From Aureimonas ureilytica DSM 18598 = NBRC 106430 (lineage in GTDB: Bacteria > Pseudomonadota > Alphaproteobacteria > Rhizobiales > Rhizobiaceae): a stretch of DNA of 64,000 nucleotides. Below are positions 1 to 64,000 of the stretch, in pieces (within the stretch, counting starts at the first letter, position 1; the number at the start of each line of letters is the position of its first letter). A model generated the notes under the pieces. That model was given only the letters and a program-made list of their open reading frames with translations, was not told the DNA's origin and did not search any database. The translations under genes were made by a program, and so were the position numbers. The stretch lies in the NCBI RefSeq assembly GCF_000382705.1, contig NZ_ARQE01000002.1, positions 186,001-250,000 on the forward strand, given 5' to 3'.

Positions 1-2062
1 CGATGTCGCCATCGAGCGATCCGCTCGCCTGACCCGGAATGACGCGCACGACGCCATCGAGTTTGGAAACGCGCCGGCCCTGGATCGGCTGATTGGGATC
101 GACCTTGTCGAGATCGGCTTCCACGCTCCAGGTCTCGACCTGCCGGTGCGCCGGGATCGCGTCGCCCAGCCGCAGACGCGCTTCGACTTTCACCGCAGCC
201 TGTCCTGTCACCTTGTCGGGATCGAGATCGAGCGAGCGCAGCGCATGAATGGGCTCGGCGTCGGCGACCTCGAGCGCGTCGCGCAAGGGGCCGTTCGCAG
301 CCAGGGCAAGGTCGATCTGAAGGTCTCTCTGGTCGCCTTCGTCGGGCTTGCGAAGCGAGACCGTGGCAGGGCCGAGCGTCAGATCCGGGTGCTCGGCCAT
401 GCCCGCCTGATCGACGAAGATCGTCGTCGTCCCGCCGCGCGTTTCGAGCCGGCCTTCCGCCTTTTCGAGACGGGGCACCGTTCCGACCGTCGACAGATCC
501 ATGTTCCGGAGTTCGAGATCGAGCTGAAGCTCGTCGTCGCGAGGCGAAGCGCCCGGCTTGAACGCTTCACCGAGCCGCGACCGGGCGACGTCGATGCGGA
601 TCGCACCGGACGGCACGCGGCCCTCGTTCCCGACATGCCCGAGCACCCAGGACCGCGCCTTGCCCGACACGATGAACGGCCAGAAGGCTTTGACAGAGGG
701 CGCGGACAGGTTGTCGGCGTTGAGGCGCAGCATGGTGAGATCGGTATCGGCGCGCCCGCGATAGATCGCGTTCCCCGTCAGCCGTCCCTTCTGCGTTTCA
801 AGATCGAGCTTGGAAATCTCTGCGGACTGGGCGACGGGGTCGATCAGACCATCCACCCAGACGCTCGCCTCCAAGGGCTTATCGCTCCCTTCCGGCAGGC
901 CGACCTTCGATCGCACCGTCTTGCTGCCGATGCGAAACTTCAGCCGGTCCGGATCGGTGGCGCCGTCCGTGACGACGGGCTCCACCGTTCCTTCGAGATC
1001 GAAACCCACATCCTCGAACCGCAAAGGGCTGGATAGGACCTGCACGCGATCTTCGCCTTCGCGGTACTCGACCCGCAAGGTCGAGGGTTCGATCTTGGTG
1101 TGGTTCAGACCGAGTTGAAGACGCCCCTCGCCGGAGCGGATCGTGAGGCCGAGAACCGCCATGCCCGTTTGGGCCTGCCGATGCATTCCGGCCTCCAGCG
1201 AGATCGCGGCGTCGCTGCCGAAGGGGCGCTCGTCCTTCGTGTCGCCATCGGCCGCGGGCGGAAGGATCTGCGCGAGATCGATCTCGCCGGAGCGCAGCGA
1301 CAGAGACTGGAGCCGGGCGCTGTCCGGGTCGAAATCGGCGGCGCCGCCGAGCGACAGCGAACGACCGGCGACATCGAATCTCGCATAGAGCGAGAGCGAT
1401 CCGTCGAGGCCCCGATGAAGCTCCGCCCGGTCGATATGCAGGTCCGGCACGCGCGCGAAGGCGCCGGTGAAGCCTTCGATGGTGATGTCCCCGAACGCCA
1501 CCGTATCGAAATGATAGGCTTGAAGAGCCTGGAGCTGACGTTCCAGCGTACGGATCGCGCTTTCCGCCGTACGCGAGATGCGCGATCGCATGGGCGCGGC
1601 CGGTTCGGGCGTCGCGGTTGCGGGCGATTGCGATACGGGCGTCGCCTGGTTCCTCTGGTAGCGCTCGCTCGGCGTTTCGCCGAAGGCCGCCAGATCGATC
1701 CGCGCCTTTTCGATTTCCAGCCGGCCGAACTCGAGAGACCCTCCGACGAGCGGCAGGAGACGGACGGCCACGGACACGCGTCCGATTTCGGAACTGAGCT
1801 CAGGCCGGTCGCGGCGATGAAGCGCGACATCGTCCCAGGACAGGGCGAGGATGCCGTCCTTGCGGATTTCGAAACGCTGCGCGCCGAGCGAGACGTCATA
1901 GGCCGGACCGAAGAGCCGACCGAGCGCCGCCTTGGTCTGCCCCTGCACGAAGGCTTCGCCGGTCGGCGTGCCCAAGAGCACGAAAAGCCCGAGCGCGGCC
2001 ACGAGCAGAACCAGCACGAGGAGGCTCACGAGCGCGCCGATCCAGCGGACGAGCCTCGTCAT
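1..2062 (-). CDS. AsmA-like / DUF3971 (YhdP-type) envelope protein, C-terminus cut by window edge
   Basis: The minus-strand frame is open from an ATG at 2062 to the left edge without a stop, giving at least 687 residues. Residues 8-29 form one hydrophobic segment (IGALVSLLVLVLLVAALG), so the protein is probably anchored in the inner membrane with a long periplasmic part. The rest is a repetitive beta-rich sequence, with stretches such as GDITIEGFTGAF and KGRLTGNAIYRGRADT, typical of AsmA/YhdP/DUF3971 proteins. These are now thought to help move phospholipid across the envelope. That role is family knowledge, not something shown here. The gene diverges from bcp across a gap of about 245 bp. 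The family call is fairly safe; the exact subfamily is less so because the C-terminus is missing. Confidence 0.8.
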   Translation of the reverse strand, partial: MTRLVRWIGALVSLLVLVLLVAALGLFVLLGTPTGEAFVQGQTKAALGRLFGPAYDVSLGAQRFEIRKDGILALSWDDVALHRRDRPELSSEIGRVSVAVRLLPLVGGSLEFGRLEIEKARIDLAAFGETPSERYQRNQATPVSQSPATATPEPAAPMRSRISRTAESAIRTLERQLQALQAYHFDTVAFGDITIEGFTGAFARVPDLHIDRAELHRGLDGSLSLYARFDVAGRSLSLGGAADFDPDSARLQSLSLRSGEIDLAQILPPAADGDTKDERPFGSDAAISLEAGMHRQAQTGMAVLGLTIRSGEGRLQLGLNHTKIEPSTLRVEYREGEDRVQVLSSPLRFEDVGFDLEGTVEPVVTDGATDPDRLKFRIGSKTVRSKVGLPEGSDKPLEASVWVDGLIDPVAQSAEISKLDLETQKGRLTGNAIYRGRADTDLTMLRLNADNLSAPSVKAFWPFIVSGKARSWVLGHVGNEGRVPSGAIRIDVARSRLGEAFKPGASPRDDELQLDLELRNMDLSTVGTVPRLEKAEGRLETRGGTTTIFVDQAGMAEHPDLTLGPATVSLRKPDEGDQRDLQIDLALAANGPLRDALEVADAEPIHALRSLDLDPDKVTGQAAVKVEARLRLGDAIPAHRQVETWSVEADLDKVDPNQPIQGRRVSKLDGVVRVIPGQASGSLDGDI

Positions 2063-2307
2063 CGGGCCGTCCCCACTGGGGGCTCAGAGAGCGAGGAGCG
2101 AAGTGTCGGCCGGGGCCTGTCGGCGCGGCAAGCCATGTCGAACTGCATCGTTCCTTCGGTCTGGAGCCCGCAGGCGGTGTCGAACTTCCGAATTTTCGGG
2201 ATCGGGCTGCAGGAGCCTCGGTCCGCTGATATAGACGAGCGAACCGGCGGGTGAACCCTCCCGCTGCCGCTCTCATGCCGTCTCAATTGGCCGAAAGGAA
2301 GGCTCTC

Positions 2308-2790
2308 ATGTCCATCCCGAGTGTAGGACAGGACTGTCCCGATTTTGAACTCCCCGATAGCGACGGCGCGCTCGTGTCAAAAGCCACGCTCAAGCCACGG
2401 TCTTTCGTCCTCTATTTCTACCCCAAGGATGACACGTCCGGCTGCACGACCGAGGCGATCGAGTTCACGGCCTTGATCGAGGAGTTCGCCGCGCTCGGCA
2501 TCGAGGTTCTCGGCGTCTCGCCGGATTCGCCCGCCAAGCACTGCCGCTTCCGCGACAAGCACGGGCTGAAAGTTCGTCTTCTGGCGGACGAAGAGAAGTC
2601 TCTCCTCCAGGCCTTCGGCGTCTGGGCCGAAAAGAGCATGTATGGTCGCAAATATATGGGTGTCGAGCGCACCACGGCGCTGATCGATGGAGACGGGAAG
2701 GTCGCCAAGGTCTGGGAAAAGGTGAAAGCGGGCGGTCACGCGCGCGAGGTTCTGGAGGCCGCGAAGGCCATGACCGGCGGCGCGGCATGA
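2308..2790 (+). CDS. bcp: Thioredoxin-dependent peroxiredoxin, Bcp/PrxQ type
   Basis: This 160-residue protein reduces hydrogen peroxide and organic peroxides in the cytoplasm using thioredoxin. The peroxidatic cysteine is C46 in DDTSGCTTEA. The position five residues later, where E. coli Bcp has its resolving cysteine, is Ile. C79 (SPAKHCRF), in the helix where other PrxQ proteins carry a resolving cysteine, is the likely substitute. The ATG at 2308 is chosen because GAAAGGAAGG lies 5 nt upstream; a longer frame from 2251 lacks such a site. The stop overlaps the next ATG by 4 bp, so the two genes are probably translated together. Confidence 0.95.
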   Translation: MSIPSVGQDCPDFELPDSDGALVSKATLKPRSFVLYFYPKDDTSGCTTEAIEFTALIEEFAALGIEVLGVSPDSPAKHCRFRDKHGLKVRLLADEEKSLLQAFGVWAEKSMYGRKYMGVERTTALIDGDGKVAKVWEKVKAGGHAREVLEAAKAMTGGAA

Positions 2791-3608
2791 CGGAAGGCCT
2801 TCCCGGCACCTTGCGGGCCGCCGCGATCGCGGCCCTGAGCCAAGCCGATCTCGGCGAGAAGGCGCGGCTGACGACGGCGGCCGGCGAGCGCTGGTTTGCA
2901 CGAAGGCTCGGCCTGTCGGCGCCGACCGACCCGGCCTTGCCATCCCGGCCGGGCCGGCCATCCGAGCCCCGGCTCGTGCCGCCGCGCGAGGTGCCGCGTC
3001 GCTCGGTCCACACGCCGGAGGGCCGGATCGCGATGATCCATGCCCTCGCCCATATCGAGCTCAACGCCATCGATCTCGCGCTCGACATCGTCGCCCGCTT
3101 CTGCGGCCAGCCCGTCCCGCGCTCGTTCTTCGATGGCTGGATGACGGTGGCGATGGAAGAGGCCAAGCATTTCGGCCTCCTGTCGGCGCGGCTCGCCGCG
3201 CTCGGCTCGCGCTACGGCGCGCTGCCCGCCCATGACGGCCTGTGGCAAGCGGTGGAGGTGACGTCGCACGATCTGCCCTCGCGCCTTGCCATCGTGCCGC
3301 TGATCCTCGAAGCGCGCGGCCTCGACGTGACGCCGTCGCTCCTCGCCAAGCTGGCCGAGGTCGGAGATCACGAGACCGCCGCGATTCTCGACATCATCTA
3401 CAATGACGAGAAGAAGCATGTCGCGATCGGCGCGAAATGGTTTCGCTTCCTGTGTGCACGCCAGCGGATCGACCCCGCGCGCCGGTTTCAGGAAATCGTG
3501 CGCGAGTGCTTCCGCGGCGAGGTGAAGCCACCCTTCAACGACCGCGCCAGAGCCGAAGCCGGCCTCACGCCGACCTTCTATCGCTCGCTTTCACCCCTTT
3601 CGAGCTGA
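2787..3608 (+). CDS. DUF455 family ferritin-like protein
   Basis: This is a 273-residue protein of the DUF455 group, predicted to be a ferritin-like four-helix bundle with a di-iron-type centre. Candidate metal ligands are visible in helical motifs: HALAHIELNAIDLALD, AMEEAKHFGLL and IYNDEKKHVAIG, each pairing Glu or Asp with His as in ferritin-like folds. The function of the family is unknown. Its ATG overlaps the bcp stop (ATGA), which suggests co-expression with the peroxide reductase and hints at a role in oxidative stress or iron handling. That link is inference from context only. Confidence 0.85.
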   Translation: MTEGLPGTLRAAAIAALSQADLGEKARLTTAAGERWFARRLGLSAPTDPALPSRPGRPSEPRLVPPREVPRRSVHTPEGRIAMIHALAHIELNAIDLALDIVARFCGQPVPRSFFDGWMTVAMEEAKHFGLLSARLAALGSRYGALPAHDGLWQAVEVTSHDLPSRLAIVPLILEARGLDVTPSLLAKLAEVGDHETAAILDIIYNDEKKHVAIGAKWFRFLCARQRIDPARRFQEIVRECFRGEVKPPFNDRARAEAGLTPTFYRSLSPLSS

Positions 3609-3623
3609 TCGCCGGCCGATCCC

Positions 3624-3638
3624 GTAACGCTCCATTAA
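3624..3638. promoter_or_regulatory. CtrA-box-like sequence upstream of the M23 peptidase
   Basis: GTAA-N7-TTAACC lies 62 bp before the M23 peptidase ATG and just after the DUF455 stop. It matches 7 of 8 bases of the TTAA-N7-TTAA motif bound by the cell-cycle regulator CtrA in alphaproteobacteria. A chance match is quite possible. Confidence 0.35.
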
Positions 3639-3699
3639 CCCTAACGATGTGTAATGGCGGCCACGCCTGCACGATCGTTTGAGTTGGAGTCGATTGCGG

Positions 3700-4944
3700 A
3701 TGGCTTCCGGTTCTCGAAGAAGCGTTTTCGGCCGCAAGTCGGCCTCGCACACGATCGTCATCGCCCGCGGCGACAAGATCAGGCATTGGACGGTGCGGCC
3801 CTGGCTCTTGGCGACGAGCCTCGGGCTCGCCGGCCTGACGCTCGTCGGCAGTCTCGGCCTCGCCGGCGCCTATCTTTTCAACGACAACATCGTCACGGCG
3901 CTTCTGGCGCGCGAAGTTCGCATGGCGAACACCTATGAAGAGCGCATGGCGAACCTGCGCAACGAGATCGATCGGCTGAAGACCGGACAGGCCAAGGTCC
4001 GCGATACGGTCGCCGCGCAGGTGCAACACCTCCTCTCGCAGCAGGCCGAACTGACCGGCCGCTTCGAACAGCTTCAGCCGCTTCTCGAAAAGGCCCAGGC
4101 CATGGGCGTCATGTCGGCCGGCGACAAGGCCGCGACGGACACGGCGCTGAAGGCCTTCATCGCCCCTGCGCCCGTTTCGCACTCCTCGCCCAAGCCGGAT
4201 GCGACAGCGCTCGACGACATCAGCGCCCTGCCCCTGCGACACGCCGACGTCACCGAAATCGCCGACCTCGTTCTGCCGACGATCCGCCGCTCCGTCAGCA
4301 TGGTCAGCGACGAGCAGAGCTCGACCGTCGCCGAACTGACCCGCACGGCGCAGGCGCGCGTCGATCGGCTCGCCGACGTGCTCGGCTCGATCGGCATCCG
4401 CACCGAAGACGCGACGAAGGCGATGGGCGGGCCGTTCATTCCCGCCGATGGCGACCTGTCCTTCAAGGAAAGCCTGAATCTCCTCGATCAGGCGCTCCGG
4501 GCCTATGATCAGCTCCGGGCGAAATCGGCCGGCGTCCCGCTGGCCGATCCGCTTCCGGGCGCGACCGTCAGCTCGGTTTTCGGCGTTCGCCCCGATCCGT
4601 TCTTTCGGCGGCCGGCGCTTCACAGCGGCGTCGATCTCGCCGCGCCCACGGGCACGCTCGTGCGCTCCACGGCGGCGGGCAAGGTCGTCTCGGCCGGGGA
4701 AGCGGGCGGCTATGGCAACATGATCGAGATCCAGCACGCGAACGGGTTCAGCACCCGCTACGCGCATCTCTCGCAGATCGACGTGGCGGTCGGAGACCGC
4801 ATCAAGGCTGGCCAGGCGATCGGCCGCGTCGGCAGCACCGGGCGCAGCACGGGCTCGCATCTGCATTACGAAGTGCGCACGAACGAGGCGCCGGTCGATC
4901 CCGAGCGCTATATCCGCGTGGGACGCAAACTCGCCAAGCTCTGA
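3700..4944 (+). CDS. M23 (LytM-type) murein endopeptidase, membrane anchored
   Basis: This is a 414-residue inner-membrane protein with a periplasmic zinc peptidase domain that cuts peptidoglycan cross-bridges or activates amidases. Residues about 36-60 form one membrane segment. A coiled-coil-rich stretch follows (YEERMANLRNEIDRLKTGQ and nearby), and the C-terminal quarter is the M23 domain. Zinc ligands are present: H308 and D312 in HSGVD, and H389 in HLHYE, so it looks catalytically competent. The ATG at 3700 is preferred over a TTG at 3679 because GGAG lies about 10 nt upstream. It is convergent with prfB across a shared terminator. A CtrA-like box precedes it, which would suit a division-linked wall enzyme. 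Confidence 0.9.
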   Translation: MASGSRRSVFGRKSASHTIVIARGDKIRHWTVRPWLLATSLGLAGLTLVGSLGLAGAYLFNDNIVTALLAREVRMANTYEERMANLRNEIDRLKTGQAKVRDTVAAQVQHLLSQQAELTGRFEQLQPLLEKAQAMGVMSAGDKAATDTALKAFIAPAPVSHSSPKPDATALDDISALPLRHADVTEIADLVLPTIRRSVSMVSDEQSSTVAELTRTAQARVDRLADVLGSIGIRTEDATKAMGGPFIPADGDLSFKESLNLLDQALRAYDQLRAKSAGVPLADPLPGATVSSVFGVRPDPFFRRPALHSGVDLAAPTGTLVRSTAAGKVVSAGEAGGYGNMIEIQHANGFSTRYAHLSQIDVAVGDRIKAGQAIGRVGSTGRSTGSHLHYEVRTNEAPVDPERYIRVGRKLAKL

Positions 4945-4966
4945 ACGATCATCCCAGCTCATAAGG

Positions 4967-5001
4967 AAAGGCCCCGCTCGGATGTCCCGAGCGAGGCCTT
5001 T
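4967..5001. terminator. Bidirectional terminator between the M23 gene and prfB
   Basis: The dyad AAAGGCCCCGCTCGG / CCGAGCGAGGCCTTT has one mismatch and a 5-nt loop. It has A residues on one side and T residues on the other, so it can serve both convergent genes. Confidence 0.8.
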
Positions 5002-5007
5002 CGTTCG

Positions 5008-6136
5008 TCAGTCGAGATCGGCGACGTCGACTTCGCCACCGAACACGCGCTGCGCCAGCGCGGCCTCGATGAAATCGTCGAGGCTGCCGTCCAGCACCTG
5101 CTGCGGGCTCGTGCTTTCGACGCCGGTGCGCAGGTCCTTCACCAGCTGATAGGGCTGGAGAACGTAGGACCGGATCTGGTGGCCCCAGCCGATATCCGTC
5201 TTGGACGCGGCGGCGGCGTTGGCCTTCTCCTCCTGCTTGCGCAGTTCCTCTTCGTAGAGGCGGGCGCGCAGCATGTTCCAGGCCGTCGCGCGGTTCTTGT
5301 GCTGCGAGCGCTCGCTCTGGCACTGAACCACGATACCGGTCGCCAGATGCGTGATACGCACGGCCGAGTCGGTCGTGTTGACGTGCTGACCGCCCGCGCC
5401 CGAAGCGCGATAGGTGTCGATGCGCACGTCGCTTTCGTTGACGTCGATCTCGATCGAATCGTCCACCACCGGGTAGACCCAGACCGAGGCGAAGGAAGTG
5501 TGCCGACGCGCCTGGCTGTCATAGGGCGAGATGCGCACGAGACGGTGCACGCCCGACTCGACCTTCATCTTGCCATAGGCATTGTGGCCCTTCAGGAGGA
5601 TCGTCGCGGACTTGATGCCCGCTTCTTCTCCCGAATTCTGCTCGAGCACCTCGACCTTCATCCGGGCACGCTCGCCCCAGCGCATGTACATGCGCAGAAG
5701 CATCGACGCCCAATCCTGGCTTTCCGTGCCACCGGCGCCGGAATGAATTTCGACATAGGTGTCGTTGGCATCGACCTCGCCCGACAGAAGCGCCTCGATC
5801 TGGCGCTCGGCGACGTCCTTCTGCAGGCCCTTGATGGCGTTCTCGGCCTCTGTCACGACCGCGTCGTCACCTTCCTCCTCGCCCATGGCGATGAGTTCGA
5901 TGTTGTCGCGTAAGGCCTGTTCGAGACCGAGGATGCCGTTGATGCCGCTGTCCAGACGCTGGCGCTCCTTCATGAGGCGCTGCGCTTCCTGCGGATCGTT
6001 CCAGATGGACGGGTCTTCGGCGGCCGCGTTCAGCCGATCGAGTTCACGGACGGACTGATCCCAGTCAAAGATGCCTCCTCAGCAGGCTTACGGCCTGCTG
6101 GATTTCGTCGACAATGGATTGAATCTCGGCACGCAT
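5008..6136 (-). CDS. prfB: Peptide chain release factor 2, with programmed +1 frameshift
   Basis: RF2 recognises UGA and UAA stop codons and releases the finished peptide on the ribosome. The gene is split over two frames. The first 23 codons run from the ATG at 6136 (MRAEIQSIVDEI...LLRRHL) to an in-frame TGA at 6067-6065. Skipping the T at 6067 continues as DWDQSVRELD into the main frame, for 375 residues in total, the normal length. The GGQ catalytic motif is present (SGAGGQHVNTT). The stop-reading loop that is SPF in E. coli RF2 reads SPY here (RISPYDSQ). A start at the internal ATG 5973 would drop about 54 residues and is wrong. GAGGGAAA precedes the ATG. Confidence 0.96.
6065..6079 (-). 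promoter_or_regulatory. prfB: prfB programmed +1 frameshift signal
   Basis: On the minus strand the sequence reads AGGAGG CAT CTT TGA C. It has a perfect internal Shine-Dalgarno (6079-6074), a 3-nt spacer, the slippery CTT and a poorly terminating TGA followed by C. This is the classic autoregulatory RF2 site: low RF2 lets the ribosome slip +1 at CTT and make more RF2. Confidence 0.96.
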
Positions 6137-6220
6137 GCCGTTTCCCTCGCTCTGCAAAGGTTTGGAATGGCGCGGACCATAGGGACCGCACCTTGCCGTG
6201 TAAAGCTCGGGCGGCGCCGC

Positions 6221-8665
6221 TCAGAAGAGCCCGCCGGCTCCCGACACGATGGCCTGCTGGGCTTCCGCCGGCAGCGGCTCGGCCGAGGCACTCGGCCCCG
6301 AACTGCCCGCGCCGATGACCTCGTAGACGTTGGACGGCCCGGTGCCCGGCTTGAAGGCTTCGATGATCGCGTCCTTCGAGCCGGACTCGGCTGCCATTCC
6401 GGTTCGCCGATCGACGGCGATCTGCGTCATGCCTTCGGGGATACGGAAATCGGCGACCGGCTTGCCCTTGATCGCGTCCTTCATGAAGTCCACGAAGACC
6501 GGCGCCGCGAAGCCGCCACCCGTTCCGCCATGACCCAGCGGCTGCGGATTGTCGTAGCCGAGGTAAACACCCGTCACGAGGTCCGGCGTGAAGCCGACGA
6601 ACCAGGCGTCCTTCTCGTCGTTCGTCGTGCCCGTCTTGCCGGCCGCCGGCACGCCGAGCTGCTTCACGACGGCTGCGGTGCCGCGCTGCACGACACCTTC
6701 CATCATGGAGGTGATCTGGTACGCCGTCATGGGGTCGAGCACCTGCTGGCGGTCGTCCACGAGTTCCGGCTCGGCCTGGTCGGCCCAGCCAGCTTCGTTG
6801 CAGCCATCACACTGGCGGTTGTCGTGCTTGTAGACCGTCTGCCCATAGCGGTTCTGAACGCGGTCGATCAGCGAGGGCTCGATGGAGCGACCGCCATTGG
6901 CCATCACGGAATAGGCCGAGACCATCCGCATGACCGTGGTCTCGCCGGATCCGAGGGCCATCGGCAGGTAGGGCATCATCTTGTCGTAGATGCCGAAGCG
7001 CTCGGCGTATTCGGCGACGAGCTTCATGCCCATGTCGTCCGCGAGCCGCACGGTCATCAGATTGCGGCTCTTCTCGATGCCGGTGCGCAGCGTCGAGGGA
7101 CCCGCGAACTCGCCGCCGTAGTTCTTCGGCTCCCAGACGCCACCGCGACCGTCGGGGATCGAGATCGGCGCGTCCAGGATCACCGAGGCCGGCGTGTAGC
7201 CATTGTCGAGCGCCGCCGCGTAGACGATCGGCTTGAACGAGGAGCCCGGCTGGCGATAGGCCTGCGTTGCCCGGTTGAACTCGGACTGCGCGTAGGAGAA
7301 GCCGCCGACCATGGCGAGGACGCGGCCCGTATGCGGGTCCATCGCGACGAGCGCACCCTGCACCTTCGGCGGCTGGCGCAGGCGATAGCCGCTGCCGTCT
7401 TCCTTCTTCTCGACATAGACGACGTCGCCGCGCTGCAGAACGCGGTCGGCGGTCTTCACGGAGGCGCGGCGCCCGTCCTGCACGGTCTGGAGCGCCCAGC
7501 GCATGTCGGCGAGCGCGATCGTTCCGATCTCGCGCTCGGGCCCGCGCCGGCCCGAGGCCAGCTTCGCCGGTTGAAGACCGATGCCGACCGAATTGGCGTC
7601 GGCGGTCAGGACGACGGCAAGCCGCCATTCGGGCACGTCCGACAGAGCTTCGATCTCGCCGAGCGGCTGACCCCAGTCGTTGCCGAGCTCCACCGTCTTT
7701 ACGGGGCCGCGGAAGCCCTTGGTCTGATCGTATTGCACCAGCGCGTGCTGAAGGGCGCGGCGCGCTTCCACCTGCATGGTGGGGTCGAGCGTCGTGCGAA
7801 CCGAAAGGCCACCCTCGTAAAGCGAGTTGACGCCATAGCGCGCGATGATCTCGCGGCGGACCTCCTCGGTGAAATAGTCGGCATCGGCGACATAGGCGCT
7901 GGCGGGACGGATCTTGATGCCGAGCGGCTTGGCGATGGCCTCGTTGGCCTGATCCTGCGTGATGAAGCCGTTCTCGGCCATGCGCTGGATGACCCAGTTG
8001 CGCCGGGCGATCGCCTCGTCCGGGTTGCGGAACGGGTTGTAGTTCTCCGGCGCCTTGGGCAAGGCCGCGAGATAGGCGACCTCCTGGATCTCCAGCTCGT
8101 TCACCGACTTGTCGAAATAGGACAGCGAAGCGGCCGCGACGCCATAGGCGCCAAGCCCGAGATAGATCTCGTTGAGATAAAGCTCGAGAATGCGGTCCTT
8201 CGAATAGGCCTGCTCGATGCGCAGCGAAAGAATGGCTTCCTTCACCTTGCGCTCCATCGAGCGCTCGTTGGTGAGAAGGAAGTTCTTGGCGACCTGCTGC
8301 GTGATGGTCGAGCCGCCCTGCATCGGGCCGCCCTTGATGGAAACGAGCGCCGCGCGCACGATGCCTTCGGGATCGACGCCGTGATGCTCGTAGAAATTCT
8401 TGTCCTCGGCCGAGAGGAACGCGTTCTTCAGGAGATTGGGGATCGCCTGGATCGGCAGATAAAGCCGGCGCTGCTTGGCGTATTCGGCCATGAGGCCGCC
8501 GTCCGACGCGTGGATGCGCGTCATCACGGGCGGCTCGTATTTCTCGAGAACCTGGTAGTCGGGAAGGTCCTCGCTCATCTTCGCGACATACAGGCCGACG
8601 CCGCCCGCGCCGATCAGCGCCAGAACCGATCCGATTCCGAAGAAATAGCCGAGCAGTCTGATCAT
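6221..8665 (-). CDS. mrcA: Penicillin-binding protein 1A (bifunctional glycosyltransferase/transpeptidase)
   Basis: This 814-residue class A PBP polymerises lipid II into glycan strands and cross-links the peptides in the periplasm. Residues about 5-27 form the membrane anchor. The GT51 domain has its catalytic Glu in AEDKNFYEHHG (about residue 87) and the GGSTITQQVAKN motif. The transpeptidase domain has SSFK (Ser about 475), SRN as the SxN motif and KTGTT (Lys about 677), so all active-site motifs are intact. The C-terminus is a flexible Ser/Gly/Pro-rich tail. The gene lies about 190 bp downstream of the AMIN-amidase on the same strand, a wall-enzyme pairing that is common in Rhizobiales. 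Confidence 0.95.
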   Translation of the reverse strand: MIRLLGYFFGIGSVLALIGAGGVGLYVAKMSEDLPDYQVLEKYEPPVMTRIHASDGGLMAEYAKQRRLYLPIQAIPNLLKNAFLSAEDKNFYEHHGVDPEGIVRAALVSIKGGPMQGGSTITQQVAKNFLLTNERSMERKVKEAILSLRIEQAYSKDRILELYLNEIYLGLGAYGVAAASLSYFDKSVNELEIQEVAYLAALPKAPENYNPFRNPDEAIARRNWVIQRMAENGFITQDQANEAIAKPLGIKIRPASAYVADADYFTEEVRREIIARYGVNSLYEGGLSVRTTLDPTMQVEARRALQHALVQYDQTKGFRGPVKTVELGNDWGQPLGEIEALSDVPEWRLAVVLTADANSVGIGLQPAKLASGRRGPEREIGTIALADMRWALQTVQDGRRASVKTADRVLQRGDVVYVEKKEDGSGYRLRQPPKVQGALVAMDPHTGRVLAMVGGFSYAQSEFNRATQAYRQPGSSFKPIVYAAALDNGYTPASVILDAPISIPDGRGGVWEPKNYGGEFAGPSTLRTGIEKSRNLMTVRLADDMGMKLVAEYAERFGIYDKMMPYLPMALGSGETTVMRMVSAYSVMANGGRSIEPSLIDRVQNRYGQTVYKHDNRQCDGCNEAGWADQAEPELVDDRQQVLDPMTAYQITSMMEGVVQRGTAAVVKQLGVPAAGKTGTTNDEKDAWFVGFTPDLVTGVYLGYDNPQPLGHGGTGGGFAAPVFVDFMKDAIKGKPVADFRIPEGMTQIAVDRRTGMAAESGSKDAIIEAFKPGTGPSNVYEVIGAGSSGPSASAEPLPAEAQQAIVSGAGGLF

Positions 8666-8855
8666 CGTGAGCCTATCGTCTGCATTCCGGATGCGCCCGA
8701 ACAGCGCGCGACGCGACCGCGCGGCATGAGACCCGCGATGGCGCGTCGCGCCGCCGGGTCCAAGTTTCGGACTTCGTTCATAAATGAGGCGCGCCGATGT
8801 TGCGAGACGCCATTGCGCGCTGGTTGTGGCAAATGCATCACGCCGGGCCGAAGCG

Positions 8856-10037
8856 TCAATTCGCGCTTCGCTGATCGAAGATCGAACGATGGCGCGAGAA
8901 GGCCTCTATGGCGCGGGCGAGAATGGTCGCGACCTTCTTCTGCCAGTCGGGCGAGGTGAGCAGTTTCTCCTCCTCCTCGTTCGACAGATAGCCCATCTCC
9001 ACGAGAACCGAGGGCACGTCCGGTGCGCGCAGGACGCGGAAACCGGCGGAGCGCTTCGGATTGTTGATGAGGCTGACACCGCCGCTCTTCAACTCGCCCA
9101 CGAGACTGAGGGCGAAATGCTCCGAGAACCCCTCGGTCTCCTGCCGAACGAGGTCCACCAGAATGTCGTGGATTTCGGGAGCGTCCTGATCCCATTCGGC
9201 GCCGGCGAAGCGGTCCGCCGAGTTTTCGCTCTCGGCAAGTTCGCGCGCGAGACCGTCCGACGCCTTTTCCGACAGTGTGTAGACGGTCGCTCCTCGCAAA
9301 TCCTTGTAGCGGATCGAATCGGCATGGAGCGAGACGAACAGGCCCGCCTTGGCGCGTCGCGCGATGGCCGCGCGCTCGTTCAGCGGAATGAACGTGTCGT
9401 CTTCGCGCGTCATGATGACCTTGAGGTTCGGATAGGCCGAGAGCGCGTCGCGAAGCTTTAGGCCGATCGCGAGATTGACCGCTTTCTCTTCCGTTTCGTT
9501 CTTTCCCGTCGCGCCCCGGTCGATGCCGCCATGGCCGGGATCAATCACGACGACGAAAGGGTCTTGCGATGCGCTTCTAGCCTGCGACACGGCAGAAACG
9601 TCCCGCGCCTTCGCGGCGACCTTGAAGTCGGCGTCCTTGCCTTTGGCAAGACTCAAGGTCAGGACCGTGCGCCCGCCGTCCCGCTTGAGTTCGACATCCG
9701 GCCGCACCGGACCTTTGAGTTCCAGAAGCAGGCGGTAGCGATCGGTTCCCACCAGCCCCTGCTTGATCGCGCGCACGAAATGCGCGCCCTTCGCCGCCGG
9801 CAGTGCGGCGGCCGAGAGCGTGTCGTCGAGATCGACCGCCAGGCGGTAGGGCTTCTTCAGCACCAGCATGTTCGGCTCGGCGGCCCCGTCCATCTCGATG
9901 ACGACGCGGTCGCCATCGGCCGCGCTCGTCAGGCGAATCGACGTGACGATCGAGGGATCGGCGGACCAAGCCGCCCCGGACACAACCAAGACGAGAATGA
10001 GCGGAGCGAGGCAGCGGAGGAATCGGAACACGGTCAT
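8856..10037 (-). CDS. amiC: N-acetylmuramoyl-L-alanine amidase with AMIN domain (AmiC type)
   Basis: This 393-residue periplasmic zinc amidase cleaves the bond between MurNAc and the stem peptide to separate daughter cells. A signal peptide covers residues about 1-26 (hydrophobic LAPLILVLVVSGAAWSA). An AMIN domain follows, which targets division septa, and then an Amidase_3 domain. Zinc ligands are recognisable in VIDPGHGGID (His), the ETEEKAVN region (Glu) and SLHADS (His), and the catalytic Glu is in VLVEMGYLSN. Such enzymes normally need a LytM-type activator. The M23 protein here keeps its own zinc site, so it is probably an enzyme rather than that activator. The symbol is by family analogy. 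Confidence 0.92.
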   Translation of the reverse strand: MTVFRFLRCLAPLILVLVVSGAAWSADPSIVTSIRLTSAADGDRVVIEMDGAAEPNMLVLKKPYRLAVDLDDTLSAAALPAAKGAHFVRAIKQGLVGTDRYRLLLELKGPVRPDVELKRDGGRTVLTLSLAKGKDADFKVAAKARDVSAVSQARSASQDPFVVVIDPGHGGIDRGATGKNETEEKAVNLAIGLKLRDALSAYPNLKVIMTREDDTFIPLNERAAIARRAKAGLFVSLHADSIRYKDLRGATVYTLSEKASDGLARELAESENSADRFAGAEWDQDAPEIHDILVDLVRQETEGFSEHFALSLVGELKSGGVSLINNPKRSAGFRVLRAPDVPSVLVEMGYLSNEEEEKLLTSPDWQKKVATILARAIEAFSRHRSIFDQRSAN

Positions 10038-10584
10038 TCGAATCGGCAGGTTCGAGAAGATCGAGAGCCCGGTTCTAACCCCTCAAGTTGGAGGGGAACT
10101 GCCTCTTCGAGAGGCTTGGCCCTTGTTTAGGCGCGTTCCACACCATAAAAGCAGAAGTGAGGCTACCGCGCAGATCGCGGGAGGAAGCTTCGCGACCGAA
10201 GGACCCGGGTGAAACGCGCCCGCCCCTCGAGACGCGTCGCTGATCCGCAACGGCGATCGTGTGCGACGGGCCTTCGACAAATTCTTTCCCGTCCGAGATT
10301 TCTCGGCGGGACCGCATCTCACGGAACGGCCCAATGGTCGAACGTGTGTCTTTTCATCGGCCGACGAAACGGCCATCCCTTAGTTGCAGGTCGCGTGCGC
10401 GTGTCGTCAGCATATCTCTCATCCCGGATCGACCGCCGCCAGATTGGGCGAGCGAGGCATTCCTTCGCCGGGACGATGCTGGCTCCGAACCGCACGACGC
10501 CTGAGGGCCCACCCTTCCCGATCTTTCAACCGGCGCGGCGCGCCGGACCATCCGGCGGGGTCAGGGTCTCGGAGTTGAGATTCC
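10038..10584 (+). other. Intergenic region and probable long 5' leader of rne
   Basis: This 547-bp gap between the divergent amidase and rne genes has no convincing gene. It starts with two neighbouring hairpins (10079-10115). A weak promoter-like pair, TTGTTT then 17 nt then TAAAAG, falls at about 10123-10151 on the plus strand. If used, it would give rne an untranslated leader of more than 400 nt. Long leaders are typical of rne genes, whose product cuts its own mRNA leader. That regulation is known from E. coli and only inferred here. Confidence 0.4.
10079..10115. repeat. Two adjacent perfect hairpins upstream of the amidase and rne
   Basis: CCCCTC-AAGTTG-GAGGGG (10079-10096) is followed 4 nt later by GCCTCT-TCG-AGAGGC (10101-10115). 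Both stems are perfect. They sit 42 to 78 bp before the amidase ATG and ahead of the probable rne leader. No T-run follows on either strand, so they look like operator or leader structures rather than simple terminators. Confidence 0.5.
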
Positions 10585-13491
10585 ATGGCAAACAAGATGC
10601 TGATCGATGCGTCGCATCCGGAAGAAACCCGGGTCGTCGTCGTCAAGGGTAACCGGATCGAAGAGTTCGATTTCGAGTCGGAACACAAGAAGCAGATCAA
10701 GGGCAATATCTATCTGGCGAAGGTGACGCGGGTCGAGCCTTCGCTCCAGGCCGCGTTCGTCGAGTATGGTGGCAACCGCCACGGTTTCCTCGCCTTCAGC
10801 GAAATCCATCCCGACTACTACCAAATCCCGGTCGCCGACCGTCAGGCGCTGATCGAGGACGAACTCGCGCGGGCCGCCGCCGAGGACGAGGACGAGCCGG
10901 AGCGCAAGCCCGCTCGCGAAAGCCGTTCGCGCTCGCGCCGCTCCCGGGACGGCGGCGCCAAGGCCGCCGAGGCGACGGACGAAAGCATCTCCGAAGAGGT
11001 GAGCGACAGCGACGGTGAAACCGGCGTGGACGAGATCCACGACGCCGAGGAGGAAATCTCCGAGGTCGGTTCGGCCCAGGTCGGGAACTACGGCGAGGCC
11101 GGTTCCGATGAGGCCGTCGTGGTCGACGCTTCGGAGACCGGTGCCGAGACCTCGTCCGACACGTCCGACGACAGCGAAGCCGCGACCGCCGGCGAGGACG
11201 ACGCGCAGGCCGAAGGCGGCAAGCGCCGCCGCTCGCGCCGCCGCACCCGCTCGTCCGATGCCGAGCCGGCGTCGTCCGAGGAGGAAGCCGAGCAGGTCGA
11301 CGAAGTCGGCAGCGAAGACGCGATGGAGGAAGTCCCCGTCCGCTCGCGCCAGCCGCGCAAGCAGTACAAGATCCAGGAAGTCATCAAGCGTCGCCAGATC
11401 CTCCTCGTGCAGGTGGTGAAGGAAGAGCGCGGCTCGAAGGGCGCGGCGCTCACGACCTATCTGTCGCTGGCCGGTCGCTACTCGGTTCTCATGCCGAACA
11501 CGGCGCGCGGCGGTGGCATCTCGCGCAAGATCACCAATGCGGCCGACCGCAAGCGTCTCAAGGAGGTCGTGCGCGATCTCGAAGTTCCGCGCGGCATGGG
11601 CATCATCCTGCGCACGGCCGGCGCCAACCGCACCAAGGCCGAGGTCAAGCGCGACTACGAATATCTGATGCGCCTCTGGGAAACCGTGCGCACGCTGACG
11701 CTGCAGTCCACGGCGCCGACCCTCGTCTATGAGGAAGGCAGCCTGATCAAGCGCTCCATCCGCGATCTCTACAACAAGGACATCGATCAGGTCCTCGTTG
11801 CGGGCGACGCCGGCTACCGCGAAGCCAAGGACTTCATGCGGATGCTGATGCCGAGCCAGGCGAAGGTCGTGCAGCCCTATCGGGACCAGACACCGATCTT
11901 CGCGCGCCAGGGCATCGAGGCGCAGCTCGACAAGATGCTGCAGCCGAACGTGACGCTGAAGTCGGGTGGTTACATCATCATCAACCAGACGGAAGCGCTG
12001 GTCGCGATCGACGTGAACTCCGGGCGCTCCACGCGCGAGCATTCGATCGAGGACACGGCCTACCAGACCAATCTGGAAGCGGCCGAGGAAATCGCACGTC
12101 AGCTTCGCCTGCGCGATCTCGCCGGCCTGATCGTCATCGACTTCATCGACATGGAGGAGAAGCGCAACAACCGGAACGTCGAGAAGCGCCTGAAGGACTG
12201 CCTGAAGGACGATCGCGCCCGCATCCAGATCGGCCGCATCTCGCATTTCGGCCTGTTGGAAATGAGCCGCCAGCGTATCCGCGCCAGCGTGCTCGAATCC
12301 ACGATGCAGACCTGCCCGGTCTGCAACGGCAACGGCTTCATCCGCTCCGCCTCGTCGCTCGCGCTGCATGTCCTGCGCACGATCGAGGAGCATCTGCAGA
12401 AGCACGGCACGCACGATCTCATCGTGCGCGTGCCGACCGCGACGGCGCTCTACGTCCTCAACGAGAAGCGCCGGACCATCGACGAACTGGAAGCCCATCA
12501 CGGCCTGCGCATCACGCTGGAAGCGGTGGACGGTCACGGCCACCAGCACATCACGATCGAGCATGGCGCCGAAGCCGTGAAGCGGCCGCGCCCCGAGCCC
12601 GTGCGCCCCGTCACGCTGGCGCCGGATGACGTGATCGACGCCGTGCTCGAAGAGGAAGAGGCGGTGGCCGTTCCGATCGAGGACGAGGTCGAGGACGTCG
12701 CGGACGACAAGGGCGCGGAGGACGAGAGCCGCGATGGTTCGCGCCGTCGCCGCCGTCGCCGGCGCAACGGTCGCAAGTCCGACCAGAACGGCGACGCGGC
12801 CGAGGGCGGCGAATCCGACGTGACCTCGGAAGCCGAGGACGCTTCTTCTGATGACGAGACCGTCGAAGCCGCCGGCGACGAGTCGGATGGCTCGGACGAC
12901 GCGGGCGACGACGAGAACGGCAAGAACCGCAAGCGCCGCCGCCGTGGCCGTCGGGGCGGTCGCCGCACCCGCGAGGACGGCGCGCAGGACGCGCCGGTCA
13001 TGGACGTCGCGGACGGCGCTGGCTCCGATGAAGACGTGCCGACTGTGGTGTCGGACGACGTCGCCGTTGATACGAGTGAAGAGGCCGACGACGCTCCGGT
13101 GGAGATCGGCGACGTCGCGGCGCGGTCCTTCGAGCCCGAAATGACGGACGCGGTGGATGCGATCGAAGGCGTCGATCTCGACGGCCGCCCGCTCGCCGAA
13201 CTCGAAGCCGATCGCAACAGCGACGTGCCGGACGAGAACGAGGTCATGGCGGCAACGGCCGAGGCCGGCGCTCTGATCGACGAGAACCCGCCGCTCGACG
13301 AAGTCTTCCCGTCCGACGATGCCGCGCCGGCAGCGACGGAAACGGCTCCCGAGGCGAGCGAGGAAACGGCCGAGACCTCGGCCGAGCCCCGTACGCCCCG
13401 CCTCACCAACAACGGCGTCGATCTGCCGGAAAGCGAAGAGGACACCCGTCCCAAGCGCAGCGGCTGGTGGTCGCGTCGCGGCTTTCTTTGA
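10585..13491 (+). CDS. rne: Ribonuclease E/G, degradosome scaffold
   Basis: This 968-residue essential endoribonuclease handles mRNA decay and rRNA/tRNA processing. The N-terminal S1 domain (VIEEFDFESE, GNIYLAKVTRVEPSLQAAFV) is interrupted at about residues 93-255 by a very acidic, then Arg-rich insert. It resumes at QYKIQEVIKRRQILLVQVVKE, the arrangement known for alphaproteobacterial RNase E. The catalytic aspartates are D476 (AIDVNSG) and D519 (VIDFIDM), 43 residues apart as in E. coli. The zinc-link cysteines are C577 and C580 (CPVC). From about residue 690 onward the tail is disordered, alternating acidic runs with Arg-rich patches that bind RNA and partners. A perfect terminator follows 17 bp after the stop. 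Confidence 0.97.
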   Translation: MANKMLIDASHPEETRVVVVKGNRIEEFDFESEHKKQIKGNIYLAKVTRVEPSLQAAFVEYGGNRHGFLAFSEIHPDYYQIPVADRQALIEDELARAAAEDEDEPERKPARESRSRSRRSRDGGAKAAEATDESISEEVSDSDGETGVDEIHDAEEEISEVGSAQVGNYGEAGSDEAVVVDASETGAETSSDTSDDSEAATAGEDDAQAEGGKRRRSRRRTRSSDAEPASSEEEAEQVDEVGSEDAMEEVPVRSRQPRKQYKIQEVIKRRQILLVQVVKEERGSKGAALTTYLSLAGRYSVLMPNTARGGGISRKITNAADRKRLKEVVRDLEVPRGMGIILRTAGANRTKAEVKRDYEYLMRLWETVRTLTLQSTAPTLVYEEGSLIKRSIRDLYNKDIDQVLVAGDAGYREAKDFMRMLMPSQAKVVQPYRDQTPIFARQGIEAQLDKMLQPNVTLKSGGYIIINQTEALVAIDVNSGRSTREHSIEDTAYQTNLEAAEEIARQLRLRDLAGLIVIDFIDMEEKRNNRNVEKRLKDCLKDDRARIQIGRISHFGLLEMSRQRIRASVLESTMQTCPVCNGNGFIRSASSLALHVLRTIEEHLQKHGTHDLIVRVPTATALYVLNEKRRTIDELEAHHGLRITLEAVDGHGHQHITIEHGAEAVKRPRPEPVRPVTLAPDDVIDAVLEEEEAVAVPIEDEVEDVADDKGAEDESRDGSRRRRRRRRNGRKSDQNGDAAEGGESDVTSEAEDASSDDETVEAAGDESDGSDDAGDDENGKNRKRRRRGRRGGRRTREDGAQDAPVMDVADGAGSDEDVPTVVSDDVAVDTSEEADDAPVEIGDVAARSFEPEMTDAVDAIEGVDLDGRPLAELEADRNSDVPDENEVMAATAEAGALIDENPPLDEVFPSDDAAPAATETAPEASEETAETSAEPRTPRLTNNGVDLPESEEDTRPKRSGWWSRRGFL

Positions 13492-13508
13492 GCCCTGACA
13501 ATTCGAAG

Positions 13509-13536
13509 AAAAGGGCGGCCGAAAGGCCGCCCTTTT
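13509..13536. terminator. Bidirectional terminator between rne and the aminotransferase gene
   Basis: AAAAGGGCGGCC-GAAA-GGCCGCCCTTTT is a perfect 12-bp stem with a GAAA tetraloop. A and T runs on its two sides let it serve both convergent genes. Confidence 0.93.
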
Positions 13537-13546
13537 CGTTTGGCGT

Positions 13547-14716
13547 TCAGCGCCCGAGGAGGGTGCCGAGCCGATCCATGGCTTCCGCGATATCGGCGGT
13601 CGAGCCGGCATAGGACAGGCGCACGAAGCGCTCGCCCGCCACCGGGTCGAAATCGACGCCCGGCGTGAACGCGACGTGGCAGGACTTCAGCGCATCCCTG
13701 GCGAAGGCGCTCGCGTCGTCCCACCCCTCCGGCAAACCGGCATAGGCATAGAAGGCGCCATCGATCGGCGCGATGTCGGTGAACCCGAGAGACGGCAGGT
13801 GCTGCGCCAGAACGGCGCGGTTGCGCACATAGTCCTGCTTGATCCGTTCCAGCTCGTCGGTCGTGTCGAACACCGCTTCGGCGGCGACCTGGCTGAGTTC
13901 GGGCGCCGAGATATAGAGGCTCTGCCCGATCCGCTCGGAGGCGCGCACGAGCGAAGCCGGCAGCACCAGCCACCCGACGCGCCAGCCCGTCATGCAGTAG
14001 TATTTCGAGAAGGAGTTCACGACGATCACGCGATCCGAGAACTCGAGCGCCGAGACGTCCGGCTCGCTATAGGACAGGCCGTGATAGATTTCGTCCGAGA
14101 TGAAGGTGATCCCTTCCGCGTCGGCGCACTCCACCAGCGCCCGCAGGTCCTCGCGCGGCGTTACGGTGCCGGTCGGATTGGCCGGACTCGCGATCAGAAC
14201 GCCCTGGAGCGGCTGCGCCCGGTGCGCCTCGCGCAGCCGATCGGCGGTCAGGATATAGTTCTCGTCGGCCCCGACCGGAATTTCCACGGGCACGAGACCG
14301 AGCGCCTTCAGGATGTTGCGATAGGCCGGATAGCCGGGATTGGCGATGGCGATCCGATCGCCCGGATCGAAGGCGGCGAGAAAGGCGAGGTTGAAGCCGG
14401 CGGAGGAGCCCGTCGTCACCATGATCCGCTCGGCCGGAACGTCCACGCCGTAGCGCTCGGCATAATGGCGCGCGATGCGCCGGCGCAGGCTGGAGCGTCC
14501 GAGCGCGTCCGTATAGCCGATCCGTCCTGCCTGGAGGAACGTGCTCGCCGCATCGGCAGCGGCTTTGGGAACGGGCGCGGACGGTTGACCGACGGCCAGC
14601 GAGATCACCGGCGCGCCCGCCGCCGCCATCCGGTTCGCTTCCGCCAGCACGTCCATCGCGCGGAACGGATCGATTTCGGAGCGTCGGGATGCTTTGATCG
14701 GACGGCTGGTATACAT
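13547..14716 (-). CDS. Class I/II pyridoxal-phosphate aminotransferase (aspartate-aminotransferase fold)
   Basis: This is a 389-residue fold-type I aminotransferase, counted from the ATG at 14716; a GTG at 14728 is an alternative start. The PLP-binding lysine is about K238 in SFSKYYCMTGWRVGW. SPANPTGTV and ISDEIYHGL are the usual asparagine and aspartate/tyrosine cofactor contacts. The family converts amino acids to 2-oxo acids with 2-oxoglutarate or a similar acceptor. The substrate cannot be read from the sequence, and the neighbours (rne, an M48 protease) give no pathway clue. It diverges from the M48 gene across a gap of about 110 bp that must hold both promoters. Confidence 0.88.
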   Translation of the reverse strand: MYTSRPIKASRRSEIDPFRAMDVLAEANRMAAAGAPVISLAVGQPSAPVPKAAADAASTFLQAGRIGYTDALGRSSLRRRIARHYAERYGVDVPAERIMVTTGSSAGFNLAFLAAFDPGDRIAIANPGYPAYRNILKALGLVPVEIPVGADENYILTADRLREAHRAQPLQGVLIASPANPTGTVTPREDLRALVECADAEGITFISDEIYHGLSYSEPDVSALEFSDRVIVVNSFSKYYCMTGWRVGWLVLPASLVRASERIGQSLYISAPELSQVAAEAVFDTTDELERIKQDYVRNRAVLAQHLPSLGFTDIAPIDGAFYAYAGLPEGWDDASAFARDALKSCHVAFTPGVDFDPVAGERFVRLSYAGSTADIAEAMDRLGTLLGR

Positions 14717-14825
14717 GTCGAGTCTCACAATCGCCGGAAAGACATGCCCTCGAACGGGCAGGTTGGTTAAGCTCGGGCCTCGCGCCGTTCATAGGGGTGG
14801 GTCGGGGACGATGGGAAGGGTTGGC

Positions 14826-16217
14826 ATGAAAGATTGGGGCCGACGTTTGTCGACGGGATGCCTGGCCGTCGCGATCGCATTCGCTTCGGTGGCCACCAGC
14901 GCGACGCCCTCGTTCGCGCAATCGGCCGGGCAGCGGCGCCTTCCCGTGGTGCGCGACGCCGAGATCGAAAGTCTGGTCAAGGACTACGCCGCCCCGATCC
15001 TGAAGGCCGCCGGCCTGTCGCCGAGCCGGGTCGAGATCGTTCTCGTCAACGACCTTGCCTTCAACGCCTTCGTCGCCGGCCGGCGCATCTTCATCAACAC
15101 GGGCACGCTTCTCGATTCCGAGACGCCGAACGAGACGATCGGCGTCATCGCGCACGAGGTCGGGCATCTCGCCGGCGGGCATCAGGAGCGGCTGCGCGAC
15201 CAGATTGCCAGGGCGCAGACCATCGCCGTGGTCGCGGGCCTCCTCGGCGCGGGCGTCGCGGCGGCGGGCGCGGCTTCGGGCAACAGCTCGGTCGCCGGGC
15301 TCGGCGGCGGTCTGATGACGAGCGGCGGCGGCATCGCGCAGCGGGGGCTCTTCGCCTATCAGCGGACGGAGGAAACCACGGCCGATCGCTCCGCCCTCAC
15401 CTATCTGCGCAAGACCGGCCAGTCGCCCAAGGGCCTTCTCGACAGTTTCGAAGGGCTGATGCGCAAGAACATGCTCGCGGGCGTGTCGCGCACCACCTAT
15501 CTCTCGTCCCACCCCGCGCCGCAGGACCGCATCGGCTTCCTCCAGACCGCCGCCCGCGAGAGCCCGTTCTTCGACAAGAAGGATTCGCCCGAGCAGCAGA
15601 TGCGGCACGACTTCGCCCGTGCCAAGATCGCGGCCTACAATGGCGGCGCGACGCAGGTTCGTCGCACCTTCGGCCGCGATCTCCTGTCGCTCCCCGCCCT
15701 CTATGGCGACGCCATCGCCACGCATCTGGCCGGCTCGCCGAAAGCCGCGCTCGACAAGATCGACGCCCTGATCGCCAAGCAGCCGAACAATCCCTGGTTC
15801 CAGGAATTCCGGGGCGAAATCCTGATGACGGCAGGCCGCGCGGGCGACGCCGAACTCGCCTTCGCCAAGGCCGCCAAACTCGACAAGTCGCGGTCCGGCC
15901 TCATCCAGGCGTCGATCGGTCAGGCGATCGTCACCGGCGGCAAGCGCGAGAAGATGAAGGACGCGATCGCCCAGATCCAGCGCGGACTGGAAGCCGATCC
16001 CGGCAATGCCTCGGCCTACCGGTTTCTCGCCATGGCCTACGGCAATCTCGGTCAGATCGGTGACGCCGAGCTCGCCACCGCCGAGGGCTATTGGGAGGGC
16101 GGCAACTTCACCCAGGCCAAGATCTTCGCGGCGCGCGCGCAGCAGAAATTCCGTCCCGACTCGCCGCAATGGCGGCGAGCGCAGGATATCCTCGTGACCA
16201 AGGTCAAGCGTTCATGA
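14826..16217 (+). CDS. Periplasmic M48-family metalloprotease with TPR repeats (BepA-like)
   Basis: This 463-residue protein has a signal peptide (residues about 1-35, ending ATPSFAQ), an M48 zinc protease domain and C-terminal TPR-like repeats. The HEXXH motif is HEVGH at about residues 110-114. A downstream Glu in EETTADRSA is the likely third zinc ligand. This layout matches BepA/YfgC, which degrades or helps assemble outer-membrane proteins such as LptD. The ATG at 14826 is chosen for the GGGAAGGG 5 nt upstream and because it begins a good signal peptide. Its stop overlaps the ATG of the DsbA-like gene, so envelope proteolysis and thiol redox are probably co-expressed. Confidence 0.9.
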   Translation: MKDWGRRLSTGCLAVAIAFASVATSATPSFAQSAGQRRLPVVRDAEIESLVKDYAAPILKAAGLSPSRVEIVLVNDLAFNAFVAGRRIFINTGTLLDSETPNETIGVIAHEVGHLAGGHQERLRDQIARAQTIAVVAGLLGAGVAAAGAASGNSSVAGLGGGLMTSGGGIAQRGLFAYQRTEETTADRSALTYLRKTGQSPKGLLDSFEGLMRKNMLAGVSRTTYLSSHPAPQDRIGFLQTAARESPFFDKKDSPEQQMRHDFARAKIAAYNGGATQVRRTFGRDLLSLPALYGDAIATHLAGSPKAALDKIDALIAKQPNNPWFQEFRGEILMTAGRAGDAELAFAKAAKLDKSRSGLIQASIGQAIVTGGKREKMKDAIAQIQRGLEADPGNASAYRFLAMAYGNLGQIGDAELATAEGYWEGGNFTQAKIFAARAQQKFRPDSPQWRRAQDILVTKVKRS

Positions 16218-16984
16218 CATTCTCCCGACTGGCGGCCCGCTCCGGTCTTCTCGCCTTGGCCGGCGCTCTCGCGATCGGCGCGGCCAGCCCGGCGCTCGCC
16301 TTCGACGACGCACAGACCCGCGACATCGAGGGGATCGTGCGCAACTATCTCGTCACGCATCCCGAAGTGCTGATAGAGGCGATGCAGGCGCTGGAATCCA
16401 AGCGCACCGCGCAGGAGGACGCCGCGCGCCGCGAGACGATCGAGTCCTCGCGCAAGACCCTGACCGCGACGCCCGAGGGCACGGCGCTCGGCGCCGCCAG
16501 CGGCGATGTCACGCTCGTGGAGTTCTTCGACTACAATTGCGGCTACTGCAAACGTGCCGCCAGCGACATGGACGTGCTCATGGACAGCGACCCGAAGCTG
16601 CGGGTCGTGCTCAAGGAAATCCCGGTGCTCGGGCCCGCTTCGGAAGCGGCGAGCCGCGTGAGCCTGGCGTTCCGCTCCGTGAAGCCCGAAAGCTACGGCG
16701 CGTTCCAGCGCAAGCTCCTCGCCTCCAAGACGCAGGTGGACGAAGCCCGTGCGCTTCAGGTGGCCGAGAGCTTCGGCGTCAAGCCGGAGGTGCTGAAGCC
16801 GCTTCTGCAGGGTCAGGCCGTTCAGTCCGAGTTGCAGGAGACCGGCGCGCTCGCCATGGCGCTCGGTATCAACGGCACGCCGAGTTATGTCGTGGGCGAC
16901 GAACTGGTGGCCGGCGCGGTCGGCGCGGATGCCCTCGCCGCCAAAATCGGCAATGTGCGCCAATGCGGGAAGGCCACCTGCTGA
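16214..16984 (+). CDS. DsbA-family periplasmic thiol-disulfide oxidoreductase (Com1/BdbD-like)
   Basis: This 256-residue secreted protein has a signal peptide at residues about 1-29 (ending SPALAF). A helical leader typical of Com1-like DsbA proteins follows, then a thioredoxin fold. The redox pair is C109/C112 in FDYNCGYCKR. The cis-proline loop is GTPSYVV. CGYC instead of CPHC suggests a different redox potential from E. coli DsbA. A third and fourth cysteine lie at the very C-terminus (RQCGKATC). The start overlaps the M48 stop (ATGA). Oxidation versus isomerisation or reduction cannot be decided from sequence. Confidence 0.9.
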   Translation: MTFSRLAARSGLLALAGALAIGAASPALAFDDAQTRDIEGIVRNYLVTHPEVLIEAMQALESKRTAQEDAARRETIESSRKTLTATPEGTALGAASGDVTLVEFFDYNCGYCKRAASDMDVLMDSDPKLRVVLKEIPVLGPASEAASRVSLAFRSVKPESYGAFQRKLLASKTQVDEARALQVAESFGVKPEVLKPLLQGQAVQSELQETGALAMALGINGTPSYVVGDELVAGAVGADALAAKIGNVRQCGKATC

Positions 16985-16998
16985 GATTCCGTGGCATC

Positions 16999-17033
16999 GG
17001 CGCAAAATGGGAGCTTTTCCCAAACCTTGCGCC
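16999..17033. repeat. Imperfect dyad overlapping the probable accB promoter
   Basis: Outer arms GGCGCAA / TTGCGCC enclose inner arms TGGGA / TCCCA. The dyad begins 14 bp after the DsbA-like stop and overlaps the -35 element of the probable accB promoter. It could be the DsbA-gene 3' hairpin or an operator. It has no T-run. Confidence 0.45.
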
Positions 17034-17042
17034 GGTCTATAC
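17014..17042 (+). promoter_or_regulatory. Probable accB-accC promoter
   Basis: CTTTTC (17014-17019), 17 nt, CTATAC (17037-17042). The -10 differs by one base from CTATAT, the form often seen in alphaproteobacterial housekeeping promoters. It would give accB a leader of about 170 nt. Confidence 0.45.
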
Positions 17043-17221
17043 GCCACACCAAACGGATCGTGACCCGGCCGGCGTCGAGACGCGAGGGAACAGGTTTTGT
17101 CACCTGAACTTTCGTGTCCCGCAGAAGCCCATTCGCCGTTTCGAGGCGAGCGGTGCGATCGAAACCGAACCCTCGGTCGCAACGGCGCGCGGCCCAACCC
17201 AATTGATGTCGAAGGATTCCC

Positions 17222-17707
17222 ATGCAGAACTCGGAAACGAAAGTCGATCGCTCTCTTGTTCGTGAGCTCGCGGACATTCTGAACGACACCGACCTGACGG
17301 AAATCGAGATCGAACAGGGCGAGCTTCGCATCCGCGTCTCGCGCAAGAAGGAATATGTGGCGGCCGGCGGCTATGCCGCGAGCGTGCCCTATGCCGCGCC
17401 GGCCCCGGCGCCCGCGCAGGCTGCGCCCATGCCCGCGTCCCCCATGGCGCCTGCGGCGGCCGCCGGTCCGGAAGTCGGTTCGGTCCCCTCGCCCATGGTC
17501 GGCACGGCCTATCTCTCGCCGGCACCCGGCGCCAAGGCCTTCATCGAGATCGGCCAGTCGGTCAACGAAGGCGACACGCTTCTCATCATCGAAGCGATGA
17601 AGACCATGAACCAGATTCCCGCGCCGCGCTCGGGAACGATCAAGCGGATCTGCGTCGATAACGGGCAGCCCGTCGAATACGGCGAAGCGCTGGTGGTGAT
17701 CGGCTGA
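17222..17707 (+). CDS. accB: Biotin carboxyl carrier protein of acetyl-CoA carboxylase
   Basis: This 161-residue BCCP carries biotin between the carboxylase and transferase centres in the first step of fatty-acid synthesis. An N-terminal helical part ([20 protein letters not shown]) is followed by an Ala/Pro linker (about residues 55-80). The biotinyl domain has the biotinylated lysine K127 in [13 protein letters not shown] lies about 5 nt before the ATG. accC follows 52 bp downstream, the usual pairing. The ligase that would attach the biotin, BirA, is encoded in the same window at 52276-53052. Confidence 0.97.
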
Positions 17708-17759
17708 GCCGATCCCGCGTCCCGTTTCAGCGCCCCCGTCGATCGATGAAAGGCCCGTC

Positions 17760-19112
17760 ATGTTCAACAAGGTTCTGATCGCCAATCGCGGCGAGATCGC
17801 GCTCCGCGTCCTGCGCGCGTGCAAGGAACTCGGAATCGCCACCGTGGCGGTTCATTCTACCGCCGACAACGCGGCGATGCATGTTCGCCTCGCCGACGAG
17901 AGCGTCTGCATCGGCCCGCCCCCGGCCCGCGACAGCTACCTGAACATTCCGCAGATTCTCGCCGCCTGCGAGATTTCCGGCGCCGATGCCGTGCATCCGG
18001 GCTACGGCTTCCTGTCCGAGAACGCGCGCTTCGCCGATATTCTCGACGCCCACAACATCACCTTCATCGGCCCGACCGCCGACCATATCCGGGTGATGGG
18101 CGACAAGATCGAAGCCAAGCGCACGGCCAAGCGCCTGGGCATTCCCGTGGTTCCCGGCTCGGCCGGCGCCGTCACCGACGATGGCGAGGCCGCGCGCATC
18201 GCGGCCGAGATCGGCTTTCCCGTCATCATCAAGGCCTCGGCCGGCGGTGGCGGACGCGGCATGAAGGTCGCCAAGAGCGCGGCCGACCTGCCGGTGGCTC
18301 TGGCGACGGCCCGCTCGGAAGCCGGCGCGGCCTTCGGTGACGACGCGGTCTATATCGAGAAGTATCTCGCCAAGCCGCGCCATATCGAGGTGCAGGTTTT
18401 CGGCGACGGGATGGGCAACGCGATCCATCTCGGCGAGCGCGACTGCTCGCTCCAGCGCCGCCACCAAAAGGTATGGGAAGAGGCGCGCTCGCCCGCGCTC
18501 GACGACGCGCAGCGCCTGCGCATCGGCGAAATCTGCGCCAACGCCATGTCGGAGCTGCGCTATCGCGGCGCGGGCACGATCGAGTTCCTCTACGAGGACG
18601 GCGAGTTCTATTTCATCGAGATGAACACGCGCCTGCAGGTCGAGCATCCGGTGACGGAGGCGATCACGGGTCTCGACCTCGTCCACGAGCAGATTCGCGT
18701 GGCGGCGGGCCTCGGCCTGTCGGTGAAGCAGTCCGACATCAACTTTCTCGGCCATGCCATCGAATGCCGCATCAACGCCGAGGACCCGCGCACCTTCGCG
18801 CCCTCGCCCGGCCAGATCACCTACTACCATGCTCCCGGCGGCCTCGGTATTCGTGTCGATTCCGGCGTCTATCAGGGCTATTCGATCCCGCCCTTCTACG
18901 ACAGCCTGATCGGCAAGCTGATCGTGCATGGCCGCACGCGCAACGAATGCCTGATGCGCCTCCGCCGCGCGCTGGACGAGATCGTGGTGGACGGCGTGAA
19001 GACGACGCTCCCCCTGTTCCAGGACCTCGTGGACAACCCGGATATCCAGGCCGGCCAGTATGATATTCACTGGCTGGAACAATATCTGGCGGGGTTGGCC
19101 AAGGCGGCCTGA
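17760..19112 (+). CDS. accC: Acetyl-CoA carboxylase, biotin carboxylase subunit
   Basis: This 450-residue ATP-grasp enzyme carboxylates the biotin of AccB with bicarbonate and ATP. The N-terminal fold starts FNKVLIANRGEIALRVLRAC. The glycine-rich ATP loop is ASAGGGGRGMKVA. The metal-binding and catalytic stretch is FIEMNTRLQVEHPVTE. Length and motifs are standard. GAAAGG precedes the ATG by about 6 nt. aat starts 6 bp after its stop, so accB-accC-aat probably form one transcript. Confidence 0.97.
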   Translation: MFNKVLIANRGEIALRVLRACKELGIATVAVHSTADNAAMHVRLADESVCIGPPPARDSYLNIPQILAACEISGADAVHPGYGFLSENARFADILDAHNITFIGPTADHIRVMGDKIEAKRTAKRLGIPVVPGSAGAVTDDGEAARIAAEIGFPVIIKASAGGGGRGMKVAKSAADLPVALATARSEAGAAFGDDAVYIEKYLAKPRHIEVQVFGDGMGNAIHLGERDCSLQRRHQKVWEEARSPALDDAQRLRIGEICANAMSELRYRGAGTIEFLYEDGEFYFIEMNTRLQVEHPVTEAITGLDLVHEQIRVAAGLGLSVKQSDINFLGHAIECRINAEDPRTFAPSPGQITYYHAPGGLGIRVDSGVYQGYSIPPFYDSLIGKLIVHGRTRNECLMRLRRALDEIVVDGVKTTLPLFQDLVDNPDIQAGQYDIHWLEQYLAGLAKAA

Positions 19113-19118
19113 GCGCCC

Positions 19119-19790
19119 ATGGCCCCGAGGCGCAACGACGAGGAGTTCCGGCTGACGCCGGAGCTCCTGCTGAAAGCCTACGCGGCGGGCATCTTTCCGA
19201 TGGCGGAGGATGCCGAGGACGACTCGATCTATTGGGTCGATCCGATCCTGCGCGGCATTCTCCCGCTGGATGCGTTCCACGTTCCGCGCAGTCTCGTCAA
19301 GACGATCCGGCGGCAGCCCTATGAGATCCGTGTCGATACGGCCTTTTCCGCCGTTCTCGACGGCTGCGCCGAGCCCGCGCCCGGGCGCGAGCACACCTGG
19401 ATCAATCAGCAGATCCGCAGCCTCTACCTCTCGCTGCACGCGATGGGATACGCGCATTGCGTCGAGGCCTGGGACGGCGATCAGCTCGTCGGCGGCCTTT
19501 ACGGCGTGAGCCTGGGCGGTGCGTTTTTCGGCGAGAGCATGTTCTCGCGGCGCACGGACGCCTCGAAAATCCCGCTCGTCTATCTATGGGATCGGCTGCG
19601 GCGCGGCGGCTATACGCTTCTCGACACGCAGTTCATCACGGGCCACCTGTCGCGCTTCGGCGCGATCGAGATTCCGCGCGAGACCTATCGCCAGCGCCTG
19701 GAAGCGGCGCTGGCCGAGCCGGCGACCTTCTACCCGGCCGACGCCGGATCGCTGGACTCGCTTTTGCAGTCCTTGAGCCACACGTCGTAG
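19119..19790 (+). CDS. aat: Leucyl/phenylalanyl-tRNA--protein transferase
   Basis: This 223-residue enzyme adds Leu or Phe from aminoacyl-tRNA to N-terminal Arg or Lys of proteins, marking them for ClpS/ClpAP degradation. Family motifs are clear: [14 protein letters not shown] near the N-terminus, [34 protein letters not shown] and [16 protein letters not shown]. It begins 6 bp after accC. Its last 61 bp overlap, on the opposite strand, the end of the DUF2155 gene. Confidence 0.96.
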
Positions 19791-20140
19791 ACGGGGTGCT
19801 CGACGGCGTTGAGGCCGGGTGAATCGGCGAACATCCAGCCCGAGAAGATGCGACGGATCTGCCGGTCCAGCGTGATCTCGTCCACTTCCACGAAACTGTC
19901 GGTCTTGGGCGCTTCGCTCTGCGAGCGCGTGTAGCAGGCGCGCGGCGTCACCCGCAGCGTGCCGAACTGCACCGTCTCGTCCACCGTCACGTCGAACGTG
20001 GTGGTCCGCCCGGTGATCTTGTCGAGACCGGAGAAGACCGCGACCTTGTTGGCGATGCGCTCGGCGGAGGCCGGCGCGGGCGAGAGCGCCAACGCCAGCA
20101 AGCCGGCTCCCAGGAGCCGGCGAAGCGAGAAAGATGTCAT
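19730..20140 (-). CDS. DUF2155 domain secreted protein
   Basis: This is a 136-residue protein with a signal peptide at residues about 1-26 ([18 protein letters not shown]). The DUF2155 domain includes [19 protein letters not shown], a Cys in [29 protein letters not shown] and YDVWLKDC. The two cysteines could form a disulfide. The function is unknown. It is found mostly in alphaproteobacteria, often beside an NDUFA12 homologue as here, where it starts 17 bp after that gene ends. Its 3' end overlaps aat convergently by 61 bp. Confidence 0.88.
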
Positions 20141-20156
20141 CGACCGAGGGCCCCGA

Positions 20157-20546
20157 TCAGGGCTGCCACGCGTCGTAGTCGCCGGACACGCGCGGGCGCT
20201 CGGCGGTGTTGAGCAGCGAGCCCTTCGGGCGATAGGCCTGCCCCGTTCCGGTCAGGTTCACCTGATGCGGCTTTTCCCACTCGCGGGCGCGATAGTCTTC
20301 CTTCGGCGGCGGCGTGTCGACGCGGTGATGCATCCAGCCGTGCCAGCCGGGTCCGATCGCGGTCGCTTCGGCCGGACCGTTGTAGATCACCCAGCGGCGC
20401 TTGCCGTCGGCGGTCTGGTAGTACTTGTTGCCGCGCTCATCCTCGCCCACGGGCTGGCCGAAGCGCCACGTGTAGAAGCGTGTGCCGATCGTCTGGCCGT
20501 TCCACCAAGTGAAAATCTGAATAAGCCAAGGGCTCACTTTGCTCAT
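20157..20546 (-). CDS. NADH:ubiquinone oxidoreductase accessory subunit, NDUFA12 family
   Basis: This 129-residue protein is homologous to the mitochondrial complex I accessory subunit NDUFA12 (B17.2), which alphaproteobacterial complex I also carries. Motifs are FTWWNGQTIGTRFYTWRFG, ERGNKYYQ, RRWVIYNGPAEAT, WHGWMHH and the C-terminal DYDAWQP. The ATG at 20546 is preferred because AGGAAAGAG lies just upstream; a longer frame from 20570 exists. It sits far from the nuo operon, which is at the right end of this window. This is the usual situation for this gene. Confidence 0.92.
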   Translation of the reverse strand: MSKVSPWLIQIFTWWNGQTIGTRFYTWRFGQPVGEDERGNKYYQTADGKRRWVIYNGPAEATAIGPGWHGWMHHRVDTPPPKEDYRAREWEKPHQVNLTGTGQAYRPKGSLLNTAERPRVSGDYDAWQP

Positions 20547-20614
20547 CGGGCTCTTTCCTCGCGTCGGCAAGGGTTATGGTCTTGTGCAGGGCGAAAGTCC
20601 ATCGCAAACCGGCC

Positions 20615-22114
20615 TTACTCGAGGCCGAGCTTGGCCTTGACGATGTCGTTCACCGCCTGCGGATTGGCCTTGCCGCCCATGGCGCGCATGACCTGTCCGA
20701 CGAACCAGCCGGCCAGCGTGGGCTTCGCCTGAGCCTGGGCGACCTTGTCGGGGTTGGCCGCGATGATCTCGTCCACCGCCTTTTCGATCGCGCCGGTGTC
20801 GGTCACCTGCTTCATGCCGCGCGTCTCGACCAGCTCGCGCGGGTCACCGCCTTCGCTCCAGACGATCTCGAAGAGATCCTTGGCGATCTTGCCGGAGATC
20901 GTCTCCGCGCGGATGAGATCGAGGATCGCGCCGAGCTGATCGGCGGAAACAGGCGTCTCCTCGATCGACTTGCCGGACTTGTTGAGCGCGCCGAGGAGAT
21001 CGTTGATCACCCAGTTCGCCGCCTGCTTGGCGTCGCGACCGGCCGCCGTCTTCTCGAAGAAATCGGCGATCGCCTTTTCCGAAACGAGGATCGAGGCGTC
21101 ATAGGCCGAAAGGCCGGCGGTCTCCATCAGGCGCTGACGCTTGTCGTCGGGGAGTTCCGGCAGGGCGGAGCGCAGCGAATCGACGAAGGCGTCGTCGAAC
21201 TCGAGCGGCAGAAGGTCCGGGTCCGGGAAGTAGCGGTAGTCGTGCGCGTCTTCCTTGGAGCGCATGGCACGGGTCTCGCCCTTCACCGGATCGAAGAGCC
21301 GCGTTTCCTGATCGACCGTGCCGCCATCCTCGATCAGCGCGATCTGGCGGCGCGCTTCCGACTCGATGGCTTGGCCCACGAAGCGAATCGAATTGACGTT
21401 CTTGATCTCGCAGCGCGTGCCGAAGGCGCCGCCCGGGCGACGCACGGAAACGTTGACGTCGGCGCGCATGGAACCCTCGTCCATGTTGCCGTCGCAGGTG
21501 CCGAGATAGCGCAGGATGGTGCGCAGCTTGGTGAGATAGGCCTTGGCCTCGTCCGCCGAGCGCATGTCGGGCTTGGAGACGATCTCCATCAGCGCCACGC
21601 CCGAGCGGTTCAGGTCCACGAAGGACATGGTCGGGTGCTGGTCGTGCAGCGACTTGCCGGCGTCCTGCTCCAGATGCAGGCGCTCGACGCCCACTTCGAT
21701 CTCGTCGAACTGGCCCTTGGAGTCGGGGCCGACCGAGACGAGCACGATGCCCTCGCCGACGATCGGGTCCTTGAACTGCGAGATCTGATAGCCCTGGGGC
21801 AGATCCGGGTAGAAATAGTTCTTGCGGTCGAAGACCGAGCGATTGTTGATCGCCGCCTTGAGCCCGAGGCCCGTGCGCACGGCCTGACGCACGCATTCCT
21901 CGTTGATCACCGGGAGCATGCCGGGCATGGCCGCGTCCACCAGGGAGACGTTGTCGTTCGGCTCCGAGCCGAACTCGGTCGAGGCGCCGGAGAAGAGCTT
22001 GGCCTCCGACAGGACCTGGGCGTGAACTTCCATGCCGATCACGATTTCCCAGTCCCCGGTCAGGCCGGAGATGAACTTGCGCGGATCGGGTGTGCGGGTA
22101 TCGACGAGGGTCAT
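20615..22114 (-). CDS. gatB: Asp-tRNA(Asn)/Glu-tRNA(Gln) amidotransferase subunit B
   Basis: This 499-residue subunit binds the misacylated tRNA and activates its side chain with ATP before amidation by GatA. Hallmarks are [15 protein letters not shown], the [14 protein letters not shown] motif, the [14 protein letters not shown] region and a C-terminal GatB/YqeY tail domain ([15 protein letters not shown] onward). Length is standard. It follows gatA after 67 bp on the same strand. With gatA and gatC present, the cell probably makes Gln-tRNA and/or Asn-tRNA by the indirect route. Confidence 0.97.
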
Positions 22115-22181
22115 GGACGAACTCGGATCAGGATCGGGTCGGTGGCGGCGGCCATGGAACGGGATGCGAAGGCGGGGAGGC

Positions 22182-23663
22182 TCACCACCAGCGTTTCGGC
22201 GCGAAACGGCCGGCCGCCTTCTCGATGGCGGACGCCGCCGTGAACAGCGTTTCCTCGCCGAACGGGCGGCCGATCAGTTGGAGGCCGAGCGGCGTCCCCT
22301 CGCTGGACAGGCCGGCCGGGACGGAAATCGCCGGAAGGCCGGCGAGATTGACCGTCACGGTGAAGACGTCGTTCAGATACATGGCGACCGGATCGTCCTT
22401 GAGCGTCTGATCGTTGATCGCGAAGGCGGCGGACGGCGTCGCCGGCGTCAGGAGCGCATCCACGCCCGCCTCGAACACCTGCTCGAAGTCGCGCTTGATG
22501 AGGGTGCGGACCTTCTGCGCCTGAAGGTAATAGGCGTCGTAGTAGCCGGCCGACAGGACATAGGTGCCGATCATGACGCGGCGCTTCACCTCGCGGCCGA
22601 AACCGCTCGCGCGGGTCTGCTCGTACATGTCGGCGATATCGCGGCCGGGCACGCGCAGGCCGTAGCGCACGCCGTCATAGCGCGCGAGATTGGACGAGGC
22701 CTCGGCCATGGCCACGATGTAATAGGCCGGCAGCGCGTATTTCGTATGCGGCAGCGAGACCTCCACGATCTCGGCGCCCGCGTCCTTGGCCCATTCGATG
22801 CCCTGGCTCCAGAGCGCCTCGATCTCGGCGGGCATTCCATCGACGCGATATTCGCGCGGAATGCCGATGCGCTTGCCGCGCAGCGAGCCGCCGACCGCCG
22901 CCTCGTAGTCCGGCACGGGCAGATCGACCGAGGTCGTGTCCTTCGGATCGACCGAGGCCATCGAGCGCAGAAGGATCGCCGCGTCGCGCACGTCGCGCGC
23001 CACGGGGCCGGCCTGATCGAGCGAGGACGCATAGGCGACGACGCCCCAGCGCGAGCAGCGGCCATAGGTCGGCTTGATGCCGACCGTCGCGGTGAAGGCG
23101 GCCGGCTGGCGGATGGAGCCGCCCGTGTCCGTCGCCGTCGCGCCGGCGCAAAGCCGCGCCGCGACCGCCGCCGACGAACCGCCGGACGAGCCGCCCGGCA
23201 CGAGCGGCGTGTCGGAATCCGTGCGGCGCCAGGGGTTCACCACCGCGCCGTAATGGCTGCTCTCGTTGGAGGAGCCCATGGCGAACTCGTCCATGTTCAG
23301 CTTGCCGAGCATGACAGCGCCGTCGCGCCAGAGATTGCTGGTGACGGTGGATTCGTAGCGCGGCCGGAAGCCGTCGAGAATATGCGAGCAGGCCTGGGTG
23401 TGGACGCCCTCGGTCGCGAACAGGTCCTTCACGCCGAGCGGAATGCCCTCCAGCGCACCGCCCTCGCCCGCACCGAGGCGCGCGTCGGAGGCCTGCGCCA
23501 TCTTGCGCGCCTTGTCCGGCGTCACGGCGACATAGGCGTTGAGCGAGGCGTTCGCCTGATCGATGGCGGTGAGATAGCTGTCGGTCAGTTCCACGGCCGA
23601 GAACTGCTTGGCCTTCAGCGCGTCTCGGGCTTCGGCGATGGTCAGGGCGGTCAGATCGGTCAT
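22182..23663 (-). CDS. gatA: Asp-tRNA(Asn)/Glu-tRNA(Gln) amidotransferase subunit A
   Basis: This 493-residue amidase-signature enzyme hydrolyses glutamine and channels ammonia to the tRNA bound by GatB. The Ser-cisSer-Lys machinery is visible: Lys in IPLGVKDLF and the serine cluster in [16 protein letters not shown]. The ATG at 23663 ([12 protein letters not shown]) matches the family start; an upstream extension to 23768 has no such match. It lies between a GNAT gene and gatB. Confidence 0.97.
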
Positions 23664-23691
23664 GGGTTCGCTGGGTCCGGATCGGGCGGCG

Positions 23692-24189
23692 TCAGAGCAG
23701 GGCGGGTTCGCCGAGCGCCTTCGCGTAGAAAATCGAATAGGGATTGTCGGGATAGGTCCCGAACGCACCGGTGCGCTGGAAGCCGGCGCGCTCGTAGAGA
23801 CGGTGCGCGGCCTGGTAGAGATGGCCGGTTTCGAGCGCGAGGCGGCCGAGGCCCTCCTTGCGGGCGCGGCTCTCGATCCGCTGGAGGATCAGGGCCGCGA
23901 CACCCGCGCCGCGCAGGTCGGCGCGCACATACATGCGCTTCACCTCGCCCGTGCCGTCGGCGTGACGGCACAGCGCGCCGCAGCCGACCGCCGCATCATC
24001 GCGCCGGGCGACCCAGAGCGTGGTGTCCGGCGTCGCCATGTCTTCCACGCTCAGGCAGAAGTTGAAGGCGTCGGGCGTTTCCGGTTCCATCTCGGCGATG
24101 GCGTCGTTGAGCTCGGCGATCAGCGCGCGCACGTCGTCCTGCAACGGCGTTTCCTCGCGGATTACGATCGCGTGCTCGCTCGCGCTCAC
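23692..24189 (-). CDS. GNAT family N-acetyltransferase inserted in the gat operon
   Basis: This 165-residue protein has the GNAT fold. The acetyl-CoA-binding part is [20 protein letters not shown] with the R-x-x-G-x-G/A pattern, followed by [21 protein letters not shown]. The substrate is unknown. It starts at GTG (24189), one base after the gatC stop (TAAGGTG), and ends 28 bp before gatA, so it is co-transcribed and probably translationally coupled. A role linked to tRNA amidation is not implied by its sequence. Confidence 0.88.
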
Positions 24190-24190
24190 C

Positions 24191-24478
24191 TTACTCCACC
24201 ACCTTCGGCACGAGGAAGTAATTGTCTTCCGTGGCGGGAGCGTTGGCGACGATGTCGGCGGCCTTGTGGCCGTCGGTCACGGCATCCTGACGCTTCTTCA
24301 TCTGCATGGGGATGACGGACGTCATCGGCTCGACGCCGGTCACGTCCACTTCGCCCAACTGCTCGACGAAGCCGAGAATGGCGTTCAGCTCGCCTTCCAT
24401 CGTCGCGACTTCTTCATCGCTGACGGCGATGCGCGCAAGGCGCGCGACACGGCGAACGGTGGCGGTATCGACAGACAT
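24191..24478 (-). CDS. gatC: Asp-tRNA(Asn)/Glu-tRNA(Gln) amidotransferase subunit C
   Basis: This 95-residue belt-like subunit stabilises the GatA-GatB pair. The N-terminus ([21 protein letters not shown]), [15 protein letters not shown] and the C-terminal [11 protein letters not shown] are typical. It is the first gene of the minus-strand gatC-GNAT-gatA-gatB run and has a promoter-like sequence immediately upstream. Confidence 0.96.
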
Positions 24479-24511
24479 TGGACCTCGGAAGCGGACAGCT
24501 CTCGGCCAACG

Positions 24512-24540
24512 CTATAGCCATGGGGCCGGCATGACGCAAT
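24512..24540 (-). promoter_or_regulatory. Probable gatC operon promoter
   Basis: On the minus strand ATTGCG (24540-24535), 17 nt, CTATAG (24517-24512). The start point would fall about 27 bp before the gatC ATG. The -35 lies in the loop of a dyad (24522-24553), whose left arm falls in the spacer. Confidence 0.45.
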
Positions 24541-24553
24541 GCGAACCGGCCCC
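24522..24553. repeat. 8-bp inverted repeat around the gatC promoter
   Basis: GGGGCCGG and CCGGCCCC arms are perfect and separated by 16 bp. They begin 8 bp after the stop of the UPF0173 gene and enclose the probable -35 of gatC. It could be a weak 3' hairpin for the upstream gene or an operator. Confidence 0.5.
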
Positions 24554-24561
24554 GCGATGGC

Positions 24562-25263
24562 TCAGATGTCGAAGGCCTCGCCGATGGCCGGCAGGCGGAC
24601 GCGATTCGATTCGTCCTCCATCGCCTCGATGAACTTGTCGGGATTGGCGTCAAGAATCGGCATCGTGCCCCAATGAAGCGGGATGATCGTCTCGAAGTTG
24701 AAGTAGCGACGGCAGGCGAGCGCCGCGACGGCCGCGCCCATGGTGAGGCGATCACCAATCGGCACGAGGCCGATCCGGGGATGATGCAGTTCCTCGATCA
24801 GCGCCATGTCGCCGAAAATGTCGGTGTCGCCCATGTGATAGACGCTCATCCCATCGCCGAAATGCAGAACGAGACCGTTCGGCATCCCCAGATAGGTGAT
24901 GCGGCCCCCCTCCTCGATCGAGGCGGAGGAATGGAAGGCCTGGGTCAGCGTGACCGAGAAATCGCCGAACTTCACGGTTCCGCCCGTGTTGGCCGGCTCG
25001 ATCGACTCGACGCCCTTCGACTTCAGCCATTGGACGAGCTCGAACGTGCCGACCACCTTGGCACCGGTGCGCTTGGCGATCTCGACCGTGTCGCCCACAT
25101 GGTCGGAATGGCCGTGCGTCAGAAGGATATGAGTCACGCCTTCGGTGGCCGCCGCCAGATCGCCCTTGAAATGCGGGTTCCCCGAAAGGAACGGGTCGAT
25201 CAGGATGACGGACTCGCTGGTTTCGAGGCGAAAGGCCGAGTGGCCGAAATAGGTCATCTTCAT
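24562..25263 (-). CDS. UPF0173-type metal-dependent hydrolase (beta-lactamase fold)
   Basis: This 233-residue protein has the metallo-beta-lactamase fold. The metal motif [12 protein letters not shown] supplies HxHxDH, and further His ligands are in TQAFHSS and [25 protein letters not shown] near the C-terminus is characteristic of UPF0173 (YtkL-like). The substrate is unknown. The start at 25263 ([11 protein letters not shown]) is chosen because homologues start at this point; the frame stays open to 25626 but overlaps ruvX in antisense. It diverges from ruvX. Confidence 0.9.
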
Positions 25264-25323
25264 GCTAAGGATCTCCGTCGCCTCGCCGATGGGCTGGAGG
25301 CGAGAGTGCCGGGACTGCGCGCG

Positions 25324-25353
25324 ATTAGCTAGCGCCCGTCCGAAAGGGTCAAG
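25324..25353 (-). promoter_or_regulatory. Possible promoter of the UPF0173 gene
   Basis: On the minus strand a consensus CTTGAC (25353-25348) is followed after 18 nt by GCTAAT (25329-25324). The start point would be about 55 bp before the UPF0173 ATG. Confidence 0.4.
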
Positions 25354-25362
25354 GAGACGCGG

Positions 25363-25854
25363 GTGGCAGTGGTTTCGATCGAAGAACTGGGCGCTCTCGT
25401 GCCCGAGGGCCAGACCCTCGCCGGCCTCGACCTGGGCACCAAGACGATCGGGCTCGCCGTTTCCGATCTCGGCTGGCGCTTCGCCACCCCCCGGCCTGTT
25501 CTGCGCCGCGTGAAGTTCGGCATCGACGCCGCCGCGCTCCAGGCGTTTCTGGATGGCGTCCGGTGCGGCGGCGTGGTGATCGGCCTGCCGCTCAACATGG
25601 ACGGCAGCGAAGGCCCGAGGGCGCAATCGACCCGCGCCTTCGTGCGCAATTATATCCGGCTCGATCCTCGCCCGATCACCTTCTGGGACGAGCGCCTCTC
25701 GACCGTCGCGGCCGAGAGGGGCATGCTGGAAATGGATGTCTCCCGCGCCAAGCGGGCCGAGCGAATCGACTCGGCCGCCGCGTCCTTCATTCTTCAGGGC
25801 GCGCTGGACAGGCTCTCGGCGCTGGCCGAACGCGGCGACATCATGCCCCTGTAG
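25363..25854 (+). CDS. ruvX: Putative pre-16S rRNA nuclease / Holliday-junction resolvase-like protein
   Basis: This 163-residue YqgF/RuvX protein has an RNase H-like fold, implicated in 16S rRNA 5'-end maturation and earlier called a Holliday-junction resolvase. Motifs are [17 protein letters not shown] (first catalytic Asp), [27 protein letters not shown] and the final Asp in [16 protein letters not shown] start at 25363 with AAGGAG 7 nt upstream. Its last 61 bp overlap the end of the opposing membrane-protein gene. Confidence 0.93.
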
Positions 25855-26123
25855 CAGCGCCGCGCGAAGGCGACGATGCTCTTGCGCCGACGCAGGGCGA
25901 ACAGGCCGAGCACGATCGCGCTGTCGAGAACGAGCGCGCGATAGACGAGCGGCGGCAGCGTCTCGGGGGCGACCCCTAGCGTTTGGGCATAGATGCCGAA
26001 GACCTGATCGTAGAAGTCACGCGTCAGGAAGAAGAGCCCGAAGCTCAGGTCGTGCGAGGCGAAGCCGAGCCAGCCGACCAGAACCGAAATCGGGGCGAAC
26101 CAGAGACCGAGAAGCCAGCGCAT
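25794..26123 (-). CDS. Small DUF6105-like membrane protein
   Basis: This 109-residue protein has two hydrophobic segments, about residues 3-20 ([18 protein letters not shown]) and 64-80 ([17 protein letters not shown]), flanking a polar stretch with [13 protein letters not shown] and [13 protein letters not shown]. The pattern resembles the rhizobial DUF6105 family as I remember it; the family name is not certain. Function unknown. Its ATG shares a base with the stop of the upstream gene (TGATG), so translation is coupled. The 3' end overlaps ruvX. Confidence 0.75.
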
Positions 26124-26650
26124 CAGCGACGCTCCTCGTCGCCCGCCCGCATCGGATCGTGTCGGCGCGAGGCGTCCGGCACCGAGCGCTCGATCGCCGC
26201 CAGCGTCTTGCGGAACGTCAGCTCGTCGTCCGGGTCGTCGGCCGTGAACACGGCGTGGTCGAAGGCCAGCGCGACGAGGCTGAGGCCGATCGACCAGAAG
26301 GCGAGGTCCACCCGGTCGAACACCTGGGCGAGCGGTGGCCCGAACAGGAAGGCTGCCAGCACCATGGCGGAGGAGACGCCGATTCCCGCGAAAGCGAGAT
26401 GCTCGCCATGGCGGCGCAGACGGTCCGTCGCGCCGTGGAGCGAGCGCAGCGCCACCGCGATGAGGCCAGCCGTACCGAGCGTCAGCACCGCGAGGAAGAT
26501 CGACGCGGCGACAGTCGTGCCCGCCGCCGGCTCAAGAGGCTGGCCGGCGACCTCGGTGACGCCAGCGAGATGGGCGAGTTCCGACAGGCCCGTAACCGCA
26601 TGAAAGCCGAGCCAAAGGCTCAAGGCGAAGCTTGTGGCGACTCTCGTCAT
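26123..26650 (-). CDS. Unrecognised four-helix membrane protein
   Basis: This is a 175-residue protein that I do not recognise. Four hydrophobic segments are visible at about residues 6-27, 44-66, 87-105 and 113-133. The last contains RVDLAFWSIGLSLVALAFDHAVF. A charged cytosolic tail of about 40 residues follows. It begins an operon with the DUF6105-like gene, overlapping by one base. A TTAA-N7-TTAA box lies 17 bp before its ATG. The family is unknown; membrane location is the only firm inference. Confidence 0.7.
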   Translation of the reverse strand: MTRVATSFALSLWLGFHAVTGLSELAHLAGVTEVAGQPLEPAAGTTVAASIFLAVLTLGTAGLIAVALRSLHGATDRLRRHGEHLAFAGIGVSSAMVLAAFLFGPPLAQVFDRVDLAFWSIGLSLVALAFDHAVFTADDPDDELTFRKTLAAIERSVPDASRRHDPMRAGDEERR

Positions 26651-26666
26651 GGCGCTTCCTCCATCG

Positions 26667-26681
26667 TTAATGAATTCTTAA
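26667..26681. promoter_or_regulatory. Perfect CtrA-type box (TTAA-N7-TTAA)
   Basis: TTAATGAATTCTTAA, followed by C and preceded by G, forms the exact half-site pair of the CtrA recognition motif. It is also a palindrome (GTTAA..TTAAC). It lies 17 bp upstream of the membrane-protein ATG at 26650, where a bound regulator would sit over the promoter or leader, and about 80 bp upstream of the pyrB promoter. Confidence 0.5.
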
Positions 26682-26762
26682 CGCAAAACTCACCCCTTCC
26701 GTTGTGGGACGCAAACGAAACACCCGATTAGGGTTAACGCGCGGACCGGAAGACGGCTTCCG

Positions 26763-26791
26763 CTTGTGAAGAAGGGGGGTTTCTCCTATAG
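26763..26791 (+). promoter_or_regulatory. Probable pyrB promoter
   Basis: CTTGTG (26763-26768), exactly 17 nt, CTATAG (26786-26791), close to alphaproteobacterial CTTGAC-N17-CTATAT. A start about 7 nt after the -10 would leave only about 5-7 nt before the pyrB ATG, so the mRNA may be almost leaderless. Confidence 0.55.
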
Positions 26792-26803
26792 GCGGACCTC
26801 GAC

Positions 26804-27757
26804 ATGTCAGCGCCCTCGCCCACTCCGCTCGCCCGTCGGCACCTTCTCGGCATCGCCGGATTGTCGCTGCCCGATATCCATCAGCTCATGGACCTCGCGG
26901 AAAGCGAGATCGCGGTGAGTCTGGGTCGGGACAAGAAGAAGTCCGCCCTTCGGGGGCGGACGCAGATCAACCTCTTCTTCGAAGCCTCGACGCGCACGCA
27001 GGCGTCCTTCGAACTCGCCGGCAAGCGGCTCGGCGCCGACGTGATGAACATGTCGGTGGCGAACTCGTCGGTGAAGAAGGGCGAAACGCTGATCGACACG
27101 GCGATGACGCTGAACGCGATGCGCCCCGATCTTCTCGTCGTGCGCCATCACGCCGCCGGCGCCGTCGCGCTTCTGGCGCAGAAGGTCGGCTGTTCGGTCG
27201 TGAATGCCGGCGACGGCGCGCACGAACACCCGACCCAGGCGCTGCTCGACGCGCTCACCATCCGCCGCCACAAGGGCCGCGTCGCCCGGCTCGTCGTCGC
27301 CATCTGCGGCGACGTCCTGCACAGCCGCGTGGCGCGCTCCAACATTCTCCTTCTCAACGCGCTCGGCGCCGACGTCCGGGTCGTCGCGCCCTCGACGCTC
27401 CTGCCGTCGGGCATCGAGGACATGGGCGTCACGGTCTATCGCAACATGGAAGACGGGTTGCGCAACGCCGACGTCGTCATGATGCTGCGCCTCCAGCGCG
27501 AGCGCATGGAAGGCTCCTTCGTCCCCTCGGTGCGCGAATATTTCCGCTTCTTCGGCCTCGACGGGCAGAAGCTCTCGCGCGCCAAGCCGGACGCCTTGGT
27601 GATGCATCCCGGCCCGATGAATCGCGGCGTCGAGATCGCCTCCGACATCGCGGACGGGCCGCAGAGCGTGATCGAGGAACAGGTGGAAATGGGCGTCGCG
27701 GTGCGCATGGCCGTCATGGAATGGCTGGTCGGCGACCATTCCGGGGAGCACGCGTGA
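26804..27757 (+). CDS. pyrB: Aspartate carbamoyltransferase catalytic subunit
   Basis: This 317-residue enzyme joins carbamoyl phosphate and aspartate, the committed step of pyrimidine synthesis. The carbamoyl-phosphate loop is [20 protein letters not shown]. The second-domain aspartate-binding residues are in [24 protein letters not shown] lies near the C-terminus. No regulatory pyrI gene is nearby. The following pyrC-like gene overlaps by one base (TGATG). This matches the pyrB-pyrC' arrangement of proteobacteria in which the catalytic trimers are held together by an inactive dihydroorotase-like partner. Confidence 0.96.
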
Positions 27758-29070
27758 TGACCAGCAGCACCCGCCCCCTCGTCGTCGCCAATGCCCGCAT
27801 TCTCGACCCCTCGCGCAGGCTGGACGAGGTCGGAACTCTCGTCGTCCAGGACGGGATCATCGCCGCCGCCGGAGCCGACGCGCAGAACCAGGGCGCGGCC
27901 GAAAGCGCGGAGGTGATCGACGCGCGCGGGCTTCTCCTGATTCCCGGGCTCGTCGACGCGCGGGTCTTCATGGGCGAGCCCGGCGGCGAGCATCGCGAGA
28001 CGATCCGCTCCGTGTCACGCGCCGCCGCGGCCGGCGGCGTGACCTCGATCCTTACCATGCCCGACACCGATCCGGTGATCGACGACGTGGCGCTGGCGCA
28101 GTTCGTGACGCGCACGGCGCGCGAAACGGCCATCGTCAACGTCTTCCCTTCGGCGGCCCTGACGAAGGGTCTGAAGGGCAAGGAGATGACCGAGATCGGC
28201 CTTCTCGCTCAGGCCGGCGTTCCCGCCTTTACGGAAGGGCGCCACACACTGCGCGATCCGGCGCTGATCCGCCGCATCATGACCTATGCGCGCGATTTCG
28301 ACGCGCTCTTCATGCACGAGACGCAGGATGCCGAGCTCGTCGGCGCCGGCGTCATGAACGAAGGGCTCCTCGCCTCCTGGCTCGGCCTGCCCGGCATTCC
28401 GCGCGAGGCGGAGATCATTCCGCTGGAGCGCGATCTGCGGCTCGCCGCCCTCACCCGCTGCCGCTATCATGCGGCCAAGCTCTCCACCGCCGCCTCGCTG
28501 GATGTCGTGCGGCGCGCCAAGCGCGAGCGAGCGCCCATCTCCGCCGGCGTCTCGATCAACCATCTGTCGCTGAACGAGAACGACATCGGTGAATATCGCA
28601 CCTTCTTCCGCCTTTCGCCGCCGCTGCGCTCCGAGGACGACCGGCAGGCGATGATAGAGGGCATCGCGGACGGCACGCTCGACATCATCGTGTCCTCGCA
28701 CGATCCGCAGGATGCCGACGGCAAGCGTCGTCCCTTCGCCGAGGCCGAAGCCGGCTCGATCGGTCTCGAAACCCTCCTCTCGGCCTCGCTGCGCCTCCAT
28801 CACTCCGACCGCGTGCCGCTGATGCGCCTGATCGAATGCCTGACGAGCGCGCCGGCCAAGCTTCTGAAGCTCGACCGGGGCACGTTGCAGCCCGGCCGGC
28901 CGGCCGATTTCGCGCTGGTGGATCTCGACGCGCCCTATGTGTTCGGCAAGAGTCGCATCCGCTCCCGCTCCAAGAACTCCGCCTTCGAGAATGCCCGCTT
29001 CCAGGGCGAAGTCGTGCGCACGGTGGTCGCCGGGCGGACCGTGTTCGATCATGCCAACGGAACGCTCTGA
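27757..29070 (+). CDS. pyrC': Dihydroorotase-like protein PyrC', probably non-catalytic partner of PyrB
   Basis: This 437-residue protein has the class I dihydroorotase fold, but most metal ligands are gone. Where active enzymes have DxHxH it has DARVF. Where they have QHVST it has AKLST, and where they have TDHAPH it has SSHDPQ. The FTDDG carboxylate region reads FTEGR. Only the His of FMHETQD appears kept. The backbone motifs (GGVTSILTMPDTDPVID, TKGLKGKEMTEIGLL, LRSEDDRQAMIEGI) are intact, so the fold should survive. Pseudo-dihydroorotases of this kind, as in Pseudomonas, assemble with PyrB and have no activity. If so, a true pyrC lies elsewhere. The start overlaps the pyrB stop, with GGGGAG upstream. 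Confidence 0.88.
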   Translation: MTSSTRPLVVANARILDPSRRLDEVGTLVVQDGIIAAAGADAQNQGAAESAEVIDARGLLLIPGLVDARVFMGEPGGEHRETIRSVSRAAAAGGVTSILTMPDTDPVIDDVALAQFVTRTARETAIVNVFPSAALTKGLKGKEMTEIGLLAQAGVPAFTEGRHTLRDPALIRRIMTYARDFDALFMHETQDAELVGAGVMNEGLLASWLGLPGIPREAEIIPLERDLRLAALTRCRYHAAKLSTAASLDVVRRAKRERAPISAGVSINHLSLNENDIGEYRTFFRLSPPLRSEDDRQAMIEGIADGTLDIIVSSHDPQDADGKRRPFAEAEAGSIGLETLLSASLRLHHSDRVPLMRLIECLTSAPAKLLKLDRGTLQPGRPADFALVDLDAPYVFGKSRIRSRSKNSAFENARFQGEVVRTVVAGRTVFDHANGTL

Positions 29071-29079
29071 GGACTTGCC

Positions 29080-29685
29080 ATGACCTGGACCGATAGCGAT
29101 CCGACCGCCGTTCTCGTGTTTCTCGCGTTCGGCTATCTCTGCGGCACGATCGCCTTCGGCCTGATCCTGACGAAGCTGTTCGGCCTCGGCGATTTGCGGT
29201 CGATCGGCTCGGGCAATATCGGCGCGACCAACGTCCTGCGCACCGGCAACAAGAAGGCCGCCGCGATGACGCTGGCGGGCGACCTCCTCAAGGCCACGAT
29301 CCCGATTCTGATCGCGTGGCGCTGGGGTGCGCCGGCGGCGGCGGCGGCAGGCTTCGGCGCCTTTCTCGGCCATCTCTTTCCGGTCTGGCTCGGCTTTCGC
29401 GGCGGCAAGGGCGTCGCGACCTATATCGGCGTGCTGCTGGGCTTCGCGCCGGTCGGCGTGCTCGTCTTCGCGGCGGTCTGGCTCGGCATGGCCAAGCTCT
29501 TCCGCTATTCCTCGCTCGCGGCGCTGACCGCGACTCTGGTGGTTCCGATCGCCTATCTTCTGCTGGGCAACCAGATGGCCGCGGCGCTGACCGCCGCGCT
29601 GACCGTGCTCGTCTATCTCAAGCACATCCCGAACATCCGCCGTCTCCTGAACGGGACGGAAGGCCGGATCGGGTCCAAGGGGTGA
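29080..29685 (+). CDS. plsY: Acyl-phosphate:glycerol-3-phosphate acyltransferase
   Basis: This 201-residue inner-membrane enzyme moves an acyl group from acyl phosphate to glycerol 3-phosphate, starting phospholipid synthesis. Several hydrophobic segments are visible, and all three family motifs: [16 protein letters not shown], the glycine-rich [10 protein letters not shown] after HLFPVWL, and [16 protein letters not shown] near the C-terminus. The stop overlaps the dprA GTG. It begins 10 bp after pyrC'. Confidence 0.96.
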
Positions 29686-30812
29686 GCGTCTCGCCGGGAG
29701 AGCGCATTCCGCTTTCCGGCGCCGAGCGCCTCGCGCGGCTCCGGCTGATCCGCAGCGAGAATGTCGGGCCCGCGACCTTCCATGCCCTGCTGAAGCGGTT
29801 CGGAACGGCGTCCGACGCACTTCTCCATCTTCCCTATCTGGCTGCCAAGGGCGGAACGCGCCGCCGCATCACGATCTGCCCGAGCGAAGCGGCCGAAGCC
29901 GAACTGACGCGCCTCGAGCGCTTCGGCGCACGGCTCCTCTGCCACGACGAGCCCGGCTACCCGCAGGCGCTGCGCGCGGCAGACGGCGCGCCGCCGCTCC
30001 TTTCCGTCATGGGCGAGCCGGCTTGCCTGACGAAGCCGGGCGTCGCCATCGTCGGCTCGCGCAACGCCTCGGCCGCCGGCCATCGCCTCACGCGCATGTT
30101 CGCGGGCGAACTCGGAGCCGCCGGCTATGTCGTGGTGTCGGGCCTCGCGCGCGGGATCGACACGGCGGCGCACGAGGCAGCGCTCGGCAGCGGCACGGTC
30201 GGCGTCTTCGCGGGCGGCCTCGACCGGCCCTATCCGCCGCAGAACAAGCCGCTGATGCGCCGGATCGTCGACGAGGGCGGATGCCTCGTCACCGAAATGC
30301 CCTTCGGCTGGGAGCCGCGCGCCGTGGATTTCCCGCGCCGCAACCGCATCGTCGTCGGCCTGTCGCTCGCCGTGCTCGTGGTCGAGGCTTCCTTGCGCTC
30401 GGGCTCGCTCATCAGCGCGCGGCTCGGAGGCGAACTCGGGCGCCTCGTCTTCGCGGTGCCGGGCTCGCCGCTGGAAGCTCGTTCTGCCGGCACCAATGCC
30501 CTCCTGAAGGACGGCGCGCATCTCGCCACCGAAACCGCCGATCTGATCCAGGCGCTCGACCCGATGGCGCATCGCCCCCGCTCGGCTGCGGCATCGGCGG
30601 CCGACCTGCCGGTGTTGGAGATGGATCGGGAGGCGGATGCGGGCGAGCGCGAGCGCATCATCCGCGCGCTCGGCGTTGCGCCCGTCTCGATCGAGGATGT
30701 GGCGGCCCATAGCGGGGTCGAGCCCTCGGCGGTGCATCTGACGCTTCTGGAACTGGAATTGGCCGGCCGCTTGGAACGCCAGCCCGGCGGGCGCGTCTTG
30801 CTTCTGCCTTGA
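29682..30812 (+). CDS. dprA: DNA-processing protein DprA
   Basis: This 376-residue protein loads RecA onto incoming single-stranded DNA during transformation; it is widespread even where competence is unproven. An N-terminal helical part ([24 protein letters not shown]) precedes the Rossmann-like fold ([53 protein letters not shown]). A C-terminal winged helix follows ([19 protein letters not shown]). The GTG at 29682 overlaps the plsY stop (GTGA) and fits the family start; the frame is open further upstream inside plsY but that is shadow. Confidence 0.94.
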
Positions 30813-30927
30813 TCGATTCCGCCCTGTTGCAAGGGACGGGTTGACCCACGCGCCTCGGCTGTCCATGTGAACGAAGCGATATTCCGGCGCGTCGGCAGCG
30901 ATCGACCGCCTATTCCGGGACGTGCAA

Positions 30928-33669
30928 ATGGAAGTGGTCATCGTCGAATCGCCCGCCAAAGCGAAGACGATCAACAAGTATCTCGGCAGCAACTATACGG
31001 TGCTCGCCTCCTTCGGTCACGTTCGGGATCTCCCGGCGAAGGACGGCTCCGTGCGTCCCGACGATGACTTTTCCATGGACTGGGAAGTCGACAAGCCGTC
31101 CCAGAAGCGCCTCAGCGACATCGCCGCCGCCCTGAAGAACGCCGACGCCCTGATCCTGGCGACCGACCCGGATCGCGAGGGCGAGGCGATTTCCTGGCAT
31201 GTTCTGGAGGTTCTCAGGCAGAAGAAGGTGCTGAAGGACAAGCCCGTCAGCCGCGTCGTCTTCAACGCCATCACCAAGAAGGCCGTGCTCGACGCGATGG
31301 CCAATCCGCGCGAGATCGACGTGCCGCTGGTGGACGCCTATCTGGCGCGCCGCGCGCTCGACTATCTCGTCGGCTTCACGCTCTCCCCCGTTCTCTGGCG
31401 CAAGCTGCCGGGCGCGCGCTCGGCCGGTCGCGTCCAGTCCGTCGCGTTGCGCCTCGTGTGTGATCGCGAAGGCGAGATCGAGCGCTTCAAGACCGAGGAA
31501 TATTGGCAGATCGCCGCCAAGCTTGCGACGCCGCGCGGCGAGGATTTCGAGGCGCGTCTGACGAGCTTCGAAGGCGAGCGGCTCCAGCGCCTGTCGATCA
31601 ACAACGAGACGCGCGCCTTCGCCATTCGCGACATGCTGAACGGCGCTTCGTTCCGCGCCGTCAGCGTCGAGGCCAAGCCCACCAAGCGCAATCCCTCGCC
31701 GCCCTTCACGACCTCCAGCCTGCAGCAGGCGGCGTCCGCCAAGCTCGGCTTCGGCGCTTCGCGCACGATGCAGATCGCGCAGCGTCTCTACGAGGGCATG
31801 GATATCGGCGGCGAGACGGTCGGTCTCATCACCTATATGCGTACCGACGGCGTTCAGATGGCCCCGGAAGCCATCGACGCCGCGCGCGCCGCGATCGGCG
31901 AGACCTTCGGTGCGCGCTACGTGCCGGAGAAGCCCCGCGTCTATTCCACCAAGGCCAAGAACGCGCAGGAAGCCCACGAGGCCATCCGCCCGACGAGCTT
32001 CATGCGCCATCCGAAGGACATGGAGCGCTTTCTCGACAAGGATCAGGCCCGGCTCTACGATCTGATCTGGAAGCGCGCCATCGCCAGCCAGATGGCATCG
32101 GCCGAGATCGAGCGCACGACGGTCGAGATATCAGCCGAAAACGGGCCACAGAAAGCGCAGCTTCGTGCCACGGGCTCGGTGATCCGCTTCGAGGGCTTTA
32201 TCGGCGCCTATCAGGACCACCGGGACGATTCCAAGACGCCGGCCGAGCAGGAGGCGGAGGAAGACGATTCCGCCCGCCTGCCCGAGATCAAGGCGCAGGA
32301 CGGGCTGAAGAAGCTCGCTGTCAATCCGACCCAGCATTTCACCGAACCGCCGCCGCGCTTCTCGGAAGCCTCGCTGATCAAGCGCATGGAAGAGCTCGGC
32401 ATCGGTCGCCCGTCGACCTATGCCGCGACGCTCCAGACGCTGCAGGACCGCGAATATATCGTGCAGGACAAGCGCAAGCTCCTACCCGACTCCAAGGGTC
32501 GCCTCGTCACGGCCTTCCTGCACAATTTCTTCGAGAAATATGTCGAGTACGATTTCACGGCCGATCTCGAAGGCCAGCTCGACCGCATCTCGGCAGGTGA
32601 GCTGTCCTGGAAGGACGTGCTGCGGGAGTTCTGGAAGGACTTCTCCGCCCAGGTTGACGGCACGAAGGAACTGCGCGTCACCGACGTTCTCGACGCGCTG
32701 AACGAGGAATTGGCGCCGCTGGTCTTCCCGGATCGCGGCGACGGCACCGATCCGCGCGCCTGCCCGCGCTGCGGCCAGGGCAAGCTCAGCCTCAAGCTCG
32801 GCAAGTTCGGCGCCTTCGTCGGCTGCTCGAACTATCCGGACTGCGGCTTCACGCGCCAGCTCGGCTCCAATCTCTCGGCCGAGGCCGTGGATGGCGACGG
32901 CGGCTTGAACGAGCCGAAGGATCTCGGCAGCGATCCCGACACGGGCGAGCCGATCACGCTGCGTTCGGGCCGCTTCGGCCCCTATGTCCAGCGCGGCGAC
33001 GGCAAGGAAGCCAAGCGCTCCTCCCTGCCGAAGGGCTGGCAGGTGGCAGAGATCGATTTCGAGAAGGCGCGAAAGCTGCTCGGCCTTCCGCGCGAAGTGG
33101 GGCTTCACCCCGAGAGCGGCAAGCCGATCCTGGCGGGCCTCGGCCGCTATGGCCCCTTCCTCCAGCATGACGGCGGCTACGCCAATCTGGAGACGATCGA
33201 CGACGTGTTCGAGATCGGCCTCAACCGGGCCGTGACCGTCATCGCGGAGAAGAAGGAAAAGGGTCCGCGCGCCCGCTCGACGCCCGCCGCGCTCGCGACG
33301 CTCGGCGAGCACCCCGATTTCGGCGGCGAGATCACCGTTCGCGAAGGGCGCTTCGGTCCGTACGTGAATGTCGGCAAGATCAACGCGACGCTGCCGAAAT
33401 CCAAGGACCCGGCCTCGGTGACGCTGGAAGAAGCCATCCAGCTTCTGAACGAGCGCGCCGAGAAGTCCGGCAAGGCCCCCAAGAAGGCCGCGCCGAAGAA
33501 GACGGCGGCCAAGAAGAAGACGGACGATGCGGCCGGCGACGGCGCGGAGAAGCCGAAAAAGGCGGCACCGCGCAAGGCCCCCGCGCGCAAGAGTGCGGCG
33601 GCCGCCGAAGCCCCGCCGAAGCCTGCGGCGCCCAAGACCGAACTGATCAAGGCCGCGAAGGCGAAGTAA
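30928..33669 (+). CDS. topA: DNA topoisomerase I (type IA)
   Basis: This 913-residue enzyme relaxes negative supercoils. The Toprim domain starts VVIVESPAKAKTINKYLG and holds ATDPDREGEAISWH. The DNA-cleaving tyrosine is Y303 in LITYMRTDGVQM. One clear C4 zinc ribbon follows (CPRC...GCSNYPDC), then several topoisomerase C-terminal repeats such as LRSGRFGPYVQRGDG, GLGRYGPFLQHDG and REGRFGPYVNVGK. A Lys/Ala-rich tail completes it. The ATG at 30928 is used, with a GTG two codons upstream also possible. rnr starts 8 bp after its stop. Confidence 0.96.
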   Translation: MEVVIVESPAKAKTINKYLGSNYTVLASFGHVRDLPAKDGSVRPDDDFSMDWEVDKPSQKRLSDIAAALKNADALILATDPDREGEAISWHVLEVLRQKKVLKDKPVSRVVFNAITKKAVLDAMANPREIDVPLVDAYLARRALDYLVGFTLSPVLWRKLPGARSAGRVQSVALRLVCDREGEIERFKTEEYWQIAAKLATPRGEDFEARLTSFEGERLQRLSINNETRAFAIRDMLNGASFRAVSVEAKPTKRNPSPPFTTSSLQQAASAKLGFGASRTMQIAQRLYEGMDIGGETVGLITYMRTDGVQMAPEAIDAARAAIGETFGARYVPEKPRVYSTKAKNAQEAHEAIRPTSFMRHPKDMERFLDKDQARLYDLIWKRAIASQMASAEIERTTVEISAENGPQKAQLRATGSVIRFEGFIGAYQDHRDDSKTPAEQEAEEDDSARLPEIKAQDGLKKLAVNPTQHFTEPPPRFSEASLIKRMEELGIGRPSTYAATLQTLQDREYIVQDKRKLLPDSKGRLVTAFLHNFFEKYVEYDFTADLEGQLDRISAGELSWKDVLREFWKDFSAQVDGTKELRVTDVLDALNEELAPLVFPDRGDGTDPRACPRCGQGKLSLKLGKFGAFVGCSNYPDCGFTRQLGSNLSAEAVDGDGGLNEPKDLGSDPDTGEPITLRSGRFGPYVQRGDGKEAKRSSLPKGWQVAEIDFEKARKLLGLPREVGLHPESGKPILAGLGRYGPFLQHDGGYANLETIDDVFEIGLNRAVTVIAEKKEKGPRARSTPAALATLGEHPDFGGEITVREGRFGPYVNVGKINATLPKSKDPASVTLEEAIQLLNERAEKSGKAPKKAAPKKTAAKKKTDDAAGDGAEKPKKAAPRKAPARKSAAAAEAPPKPAAPKTELIKAAKAK

Positions 33670-33677
33670 GGAGTTCC

Positions 33678-35972
33678 ATGGCCAAGCGAGCGATCCCGAC
33701 CACCGACGAACGCTCGCTGAGCCGGGAAGCGGTTCTGCGGTTCATTGCCGACAACCCGCAGCGGGCGACCAAGCGCGACCTCGCCAAGGCTTTCGGCGTG
33801 AAGGGCGCGGCCCGCGTCGCGCTGAAGGACATCATCGCCGACCTCCAGTCCGAAGGGCTGCTCGGCGGCGGTCGCAAGCAATACACGCGGCCCGGCGCAC
33901 CGCCCGCCATCACGGTTCTCGAGATTCGGGACCGCGACGACGAAGGCGGTCTTCTCGCCGATCCCGTGGGCTGGGACGAGACCGATCTCGGCCCCCGGCC
34001 CCGCTTCGCGGTTCGCCAGAAGCGGGACCAGGCCGCGATCGCGGGCATTGGCGACCGCATTCTCGCGCAGCTCGACCACGACGCGCCGGAAGGCCCGGTC
34101 GCCGAGGTGATCCGTGTGCTCGAGCGCAAGACGGCGCGCGCGCTCGGCGTCTTCCGCGCGACCCAAGGGGGCGGCGGCCGCGTCGAGCCCGTGGAGCGGC
34201 GGCAGCTCGAATTCGTCGTCGGCCCCGGCGACACGCGCGGTGCCAAGGACGGCGACCTCGTGGAAGTCGAGCCCTCTTCCCGCGTTCGCTCAGGCCTGCC
34301 GCTTGGCTCCATTGCCGAGGTGATCGGCTCGCTTCACACCGAGAAGGCGATCTCCACCATCGCGCTTCACGCGCATTCGATTCCGCATGTCTTCCCGAAA
34401 TCGGTGCTGGACGAGGCAGAAGCCGCCGGCCCGGCCACGATGCAGGACCGCGAGGACTGGCGCGACCTGCCGCTGGTGACGATCGACCCGCGCGACGCCA
34501 AGGACCACGACGACGCGGTTCACGCCGCGCCGGACGGCGACCCGGCCAATCCCGGCGGCTTCGTCGTCACCGTCGCGATCGCCGACGTCTCCTGGTATGT
34601 CCGGCCGGGTTCGAAGCTCGATGCCGAAGCCCGGCTGCGCGGCAATTCGGTCTATTTCCCCGACCGCGTCGTGCCGATGCTGCCGGAGCGGATCTCCAAC
34701 GATCTCTGCTCGCTGCGCGACGGCGTCGACCGGCCGGCCCTCGCGGTTCGCATGATCTTCGACCGCGACGGCGACAAGCGTTCGCATCGCTTCCATCGCA
34801 TCATGATGCGCAGCCACGCCAAGATCGCCTATCAGGACGCGCAGGGCGCGATCGACGGCGCGGAGGGTCTGGTCGATCCGAAGATCGTCGCGGACGTCCT
34901 GCGCCCGCTCTGGGACGCCTATGCCGTGCTGAAGCGCGGGCGAGACCGGCGCGCGCCGCTCGATCTCGATCTGCCTGAGCGCAAGATCGTGCTCGATGCG
35001 GCCGGCCGGGTGGACCGGGTGATCATCCCCGACCGCCTGGACGCGCACAAGCTCATCGAAGAGTTCATGATCCAGGCCAATGTCGCGGCGGCCGAGGGGC
35101 TGGAACAGAAGGGCCAGGCGCTGATCTACCGCGTCCATGACGCGCCCTCGCTGGCGCGTCTGGAAACGCTGCGCGACTTCCTGCGCACGCTCGACCTGCC
35201 GCTCGCCAAGACCGGGGCGCTGCGCCCCGCGAACTTCAACGGCATTCTCCAGGCCGTGAAGGACACCGACCACGAAAGTCTCGTCAACGAGGTGGTGCTG
35301 CGCTCGCAAAGTCAGGCGATCTATTCGCCCGAGAATATCGGGCATTTCGGCCTGAACCTGATGCGCTATGCGCATTTCACCTCGCCGATCCGCCGCTATG
35401 CCGACCTCATCGTTCATCGCGCGCTGGTGAAGGCGCTGGGTCTGGGCGCCGGCGGTCTCGTCCGCGAGGAAGAAGAGCATCTCGAAGAGATCGCTGAGGC
35501 CATCAGCCAGGCCGAACGGCGCGCCATGGCGGCCGAGCGCGACACGGTGGACCGCCTGATCGCGCATCACCTCGCGGACCGGCTGGGCGAGGAGTTCGAG
35601 GGCAAGATTCAGGGCGTCACGAAGTCCGGTTTGTTCGTCCAGCTGCCGACATTCGGAGCCGACGGCTTCATTCCGATCTCGACACTCGGGGCGGACTATT
35701 ACCATTATGACGAAGTCGGCCATGCGCTCGTCGGCGAACGCTCCAAGCGGGGCTTCCGGCTGGGCGATACGGTCGAGGTGAAGCTCGTCGAGGCCGTGCC
35801 GCTCGCCGGCTCCATGCGCTTCGAGATGCTGTCGGAGCCGAGGGACCTCCCCGCGACGACGGGGTCCTTCCACAAGGCGGCGCGGCGCAGCCATCGGCTG
35901 CATCGCCCGGGCCGTCCGACGAAGGGCTCCGGCAAGGGTCCGAAGGCGGTCGGCCGAGGCAGGAGAAAATGA
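33678..35972 (+). CDS. rnr: Ribonuclease R
   Basis: This 764-residue 3'-5' exoribonuclease degrades structured RNA. An N-terminal winged-helix-like region (TKRDLAKAFGVKGAARVALKD) is followed by cold-shock domains and the RNB catalytic domain, with aspartates in TIDPRDAKDHDDAVHA. A C-terminal S1 domain (GEEFEGKIQGVTKSGLFVQL) and a basic tail (GRPTKGSGKGPKAVGRGRRK) follow. GGAG lies 5-6 nt before the ATG. The stop overlaps the DUF983 start by 4 bp. Confidence 0.96.
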   Translation: MAKRAIPTTDERSLSREAVLRFIADNPQRATKRDLAKAFGVKGAARVALKDIIADLQSEGLLGGGRKQYTRPGAPPAITVLEIRDRDDEGGLLADPVGWDETDLGPRPRFAVRQKRDQAAIAGIGDRILAQLDHDAPEGPVAEVIRVLERKTARALGVFRATQGGGGRVEPVERRQLEFVVGPGDTRGAKDGDLVEVEPSSRVRSGLPLGSIAEVIGSLHTEKAISTIALHAHSIPHVFPKSVLDEAEAAGPATMQDREDWRDLPLVTIDPRDAKDHDDAVHAAPDGDPANPGGFVVTVAIADVSWYVRPGSKLDAEARLRGNSVYFPDRVVPMLPERISNDLCSLRDGVDRPALAVRMIFDRDGDKRSHRFHRIMMRSHAKIAYQDAQGAIDGAEGLVDPKIVADVLRPLWDAYAVLKRGRDRRAPLDLDLPERKIVLDAAGRVDRVIIPDRLDAHKLIEEFMIQANVAAAEGLEQKGQALIYRVHDAPSLARLETLRDFLRTLDLPLAKTGALRPANFNGILQAVKDTDHESLVNEVVLRSQSQAIYSPENIGHFGLNLMRYAHFTSPIRRYADLIVHRALVKALGLGAGGLVREEEEHLEEIAEAISQAERRAMAAERDTVDRLIAHHLADRLGEEFEGKIQGVTKSGLFVQLPTFGADGFIPISTLGADYYHYDEVGHALVGERSKRGFRLGDTVEVKLVEAVPLAGSMRFEMLSEPRDLPATTGSFHKAARRSHRLHRPGRPTKGSGKGPKAVGRGRRK

Positions 35973-36415
35973 TGAGGGCCCTGGATCACCCCCGCGACGC
36001 GACAGAGACGGAGTGGCAGGACGGGGATAGCGCCGCGCCGCGCGACACAATGCGAGCCATGGCGCGTGGCTTTGCGATGAAATGCCCGCATTGCGGCCGG
36101 GGGCGCCTGTTCTCCGGCTATCTGCGCAGCGTCGATCGGTGCGAGAGCTGCGGCGAGACCTTCCACCACCACCGCGCCGACGATCTGCCGCCCTATCTCA
36201 CGATCTTCATCGTCGGCCATCTCGTGGTCGCGCTGTTCATGGGTGTGGAACAGGTGACGGTCCTGCCGCTCTGGGCGCATCTGGCAATCTGGATTCCCGT
36301 CACGATCCTGCTTTCCCTCGCTCTTCTTCGCCCGCTCAAGGGCACCACGATCGGCCTGCAATGGGCGATGCGGATGCACGGGTTCGGCGGTCGCGCGGAG
36401 GAAAGCGACGTCTGA
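35969..36415 (+). CDS. DUF983 zinc-ribbon membrane protein
   Basis: This is a 148-residue protein. After about 30 polar residues comes a C4 zinc ribbon (CPHC at about residues 39-42 and CESC about 21 residues later). Two membrane segments follow (YLTIFIVGHLVVALFMGVEQ; LWAHLAIWIPVTILLSLALL), then LRPLKGTTIGLQWAMRMHGF, the DUF983 signature. The function is unknown; homologues are common in alphaproteobacteria. Translation is probably coupled to rnr through the ATGATGA overlap. Confidence 0.88.
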   Translation: MMRALDHPRDATETEWQDGDSAAPRDTMRAMARGFAMKCPHCGRGRLFSGYLRSVDRCESCGETFHHHRADDLPPYLTIFIVGHLVVALFMGVEQVTVLPLWAHLAIWIPVTILLSLALLRPLKGTTIGLQWAMRMHGFGGRAEESDV

Positions 36416-36439
36416 CACCTCGGCCCTTCGGGCCAGGAC

Positions 36440-36468
36440 CTTGACTTCGGCGCGGCCTTGAGTAGTGT
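36440..36468 (+). promoter_or_regulatory. Probable rpmG promoter
   Basis: Consensus -35 CTTGAC (36440-36445), 17 nt, TAGTGT (36463-36468). It lies just after the DUF983 gene and a short GGCCC-TTC-GGGCC hairpin (36422-36434). The leader would be about 150 nt. Confidence 0.45.
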
Positions 36469-36627
36469 CCGCGACGATAAGGGCAAACGGCTTCGTGGGC
36501 CCTCTCGGCCTGTGCCGCTCGGCGGAACGGGCTCGAACCAATCTAGAATGTCCTGCCTTCCCCGTGCGACGCCTGTCCGGCCCGCCGTCAGACGCAGGGC
36601 CATGTTTCGCCAGGATGGACGCACGCA

Positions 36628-36795
36628 ATGGCCAAGGCTACCACGATCAAGATCAAGCTGCTCAGCACCGCTGACACGGGCTTCTTCTACGTCACCACCA
36701 AGAACAGCCGCACGATGACCGACAAGATGGTCAAGACAAAGTACGATCCGGTCGCGCGCAAGCACGTCGAGTTCCGCGAGACCAAGATCAAGTAA
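36628..36795 (+). CDS. rpmG: 50S ribosomal protein L33
   Basis: This 55-residue ribosomal protein begins [20 protein letters not shown] and ends VEFRETKIK, the standard L33 sequence and length. It has no cysteines at all, so it is the zinc-independent (C-minus) form. AGGA lies upstream and a strong terminator follows 26 bp after the stop. Confidence 0.97.
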
Positions 36796-36820
36796 TCTGG
36801 TTTTCGTTCGAACGAATGCG

Positions 36821-36849
36821 AACGCCGCTCCCTCGGGGGCGGCGTTTTT
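36821..36849 (+). terminator. rpmG terminator
   Basis: AACGCCGC pairs with GCGGCGTT, with additional C-G pairs inside, followed by five T residues. A separate 14-bp perfect palindrome, TTCGTTCGAACGAA (36803-36816), lies between the stop codon and this hairpin. Confidence 0.9.
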
Positions 36850-37258
36850 CGTTTCAGGGATGTGTGCCGCTCGCGCCGATTTGAGCCGTCATGCGCGCAG
36901 GATCGCCCCGATGGCACGTGGGAAAGCCGGCGAGCGAATGGAATGCCGACAAGCCGAAGTCCCGCTCCTTCGCGGCAGCTGAGGCCGGGCGAAGCGAGCA
37001 AGGTCAAGACGAATGGTGAGTTTGGTTTGAGTGGTCGGCCGGCGTGCCGATCGCGGTACGAGGATACCGCCTGTGACCAGCTGCCGGCCGACCGCCCCAC
37101 GGGACCCAGGAGATGCGGCGGACCTGAGCATTCCATGGGGAAACTGGGGGACAGGCCCTTGCCTGTCGACACCGTAACCCTTGCCCCTCAGACTTGCCGA
37201 GAATCGAGGGGGAATCAATTCCGATAATGCAAAATGCCACCACTCCCTTCAGGAATGG
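36850..37258. other. Intergenic region between rpmG and pleD
   Basis: This gap of about 410 bp lies between two convergent genes that have no need for promoters here. I find no convincing protein gene. It holds the nested inverted repeat at 37033-37093 and a short hairpin (GACAGG-CCCTTG-CCTGTC at about 37152-37169). A weak stem just past the pleD stop has a few T residues and may be its terminator. A small RNA on either strand is possible. Confidence 0.4.
37033..37093. repeat. Nested inverted repeat, possible structured RNA
   Basis: Perfect 11-bp outer arms GGTCGGCCGGC (37033-37043) and GCCGGCCGACC (37083-37093) enclose a perfect inner hairpin, GCGGTA-CGAGGA-TACCGC (37053-37070). The two levels together are far beyond a casual dyad. 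Read on the minus strand, the loop is TCCTCG, resembling the exposed anti-Shine-Dalgarno loops of some rhizobial small RNAs. Confidence 0.6.
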
Positions 37259-38629
37259 TTAAGCACCCACGGTCGGCCCGAGCTCAGCGACCTCGACCTT
37301 GTTCCGGCCGTCCCGCTTGGCCTTGTAGAGCGCCATGTCGGCCCGCTTCATCAGGCCTCGCTGGCCGTCGGCGGCCAGGCTGCCGACGCCGATACTGGTG
37401 GTCAGCGCGATCGTATGGTCCTGAACGCGAAGGGGCTCGGCCTCGATACCGCGACGAAGACGCTCCGCCGCGCTCAGCGCCGCGGCGATCTCCGCGTCCG
37501 GCATGATGATCGCGAACTCCTCGCCGCCGATTCGCGCGGCCAGGTCGCTGGCGCGCAAACCCCGCTTCAGATGTTCGGCGAATTGGCGTAGCACCTCATC
37601 GCCCGCATCATGCCCGTAGGTGTCGTTGATCCGCTTGAAATGGTCGATGTCGAGCATCAGGACGCAGAGCGAGCGATTGTTACGCTCCGCATGTTCGATT
37701 GCCTGCGTCAGATGCCCGTCGAGAAAGCGCCGGTTGTAGAGGCCGGTCAGCGGATCGATCGTCGCGAGCTCGATCGTCGAGAGCAGGCTGCGCCGCAAGC
37801 TCTCGTCGTAGCGCTTGCGCTTCAGCTGCGTGCGGATGCGGGCCATCAGCTCGTTCTTGTCGAGCGGGCGTTGGCAGTAATCGTTGGCGCCGAGTTCCAG
37901 TCCGCGAACCACGCGCGGCTCGTCCTCGGGCGACGCGATGAGGAGGATCGGCGTCTGCCGCGTCGTCTCGTTGGAGCGCAGACGCGAGCAAAGGCGGAGC
38001 GGGTCGAAGCTCGCGGCCTGAAGATCGACGATATAGAGATCGAACGGGTCGGCCGCATGAACCGCGGAGTCGGGATCGTTGGTCGGCGAGAAGTCGTGAT
38101 CCGAGCCGATCAACCTGATGAGGCGGACGGCCTCTTCCCGGCTTTCCAGAACCGCGCAGATGCGCCCTTTTCGGTCCGCGACCTCCATCGCCTGCTGCCA
38201 GGGCTCGATCATGACCCGCGCCGTCGTTTCGGCACGCACGCGCAGTTCGTCGGTCAGGATCTTCAGCCGCGTCAGGCTTCGGATGCGCGAAAACAGTGGC
38301 AGGGCGCGCACGGGCTTGGTGAGGAAATCATCGGCGCCCGATTCGAGACCGCGCACCCGGTCCTCCTGCTGGTCGAGCGCCGTCACGAGAACCACGGGAA
38401 TGTGGAGCGTGGCCGGATCGGCCTTCAGCCGCCGGCAGACCTCGTACCCGTCTAGGCCCGGCATCATCACGTCGAGGAGAACGAGGTCCACCATCTCGCG
38501 ATGGCAGATCTCCAGCGCTTCCTGGCCGGACGACGCCAGCAGTACGTCGTAATACTCCTCGGCCAAGAGCGCCTGCATCAGGCGCAGATTGACCGGCATA
38601 TCGTCGACGACAAGGACGCGAGCGGACAT
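37259..38629 (-). CDS. pleD: PleD-type response regulator with diguanylate cyclase domain
   Basis: This 456-residue cytoplasmic regulator makes cyclic di-GMP when phosphorylated and controls the polar, motile-to-sessile switch. Order: a first receiver domain (VLVVDDMP, phosphorylated Asp in LVLLDVMMPG, Lys in FLTKPV), a degenerate second receiver (YIVDLQAASFDP, CQRPLDKNEL), then GGDEF. The active site reads IGGEEF. The product-inhibition RxxD site is present five residues earlier (RASDLAARIGGEEF). It starts 3 bp after divK, the conserved divK-pleD operon. Confidence 0.95.
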   Translation of the reverse strand: MSARVLVVDDMPVNLRLMQALLAEEYYDVLLASSGQEALEICHREMVDLVLLDVMMPGLDGYEVCRRLKADPATLHIPVVLVTALDQQEDRVRGLESGADDFLTKPVRALPLFSRIRSLTRLKILTDELRVRAETTARVMIEPWQQAMEVADRKGRICAVLESREEAVRLIRLIGSDHDFSPTNDPDSAVHAADPFDLYIVDLQAASFDPLRLCSRLRSNETTRQTPILLIASPEDEPRVVRGLELGANDYCQRPLDKNELMARIRTQLKRKRYDESLRRSLLSTIELATIDPLTGLYNRRFLDGHLTQAIEHAERNNRSLCVLMLDIDHFKRINDTYGHDAGDEVLRQFAEHLKRGLRASDLAARIGGEEFAIIMPDAEIAAALSAAERLRRGIEAEPLRVQDHTIALTTSIGVGSLAADGQRGLMKRADMALYKAKRDGRNKVEVAELGPTVGA

Positions 38630-38632
38630 GGC

Positions 38633-39004
38633 TCAGGCGTCGCCGAGAAAGGACTTGATGGTCTCGATGAACTTGAGGACGGAAATCGGCTTGGAAATAT
38701 AGGCTTCGCAGCCGCCCTTGCGGATTCGCTCCTCATCCCCCTTCATCGCGAAGGCGGTGACGGCGATCACGGGAATCGAACGCAGCTCGGGATCGGCCTT
38801 CAAGTCGCGCGTCACGTCGAGGCCGGACACCTCGGGGAGCTGGATATCCATGAGAATCAAGTCCGGATGATGCTCACGCGCGAGATCGACCGCCGTCAGA
38901 CCCGACCGGGTCTGAACCGTGCGATAGCCATGGGCCTCGATCAAATCGCGGAAGAGCTTCATATTCAGCTCGTTGTCCTCGACGATCATGACGGTCTTGG
39001 TCAT
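38633..39004 (-). CDS. divK: Single-domain response regulator DivK
   Basis: This 123-residue receiver-only protein is phosphorylated by PleC/DivJ-type kinases and controls CtrA activity and cell polarity. It has the acidic pair in IVEDNELNM, the phosphorylated Asp in [13 protein letters not shown], the Thr in VTAFAMKG and the Lys in YISKPISV. The ATG at 39004 is chosen because AGAGGG lies 6 nt upstream. A 14-bp inverted repeat (GACGCG-GT-CGCGTC, 39021-39034) lies in the leader. Confidence 0.95.
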
Positions 39005-39122
39005 ACGCATCCCTCTGCCAGACGCGGTCGCGTCCGGTTTTTCGACCTTCAATAGGCAAAGTTAGGGCAATTTGATTTAACAATTCGGCAATCCCATCTT
39101 CGGGAGGTTGAAGGATCCGGTT

Positions 39123-39434
39123 ATGATTAACGACACCTTCCGCAGCGGAAATGACGACGCCCAACAAACCGCGACGGGTCTGGCGATCGAGGCGCTGTCC
39201 TTCATCGCCAGCGACGGAACCTTGTTCAGCCGCTTCCTCCGCCTGACGGGTCTCGAGCTCGAAAATCTGCGCCAAGCGGCCGACGAACCAGCTTTTCTGG
39301 CCGGTGTGCTCGACTTTCTCCTGTCGGACGACCGCACGCTGACCGAGTTCGCGGCGCATATCGACGTGCCGCCGGAGCGAGTCGCGGCCGCCCGGCGCGT
39401 GATGGCGGGGCCTTACGCGGAGTCCTATTCCTGA
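39123..39434 (+). CDS. DUF3572 family protein
   Basis: This is a 103-residue, helical, probably cytosolic protein of the alphaproteobacterial DUF3572 family (TATGLAIEALSFIASDGTLFSRFLRLTG, LAGVLDFLLSDDRTLTEFA). Function unknown. It is divergent from divK, the usual neighbourhood for this family. The ATG at 39123 with AAGGA 7 nt upstream is preferred over a TTG at 39108. Its stop shares a base with the following start (TGATG). Confidence 0.85.
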   Translation: MINDTFRSGNDDAQQTATGLAIEALSFIASDGTLFSRFLRLTGLELENLRQAADEPAFLAGVLDFLLSDDRTLTEFAAHIDVPPERVAAARRVMAGPYAESYS

Positions 39435-40093
39435 TGGCGACCGTCGGCCCGGCGATCTCCGAATTGCCGAAGCATCACGATTCGCTCGTCGTATGCGATG
39501 TGGACGAGGTGATTCTCCACTTCATTGCCCCGTTCTGCGATCTTCTGGCCGAGCATGGCGCCCGGCTGCATTTCGAGAGCTTTCGCCTGACCGGGAACGT
39601 GCGGTCCCTTTCGACCGGCGCGGCCGTATCCGGGCATGAGCTCGATCGCATCACCGAGCTTCTCTATGCCCGGCAGATCGACCTGCAACAGCCCGTCGAC
39701 GGTGCGAGGGAGGCGCTGGCCGCGCTGCGCGAAAAGGCCGACGTGGTTTTCCTCACGGCCATGACCCCGAGCTACCATGCCGAACGGCGAGCCCTTCTGG
39801 ACCTCCACGGTCTTCATGATCCGCTGATCGCGACCGAGCGCTCCAAGGGCGGCGTTCTCGCCGAAATGCGCGAGCGCTGGCGCGGCCCGATCGTCTTCGT
39901 GGACGATCTGCCGCCCAATCTCGAGGGCGCACGCCGCAGCGTGCCGGATATCCGCCTTGTCCATCTCATGGCCAATCGCGAATTCCGGGCCCATCTGCCC
40001 GCTATGCCGAGCGGCACGATTCGCGCCGAAGACTGGCCGGATGCCGCGCGGCAGATCGCGGGAGTGCTTGCGGAAGCCGCGCCAGCTTCGTAG
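39434..40093 (+). CDS. HAD-like hydrolase of unknown substrate
   Basis: This 219-residue protein has recognisable HAD motifs: the nucleophile region VVCDVDEVILHF (DxD), a Thr in VVFLTAMTPS, a Lys in TERSKGGVL and the metal-binding VFVDDLPPNLEGAR. This supports a phosphatase-type activity, though the substrate is unknown and the overall sequence is divergent from well-described HAD enzymes. It is translationally coupled to the DUF3572 gene and ends in a shared terminator with dnaE. Confidence 0.78.
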   Translation: MATVGPAISELPKHHDSLVVCDVDEVILHFIAPFCDLLAEHGARLHFESFRLTGNVRSLSTGAAVSGHELDRITELLYARQIDLQQPVDGAREALAALREKADVVFLTAMTPSYHAERRALLDLHGLHDPLIATERSKGGVLAEMRERWRGPIVFVDDLPPNLEGARRSVPDIRLVHLMANREFRAHLPAMPSGTIRAEDWPDAARQIAGVLAEAAPAS

Positions 40094-40108
40094 CGGTTCG
40101 CGATCCGG

Positions 40109-40130
40109 AAAGGCCGGTGATCGGCCTTTT
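40109..40130. terminator. Bidirectional terminator between the HAD gene and dnaE
   Basis: AAAGGCCG-GTGAT-CGGCCTTTT, a perfect 8-bp stem with A and T runs on either side, located between the two convergent stop codons. Confidence 0.8.
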
Positions 40131-40135
40131 CGGCG

Positions 40136-43100
40136 TCAGGTGAGTTCGACGTCCACGACGCCCGGCGCCGCCTTAATCGCGCTCGCGATCTGCGGCGAGA
40201 CCCGGAACTTGCCGGGAAGCGCGATCTCCACCTCCCGCTCGCCGTCGGCCGGGCGAAGGATCAGGGAGATGTCGCTGTCCCCCCCGGCCCTCAACTGGCT
40301 CTGGAACAGCGAGAAGGGCTTGGCATCGCGCAGGATGATGCGCAGCGCCTTCTGCATCTTCTCCGCCTCGCTTTCCAGCGATTGCACGCCGGAGGCGCGC
40401 AGCGAGATGCCCTCGGGGCGATCCTCGGCCGAGACGGTCACGATCACCGATGCACCCGGCTCCAGCATGTCGCGGAAGGTGATCAGGGTCTCCGTGAAGA
40501 GGACGACTTCGTACTGCCCCGTCGGATCGGACAATTGCACGATGCCGATCTTCCCGCCGGTGCGCGTCTTGCGCTCCTGGCGCGACGTGACGGTTCCCGC
40601 CAGCCGGCCCGCCGTCTGCCCCTTGCGCACGCCCGCCACGACCTCGGCATAGGTCTGGACGCGCATGCGCTTCATGGCGTCCTTGTACTCGTCCAGCGGA
40701 TGGGCCGAGAGGTAGAAGCCGATCGACTGGAATTCGCGCAGCAGCTTGTCGGCGGTGGTCCAGCCCGGCACCTCGGCAAGGCGCAGCGGCTCCGGCTCGC
40801 CGCTTCCGCCGAACATGTCATGCTGGCCGGAGGTCCGTCCCTCCTGCGCCAGCGCGGCATAGGCGGAGAGCTTTTCGAGATTGCCGCAGAGCTTGGCCCG
40901 GTCGTGACCGAAACAGTCCAGCGCGCCGGCGGCGATCAGATGCTCCAGCGTGCGCTTGTTGACGATCTTCGGGTCGATCCGCGCGCAGAAATCCTCGAGG
41001 CTCTTGAACGTGCCGCCGTCCTCGCGCTTCTGCACGATATGGTCCACCGCCTGCTCGCCGACGCCCTTGATGGCGGCGAGCGCATAGATGATCCGGCCGT
41101 CCCGCACTTCGAAGGGGCGGTGCGAAAGCTGAACGGAGGGCGGCACGACCTCGATGCCCAGGCGCTTGGCGTCGAGGCGGAAATCGTTGAGCTTGTCCGT
41201 GTTGCCCATGTCGAGCGTCATGGACCCGGCCAGGAACTCGACCGGATAGTTCGCCTTCAGATAGGCCGTGTGGTAGGAGACGAGCGCATAGGCGGCCGCA
41301 TGGCTCTTGTTGAAGCCGTAGTCGGCGAACTTCGCCAGAAGGTCGAAGATCGTGTTGGCCTGCGCCTTCGGAATCCCGTTCTTGACGCAACCATCGACGA
41401 AGCGCACGCGCTGCACGTCCATCTCCGCGCGGATCTTCTTGCCCATGGCGCGACGCAGGAGATCGGCCTCGCCCAGCGTATAGCCGGACAGGACCTGCGC
41501 GATCTGCATGACCTGTTCCTGGTAGACGATCACGCCCTGCGTTTCCCGAAGGATCGGCTCGATCTTCGGGTGGATGATCTCGACCTCTTCCTCGCCGTGC
41601 TTGCGGGCGTTGTAGACCGGGATGTTCTCCATCGGGCCGGGGCGATAGAGCGCCACCAGCGCGACGATGTCCTCGAACCGATCGGGCCGCATGCCGATCA
41701 GCGCCTTGCGCATGCCGACCGATTCCACCTGGAACACGCCGACCGTTTCGCCGCGCGTCAGAAGCTCGTAGGTCGGCTTGTCGTCCAGCGGCACGGCGCC
41801 GAGATCGATCCGGTCCCCGCGCCGGGCAATCAGGTCCACGGCCGTCTTCAGCGTCGTCAGCGTCTTCAGGCCGAGGAAGTCGAACTTCACGAGCCCGGCC
41901 TGCTCCACCCATTTCATGTTGAACTGGGTGACGGGCATGTCGGATCGCGGGTCGCGATACATCGGCACGAGCTTCGACAGCGGCCGGTCGCCGATCACGA
42001 TGCCGGCCGCGTGGGTCGAGGCGTGGCGGTAGAGGCCCTCGAGCTTCAGCGCGATGCTGAGGAGGCGATCCACCACCTCTTCCTTGCGACGCTCCTCCTG
42101 AAGGCGCGGCTCGTCCTCCAGAGCCTGCGCCAGGGTCACCGGATTGGCGGGGTTCTGCGGCACGAGCTTGCAGAGCTTGTCCACATGCCCGTAGCTCATT
42201 TCGAGCACGCGACCGACGTCGCGCAAGACAGCGCGCGCCTGCATGGAACCGAAGGTGATGATCTGCGCGACCTGCTCGCGTCCATATTTGCGCTGGACGT
42301 AGCGGATCACCTCTTCGCGGCGATCCTGGCAGAAGTCGATGTCGAAATCGGGCATCGACACGCGGTCGGGGTTGAGGAAGCGCTCGAACAGGAGGGCGAA
42401 GCGGAGCGGGTCGAGATCGGTGATCGTCAGCGAATAGGCGACGAGCGAGCCCGCGCCCGATCCGCGACCGGGGCCGACCGGAATGCCTTCCAGCTTCGCC
42501 CATTTGATGAAGTCCGACACGATCAGGAAGTAGCCGGGGAACTTCATGCGCTCGATGACCGAGAGCTCGAATTCCAGCCGCTCGCGATAGGTCTCGACCG
42601 TCTGGCCGGGCGCCGGACCATGGGCGGCCAGACGCGCCTCCAGCCCTTCCTCCGCCTGACGGCGAAGCTCGGCGGCTTCCGCGAGTTCGGCCTCGGTCGC
42701 ATCCGCGTCGGCGCCCGCGAAACGCGGCAGGATCGGCTTGCGCGTGCGCACGCGGTAGGAGCAGCGCCGTGCGATCTCGATCGTGTTCTCGATCGCCTCG
42801 GGCAGATCGGCGAAGAGGACCGCCATGTCCTCCTGCGATTTCAGGCAATGATCGCGCGTCAGCCGGCGGCGATCCTCGTGGCTGACGAGCCGGTTCGAGG
42901 CGACGGCGATCAGCGCGTCATGCGCGTCGAAATCCTCGTTGCAGAAGAAGAAGGGCTCGTTGGTCGCGACCAGCGGCAGGCCGAGTTCGTAGGCGAGCGC
43001 CACGGTCTCGGGTTCGGTGCGGCGGGCCCGTCCCTCGTGCCGCTGCAATTCGACATAGAGTCTGTCGCCGAAGAAGCCCGCCAACGTTTCCAGCCGCGCG

Positions 43101-43606
43101 CGCGCGACCGCGCTTTGCCCGGCCGTGATGGCGGTGCCGATCGGCCCGAGCGGACCGCCGGTCAGAGCGATGACACCCTCGGCCTGCTCGCCCAGCCATT
43201 CCACGAGAACGTGCGGGCGCATATTGCCGTCATGGGCGAGATAGGAGCGCGAGACGAGTTCCACGAGGTTCTCGTAGCCCCTCTCGGTCGACGCCATCAG
43301 AACGATCGACCCGGTCGATCCGAAACCGGACCGATCGCGCGGATTGCCTTCCACATCGTGGAAATCGACTTCGATCTGGCAGCCGATGATCGGCTGAATG
43401 CCGGATTTCGCCGCCTTTTCGGAAAATTCCAGCGCACCGAAGAGATTGCCCGTGTCGGCAATGCCGATCGCCGGCGCGCCGTCGCTTTTGGCGAACTTGA
43501 TGATCTGCTCGGTTCGCAAGGCGCCTTCGAGTAGCGAATAGGCGCTGTGCACCCGAAGATGAATGAACCGCAGCGGCGCAGCGGCGCCCGTCTTCTCTTC
43601 GGCCAT
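40136..43606 (-). CDS. dnaE: DNA polymerase III alpha subunit (replicative, DnaE1)
   Basis: This is the 1156-residue replicative polymerase. The N-terminal PHP domain begins RFIHLRVHSAYSLLEGALR. The palm carries the catalytic aspartates in SMPDFDIDFCQDRREEV and the GPGRGSGAGSLVAY motif. Helix-hairpin-helix, OB (AGTVTSRQERKTRTGGKIG) and C-terminal tau-binding regions follow. The size fits DnaE1 rather than the mutagenic DnaE2, and no imuA or imuB is near. The ATG at 43606 has GAGGA 7 nt upstream; an in-frame ATG at 43732 would add 42 unusual residues. An SOS-boxed microprotein frame lies 181 bp upstream on the same strand with no clear terminator between. Confidence 0.95.
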   Translation of the reverse strand: MAEEKTGAAAPLRFIHLRVHSAYSLLEGALRTEQIIKFAKSDGAPAIGIADTGNLFGALEFSEKAAKSGIQPIIGCQIEVDFHDVEGNPRDRSGFGSTGSIVLMASTERGYENLVELVSRSYLAHDGNMRPHVLVEWLGEQAEGVIALTGGPLGPIGTAITAGQSAVARARLETLAGFFGDRLYVELQRHEGRARRTEPETVALAYELGLPLVATNEPFFFCNEDFDAHDALIAVASNRLVSHEDRRRLTRDHCLKSQEDMAVLFADLPEAIENTIEIARRCSYRVRTRKPILPRFAGADADATEAELAEAAELRRQAEEGLEARLAAHGPAPGQTVETYRERLEFELSVIERMKFPGYFLIVSDFIKWAKLEGIPVGPGRGSGAGSLVAYSLTITDLDPLRFALLFERFLNPDRVSMPDFDIDFCQDRREEVIRYVQRKYGREQVAQIITFGSMQARAVLRDVGRVLEMSYGHVDKLCKLVPQNPANPVTLAQALEDEPRLQEERRKEEVVDRLLSIALKLEGLYRHASTHAAGIVIGDRPLSKLVPMYRDPRSDMPVTQFNMKWVEQAGLVKFDFLGLKTLTTLKTAVDLIARRGDRIDLGAVPLDDKPTYELLTRGETVGVFQVESVGMRKALIGMRPDRFEDIVALVALYRPGPMENIPVYNARKHGEEEVEIIHPKIEPILRETQGVIVYQEQVMQIAQVLSGYTLGEADLLRRAMGKKIRAEMDVQRVRFVDGCVKNGIPKAQANTIFDLLAKFADYGFNKSHAAAYALVSYHTAYLKANYPVEFLAGSMTLDMGNTDKLNDFRLDAKRLGIEVVPPSVQLSHRPFEVRDGRIIYALAAIKGVGEQAVDHIVQKREDGGTFKSLEDFCARIDPKIVNKRTLEHLIAAGALDCFGHDRAKLCGNLEKLSAYAALAQEGRTSGQHDMFGGSGEPEPLRLAEVPGWTTADKLLREFQSIGFYLSAHPLDEYKDAMKRMRVQTYAEVVAGVRKGQTAGRLAGTVTSRQERKTRTGGKIGIVQLSDPTGQYEVVLFTETLITFRDMLEPGASVIVTVSAEDRPEGISLRASGVQSLESEAEKMQKALRIILRDAKPFSLFQSQLRAGGDSDISLILRPADGEREVEIALPGKFRVSPQIASAIKAAPGVVDVELT

Positions 43607-43787
43607 GACGCAATCCTCGGGGTCGGCGCGGGCACCATCAAGGCACCCGCCGAGCCGTGCATCGACGTCGAGCCGCTCGCGCGACTCGCTGTCCATGTCT
43701 TCGGCAAGGAATTCGTCAGTGTCCCAATTCATAGGCCAGAGTCCAGCCCACCTCGGAGGATGTCCCCGTCTTTCGACGGCGGAGCGA

Positions 43788-43871
43788 TCACATCAGTTGA
43801 AGCATCATGGCGAAGCCCGCGACGAAGACGGACACGGCGGTGAGCGAGGCGATTTCTCTGAGAACCAGCAT
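43788..43871 (-). CDS. Putative 27-residue SOS-regulated membrane microprotein (SidA-like architecture)
   Basis: This short frame runs from the ATG at 43871 to TGA. It begins MLVLREIASL and continues TAVSVFVAGFAMMLQLM. Residues about 7-26 form one membrane segment after a short charged start (Arg5, Glu6). GAAGGAG sits 6 nt before the ATG, an excellent ribosome binding site. Two LexA-type boxes lie upstream, at 43892-43906 and 43927-43941. In Caulobacter the SOS division inhibitor SidA is a LexA-controlled inner-membrane protein of 29 residues. Size, topology and control match; I cannot claim sequence homology. It has its own region between the GMC-gene terminator and dnaE. Confidence 0.6.
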   Translation of the reverse strand: MLVLREIASLTAVSVFVAGFAMMLQLM

Positions 43872-43891
43872 TTCGATCTCCTTCAGCTTGC

Positions 43892-43906
43892 GTTCCTACT
43901 TTGTTC
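43892..43906. promoter_or_regulatory. LexA (SOS) box 2
   Basis: GTTC-CTACTTT-GTTC on the plus strand, an exact match to the alphaproteobacterial LexA operator GTTC-N7-GTTC. It ends 21 bp upstream of the microprotein ATG and would cover the -10 region. Confidence 0.65.
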
Positions 43907-43926
43907 CAGTTTTACGGAAACTGCAA

Positions 43927-43941
43927 GAACAAATGCGGAAC
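43927..43941. promoter_or_regulatory. LexA (SOS) box 1
   Basis: On the minus strand GTTC-CGCATTT-GTTC, again an exact GTTC-N7-GTTC. A TTGCAG -35-like hexamer (43926-43921) follows directly, so bound LexA would block the promoter of the minus-strand microprotein. Its centre is 35 bp from that of the second box. Confidence 0.65.
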
Positions 43942-43966
43942 GAGATCGGAAGCCTTATCAAAACGT

Positions 43967-43996
43967 AAAAAAGCCCGACGCCGAGGCGTCGGGCTT
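43967..43996 (-). terminator. Terminator of the GMC oxidoreductase operon
   Basis: On the minus strand AAGCCCGACGCC pairs with GGCGTCGGGCTT and is followed by six T residues. The stem is perfect. It isolates the microprotein promoter from the operon upstream. Confidence 0.92.
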
Positions 43997-44023
43997 CGAA
44001 CCTGTCGATGCCGAGGAAACGGG

Positions 44024-45580
44024 TCAGCCGGCTCGCGAGCGACCGAGGAAATGATCGGCGGTGCGAAGACTGAGCGCCATGATCGTCAGCGCCGGGTTGG
44101 CCGCGAGCGAACTCGGAAACACCGAATTGTCGGCGATCCAGAGGTTGGGAATGTCGAAGCTTTGGCCGAACGGATCGACCACGTTCTCGCTCGCGTCCCT
44201 CCCCATCCGGCAGGTGCCGATCGTGTGCGCCGTGCGGTCGAGCACCCAAATGTCGCTCGCCCCGGCGGCTTCCCAGATCGAGGTCATGAAGCGCACCGCG
44301 TGAGCGCGCAGTCGTTTCTCGTTCTCGCCATAGCCGAACCGGATGATGGGCTTCGGCATTCCGCGCCCGTCCGTCTCGTCCGACAGGACCATGTAATTGT
44401 CGTCGCTCGGCAGGCCTTCGCCGTTTATGCCGATCCCGGCGACATGGTTGTAGCGGTCGAGATAATCCGTCAGCCGCTGGCCCCAAAGGCCGCGCCCGCG
44501 CGCCACCTGATCGGCCCATGTTTGCAGCACCACGCCGAGGCTCTGCACGAGATAGCCGCCCGCGAAATCCGCGTCGCCGGGGCGCAGCATGTCCTCGGTG
44601 ATCAGGGCGGACGGATAGCCCTTGTTCATCCGCATTTCCTGCGGGAACGTGCCCCAGACCTGCGTCGCGACATGGGCCGTGTAGTTGCGCCCCACCTGCC
44701 CGCTCGAATTGCCGACGCCCTGCCGCAGGAGAAGGCGCGGCGTCTCGATCGCGCCGGCGCACAGGAAGACATTGGCGCAGCGCTGCCGCTTCTCCTCGCC
44801 GTCCTGCTGATAAACGACGGCGCAGACGCGCCCCTGCGAGTCGAATTCGAAATGCGTCGCGAAGGAATTGGGGCGAATCTCCGCGCCCCGTGCAACGGCG
44901 AGCGGAAGATAGGTCACGTCCATCGAGGTCTTGGCCCCGTTCCGGCAGCCCTGGTGGCAGTAGCCGCAGTTCACGCAAGCCCCGCGAGCCGGCGCGCCCT
45001 CCTGCTCGAAGCGCCGTGAGACGACCGCGACGGGCCCGTCACTCGCTCGGGCACCGATCGCCGCGCATCCGGCGGCCATGGCCTCTGCGGGTGCGTTCCG
45101 TAGGACCGGCGGCAAAGCGTAGCCTCGAGCCGGGTCCCACGGATAGGAGGGCGGACCGGACACGCCGACGAAGCGCTCGATCTCCTCGTAATAGGGCACG
45201 AGTTCTTCGAGCCGCAGCGGCCAGTCACGCCCCTGCCCCGTTTCGGTGCGCAAGCGCAGGTCGCGCGCGTCGGCGCGCGGCACGAAGGCGCCCCAATGCA
45301 GCATCGAGCCGCCGACCCCGACGCCGCTATTGTTGGCCCCGAAGGCCTCCGGCGTCGCGCCGCCGCTGATCCGCTCGTCCATCCAGTAGAGGTCGGAGGA
45401 CAGCGCCTCGTCAGCCGCGTATTCATCCTGCGAGCGGTTGGACCCCGCCTCCAGCGCGACGACCCGAAGCCCCGCCTTCGCGAGCCGAGCCAGAAGCGGC
45501 GAGCCGCCCGCTCCGGTTCCGATCACCACCGCGTCGACGGTCTCGCCCGGCTGGTACCGCGCCATCTGATCGAGCCTCAT
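44024..45580 (-). CDS. GMC-family FAD oxidoreductase (gluconate 2-dehydrogenase large-subunit type)
   Basis: This is a 518-residue flavoprotein. The FAD-binding start is VVIGTGAGGSPLLARLAKAGLRVVALEAG. A Cys-rich stretch (CVNCGYCHQGCRNGAKTSM) is typical of the gluconate/sugar dehydrogenase branch. The C-terminal catalytic region has HTIGTCRMG and IADNSVFPSSLAANPALTIMAL. Such enzymes oxidise sugars, sugar acids or polyols and pass electrons to a cytochrome or quinone. No signal peptide or cytochrome subunit is seen here. The ATG at 45580 overlaps the stop of the small-subunit gene by 4 bp. The substrate cannot be named. Confidence 0.87.
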   Translation of the reverse strand: MRLDQMARYQPGETVDAVVIGTGAGGSPLLARLAKAGLRVVALEAGSNRSQDEYAADEALSSDLYWMDERISGGATPEAFGANNSGVGVGGSMLHWGAFVPRADARDLRLRTETGQGRDWPLRLEELVPYYEEIERFVGVSGPPSYPWDPARGYALPPVLRNAPAEAMAAGCAAIGARASDGPVAVVSRRFEQEGAPARGACVNCGYCHQGCRNGAKTSMDVTYLPLAVARGAEIRPNSFATHFEFDSQGRVCAVVYQQDGEEKRQRCANVFLCAGAIETPRLLLRQGVGNSSGQVGRNYTAHVATQVWGTFPQEMRMNKGYPSALITEDMLRPGDADFAGGYLVQSLGVVLQTWADQVARGRGLWGQRLTDYLDRYNHVAGIGINGEGLPSDDNYMVLSDETDGRGMPKPIIRFGYGENEKRLRAHAVRFMTSIWEAAGASDIWVLDRTAHTIGTCRMGRDASENVVDPFGQSFDIPNLWIADNSVFPSSLAANPALTIMALSLRTADHFLGRSRAG

Positions 45581-46257
45581 CGAACGGCCTCCCGCGCCGG
45601 GGTGGTCCCGACAGGCTGTGGCTCCCAGGATTCGCGCCGGTCGATACCGATCTCGCGGAACCCGGCAAAGCCCTCCCCCGCACGACCGCCATTGGCGAAG
45701 CCCGAATAGCCGATCCGCGCCATGATGGCGGGATGGGCGACGTAATGGCGAACGGCGTCGGAGCGCACCTCTTCGAACCACAGCGCCATCTGCTCGGCAT
45801 CGAACGGCGCGGCAACTGTGGGGGCGACCACCTGCGTGGTCTGGATGGCGTCGAGCAGGCTGTCCTGCTCCTCGCCGGACAGATCGGCGAAGCGGCGGCC
45901 GTTCGACGCTTGTGCGATCGCGTCGAGCGTATCGAGCCCGGCCTTGTAGGCCTCCGGGTCGGTCGGCAGGGCCTCGTAGCGCCAGCCATTGCCGTCCTGC
46001 TCGTCCATCATCCGATCGAGCCGCAGTGCCAGATCCATGCCGTAATCACCGGCCGCCGGGAGAACACGCGCGAGCATGGCGCGCAGCGCTTCGATCTGTA
46101 CGGACGACATGGAGCGGGGTGCGCCGGAAATGTCGTCGATTTCAGCGCGCTCGGCGAGCGCCTCGCGCAGCCTGCCGCTGACCCGATCGGCGGGAACGAG
46201 GTCTGTGCAAAGAGGCGGATGCGCGGCGGCCGCTTCGGTTCGAAGAACGCTGGACAA
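45577..46257 (-). CDS. Gluconate 2-dehydrogenase subunit 3 family protein
   Basis: This 226-residue helical protein belongs to the gluconate 2-dehydrogenase gamma-subunit family (QIEALRAMLARVLPAAGDYGM, FADLSGEEQDSLLDAIQ, FEEVRSDAVRHYVAHPAIMARIGYSG). It normally pairs with the FAD subunit for export and assembly; here it directly precedes and overlaps that gene. No Tat or Sec signal is visible at its N-terminus, which is unusual. The frame seems to start at TTG (46257); no in-frame ATG precedes the conserved part, so the start is uncertain. Confidence 0.82.
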   Translation of the reverse strand: MSSVLRTEAAAAHPPLCTDLVPADRVSGRLREALAERAEIDDISGAPRSMSSVQIEALRAMLARVLPAAGDYGMDLALRLDRMMDEQDGNGWRYEALPTDPEAYKAGLDTLDAIAQASNGRRFADLSGEEQDSLLDAIQTTQVVAPTVAAPFDAEQMALWFEEVRSDAVRHYVAHPAIMARIGYSGFANGGRAGEGFAGFREIGIDRRESWEPQPVGTTPAREAVR

Positions 46258-46290
46258 GGGCAGTTCCCATCAGTTGGAACGGTTCGAAGA
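46236..46290. repeat. 11-bp direct repeat flanking the start of the subunit 3 gene
   Basis: CGGTTCGAAGA occurs at 46236-46246 and again at 46280-46290, in the same orientation and 44 bp apart (about four helix turns), one copy on each side of the TTG start. The inner TTCGAA is itself palindromic. A GTTCC-N8-GGAAC dyad (46263-46280) lies between. It could be the operator of a local regulator. Confidence 0.45.
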
Positions 46291-46369
46291 TGGCCGTCTA
46301 ACTGTCGGGATGCGGAATCGCTGCATCAAGGACGTCGGCAAGTTGCCGCATCCGGTCGCAGCTATCGAC

Positions 46370-46389
46370 GGGAGCGCCCTTTCGCTCCC
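46370..46389 (-). terminator. Stem-loop after lolD
   Basis: GGGAGCG-CCCTTT-CGCTCCC, a perfect 7-bp stem 7 nt past the lolD stop. There is no T-run, so it may be a processing or Rho-linked end rather than a strong intrinsic terminator. Confidence 0.45.
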
Positions 46390-46395
46390 ATCAAC

Positions 46396-47085
46396 TCAAA
46401 GCGTGTGCGGGAGGATCTTGCCGTCCTGCAGCGTCACGGCCCGGTCCATTCGCCGGGCGAGATCGTGATTGTGCGTGGCGATCAGCGCCGCGACCCCGGA
46501 CTGCCGAACGAGAGCCGTCATGGCGTCGAACACGTAGTTCGACGTGGTCGGATCGAGATTGCCGGTGGGCTCGTCCGCCAGAAGCACGAACGGATTGTTG
46601 GCCACCGCCCGCGCAATGGCGACGCGCTGCTGCTCGCCACCCGAAAGCTCGGACGGGCGATGCTTGGTGCGATGGCCCAGGCGCATGTAGTCGAGCAGCG
46701 CATGCGCCCGCTCGGCCGCGACATCACGCTTCAGGCCGCCGATCATCTGCGGCAGCATGACGTTTTCGAGCGCCGTGAATTCGGGCAGGAGATGGTGGAA
46801 CTGGTAGACGAAGCCGATCGCCGCGCGCCGCATGGCCGTGCGCCCCGCATCGTCGAGCGCGCCGCAGGATTGGCCGTTAACCACGACGTCGCCGCCGTCC
46901 GGCCGCTCAAGAAGCCCCGCGATGTGCAAGAGCGTGGACTTGCCGGAGCCGGACGGCGCGACGAGCGCCACCATCTCGCCGGGGCTGATGGCGAGATCGG
47001 CCTGGTCGAGGATCGTCAGGCGCGACTCGCCCTGAAGGAAATGGCGTTCGACGCGTTCGAGCCGAAGGGAAGCGGTTTGCATCAT
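46396..47085 (-). CDS. lolD: Lipoprotein-releasing ABC transporter ATPase
   Basis: This 229-residue ATPase powers release of outer-membrane lipoproteins from the inner membrane to LolA. The Walker A is APSGSGKST, the signature LSGGEQQR, Walker [13 protein letters not shown] and the switch His [25 protein letters not shown] is the LolD-type Q-loop region. Its ATG overlaps the permease stop by 4 bp. Confidence 0.95.
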
Positions 47086-48383
47086 TCGTACCGAAGCGCC
47101 TCGACCGGATCGAGCTTCGACGCCTGCCAGGAAGGGAAGATCGTCGCAAGGAAAGACAGGCCGACCGCCATGAGCACGACCGTCACGACTTCGCGCGGGT
47201 CGATCTCCGCCGGCAGACGGCTGAGGAAGTAGATTTCCGGCGGAAAGATCGGGACGCCGGACAGCCAGGAGAAGAACTGCCGCAGGTTCTCGATATTGAG
47301 GCAGAACAGCGTTCCGAGCGCAAAGCCGGCGAGCGTTCCCGCGACGCCGATCGAGGCGCCGGTGATCAGGAAGACGCGCATGATCGAGCCGCGCGTCGCC
47401 CCCATCGTGCGCATGATCGCGATGTCGCGCCCCTTGTCCTTCACCAGCATGAACAGGCCGGAAATGATGTTGAGCGCAGCGACGAGAACGATCAGCGTCA
47501 GGATGATGAACATCACGTTCCGCTCCACTTCCAACGCGGAGAAGAAGCTCTCGTTCTGGCGTTGCCAGGTGATCGTGTAGTTCGGTCGGCCGGCGGCCTG
47601 TTCGATCGGCGCCTGGAGCGAGGTCACCTTGTCGGGATCATCGACGAAGATCTCGATCGACTGCGCCTGGTTCTCCTGGTTGAAGAAGAGCTGCGCCTCA
47701 CTGAGCGGCATATAGACATAGGCCGCATCGTATTCCGACAGGCCGATCTCGAAGATCGCGACGATCGGATAGGCCTTCACGCGCGGCGTGACGCCGAGCG
47801 GGGTCACGTCGCCTTCGGGCGAAACCAGCGTGATGCTGTCTCCCAGCCGCAGGCCCAGCGAATCCGCGAGCCGGCTGCCGATGGCGACGCCTTGGCTCGT
47901 GTCGAAATTCTCGATCGTGCCCTGTTTGATGTTGGAAGCCACCGGCTTCAGCTTCAGGAGGTCGCCCCCCCGCACGCCCTTCACCAGGGCGCCGGTGCTG
48001 GCGTTGTTGGAGCCCGTCGCCAGAACCTGCCCCTGCACGAGCGGCATCGTGTAGGCGACGCCCGGCACGCCGGCGATGCGCTGCGCCACCGCGTCGTAAT
48101 CGGTCAGCGGCGAGTCCATCGGCTGCAGGATGACATGGCCGTTGACGCCGAGAATGCGAGTCAGCAACTCGCCGCGAAAGCCGTTCATCACGGACATGAC
48201 GATGATGAGCGCCGCGACGCCCAGCATGATCCCGACGAAGGAGAAGCCGGCGATGACGGAGACGCCGGCGTCGCGCCGCCGCGATCGCAGATACCGCCCC
48301 GCGATCATCCATTCGAAACGCGAAAAGGGTTTCGTCTTGAAGGCGGGAGGAACAGCCTGCGGCGCGGCGGACACGGAACTCAT
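47082..48383 (-). CDS. lolC: Lipoprotein-releasing ABC transporter permease (single LolC/E-type, LolF-like)
   Basis: This 433-residue permease has an N-terminal membrane segment ([20 protein letters not shown]), a large periplasmic MacB-like domain and three C-terminal segments around [21 protein letters not shown]. The family signature [22 protein letters not shown] is present. Only one permease gene accompanies lolD, so it probably works as a homodimer, a LolF-like arrangement, instead of the E. coli LolC/LolE pair. It lies 13 bp after proS on the same strand. Confidence 0.93.
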
Positions 48384-48396
48384 CGCAGGGTCACGC

Positions 48397-49719
48397 TCAT
48401 GCCGTCAAACGGCGGATGACGTCGCCCACCGGCAGCGTCTCGCGATCGCCGCCGGCGCGCAGCTTGATCTCGACTTCCCCGGCCTTCGCGCCGCGCGGTC
48501 CGACGATGACCTGAACTGGCAGACCGATCAGATCCATGGTCGCGAACTTGGCGCCGGCGCGCGTGTCCTGGTCGTCGTAGAGCACGTCCTGTCCGGCGGC
48601 CTGCAGCTCGGCATAGAGACGCTCGCAGACGGCATCGCAATCGGCGTCGCCCGGCTTCATGTTGACGAGGCCGACGTCGAAGGGCGCGACGCCCTTCGGC
48701 CAGATGATGCCGTTCTCGTCATGCGAGGCTTCGATGATCGCCGCGATCAGGCGGCTCGGGCCGATGCCGTAGGAGCCCATGAAGACCGGGGTTTCCTTCC
48801 CGTCGGGGCCGGTCACGGACGCCTTCATCGGCTCGGAATATTTGGTGCCGAAATGGAAGATGTGGCCGACTTCGATGCCGCGTGCCGCCACGCGGTCGCC
48901 TTCCGACACGCCGTTCCAGGCGGCCTCGTCGTGCATCTCCTCGGTCGCCGCATAGGGCGTCGTCCACTGCGTCACGATCTCGGCGAGCGCGCCCGCATCG
49001 GAGAAATCGACGCCTTCGCTCGGAGCGGCCATGTCGAGATAATCGCGATGGCAGAAGACTTCGCTTTCGCCGGTCGAGGCGAGAATGATGAACTCGTGGC
49101 TGAGCTTGCCGCCGATCGGGCCCGTGTCGGCGCGCATCGGGATCGCCTTGAGGCCCATCCGCTCGAAGGTGCGCAAGTACGCCACGAACATACGATCATA
49201 GGCGGTCTTCGACGACTCGTAGTCGATGTCGAAGGAATAGGCGTCCTTCATCAGGAACTCGCGCGAGCGCATGACGCCGAAGCGCGGCCGCACCTCGTCC
49301 CGGAACTTCCACTGGATGTGATAGAGGTTCAGCGGCAGGTCCTTGTAGGACCGCACATAGGACCGGAAGATGTCGGTGATCATCTCCTCGTTGGTCGGGC
49401 CGAACAGGAGATCGCGCTCGTGGCGATCCTGGATGCGCAACATCTCCTTGCCGTAATCGTCGTAGCGGCCGCTCTCGCGCCAGAGATCGGCCGACTGGAT
49501 GGTCGGCATCAGCATCTCGATCGCGCCGGAGCGGTCCTGTTCCTCGCGGATGATCGCGCAGACCTTGTCGAGAACGCGCTTGCCGAGCGGCAGCCACGAA
49601 TAAAGGCCCGCCGCCTGCTGGCGGATCATGCCCGCGCGCAGCATGAGACGATGCGAGACGATTTCCGCTTCCTTCGGAGTTTCCTTCAGAATCGGCAGAA
49701 AGTAGCGGGAAAGGCGCAT
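48397..49719 (-). CDS. proS: Prolyl-tRNA synthetase, short alphaproteobacterial form
   Basis: This 440-residue class II synthetase charges tRNA(Pro). Motif 2 is seen around [31 protein letters not shown] and motif 3 in [16 protein letters not shown]. An anticodon-binding domain closes the protein ([10 protein letters not shown] onward). The editing insert of the E. coli-type enzyme (about 180 residues) is missing. This is normal for alphaproteobacteria, which often use a separate trans-editing protein. Confidence 0.96.
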
Positions 49720-49910
49720 GGGAACTCGAAGCTCGGGCCAGACAAGGGGACGGGAGGCGAACTCCCTCGCCGGCTTCTTAACGGCTCGGGAACCGAATGC
49801 AAAGCGCGGCTCGCGAACGGCTCAAGGTCCGGGCGCGCTTGCCGATCCTCCGACCGATGCCCGGATCGGCAGCGCCCTGCGAAAAAAATCGTCACATTTC
49901 TGCCATGGGT

Positions 49911-49939
49911 CTCGACAGCGGCCAGATTCGCGGTTTAGT
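49911..49939 (+). promoter_or_regulatory. Possible promoter of an unannotated plus-strand RNA
   Basis: CTCGAC (49911-49916), exactly 17 nt, TTTAGT (49934-49939). The -35 differs by one base from CTTGAC. It lies in a gap with no plus-strand gene and points at an orphan terminator about 150 bp downstream. A stretch resembling a Pho box (TCGTCAC-N4-CTGCCAT, ending about 49906) is just upstream. Confidence 0.45.
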
Positions 49940-49945
49940 CTCATT

Positions 49946-50098
49946 CTACCAACAAGCGTCGAATGGCGCACGAATTCCGCAAGTCGCGTTTGGGAGGACG
50001 TGATCTTCGGCGCGCGAAAGCGCAGCCTTGGCCCAAGGGCTGAAGCAAGATCCAGGCTTGTGATTTTCAAATGCGAGGCTCTGCCTCGCATTTTTTTT
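49946..50098 (+). ncRNA. Candidate small RNA of about 150 nt
   Basis: The argument is promoter plus terminator with no protein gene between. The gap from proS (diverging) to DUF1467 (convergent) is 514 bp, and nothing on the plus strand explains the very strong terminator at 50071-50098. Internal stems are visible, such as CCTTG-GCC-CAAGG at about 50024-50037. The single-stranded-looking TTGTGATTTTCAAA before the terminator, together with the long T tail, is the pattern of Hfq-binding small RNAs. No known RNA family is recognised. The 5' end is a guess from the promoter. The remaining parts of the gap, 49720-49910 and 50099-50233, show nothing I can name. Confidence 0.5.
50071..50098 (+). terminator. 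Strong orphan Rho-independent terminator
   Basis: ATGCGAGG-CTCTG-CCTCGCAT, a perfect 8-bp stem followed by an unbroken run of T residues (50091-50098). It is directional for the plus strand, where no gene ends. Confidence 0.92.
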
Positions 50099-50233
50099 GG
50101 CCTTCTGCTCCCTCATCCAACCACCCGAGGCTTGCGCGAAGCTTTCCGACACGCATGCCGAAATCGCCCGCCACCAGAGGTGACGGAGCGCGGCTAGAGC
50201 TGAAGACTGACGAACCTGGCGGGTGGTGGTCGG

Positions 50234-50500
50234 TCAGGTTCCCGGGACGATGTGGGGGAAGCTGTCGATGCCGAACCCGAGCACTTCCGTTCCCACATAG
50301 AAGAGCGCGAACAGAAGGCTCGCCGCGATCGTCGTGCGCAACACGATCTTCGAAAGCGAGAATCGCGCCGGAGCGCTGTGCGCCGTGCCGAGGATCACCT
50401 CACCCTCGTCGACCTGCGAGCGCATGCCGATCGGCAGGATGACGAAGAGCACCGTCCACCAGATGACGAAATAGATCGCAACGGATGTGACGATGCCCAT
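50234..50500 (-). CDS. DUF1467 family small membrane protein
   Basis: This 88-residue protein has two membrane segments (about residues 4-24, VTSVAIYFVIWWTVLFVILP, and 55-77, TTIAASLLFALFYVGTEVLG) around a polar loop with MRSQVDEGEVILGTAHSAPA. It matches the alphaproteobacterial DUF1467 family, which is usually found between rnj and proS, as here. Function unknown. GGAGGAGG lies close upstream of the ATG. Confidence 0.88.
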   Translation of the reverse strand: MGIVTSVAIYFVIWWTVLFVILPIGMRSQVDEGEVILGTAHSAPARFSLSKIVLRTTIAASLLFALFYVGTEVLGFGIDSFPHIVPGT

Positions 50501-50513
50501 CGATCCTCCTCCC

Positions 50514-50547
50514 GGCCGTCCCGTTTCCTCGAAGGAAACGGACGGCC
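50514..50547 (-). repeat. Long hairpin between rnj and DUF1467
   Basis: GGCCGTC plus CGTTTCCT pair with AGGAAACG plus GACGGCC: a 15-bp stem with one bulged C and a 3-nt loop, beginning 1 nt after the rnj stop. No T-run follows; the DUF1467 ribosome binding site comes directly after. It probably protects the rnj 3' end or sets the ratio of the two products. Confidence 0.7.
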
Positions 50548-50548
50548 C

Positions 50549-52207
50549 TTAGTTCTTGACCACGAAAACCGTGACGGCCGGCTTCTTGCCCCAGGCGTCG
50601 TTGGCTTCGCTGCGAACCGCGCGACGAACCGCTTCGCGCACGAGTTCCAGATCCTTCCGGCGCCCGCGCGGAATGCTCTCTACCGCGCCCGCCGCCGCGT
50701 CCAACAGGACTTCCGTCATATCGTCGCCGTTCTCGTCGCGCTCGGGAAGCCCCATGGCGACGATTTCCGGATCGAGTTCCAGCTCCAGCTTGGCGTTGAG
50801 CTCCACCAGCACGGACACGTGACCCGCGAAGGCTAGTCGACGACGCTCGTCGATGCCCATTTCCTTGGTGCCGCCGATCAGGAACCCGTCCTTGTAGAAC
50901 CGGCCGACCGGCACTTCGTCGACGATCGAAGCGGGACCCGGCGCCAGACGCACCATCTTGCCGTTGCGCAGCGACACGACGTCCTTGACGCCGATCTCCT
51001 TGGCGAGTTCGGCATGGGCGAAGAGATGGGCGGGTTCGCCGTGGGCGGGCACCGCGATCTGCGGGCGCGTCCACTCGTACATGCGACGAAGCTCGGAGCG
51101 GCGCGGATGGCCCGACACGTGAACGAGCTTGTCGTGATCCTCGATCACGATGATGCCGCGCTCGATGAGCCCGTTCTTGATGTCGTTGATCGCCTTCTCG
51201 TTTCCGGGAATGCTGCGCGAGGAGAAGATGACCGTATCATCGCACGAGAGCGCGACCGCCGGATGCTCGTCGCGCGCCAGCTTGGCGAGCGCGGCCCGTG
51301 GCTCGCCCTGGCTGCCTGTCAAGACGATCACGGCCTTCTCGCGCGGGATATAGCCGAAATCCTGCTCGCTGACGAAAGGCGGCAGCGATTCCAGATAGCC
51401 GAGCTCCGAGGCGACATCGGCCACGCGCTTCATCGAGCGGCCCATCAGGAGAACCTGGCGACCGGCCACATCGGCCGCCTGCGCGATGGACCGGATGCGC
51501 CCCACATTGGAGGAGAAGGTGGTCACCGCGACGCGGCCCTTGGCGGAGCGGATGATCTCGGCGAGCGAGGCCGCGACCTCCTTCTCGCTCGGCGACTCGC
51601 CTTCGCGCATGGCGTTGGTGGAATCGCAGACGAGGGCCAGAACGCCCTCGTCCCCGATCTCCCGCAGGCGCTTCTCGTCCGTCGGCTGACCGAGGCCGGG
51701 CGTCGCGTCGATCTTCCAGTCGCCCGTGTGGAGAACGGTGCCGAGCGGAGTGCGAATGGCCAGCGCCACCGGCTCGGGGATCGAGTGGGTGACGTTCACC
51801 GCTTCGATCGAGAACGGGCCGACATCGAACCGATCGCCAGCGCGGAAGATCGTCACCGGAACCTTCGGCGCCCCCGGCTCGCCCTCGCGCTTGGCCGCGA
51901 GAAGCGCCGAAGTGAAGGGCGTCGCATAGACCGGCGCCTTCAGGCGCGGCCAGAGGTCGAGCACCGCGCCGTAATGGTCCTCGTGCGCGTGGGTGATGAT
52001 GATCCCCTTCAGCGCATGAAGCTGCGATTCCAGAAAGGTCGTGTCGGGAAGCACGAGATCGACGCCCGGCAGTTCGGGACCCGCGAAGGACACGCCGCAA
52101 TCGATCGCGATCCATTCCCGGTTATCGGCCGGACCATATCCGTAGAGGGCGAGATTCATACCGATCTCGCCGATGCCGCCCAGCGGCACGAAAACCAACT
52201 CGTTCAA
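50549..52207 (-). CDS. rnj: Ribonuclease J
   Basis: This 552-residue metallo-beta-lactamase/beta-CASP nuclease has 5'-3' exo- and endoribonuclease activity and in rhizobia takes part in rRNA 5'-end maturation. The metal motif is ITHAHEDHYGAV. Further ligands are in THSIPEPVAL and HTGDWKID, and the beta-CASP domain holds VLTGSQGEPRAAL and HVSGHPRRSELRRM. The start LVFVPLGGIGEIGMNLALYGY is typical. The cell also encodes RNase E and RNase R in this window, so three main decay enzymes are present. birA follows upstream in the same direction after 68 bp. Confidence 0.95.
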   Translation of the reverse strand: MNELVFVPLGGIGEIGMNLALYGYGPADNREWIAIDCGVSFAGPELPGVDLVLPDTTFLESQLHALKGIIITHAHEDHYGAVLDLWPRLKAPVYATPFTSALLAAKREGEPGAPKVPVTIFRAGDRFDVGPFSIEAVNVTHSIPEPVALAIRTPLGTVLHTGDWKIDATPGLGQPTDEKRLREIGDEGVLALVCDSTNAMREGESPSEKEVAASLAEIIRSAKGRVAVTTFSSNVGRIRSIAQAADVAGRQVLLMGRSMKRVADVASELGYLESLPPFVSEQDFGYIPREKAVIVLTGSQGEPRAALAKLARDEHPAVALSCDDTVIFSSRSIPGNEKAINDIKNGLIERGIIVIEDHDKLVHVSGHPRRSELRRMYEWTRPQIAVPAHGEPAHLFAHAELAKEIGVKDVVSLRNGKMVRLAPGPASIVDEVPVGRFYKDGFLIGGTKEMGIDERRRLAFAGHVSVLVELNAKLELELDPEIVAMGLPERDENGDDMTEVLLDAAAGAVESIPRGRRKDLELVREAVRRAVRSEANDAWGKKPAVTVFVVKN

Positions 52208-52275
52208 TTCACGTCACTTTCATATTGCCGAAAACCGGCATCGTCATTTCGATAAGGCAGGGGTCACCTGCAAAC

Positions 52276-53052
52276 TCACTGAGCGCTCTGCTCGCGCTGG
52301 CGCGGCAGAAGGAAGACGTCTCCAGCCGAGATCTCGAGGCGCCGCGCATCCTGGGTTTCCAACACCAGTCGCCCCGACGCATCCAGATCGGCGAAACGCC
52401 CTTCCAAGCTTCGATCCGGGAGATTCACGCGGCAGGGCTCGCCGAGCCCAGCGGCGCCCGCCAACCATTCCGTCCGTATGTCGGAGAAATGGCGTCCCGA
52501 CCGCCATAAGTCCAGAGCCGACTCCACGCCGTCGGCCAAAGCGAGAAACACATCGCGAACGCTGGCGGCGCTGCCGGCGCGCCGAACCGTCGTCACGGGA
52601 TAGGGCGCGTCGTCGGGACACAGCTCGACATTGATGCCGCAGCCGATCACGACCGCCTGACGGCCGTCCGGGGTGCGTTCGCTTTCGACGAGGATTCCGG
52701 CGCATTTCGCGCCGTCGATTAGGATGTCGTTCGGCCACTTGATCCGAACGCGATCAGCGTCAAGCCCGGAAAGGTTCGAGAAACCCCGACGCATGCCGAC
52801 GGCGATCACGAGCGGCAGTTGCCCCAGCGACGGCAGAGGCGCCGGATCGAGGAGCAGGAGGCTCGCGTAGAGATTGCCCACTTCAGACGACCAAGGGCGG
52901 CCACGCCGCCCTCGCCCCGCCGACTGGCGCTCCGCCGTGATCCAGAGCGGACCGGGATCGCCGGCCCGCGCTGCTTCCATCGCGACGCTATTGGTGGAAC
53001 CGACCTCCCCCAGCGCGAGCCAGCGGCGCGGCGGTGAGCGGCCGCCCCTCAT
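52276..53052 (-). CDS. birA: Biotin--[acetyl-CoA-carboxylase] ligase, without DNA-binding domain
   Basis: This 258-residue ligase makes biotinyl-AMP and attaches biotin to AccB. The catalytic motif is AERQSAGRGRRGRPW and the core IKWPNDILIDGAKCAGILVE with VVIGCGINVEL. A short C-terminal SH3-like domain follows. The chain begins directly at the catalytic domain, so it lacks the helix-turn-helix repressor part of E. coli BirA. It starts 3 bp after nuoN, a conserved alphaproteobacterial linkage. Confidence 0.93.
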   Translation of the reverse strand: MRGGRSPPRRWLALGEVGSTNSVAMEAARAGDPGPLWITAERQSAGRGRRGRPWSSEVGNLYASLLLLDPAPLPSLGQLPLVIAVGMRRGFSNLSGLDADRVRIKWPNDILIDGAKCAGILVESERTPDGRQAVVIGCGINVELCPDDAPYPVTTVRRAGSAASVRDVFLALADGVESALDLWRSGRHFSDIRTEWLAGAAGLGEPCRVNLPDRSLEGRFADLDASGRLVLETQDARRLEISAGDVFLLPRQREQSAQ

Positions 53053-53055
53053 CCC

Positions 53056-54507
53056 TTACAGGAAGAAGCTGCGCGCCGCAGCCGCGGCCGCGCCGAAGAT
53101 CGGCCCGGCGAGGAAGATGTAGGCCGGGAAGACGAACAGCGTCGCAGCGCCCAGGACCACCTTCAGTTCGGTGCCGATAGGCTCGAAACCACCCAAGGGC
53201 TCGTCGAACCACATGACCTTCACCACGCGCAGGTAGTAGAAGAGACCGACGGTCGACGCGATCACGCCGATCACCGCGAGCGGCACGAGGCCCGCACCAA
53301 CGGCCGCGACGAAGACGTAGTACTTCCCCCAGAAGCCTAGCAGCGGCGGAAGACCGGCGAGCGACAGGATCAGCGTCGTCAGCGCGACGGCGAGCAGCGG
53401 ATTGGTGCGCGAAAGGCCGGCGAGTTCATAGACGTCTTCAACCATCTCGTCGCGGCGACGCATGGCAAGGATGACCGCGAAGGTGCCGAGCGTCATCGCG
53501 ACATAGGTCGCCATGTAGATGAGCACGCCACGCACGCCCGCTTCGTCGCCGGCGGCGAGACCCACCAGCACGTAGCCCATGTGGCCGATCGAGGAATAGG
53601 CCATCAGGCGCTTGATGTTGCGCTGGCCGATCGCGGCAAAGGAGCCGAACAGCATCGAGGCGATCGAGATGAAGATGATCACCTGCTGCCAGTCCGCCGT
53701 CAGCGGGCCAAAGCCTTGGACGGTGAAGCGCGTCAGAAGCGCAATCGCAGCGACCTTCGGAGCGCCGGCAAGAAGCGCGGTCACCGGCGTCGGAGCGCCC
53801 TCATAGACGTCCGGCGTCCACATGTGGAACGGAACCGCCGACACCTTGAAGGCCAGACCCGCGAGCACGAAGACGAGGCCAATCAGGAGGCCGATCGAAC
53901 GGGTCTCGGGAGCGGACACGGCAATCGCGATTTCGCGGAACCCGATCTGGCCGGTAAAGCCATAAACGAGCGACGCGCCATAGAGCAGCATGCCCGAGGA
54001 GAGCGCGCCGAGAACGAAGTACTTGAGGCCCGCCTCGGTCGACTTCACGTGATCGCGCGCGATGGCGGCGATGACATAGATCGCCAGCGACTGAAGCTCG
54101 AGGCCCATATAGAGCGCGATCAGATCGCCCGCCGACACCATGACGAGCATGCCGACCGTGCAGAGCACGATAAGGACCGGGAACTCGAACTTGTCGAAGC
54201 GCTCGCGCTTGGCGAAGGACGACGACATGAGAAGCGCGGCGGCCGAGCCGATGAGCACCAGCACCTTCATGAAGCGGGCGAACGGGTCGAGGATCACCGA
54301 ACCGCCGAAGGCGACACCGTCCGGCGCGACGAAGCACAGCCAGCCAGCGGCGAAGACGAGAAGGCCAACCGCCAGCGCCGAGACGAAGCCGCCGCTGCGT
54401 TCACCCTGGAACGTGCCGATCATCAGGAGGAGCATCGCGCCGACCGCGAGGATCAGTTCGGGCCCGACGATGGGGAGGCTTTGCGCCACATATTGCGAGA
54501 AGATCAT
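53056..54507 (-). CDS. nuoN: NADH-quinone oxidoreductase subunit N
   Basis: This 483-residue antiporter-like membrane subunit of complex I has about 14 transmembrane segments. Conserved parts include the Glu in [17 protein letters not shown], the Lys in [37 protein letters not shown], the Lys in [18 protein letters not shown] and [20 protein letters not shown]. It is the last nuo gene, 16 bp after nuoM and just before birA. Confidence 0.97.
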
Positions 54508-54523
54508 TTGTCAGCCCGGTCGG

Positions 54524-56032
54524 TTAATGCAGCGAGGCGACGCTGGCGGCTGCTTGAAGGGCGGCCGTGTAGTTGCCGAGGAGATGCTCGACGGAGGCGG
54601 CGGTGACGTTGAAGACCGGCATCGGATACACACCGAAGAAGACGGTCAGGACGGCCAGCGGGTAAAGAAGAACCTTCTCGCGCGGCGTCAGGTCGAGAAT
54701 GGCCTTCAGGTTCTCCTTGTCGAGAACGCCGAGAACCACGCGGCGATAGAGCCAGAGGGCATAGGCCGCCGAGAGAATGACGCCCGTCGCGGCGAAGATC
54801 GCGACCCAGGAGTTGGAGCGGAACACGCCCATCAGCGTCAGGAACTCGCCGACGAAGCCGCTCGTGCCCGGCAGACCGACATTGCCCATGGTGAAGAGCA
54901 GCATCATCGCGGCATAGGCCGGCATCCGGTGCACCAGACCGCCATAGGCGGCGATGTCGCGGGTGTGCATGCGGTCATAGACCACGCCCACGCAAAGGAA
55001 GAGCGCGCCCGAGATCAGACCGTGGCTGAGCATCTGGAAGATCGCGCCCTGCACGCCCTGCTCGTTGGCGGCGAAGATGCCCATGGTCACGAAGCCCATG
55101 TGAGCCACCGACGAGTAGGCGATCAGCTTCTTGATGTCTTCCTGCATCAGCGCGACCAGCGAGGTGTAGATGATCGCGACGACGGAGAGCGTGTAGACGA
55201 GCGGCGCGAACTCGGCCGAAGCCAGCGGGAACATCGGGAGCGAGAAGCGCAGGAAGCCGTAGCCGCCGAGCTTCAGGAGGATGCCGGCCAGGATCACCGA
55301 ACCCGCCGTGGGCGCCTCGACGTGCGCGTCCGGAAGCCAGGTGTGAACCGGCCACATCGGCATCTTCACGGCGAAGGAGGCGAAGAAGGCCAACCAGAGC
55401 CATGTCTGCATCTTCGCCGGGAACTGGTAGGCCAGGAGGTCCGGGATCGAGGTCGTGCCGGCGGTCCAGTACATCGCCATGATGGCGACGAGCATGAAGA
55501 CGGAGCCGAGGAACGTGAAAAGGAAGAACTTGTAGGATGCGTAGACGCGACGCTTCCCGCCCCAGACACCGATGATCAGGAACATCGGAATGAGGGAGCC
55601 TTCGAAGAACAGGTAGAAGAGCACGATATCCAGCGAACAGAAGACGCCGACAACCAGCGTCTCCAGCACGAGGAAGGCCATCATGTATTCCTTGACGCGG
55701 ACCGTGATGGAGTCACGGCTGGCCAGGATGCAGATGGGCATCAGGAAGGTGGTCAGAATGACGAACAGCATGGAAATGCCGTCGACGCCCATATGGTAGC
55801 TAATGCCCCCTTCCAGCCATTCGGCGCGTTCCACCATCTGGAAGCCCGGGACGCTCTTGTCGAAGCCGACCCAGATCAGAAGCGAGAGCAGGAAGTTGAA
55901 GACCGTGACGAGCAGCGCGACGTTGCGGATGTTCCGACGCGCCAGTTCGTTGTCGTCCCGCGTGAACAGGATGATCAGAACGCCGACGAGCGGAAGAAAC
56001 GTGACGGTCGATAGAATCGGCCAGCCGGTCAT
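54524..56032 (-). CDS. nuoM: NADH-quinone oxidoreductase subunit M
   Basis: This 502-residue antiporter-like proton-pumping subunit in the membrane arm has about 14 transmembrane segments. Key parts are the Glu in [11 protein letters not shown], the Lys/His-bearing [21 protein letters not shown], and [20 protein letters not shown]. The ATG shares one base with the nuoL stop (TGATG), so translation is coupled. Confidence 0.97.
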
Positions 56033-58008
56033 CAGATGGACCCCCGGAACATCATGAAGGTGACGAGCGCCGCGACGCCGATCAGCATGACGAATGCGTA
56101 GTGATAGAGATAGCCGGTCTGCATCTGCACGACCCGGTTGGTCACGTCGAGGACGCGCGCCGAGATGCCGTCGGGGCCGAGCCGGTCGATGATCTTGCCG
56201 TCACCCGTCTTCCACAGGAAGCGGCCGAGCCACTTGGCCGAACGCACGAAGAGGAAATCGTAGAGCTCGTCGAAGTACCACTTGTTGAGGAGGAACTTGT
56301 AGAGCCCCGGATTGCGGGCCGCGAGCTTGGCCGGCTTCTCGGGCGAGCGCACGTAATAGACATAGGCAACCAGGAAGCCGAGGATCATCGCCACCGTCGG
56401 CGAATACACGACCCAGGCCGGGCTGTGATGCGCTTCGTGAAGGACGTGATTGTCCGGCCCGGTGAACAGCGCCGTGTGCCAGAAGCCCTCGTAACCCTCG
56501 CCGAGGAAGAACGGATAGAAGACGATACCTGCCAGAAGCGCACCGACCGAGAGGACGTAGAGCGGCACGGTCATGACCGGCGGCGACTCGTGGACGTGGT
56601 GCATGACCTCGTGGCTGGCGCGCGGCTTGCCGTGAAAGGTCATGAAGACCAGACGCCAGGAGTAGAAGCTCGTCAGAGCGGCGGCGATCACGGTCATGAT
56701 GAAGCCATACATGGCGAAGGCGTTCTCGCCCGCGAACGCGCTCTCGATGATCGCGTCCTTGGAGTAGTAGCCCGCCGTGAACGGGAAGCCGGTCAGCGCC
56801 AGCGTGCCGATCATCATGGTCCAGTAGGTGATCGGGATATGCTTGCGCAGACCGCCCATGTTGCGCATGTCCTGCTCGCCGTCGACCGCATGGATCACCG
56901 AGCCGGCGCCGAGGAACAGGAGTGCCTTGAAGAAGGCGTGCGTGAAGAGGTGGAAGACGGCCGCGCCATAGGCGCCGACGCCGAGCGCGACGAACATGTA
57001 GCCGAGCTGCGAGCAGGTCGAATAGGCGATGACGCGCTTGATGTCGTTCTGCACGAGGCCGATCGTCGCCGCGAAGAAGGCCGTGGTCGCGCCGATGAAG
57101 GTGACGAAGGTCAGAGCCGAGGGGCTGAGTTCGAAGACCGGCGACATGCGCGCCAGCATGAACACGCCCGCCGTCACCATCGTCGCCGCGTGGATCAGTG
57201 CCGAGACCGGGGTCGGGCCTTCCATCGCATCAGGCAGCCAGGTGTGGAGGCCGATCTGCGCCGACTTGCCCATGGCGCCCATGAACAGGAGGAGGCAGAT
57301 CGCGGTCATCGCGCCGGCGGCGCCGAGCGAATAGCCGGCGAAGCTCAGGATCGGCTGTGCAACCTCGCCGCCTTCCCCGTGGATCGTGCCGACCATCTGA
57401 CCGGCGCCCGCGAAGATCGTGTCGAAATTGACCGAACCGAAGACGACGAAGAGACCGAAGATGCCGAGAAGGAACCCGAAGTCGCCCACGCGGTTGACGA
57501 CGAAAGCCTTCATCGCGGCCGCGTTGGCGGAGGGCTTCTGATACCAGAAGCCGATCAGCAGGTAGGACGCGAGGCCGACGCCTTCCCAGCCGAAGAACAT
57601 CTGGACGAGGTTGTCGGCCGTCACCAGCGTCAACATCGCGAAGGTGAAGAGCGAAAGGTAGGCGAAGAAGCGCGAACGGGACTCGTCGTGATGCATGTAT
57701 CCAATCGAATACACGTGCACGAGCGCCGAGACCGTGTTCACGACGACGAGCATGACGAGCGTCAGCCGGTCGATCCGCAGCGACCAGGACACGTCGAGCG
57801 CGCCGGCCTGAATCCAGTGAAGCACGGGAACGTGCAGGGTCTCGCCATTGCCGAAACCGAACGAGACGAAGGCGATCCACGAGAGAACCGCGCCCAGGAT
57901 CACGAGTGCGCTCGTGACGTATTCCGACGCCTTGTGGCCGATGGTCGGCCCCGCGAGACCGGCCGTGATGAAGCCGATCAGCGGGAGTAGAACGATGAGG
58001 GTATACAT
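56032..58008 (-). CDS. nuoL: NADH-quinone oxidoreductase subunit L
   Basis: This 658-residue subunit is the most distal proton-pumping subunit, with about 16 membrane segments and the long lateral helix at its C-terminal end. Conserved parts include [57 protein letters not shown] and [18 protein letters not shown]. The start is 9 bp after the nuoK stop. Confidence 0.97.
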
Positions 58009-58016
58009 CCTCGCCT

Positions 58017-58325
58017 TCAGCCTTTCATCGTGTTGACGTCGTCGACCGCGATCGAGCCGCGGTTGCGGAAGAAGACGACCAGAATTGCAAGCCCGATCGC
58101 GGCCTCTGCGGCGGCGACGGTCAGAATGAACAGGGCGAAGATCTGCCCCGCGAGATCGTTCAGGAAGGCGGAGAACGCGACGAGGTTCAGGTTCACCGAC
58201 AGGAGGATGAGTTCGACCGACATCAGGATGGTGATGATGTTCTTGCGGTTCATGAAGATACCGAAGACGCCGATCACGAAGAGAATGGCGGCAACCGTAA
58301 GGTAGTGTCCGAGACCAACGGCCAT
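58017..58325 (-). CDS. nuoK: NADH-quinone oxidoreductase subunit K
   Basis: This 102-residue, three-helix membrane subunit (ND4L homologue) carries the buried glutamates of the E-channel in the second and third helices ([36 protein letters not shown]). It lies 24 bp after nuoJ. Confidence 0.97.
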
Positions 58326-58348
58326 GATTGCTGTTCCTTGGGTTCCGC

Positions 58349-58963
58349 TCAGATGCCGCGACCGCTCTCGACCTTCACGACCTCGATGGCCGTGGAAGGA
58401 TTGCGAGCGACCTGTTCGGGGATCGACTGGCGCTTGATGCCCGGCTTGTGGCGGAGCGTCAGGACGATGGCGCCGACCATGGCGACGAAGAGCACGAGAC
58501 CCGCCATCTGGAAGAAGAAGACGTAGCGCGTGTAGAGGACGTGGCCGATCGCCTCGATGTTCGACATGGTCTCGAGCGGCGGGATCGGCAGGACAGTCCC
58601 GGCAGACGGCGCCGGCTGGTAGTAGCCGCCCGACAGCGCGATCACGAGCTGGGCGAGGAGAACGAAACCGATGATCGCGCCGATCGGCGCGTATTTCAGG
58701 GCGCCCTGCTTGATGCGGCCGAAATCGAGGTCCAGCATCATGACGACGAAGAGGAAGAGGATCGCGACGGCGCCGACATAGACGACGATCAGAATCAGCG
58801 CGAGGAACTCGGCGCCGGTCAGAAGGAAGAGACCGGCGGCCGCCACGAAGGTCAGGATCAGGAACAGGACCGAGTGGACCGGGTTACGCGCCACGACCAC
58901 CATCAGCGCCGAACCAACGCTGACGATCGCGAAAAGGTAGAAAAACAACGTCTGTAGCCCCAT
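58349..58963 (-). CDS. nuoJ: NADH-quinone oxidoreductase subunit J
   Basis: This 204-residue membrane subunit (ND6 homologue) has five hydrophobic segments. The conserved third segment is [24 protein letters not shown], which contains the pi-bulge region. The ATG at 58963 ([14 protein letters not shown]) is used; a TTG-type extension upstream has no support. A 110-bp gap separates it from nuoI. Confidence 0.96.
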
Positions 58964-59073
58964 CGTGGCGGGCTCCCCCAAAGGTACGGTTCACTCGCAA
59001 GGTCTGCGCCGCTTCGGCGCCAAACCCTGCCCAAATCGAATCCGCGGCCTCCTTTACGGCGACCGCCCGAGGC

Positions 59074-59565
59074 TTACCGGTACGGTGCGTCCAGCGCAAT
59101 GTTCCGAGCGATTTCGCGCTCCCAGCGATCGCCGTTCGCCAGAAGCTTTTCCTTGTCGTAGTAGAGCTCTTCGCGCGTTTCCGTGGAGAACTCGAAGTTC
59201 GGTCCCTCGACGATCGCGTCGACCGGGCAGGCCTCCTGGCAGAAGCCGCAATAGATGCACTTCACCATGTCGATGTCGTAGCGCACCGTGCGGCGCGTGC
59301 CGTCATTGCGGCGCGGACCGGCCTCGATCGTGATCGCCTGCGCGGGGCAGATCGCCTCGCAGAGCTTGCAGGCGATGCAGCGCTCCTGCCCGTTCGGATA
59401 CCGGCGCAGCGCATGCTCGCCGCGGAAACGCGGGCTCACCGGTCCCTTCTCGTAGGGGTAGTTCACCGTCGACTTCGGCGCGAAGAAATAGCGCATGGAG
59501 AGCCGGAACGCGCCCAGGAACTCCAGAAGGAACAGCGATCGAATGGTCTGCGTCAGAGCGCTCAT
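59074..59565 (-). CDS. nuoI: NADH-quinone oxidoreductase subunit I
   Basis: This 163-residue ferredoxin-like subunit holds clusters N6a and N6b. Two complete 4Fe-4S motifs are [12 protein letters not shown] and [12 protein letters not shown]. The N-terminus has the amphipathic [21 protein letters not shown] 104-bp gap with a terminator-like hairpin separates it from nuoH. Confidence 0.97.
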
Positions 59566-59641
59566 CTTATACCTTGCCTCCGAGGATCGGAGCGAATGTC
59601 AGGTCTTCACCCCCGGCATTCGAGGGAGTGCAAAGAAGAAG

Positions 59642-59665
59642 AAAGGCGGCTCGACCGCCGCCTTT
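59642..59665 (-). terminator. Terminator-like hairpin between nuoH and nuoI
   Basis: On the minus strand AAAGGCGGC-GGTCGA-GCCGCCTTT, a perfect 9-bp stem starting 4 nt after the nuoH stop, followed by CTTCTTTG. It is a weak intrinsic terminator inside the nuo operon and may cause partial read-through. Confidence 0.6.
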
Positions 59666-59669
59666 CCGA

Positions 59670-60716
59670 TCAGGCGTTGCCCCAGCCGGTCAGCTGCAGG
59701 ACGAAGGCGACGATCACGACCATGGCGAGCGAGATCGGGAGGAACACCTTCCAGCCCAGGCGCATCAGCTGGTCGTAGCGATAGCGGGGCACGAAGGCCT
59801 TCACCATGGCGAAAAGGAAGAAGCAGAACGCCACCTTGATCAGGAACCAGATGAAGCCCGGAATCCAGGTGAACGGCACGATGTCGATCGGGGGCAACCA
59901 GCCGCCGAGGAACAGGATCGTCATCAGCGAGCACATGAGGGTGATCGCCGCATATTCGCCGAGCATGAACATCATGTACGGGGTCGAGCCGTACTCGACC
60001 ATGAAGCCGGCCACGAGTTCGGATTCCGCTTCCGGAAGGTCGAACGGGGGGCGGTTCGTCTCGGCCAGCGCCGAGATGAAGAAGATGACGAACATCGGGA
60101 AGAGCGACAACCAATGCCAGTCGAGGAAGCTCGCGGGCATGCCCAGCATCGTGCCGAGACCGTCATGCTGCGCGACGACGATATCCGTCAGGTTCAGCGA
60201 GCCGACGCAGAGGAGAACCGTCACGATCACGAAGCCAATCGAGACTTCGTAGGACACCATCTGCGCGGCGGAGCGAAGCGCGCCGAGGAAGGCGTATTTT
60301 GAATTCGAAGCCCAGCCGCCCATGATGACGCCGTACACTTCGAGGGACGAGATCGCGAAGATGTAGAGAATGCCGAGATTGATGTCGGCGATCACCCAAC
60401 CATCGGCCACCGGCACCACGGCGAACGTCGCGAGCGCCAGCGTCACGGCGACGAGCGGCGCGACGAGGAAGACGACCTTGTCGGACGAAGCCGGGATCAC
60501 CGGCTCCTTCAGAACGAACTTCAGAAGATCGGCGAAGGACTGGAAGAGACCGAAGGGACCGACGACGTTCGGACCACGACGCATCTGCACCGCCGCCCAG
60601 ATCTTGCGATCGGCCAGGAGGATGTAGGCGATCAGAACGAGCAGCACGACCAGGAACAGAAGGCTCTGTCCGAGGATGACCAGGGCCGGCCAGATATAGG
60701 ACGAGAAGATGTCCAT
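59670..60716 (-). CDS. nuoH: NADH-quinone oxidoreductase subunit H
   Basis: This 348-residue membrane subunit (ND1 homologue) forms much of the quinone chamber, with about eight membrane segments. Conserved parts are [26 protein letters not shown], the [25 protein letters not shown] loop, [14 protein letters not shown] and [20 protein letters not shown]. It begins 15 bp after nuoG. Confidence 0.97.
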
Positions 60717-60731
60717 GAGATTGGGTCTTCC

Positions 60732-62807
60732 TTACTCGGCAGCCTGGAGCTGCTCGCCGCGCGCGAGACGCGAGCACTCGGCCATCACCTTCGATGCACG
60801 GGCGATGGGGTTGGTCAGGTAGAAATCGCCGAGGCGCGACCGGAACACGTCGCCGCTCAGCGCTCCGGCCCGGTCGGCCAGAACCGTCACGGCGTTGCGG
60901 TCGGCTTCGATCAGATCGCCCTCGGCCAGATGCGGCACGGCGGCGACGAGATCGGCGCGAAGCTGCGCGAGCGAATCGAAGGGCAGCGTCTTGCCGAGCA
61001 CGGCCGAAAGGGCGCGCAGGATGGCCCAATCTTCACGTGCATCGCCCGGCGGGAACGCGGCACGACCGCCCGACTGCACGCGGCCTTCGGTGTTGACGTA
61101 GGTGCCGGCCTTCTCGGTATAGGCCGCTCCCGGCAGGATGACGTCGGCGCGATGCGCGCCGCGATCGCCATGCGTGCCGATATAGACGACGAACGGGCCA
61201 GCACCGATCTCGATCTCGTCCGCGCCAAGATTGAAGAGAACGTCGACACCACCCTTGGCCATCGCCTCGGCCGAGAGCGAGCCCGCCTGCGGCACGAAGC
61301 CGATGTCGAGGCCGCCGACGCGCGAGGCCGCCGTGTGGAGAACGTTGAATCCGTTCCAGGTGTCGGTCACGGCACCGATCTCACGCGCCAGGGCGGCGAC
61401 GGAGTTCAGGACGTCGAGACCGTTCTCGCCGGCCATAGGCCCCTGCCCCAGGATGATCATCGGACGCTCGGCCTTGCGCAGCGCCTCGTAGAAGTCGCCG
61501 TTGGCCTTCTCGATTTCGCCGAGCGTCTGCGGGCCGGCGCCGAGATGCGTCACGGCATAGCGAAGGTCGATCGCCTCGCCGATCATGCCGATCGGGAAGC
61601 CGCCCCGACGCCAGCGCTTGCGGATGCGGGCGTTCAGAACAGGCGCTTCGAAGCGCGGGTTGGCACCGATGATCAGAAGCGCGTCGGCATTCTCGATCCC
61701 GGCAATCGTCGTGTTGAAGATGTAGGACGCGCGGCCGTCGGCCGGGTTCAGCTTGGACCCATCCTGACGGCAGTCGAAATGGCCCGAGCCGAGCTGGCCC
61801 ATGAGACGCTTCAGCGCCCACATCTCTTCGAGATTGGCGAGATCGCCGGCGATCGCGCCGATGCGCGACGCGTCGGTCGCGGACACGCGTGCCTTGATCG
61901 CGTCGAAGGCTTCCGACCAGCTGGCGGGCTGCAAACGCCCGTCACGGCGCACGTAAGGGCGATCGAGGCGCTGCGTGCGCAGACCATCCCAGACGAAGCG
62001 CGTCTTGTCGGAAATCCACTCCTCGTTCACGTCTTCGTTCGTGCGCGGGAGAATGCGCATGACCTCGCGTCCGCGCGTGTCGACGCGGATCGACGAGCCG
62101 ACCGCGTCCATGACGTCGACGGTCTCGGTTTTGGTCAATTCCCACGGACGAGCCTGGAACGCATAGGGTCGCGAGGTCAGCGCACCGACCGGGCAGAGGT
62201 CGATGACGTTGCCCTGCAGCTCTGAGGTCATCGCCTGCTCGAGATAGGTCGTGATCTCGGCGTCCTCGCCGCGACCGATCAGCCCGAGCTCCGAGATGCC
62301 GGCGACTTCCGTCGTGAAGCGGACGCAGCGCGTGCAATGGATGCAACGCGTCATGATCGTCTTCACGAGCGGACCGATATACTTGTCTTCGACGGCGCGC
62401 TTGTTTTCCTTGTAGCGCGACGAGTCGACGCCGAAGGCCATCGCCTGATCCTGCAGGTCGCACTCGCCGCCCTGGTCGCAGATCGGGCAATCCAGCGGAT
62501 GGTTGATGAGGAGGAACTCCATCACCCCTTCGCGCGCCTTCTTCACCATCGGCGTGTTGGTGAAGATCTCCGGCGCTTCGCCGTTCGGGCCCGGGCGCAG
62601 ATCGCGCACGCCCATGGCGCAGGACGCTGCGGGCTTGGGCGGCCCGCCCTTCACCTCGACCAGACACATGCGGCAATTGCCGGCAACCGAGAGCCGCTCG
62701 TGGAAGCAGAAGCGCGGAATTTCGGCACCAGCCTCCTCCGCTGCCTGAAGCAGCGTGTAGTGGTCGGGAACCTCGATCTCGTTGCCGTCGACTTTGATCT
62801 TTGCCAT
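60732..62807 (-). CDS. nuoG: NADH-quinone oxidoreductase subunit G
   Basis: This 691-residue peripheral-arm subunit carries iron-sulfur clusters. An N-terminal 2Fe-2S domain ([19 protein letters not shown]) is followed by an HxxxCxxC-type 4Fe-4S site ([18 protein letters not shown]) and a second 4Fe-4S site ([10 protein letters not shown]). A molybdopterin-oxidoreductase-like domain without cofactor completes it. The ATG at 62807 ([15 protein letters not shown]) fits the family; a 10-residue upstream extension does not. Confidence 0.96.
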
Positions 62808-62879
62808 CTGCTTTTTCTCAGTTCCGCTGCCGCCCAACCGGCGAGGCTCGAAGCCCCGCCCCGCTTTCGCGTCGACCGC

Positions 62880-64000
62880 TTACTCCGCCGCCTGGAGAAT
62901 GGCGGGCCGGTCCTTGTCGGCATTGCGTGAAAATTCGTCGATGCGCCGTTCGATCTCGGCGCGGAAATGGCGCACGAGGCCCTGGATCGGCCATGCGGCC
63001 GCGTCGCCGAGCGCGCAGATCGTGTGACCTTCGACCTGCTTCGTCACGTCCAGCAGCATGTCGATCTCGCGCTTCTGCGCGTTGCCGACCACCATGCGCT
63101 CCATGACACGCCACATCCAGCCGGTGCCTTCGCGGCAGGGCGTGCACTGGCCGCAGCTCTCGTGCTTGTAGAAATAGGCGAGCCGCGCGATCGCGCGCAC
63201 GATGTCGGTGGACTTGTCCATGACGATCACGGCGGCCGTGCCGAACGAGGACTTCACCTCGCGCATGCCGTCGAAATCCATGATCGCGTCGACCATCTGC
63301 TCGCCGGGGACCAGCGGGCAGGACGAGCCGCCCGGGATGACCGCCAGTAGATTGTCGTAGCCGCCGCGAACGCCGCCGCAATGGCGGTCGATCAGCTCGC
63401 GGAACGTCACGCCCATCGATTCCTCGACGGTGCAAGGGGTGTTCACATGGCCCGAGATCGAGAAGAGCTTGGTGCCCGTGTTGTTCGGTCGACCGAAGCC
63501 CGCGAACCAGGCGCCGCCGCGGCGGAGGATCGTCGGCGCGACCGCGATGGACTCGACATTGTTGACCGTCGTGGGGCAGCCGTAGAGGCCCATATTCGCC
63601 GGGAACGGCGGCTTCAGGCGCGGCTGGCCCTTCTTGCCTTCGAGGCTTTCGAGCAGCGCCGTTTCTTCGCCGCAGATGTAAGCGCCCGCGCCGTGATGGA
63701 CGAAGACGTCCATGTCCCAGCCGCACTTGTTGTCACGACCGAGGAGACCGGCGTCGTAGCATTCGTCGATGGCGAGCTGCAGCGCTTCGCGCTCGCGAAC
63801 ATATTCCCCGCGGACGTAGATATAGGCCGCGTGAGCCCCCATCGCGAAGCTCGCGATGATGCAGCCCTCGATCAGCGTGAACGGGTCGTTGCGCAGGATC
63901 TCGCGATCCTTGCACGTGCCGGGCTCGGACTCGTCGGCATTCACGACGAGGTAATGCGGGCGATCGCCCACTTCCTTCGGCATGAAGGACCACTTGAGAC
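62880..64000 (-). CDS. nuoF: NADH-quinone oxidoreductase subunit F, N-terminus cut by window edge
   Basis: This subunit binds NADH, FMN and cluster N3. At least 373 codons are visible and the frame remains open to the right edge ([33 protein letters not shown]). FMN/NADH-binding glycines are in [11 protein letters not shown] and [24 protein letters not shown]. The N3 cysteines are in [16 protein letters not shown] and in the C-terminal [11 protein letters not shown]. An apparent internal ATG start at 63983 is not the true start, because homologous sequence continues before it. Confidence 0.95.

What the first reader, a model, noticed from the sequence alone, without database searches (positions are those of the whole stretch)
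43788..43941. SOS-boxed 27-residue membrane microprotein upstream of dnaE
Seen: a 27-codon frame with a near-perfect ribosome binding site (GAAGGAG, 6-nt spacer) and one membrane segment, with two exact GTTC-N7-GTTC LexA boxes (43892-43906 and 43927-43941) just upstream, bracketing a TTGCAG -35-like hexamer. One such 8-base match is expected about twice by chance in 64 kb; two within 50 bp directly upstream of the same tiny frame is much less likely. Known: Caulobacter SidA is a LexA-controlled 29-residue inner-membrane inhibitor of division. Inference: this is a SidA-like SOS checkpoint peptide, perhaps part of an unannotated microprotein family in Hyphomicrobiales.
Basis: partly seen in the sequence, partly recalled or inferred. 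Interest (0 to 1): 0.82.

Follow-up and report, generated by a model that had tools for sequence, protein, structure and literature searches.

The report
SOS-controlled SidA-type division-checkpoint microgene beside dnaE
A gene of only 27 codons beside the main DNA-polymerase gene, with binding sites for the DNA-damage repressor LexA, looks like the counterpart of Caulobacter's SidA, a tiny membrane protein that stops cells dividing while DNA is damaged, and similar genes sit at the same place in many related bacteria.

Summary
The 27-codon ORF is intact in 21 of 21 genus genomes searched, changes like a protein (pN/pS 0.50; other frames 1.06, 2.42), and 20 of 21 keep an exact LexA box just upstream. 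Of 128 family loci examined, 115 have an exact box within 120 bp, none the reversed control motif; 98 have a DnaE match downstream. S. meliloti has it, with no gene listed there in the held (incomplete) table. Outside the family, 23 of 125 dnaE-upstream regions hold a box followed by a 22-50 aa one-helix ORF (control motif 0, shuffles 0, reverse strand 2). In 4 of 4 named Caulobacter genomes the ORF at that place has 29 codons, a LexA box and one helix, the description of SidA, and shares R-E, L, V and the invariant F with the family. Best explanation: a syntenic SidA ortholog, an SOS-induced divisome inhibitor. It is unlikely to be a dnaE leader: 25 boxed loci show no dnaE in the stretch read. 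Function is inferred. Phages carry box-less copies.

The parts
43788..43871 (-). SidA-type microprotein ORF, 27 aa, one predicted membrane segment (17-residue hydropathy 2.05)
43878..43884 (-). ribosome binding site GAAGGAG, 6-nt spacer to ATG
43892..43906 (-). proximal LexA box GAACAAAGTAGGAAC, overlapping the -10-like hexamer
43898..43903 (-). -10-like hexamer CAAAGT, 17 nt after the -35-like hexamer (weak match, found by eye; the consensus scan listed no promoter)
43921..43926 (-). -35-like hexamer TTGCAG
43927..43941 (-). distal LexA box GTTCCGCATTTGTTC, abutting the -35-like hexamer
43970..43997 (-). terminator-like hairpin between the preceding gene and the microgene promoter
40136..43732 (-). 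dnaE1, replicative DNA polymerase III alpha subunit, starting 55 nt after the microgene stop; no terminator-like site listed between them on this strand

Best explanation
The window holds a sidA ortholog. LexA, bound to two boxes that bracket the -35-like and overlap the -10-like element, keeps the microgene off. DNA damage activates RecA, LexA is cleaved, and the 27-residue peptide is made from a good ribosome binding site. It inserts as a single inner-membrane helix with a short charged N-terminal stretch (R5-E6), and holds the late divisome (FtsW/FtsI/FtsN in Caulobacter) inactive so that cells do not divide before repair. Shown here: the gene, its conservation, the conserved boxes, the dnaE synteny shared with Caulobacter, and the shared residues. 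Inferred: LexA binding, induction, membrane insertion, and the divisome target.
For: Found in 21/21 genus genomes searched, all 27 codons without internal stop, with a protein-like substitution pattern. Exact LexA box within 120 bp in 115/128 family loci against 0/128 for the control motif; DnaE match downstream in 98/128. In 113 distinct family proteins position 17 is F in all, position 7 is D or E in all, position 6 is R, Q, K, H or Y. In Caulobacter (4/4 named genomes) the ORF directly upstream of dnaE has 29 codons, GGAGG, a GAACATCTTGTGAAC box and one helix, matching SidA as described (29 aa, inner membrane, SOS-induced, interacts with FtsW; passages of PMC4211646). The three distinct Caulobacter peptides score 14.7-15.6 bits with a profile built from family proteins only; for one of them (L112) 0 of 10,000 shuffles score as high. 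Published tags, sidA CCNA_02004 (PMC10769358 passage) and dnaE CC1926 (PMC1839093 table passage), are compatible with adjacency, but the offset between the two numberings is recalled. In 58 of 115 boxed family promoters a TTGAC starts 9 or 10 bases before the box, with a CATAAT-like stretch from +14, so the box fills the spacer.
Against: No expression or phenotype data for this ORF. Caulobacter vibrioides itself was not among the four Caulobacter genomes and the SidA paper (Modell 2011) is not held, so equating the Caulobacter ORF with SidA rests on size, LexA box, helix and place. Sequence similarity alone is thin: window and Caulobacter peptide share 8 of 27 residues in an ungapped alignment made by eye; 1 of 100 shuffles of the L113 peptide outscored it. 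Profile A2 found 18 of 384 other class genomes at E<=0.05, of which only the G612 hit was seen to lie upstream of dnaE, and other ORFs picked up by that scan score in the same range (18.2 and 14.4 bits, L059 and L073). Thirteen of 128 family loci lack an exact box (one of them cut by a contig end, five of doubtful membership). The window's own -35/-10 is poor.
Confidence: 0.86

Rival explanations
1. A LexA-controlled leader peptide (uORF) that tunes expression of dnaE1, as Hadjeras et al. suggested in general for sORFs in 5' UTRs, naming sORF25 upstream of dnaE1 in S. meliloti.
For: A DnaE match lies downstream in 98/128 family loci and only 2 of 89 boxed members with DnaE downstream have a terminator-like site between; sORF25 in the 5' UTR of dnaE1 was scored as translated (PMC10117765, section 24; whether it is this ORF could not be checked, supplements not open here).
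Against: 25 loci with exact box and ORF have no DnaE match within the 1.2-1.5 kb read downstream, and in 21 of these 25 the longest frame there runs on the opposite strand (long antisense frames are common in such DNA, so this second point is weak). The amino-acid sequence, not the spacing, is conserved (-10 to 892 nt to the DnaE match). Phage copies lie in phage-like surroundings.
Confidence: 0.05
2. A TisB-like SOS-induced membrane toxin that depolarises the membrane and slows growth, rather than a divisome inhibitor.
For: Similar size, hydrophobicity and LexA control (TisB features recalled). Nothing computed here measures the target.
Against: 113 of 115 boxed family members carry no K, R, D or E after position 9 and net charge is 0 to -2, unlike the amphipathic TisB (recalled); no Rfam family reached its gathering score on 43400-44300; the Caulobacter member at this place fits a known divisome inhibitor.
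Confidence: 0.07
3. A SidA analogue: unrelated hydrophobic peptides that arose at a LexA promoter upstream of dnaE in several lineages.
For: Several class candidates score no better than their shuffles with the family profile (L078 63/100, L102 41/100, L100 21/100 shuffles as high; L126 805 and L218 393 of 10,000).
Against: The Caulobacter L112 peptide and L075, L097, L171 and L080 beat all 10,000 of their shuffles, and the key columns are shared.
Confidence: 0.08

Closest known systems
SidA of Caulobacter crescentus (CCNA_02004; 29-aa SOS-induced division inhibitor acting on FtsW)
   Same: Size, one helix, LexA box, place directly upstream of dnaE, shared R-E, L, V and F-V
   Different: 27 instead of 29 residues, 8 of 27 identical, two boxes on either side of the -35-like hexamer; target and activity untested
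DidA of Caulobacter (71 aa, DriD-dependent, SOS-independent, binds FtsN)
   Same: Small one-helix membrane division inhibitor (PMC4211646 passages)
   Different: Longer and not LexA-controlled; sequence similarity not tested
TisB (SOS-induced 29-aa membrane toxin of E. coli; recalled)
   Same: Size, hydrophobicity, LexA control
   Different: No charged residues after position 9, no antisense RNA family found, synteny with dnaE
YneA / SosA / DivS (SOS-induced membrane division inhibitors of other bacteria)
   Same: Kind of function (PMC13396833 and PMC4211646 passages)
   Different: Described as unrelated genes; YneA has a LysM domain
S. meliloti sORF25 (translated sORF in the 5' UTR of dnaE1; PMC10117765)
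   Same: Same neighbourhood as the S. meliloti family member found here
   Different: Identity with that ORF not verified; the main text holds neither LexA nor SidA

Membership tests
SidA | about 29 residues with one inner-membrane helix | tested here: met
   27 aa, hydropathy 2.05 over 17 residues, no charge after position 9; prediction only
SidA | LexA box at the promoter | tested here: met
   two exact boxes; box in 115/128 family loci; the lexA gene has the motif too; binding not tested
SidA | same genomic place as in Caulobacter (directly upstream of dnaE, same strand) | tested here: met
   window and 4/4 named Caulobacter genomes
SidA | sequence homology to SidA | tested here: met
   Caulobacter peptides 14.7-15.6 bits against the family profile, 0/10,000 shuffles of the L112 peptide and 1/100 of the L113 peptide as high; 8/27 identical; short, so supportive rather than decisive
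SidA | induced by DNA damage through RecA/LexA | not testable with these tools
   needs RNA or reporter data
SidA | interacts with FtsW and blocks division | not testable with these tools
   needs bench work
SidA | responsible for filamentation of a lexA mutant | not testable with these tools
   stated for Caulobacter (PMC12700426 passage), not shown here
DidA | about 71 residues, SOS-independent control | tested here: not met
   27 aa with LexA boxes
TisB-type toxin | antisense RNA repressor at the locus | tested here: inconclusive
   no Rfam family above its gathering score on 43400-44300; absence from Rfam is weak evidence
dnaE leader peptide | always linked to dnaE | tested here: not met
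   25 boxed loci without a DnaE match in the 1.2-1.5 kb read downstream

The most novel reading that the evidence does not exclude
SidA is not a Caulobacter peculiarity but an ancestral alphaproteobacterial DNA-damage checkpoint: a 26-47 residue LexA-switched membrane peptide encoded upstream of dnaE1 since early in the class, read through into dnaE1 so that damage both stops division and raises the replicase, later moved elsewhere in some members of the family, and captured without its LexA box by temperate phages, whose copies would act like lambda Kil.
Probability: 0.55. Interest if true: 0.86.

Novelty: new member of a known kind. Interest (0 to 1): 0.76.

Why it matters
SOS division inhibitors are usually described as separate inventions in each group (yneA, divS, chiZ and sidA are called unrelated genes in PMC4211646, passage). 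If SidA is a wide family, the damage checkpoint of rhizobia and their kin becomes testable with one small deletion; I saw no SOS division inhibitor named for them in the listings. The 113 distinct natural variants suggest which residues (F at column 17, the acidic residue at column 7) may touch the divisome. It would also offer a function for the translated sORF in S. meliloti's dnaE1 leader, if that is this ORF.

Tried and rejected
Chance boxes: rejected. Leader peptide: judged unlikely from loci without dnaE. Known family models: none matched in NCBIfam or Pfam for six members. tblastn of bare peptides against plasmids and phages gave nothing useful; it missed family members known to lie in the plasmid collection (L116-L118), so such queries are below its reach. 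The class-wide profile search found few members outside the family; reading upstream of dnaE instead revealed candidates. My first reading of the fetched loci forgot strand and was redone.

Decoy test, told in full: the first decoy set (228 ORFs) was contaminated with family members. With repeats removed (209 distinct), 12 ORFs still scored at least 13.3 bits. All 12 come from loci fetched by similarity to the family (L024, L025, L028, L059 twice, L073, L245, L278 twice, L296) or are the S. meliloti and Shinella members (L116, L117). The other 197 score at most 4.4.

Rows dropped before counts: one search leaves out L027, L029, L021 and L023 (the same places as L010, L020, L030 and L028) and the second or chance hits L024-L026. 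Of the further rows listed only 80 were fetched, picked down the list to E about 0.01 with some skipped, so the 128 are a sample of the better hits. One search uses 125 of 129 non-own dnaE-upstream regions (four with under 400 bases dropped): 29 loci given and 100 further listed rows that I fetched, out of 362 genomes with a match; the list is sorted by likeness to the window's DnaE, hence biased to nearer relatives. For the profile I left out five loci by hand (L028, L245, L274, L278, L296), and loci with neither box nor DnaE.

Full report
OBSERVATION. The gene strand is minus: distal box GTTCCGCATTTGTTC (43941-43927), TTGCAG (43926-43921), 17 nt, CAAAGT (43903-43898) inside the proximal box GAACAAAGTAGGAAC (43906-43892), GAAGGAG, 6 nt, ATG, 27 codons, TGA, 55 nt, ATG of dnaE1 (40136-43732). 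A terminator-like hairpin at 43997-43970 separates the promoter from the gene before it. In the genome the box motif occurs 88+93 times against 32+27 for its reversed control. The one LexA-domain gene found has an exact box 42 nt before its ATG, so the motif suits this organism. In the window alone three boxes are within chance.

IS IT A GENE. A single-sequence search finds the peptide in 21 of 21 genus genomes searched, own included (61 genomes in all, E up to 0.3 for the weakest). All 21 have 27 codons with no gap and no internal stop, and synonymous change exceeds replacement change (pooled pN/pS 0.50, pS 0.595 and so near saturation; the two other frames give 1.06 and 2.42). Twenty of the 21 have at least one exact LexA box within 90 bp of the ATG and 14 have two; G015 (L019) has none.

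THE FAMILY. With an alignment of 17 members, 171 of 199 genomes of the bacterial family match at E<=1 (a lenient limit). I examined 128 loci: 115 have an exact box within 120 bp of the ORF start, 45 have two or more, none has the control motif, and 98 have a DnaE match downstream on the same strand within the stretch read. Among 113 distinct proteins of 27-29 residues, column 17 is F in 113, column 7 is D or E in 113, column 10 is S or A in 113. Of 115 boxed promoters, 58 have TTGAC starting 9 or 10 bases before the box, and a CATAAT-like stretch begins at +14, so that the box fills the spacer. The window is a variant, with a box on each side of the -35-like hexamer. Sinorhizobium meliloti (CP090106) has MADFVRDLAAFASMSLFIVSISVIALGL with overlapping boxes between an ABC-transporter gene and dnaE, where the held gene table, incomplete by its own notice, lists nothing; Shinella sp. 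PSBB067 and Sinorhizobium sp. K101 have it too; Methylobacterium bullatum showed none in 700 bp. The bacterial family is Rhizobiaceae in a broad sense by inference: the S. meliloti peptide shares 25 of 28 residues with that of the family genome behind L284 (compared by eye).

THE CLASS AND CAULOBACTER. Upstream of dnaE in genomes outside the family, 30 of 125 regions have an exact box within 600 bp (control motif 2; shuffles mean 2.0, at most 5) and 23 have a box followed within 110 bp by a 22-50 aa ORF with a membrane segment (control motif 0; none in 20 shuffled sets; 2 on the reverse strand). To reach named Caulobacter I used a surface-layer query and looked up dnaE in those four genomes. 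In all four the ORF just upstream is [29 protein letters not shown] or a near copy: 29 codons, GGAGG, GAACATCTTGTGAAC. [quoted passage not shown] dnaE is CC1926 in the older numbering (PMC1839093, table passage). I take the Caulobacter ORF to be SidA. Laid without gaps on the family's 28-residue frame (by eye; the window's 27-mer starts one column later), it carries R6, E7, A10, L11, S13, V14, A15, F17 and V18, each a residue seen in the family at that column. Scores are 14.7-15.6 bits; 0 of 10,000 shuffles of the L112 peptide and 1 of 100 of the L113 peptide score as high.

MECHANISM. LexA covers the promoter; damage frees it; a tiny membrane peptide holds septal wall synthesis (FtsW/FtsI/FtsN) inactive. 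Boxes, ORF, synteny and similarity are shown; the rest is carried over from Caulobacter (PMC4211646 passages; PMC12700426 passage: lexA mutants filament through sidA). Only 2 of 89 boxed members with DnaE downstream have a terminator-like site before it, so SOS transcription may run into dnaE1; this is untested.

AGAINST. There is no expression or phenotype evidence. Distant class members are too short and hydrophobic for sequence alone: several do not beat their shuffles (L078, L100, L102; L126, L218), and profile A2 finds few of them. C. vibrioides itself and the SidA paper were not available. Most class regions read (95 of 125) show no exact box.

PHAGES. Box-less relatives sit in phage-like surroundings: L028 beside an exonuclease VIII gene, and IMG/VR contigs L302-L305. 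L301 carries the same peptide as L025 and may likewise be the same element.

LITERATURE. In the listed parts of searches I saw no paper linking SidA to this bacterial family; two apparent hits opened (PMC10811719, PMC9638019) were the Sidak test (passages). Some listings were capped at 20, and most subscription papers are not held. The S. meliloti small-proteome paper (PMC10117765; passages; section 24) reports a translated sORF25 in the 5' UTR of dnaE1 and suggests a possible regulatory uORF; whether it is this ORF could not be checked.

VERDICT. A real, conserved, LexA-boxed microgene, best read as sidA itself in a family where I found no record of it. New member of a known kind, with a wider claim (class-wide ancestral checkpoint, phage capture) open to test.

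Noticed in passing
L028 (G036:C27) 1501-1599; L302-L305 at 5001-5096 (IMG/VR contigs): Phage-borne SidA-like 32-mers (MRDLLHDIASFVAVSTFIATFAVWAGYLAEKV and copies 88-100% identical), L028 beside an exonuclease VIII gene (phrog_412), no exact LexA box within 400 bp in the viral contigs: possible Kil-like division inhibitors taken from the host. L302 is probably the same element as L028.
   Followed up: partly
L024, L025 and viral contig L301 at 5001-5135: A longer variant (44-45 aa, MRAYLREL...); near L025 a frame looks by eye like a prophage-type repressor. L301 carries the same peptide as L025.
   Followed up: partly
L278: A family-like ORF (MLGFVRDVVSLLAMGGFLTCASLWITLI) without exact box, near what looks by eye like a CckA-type histidine kinase gene (gene name recalled).
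   Followed up: no
25 loci, among them L041, L237, L287, L293: Boxed copies with no DnaE match within the stretch read; in 21 of 25 the longest downstream frame is on the opposite strand.
   Followed up: partly
G000:C2:350568-353156 and C1:439103-441877: Two further DnaE-type genes in the genome beside the dnaE1 of the window.
   Followed up: no
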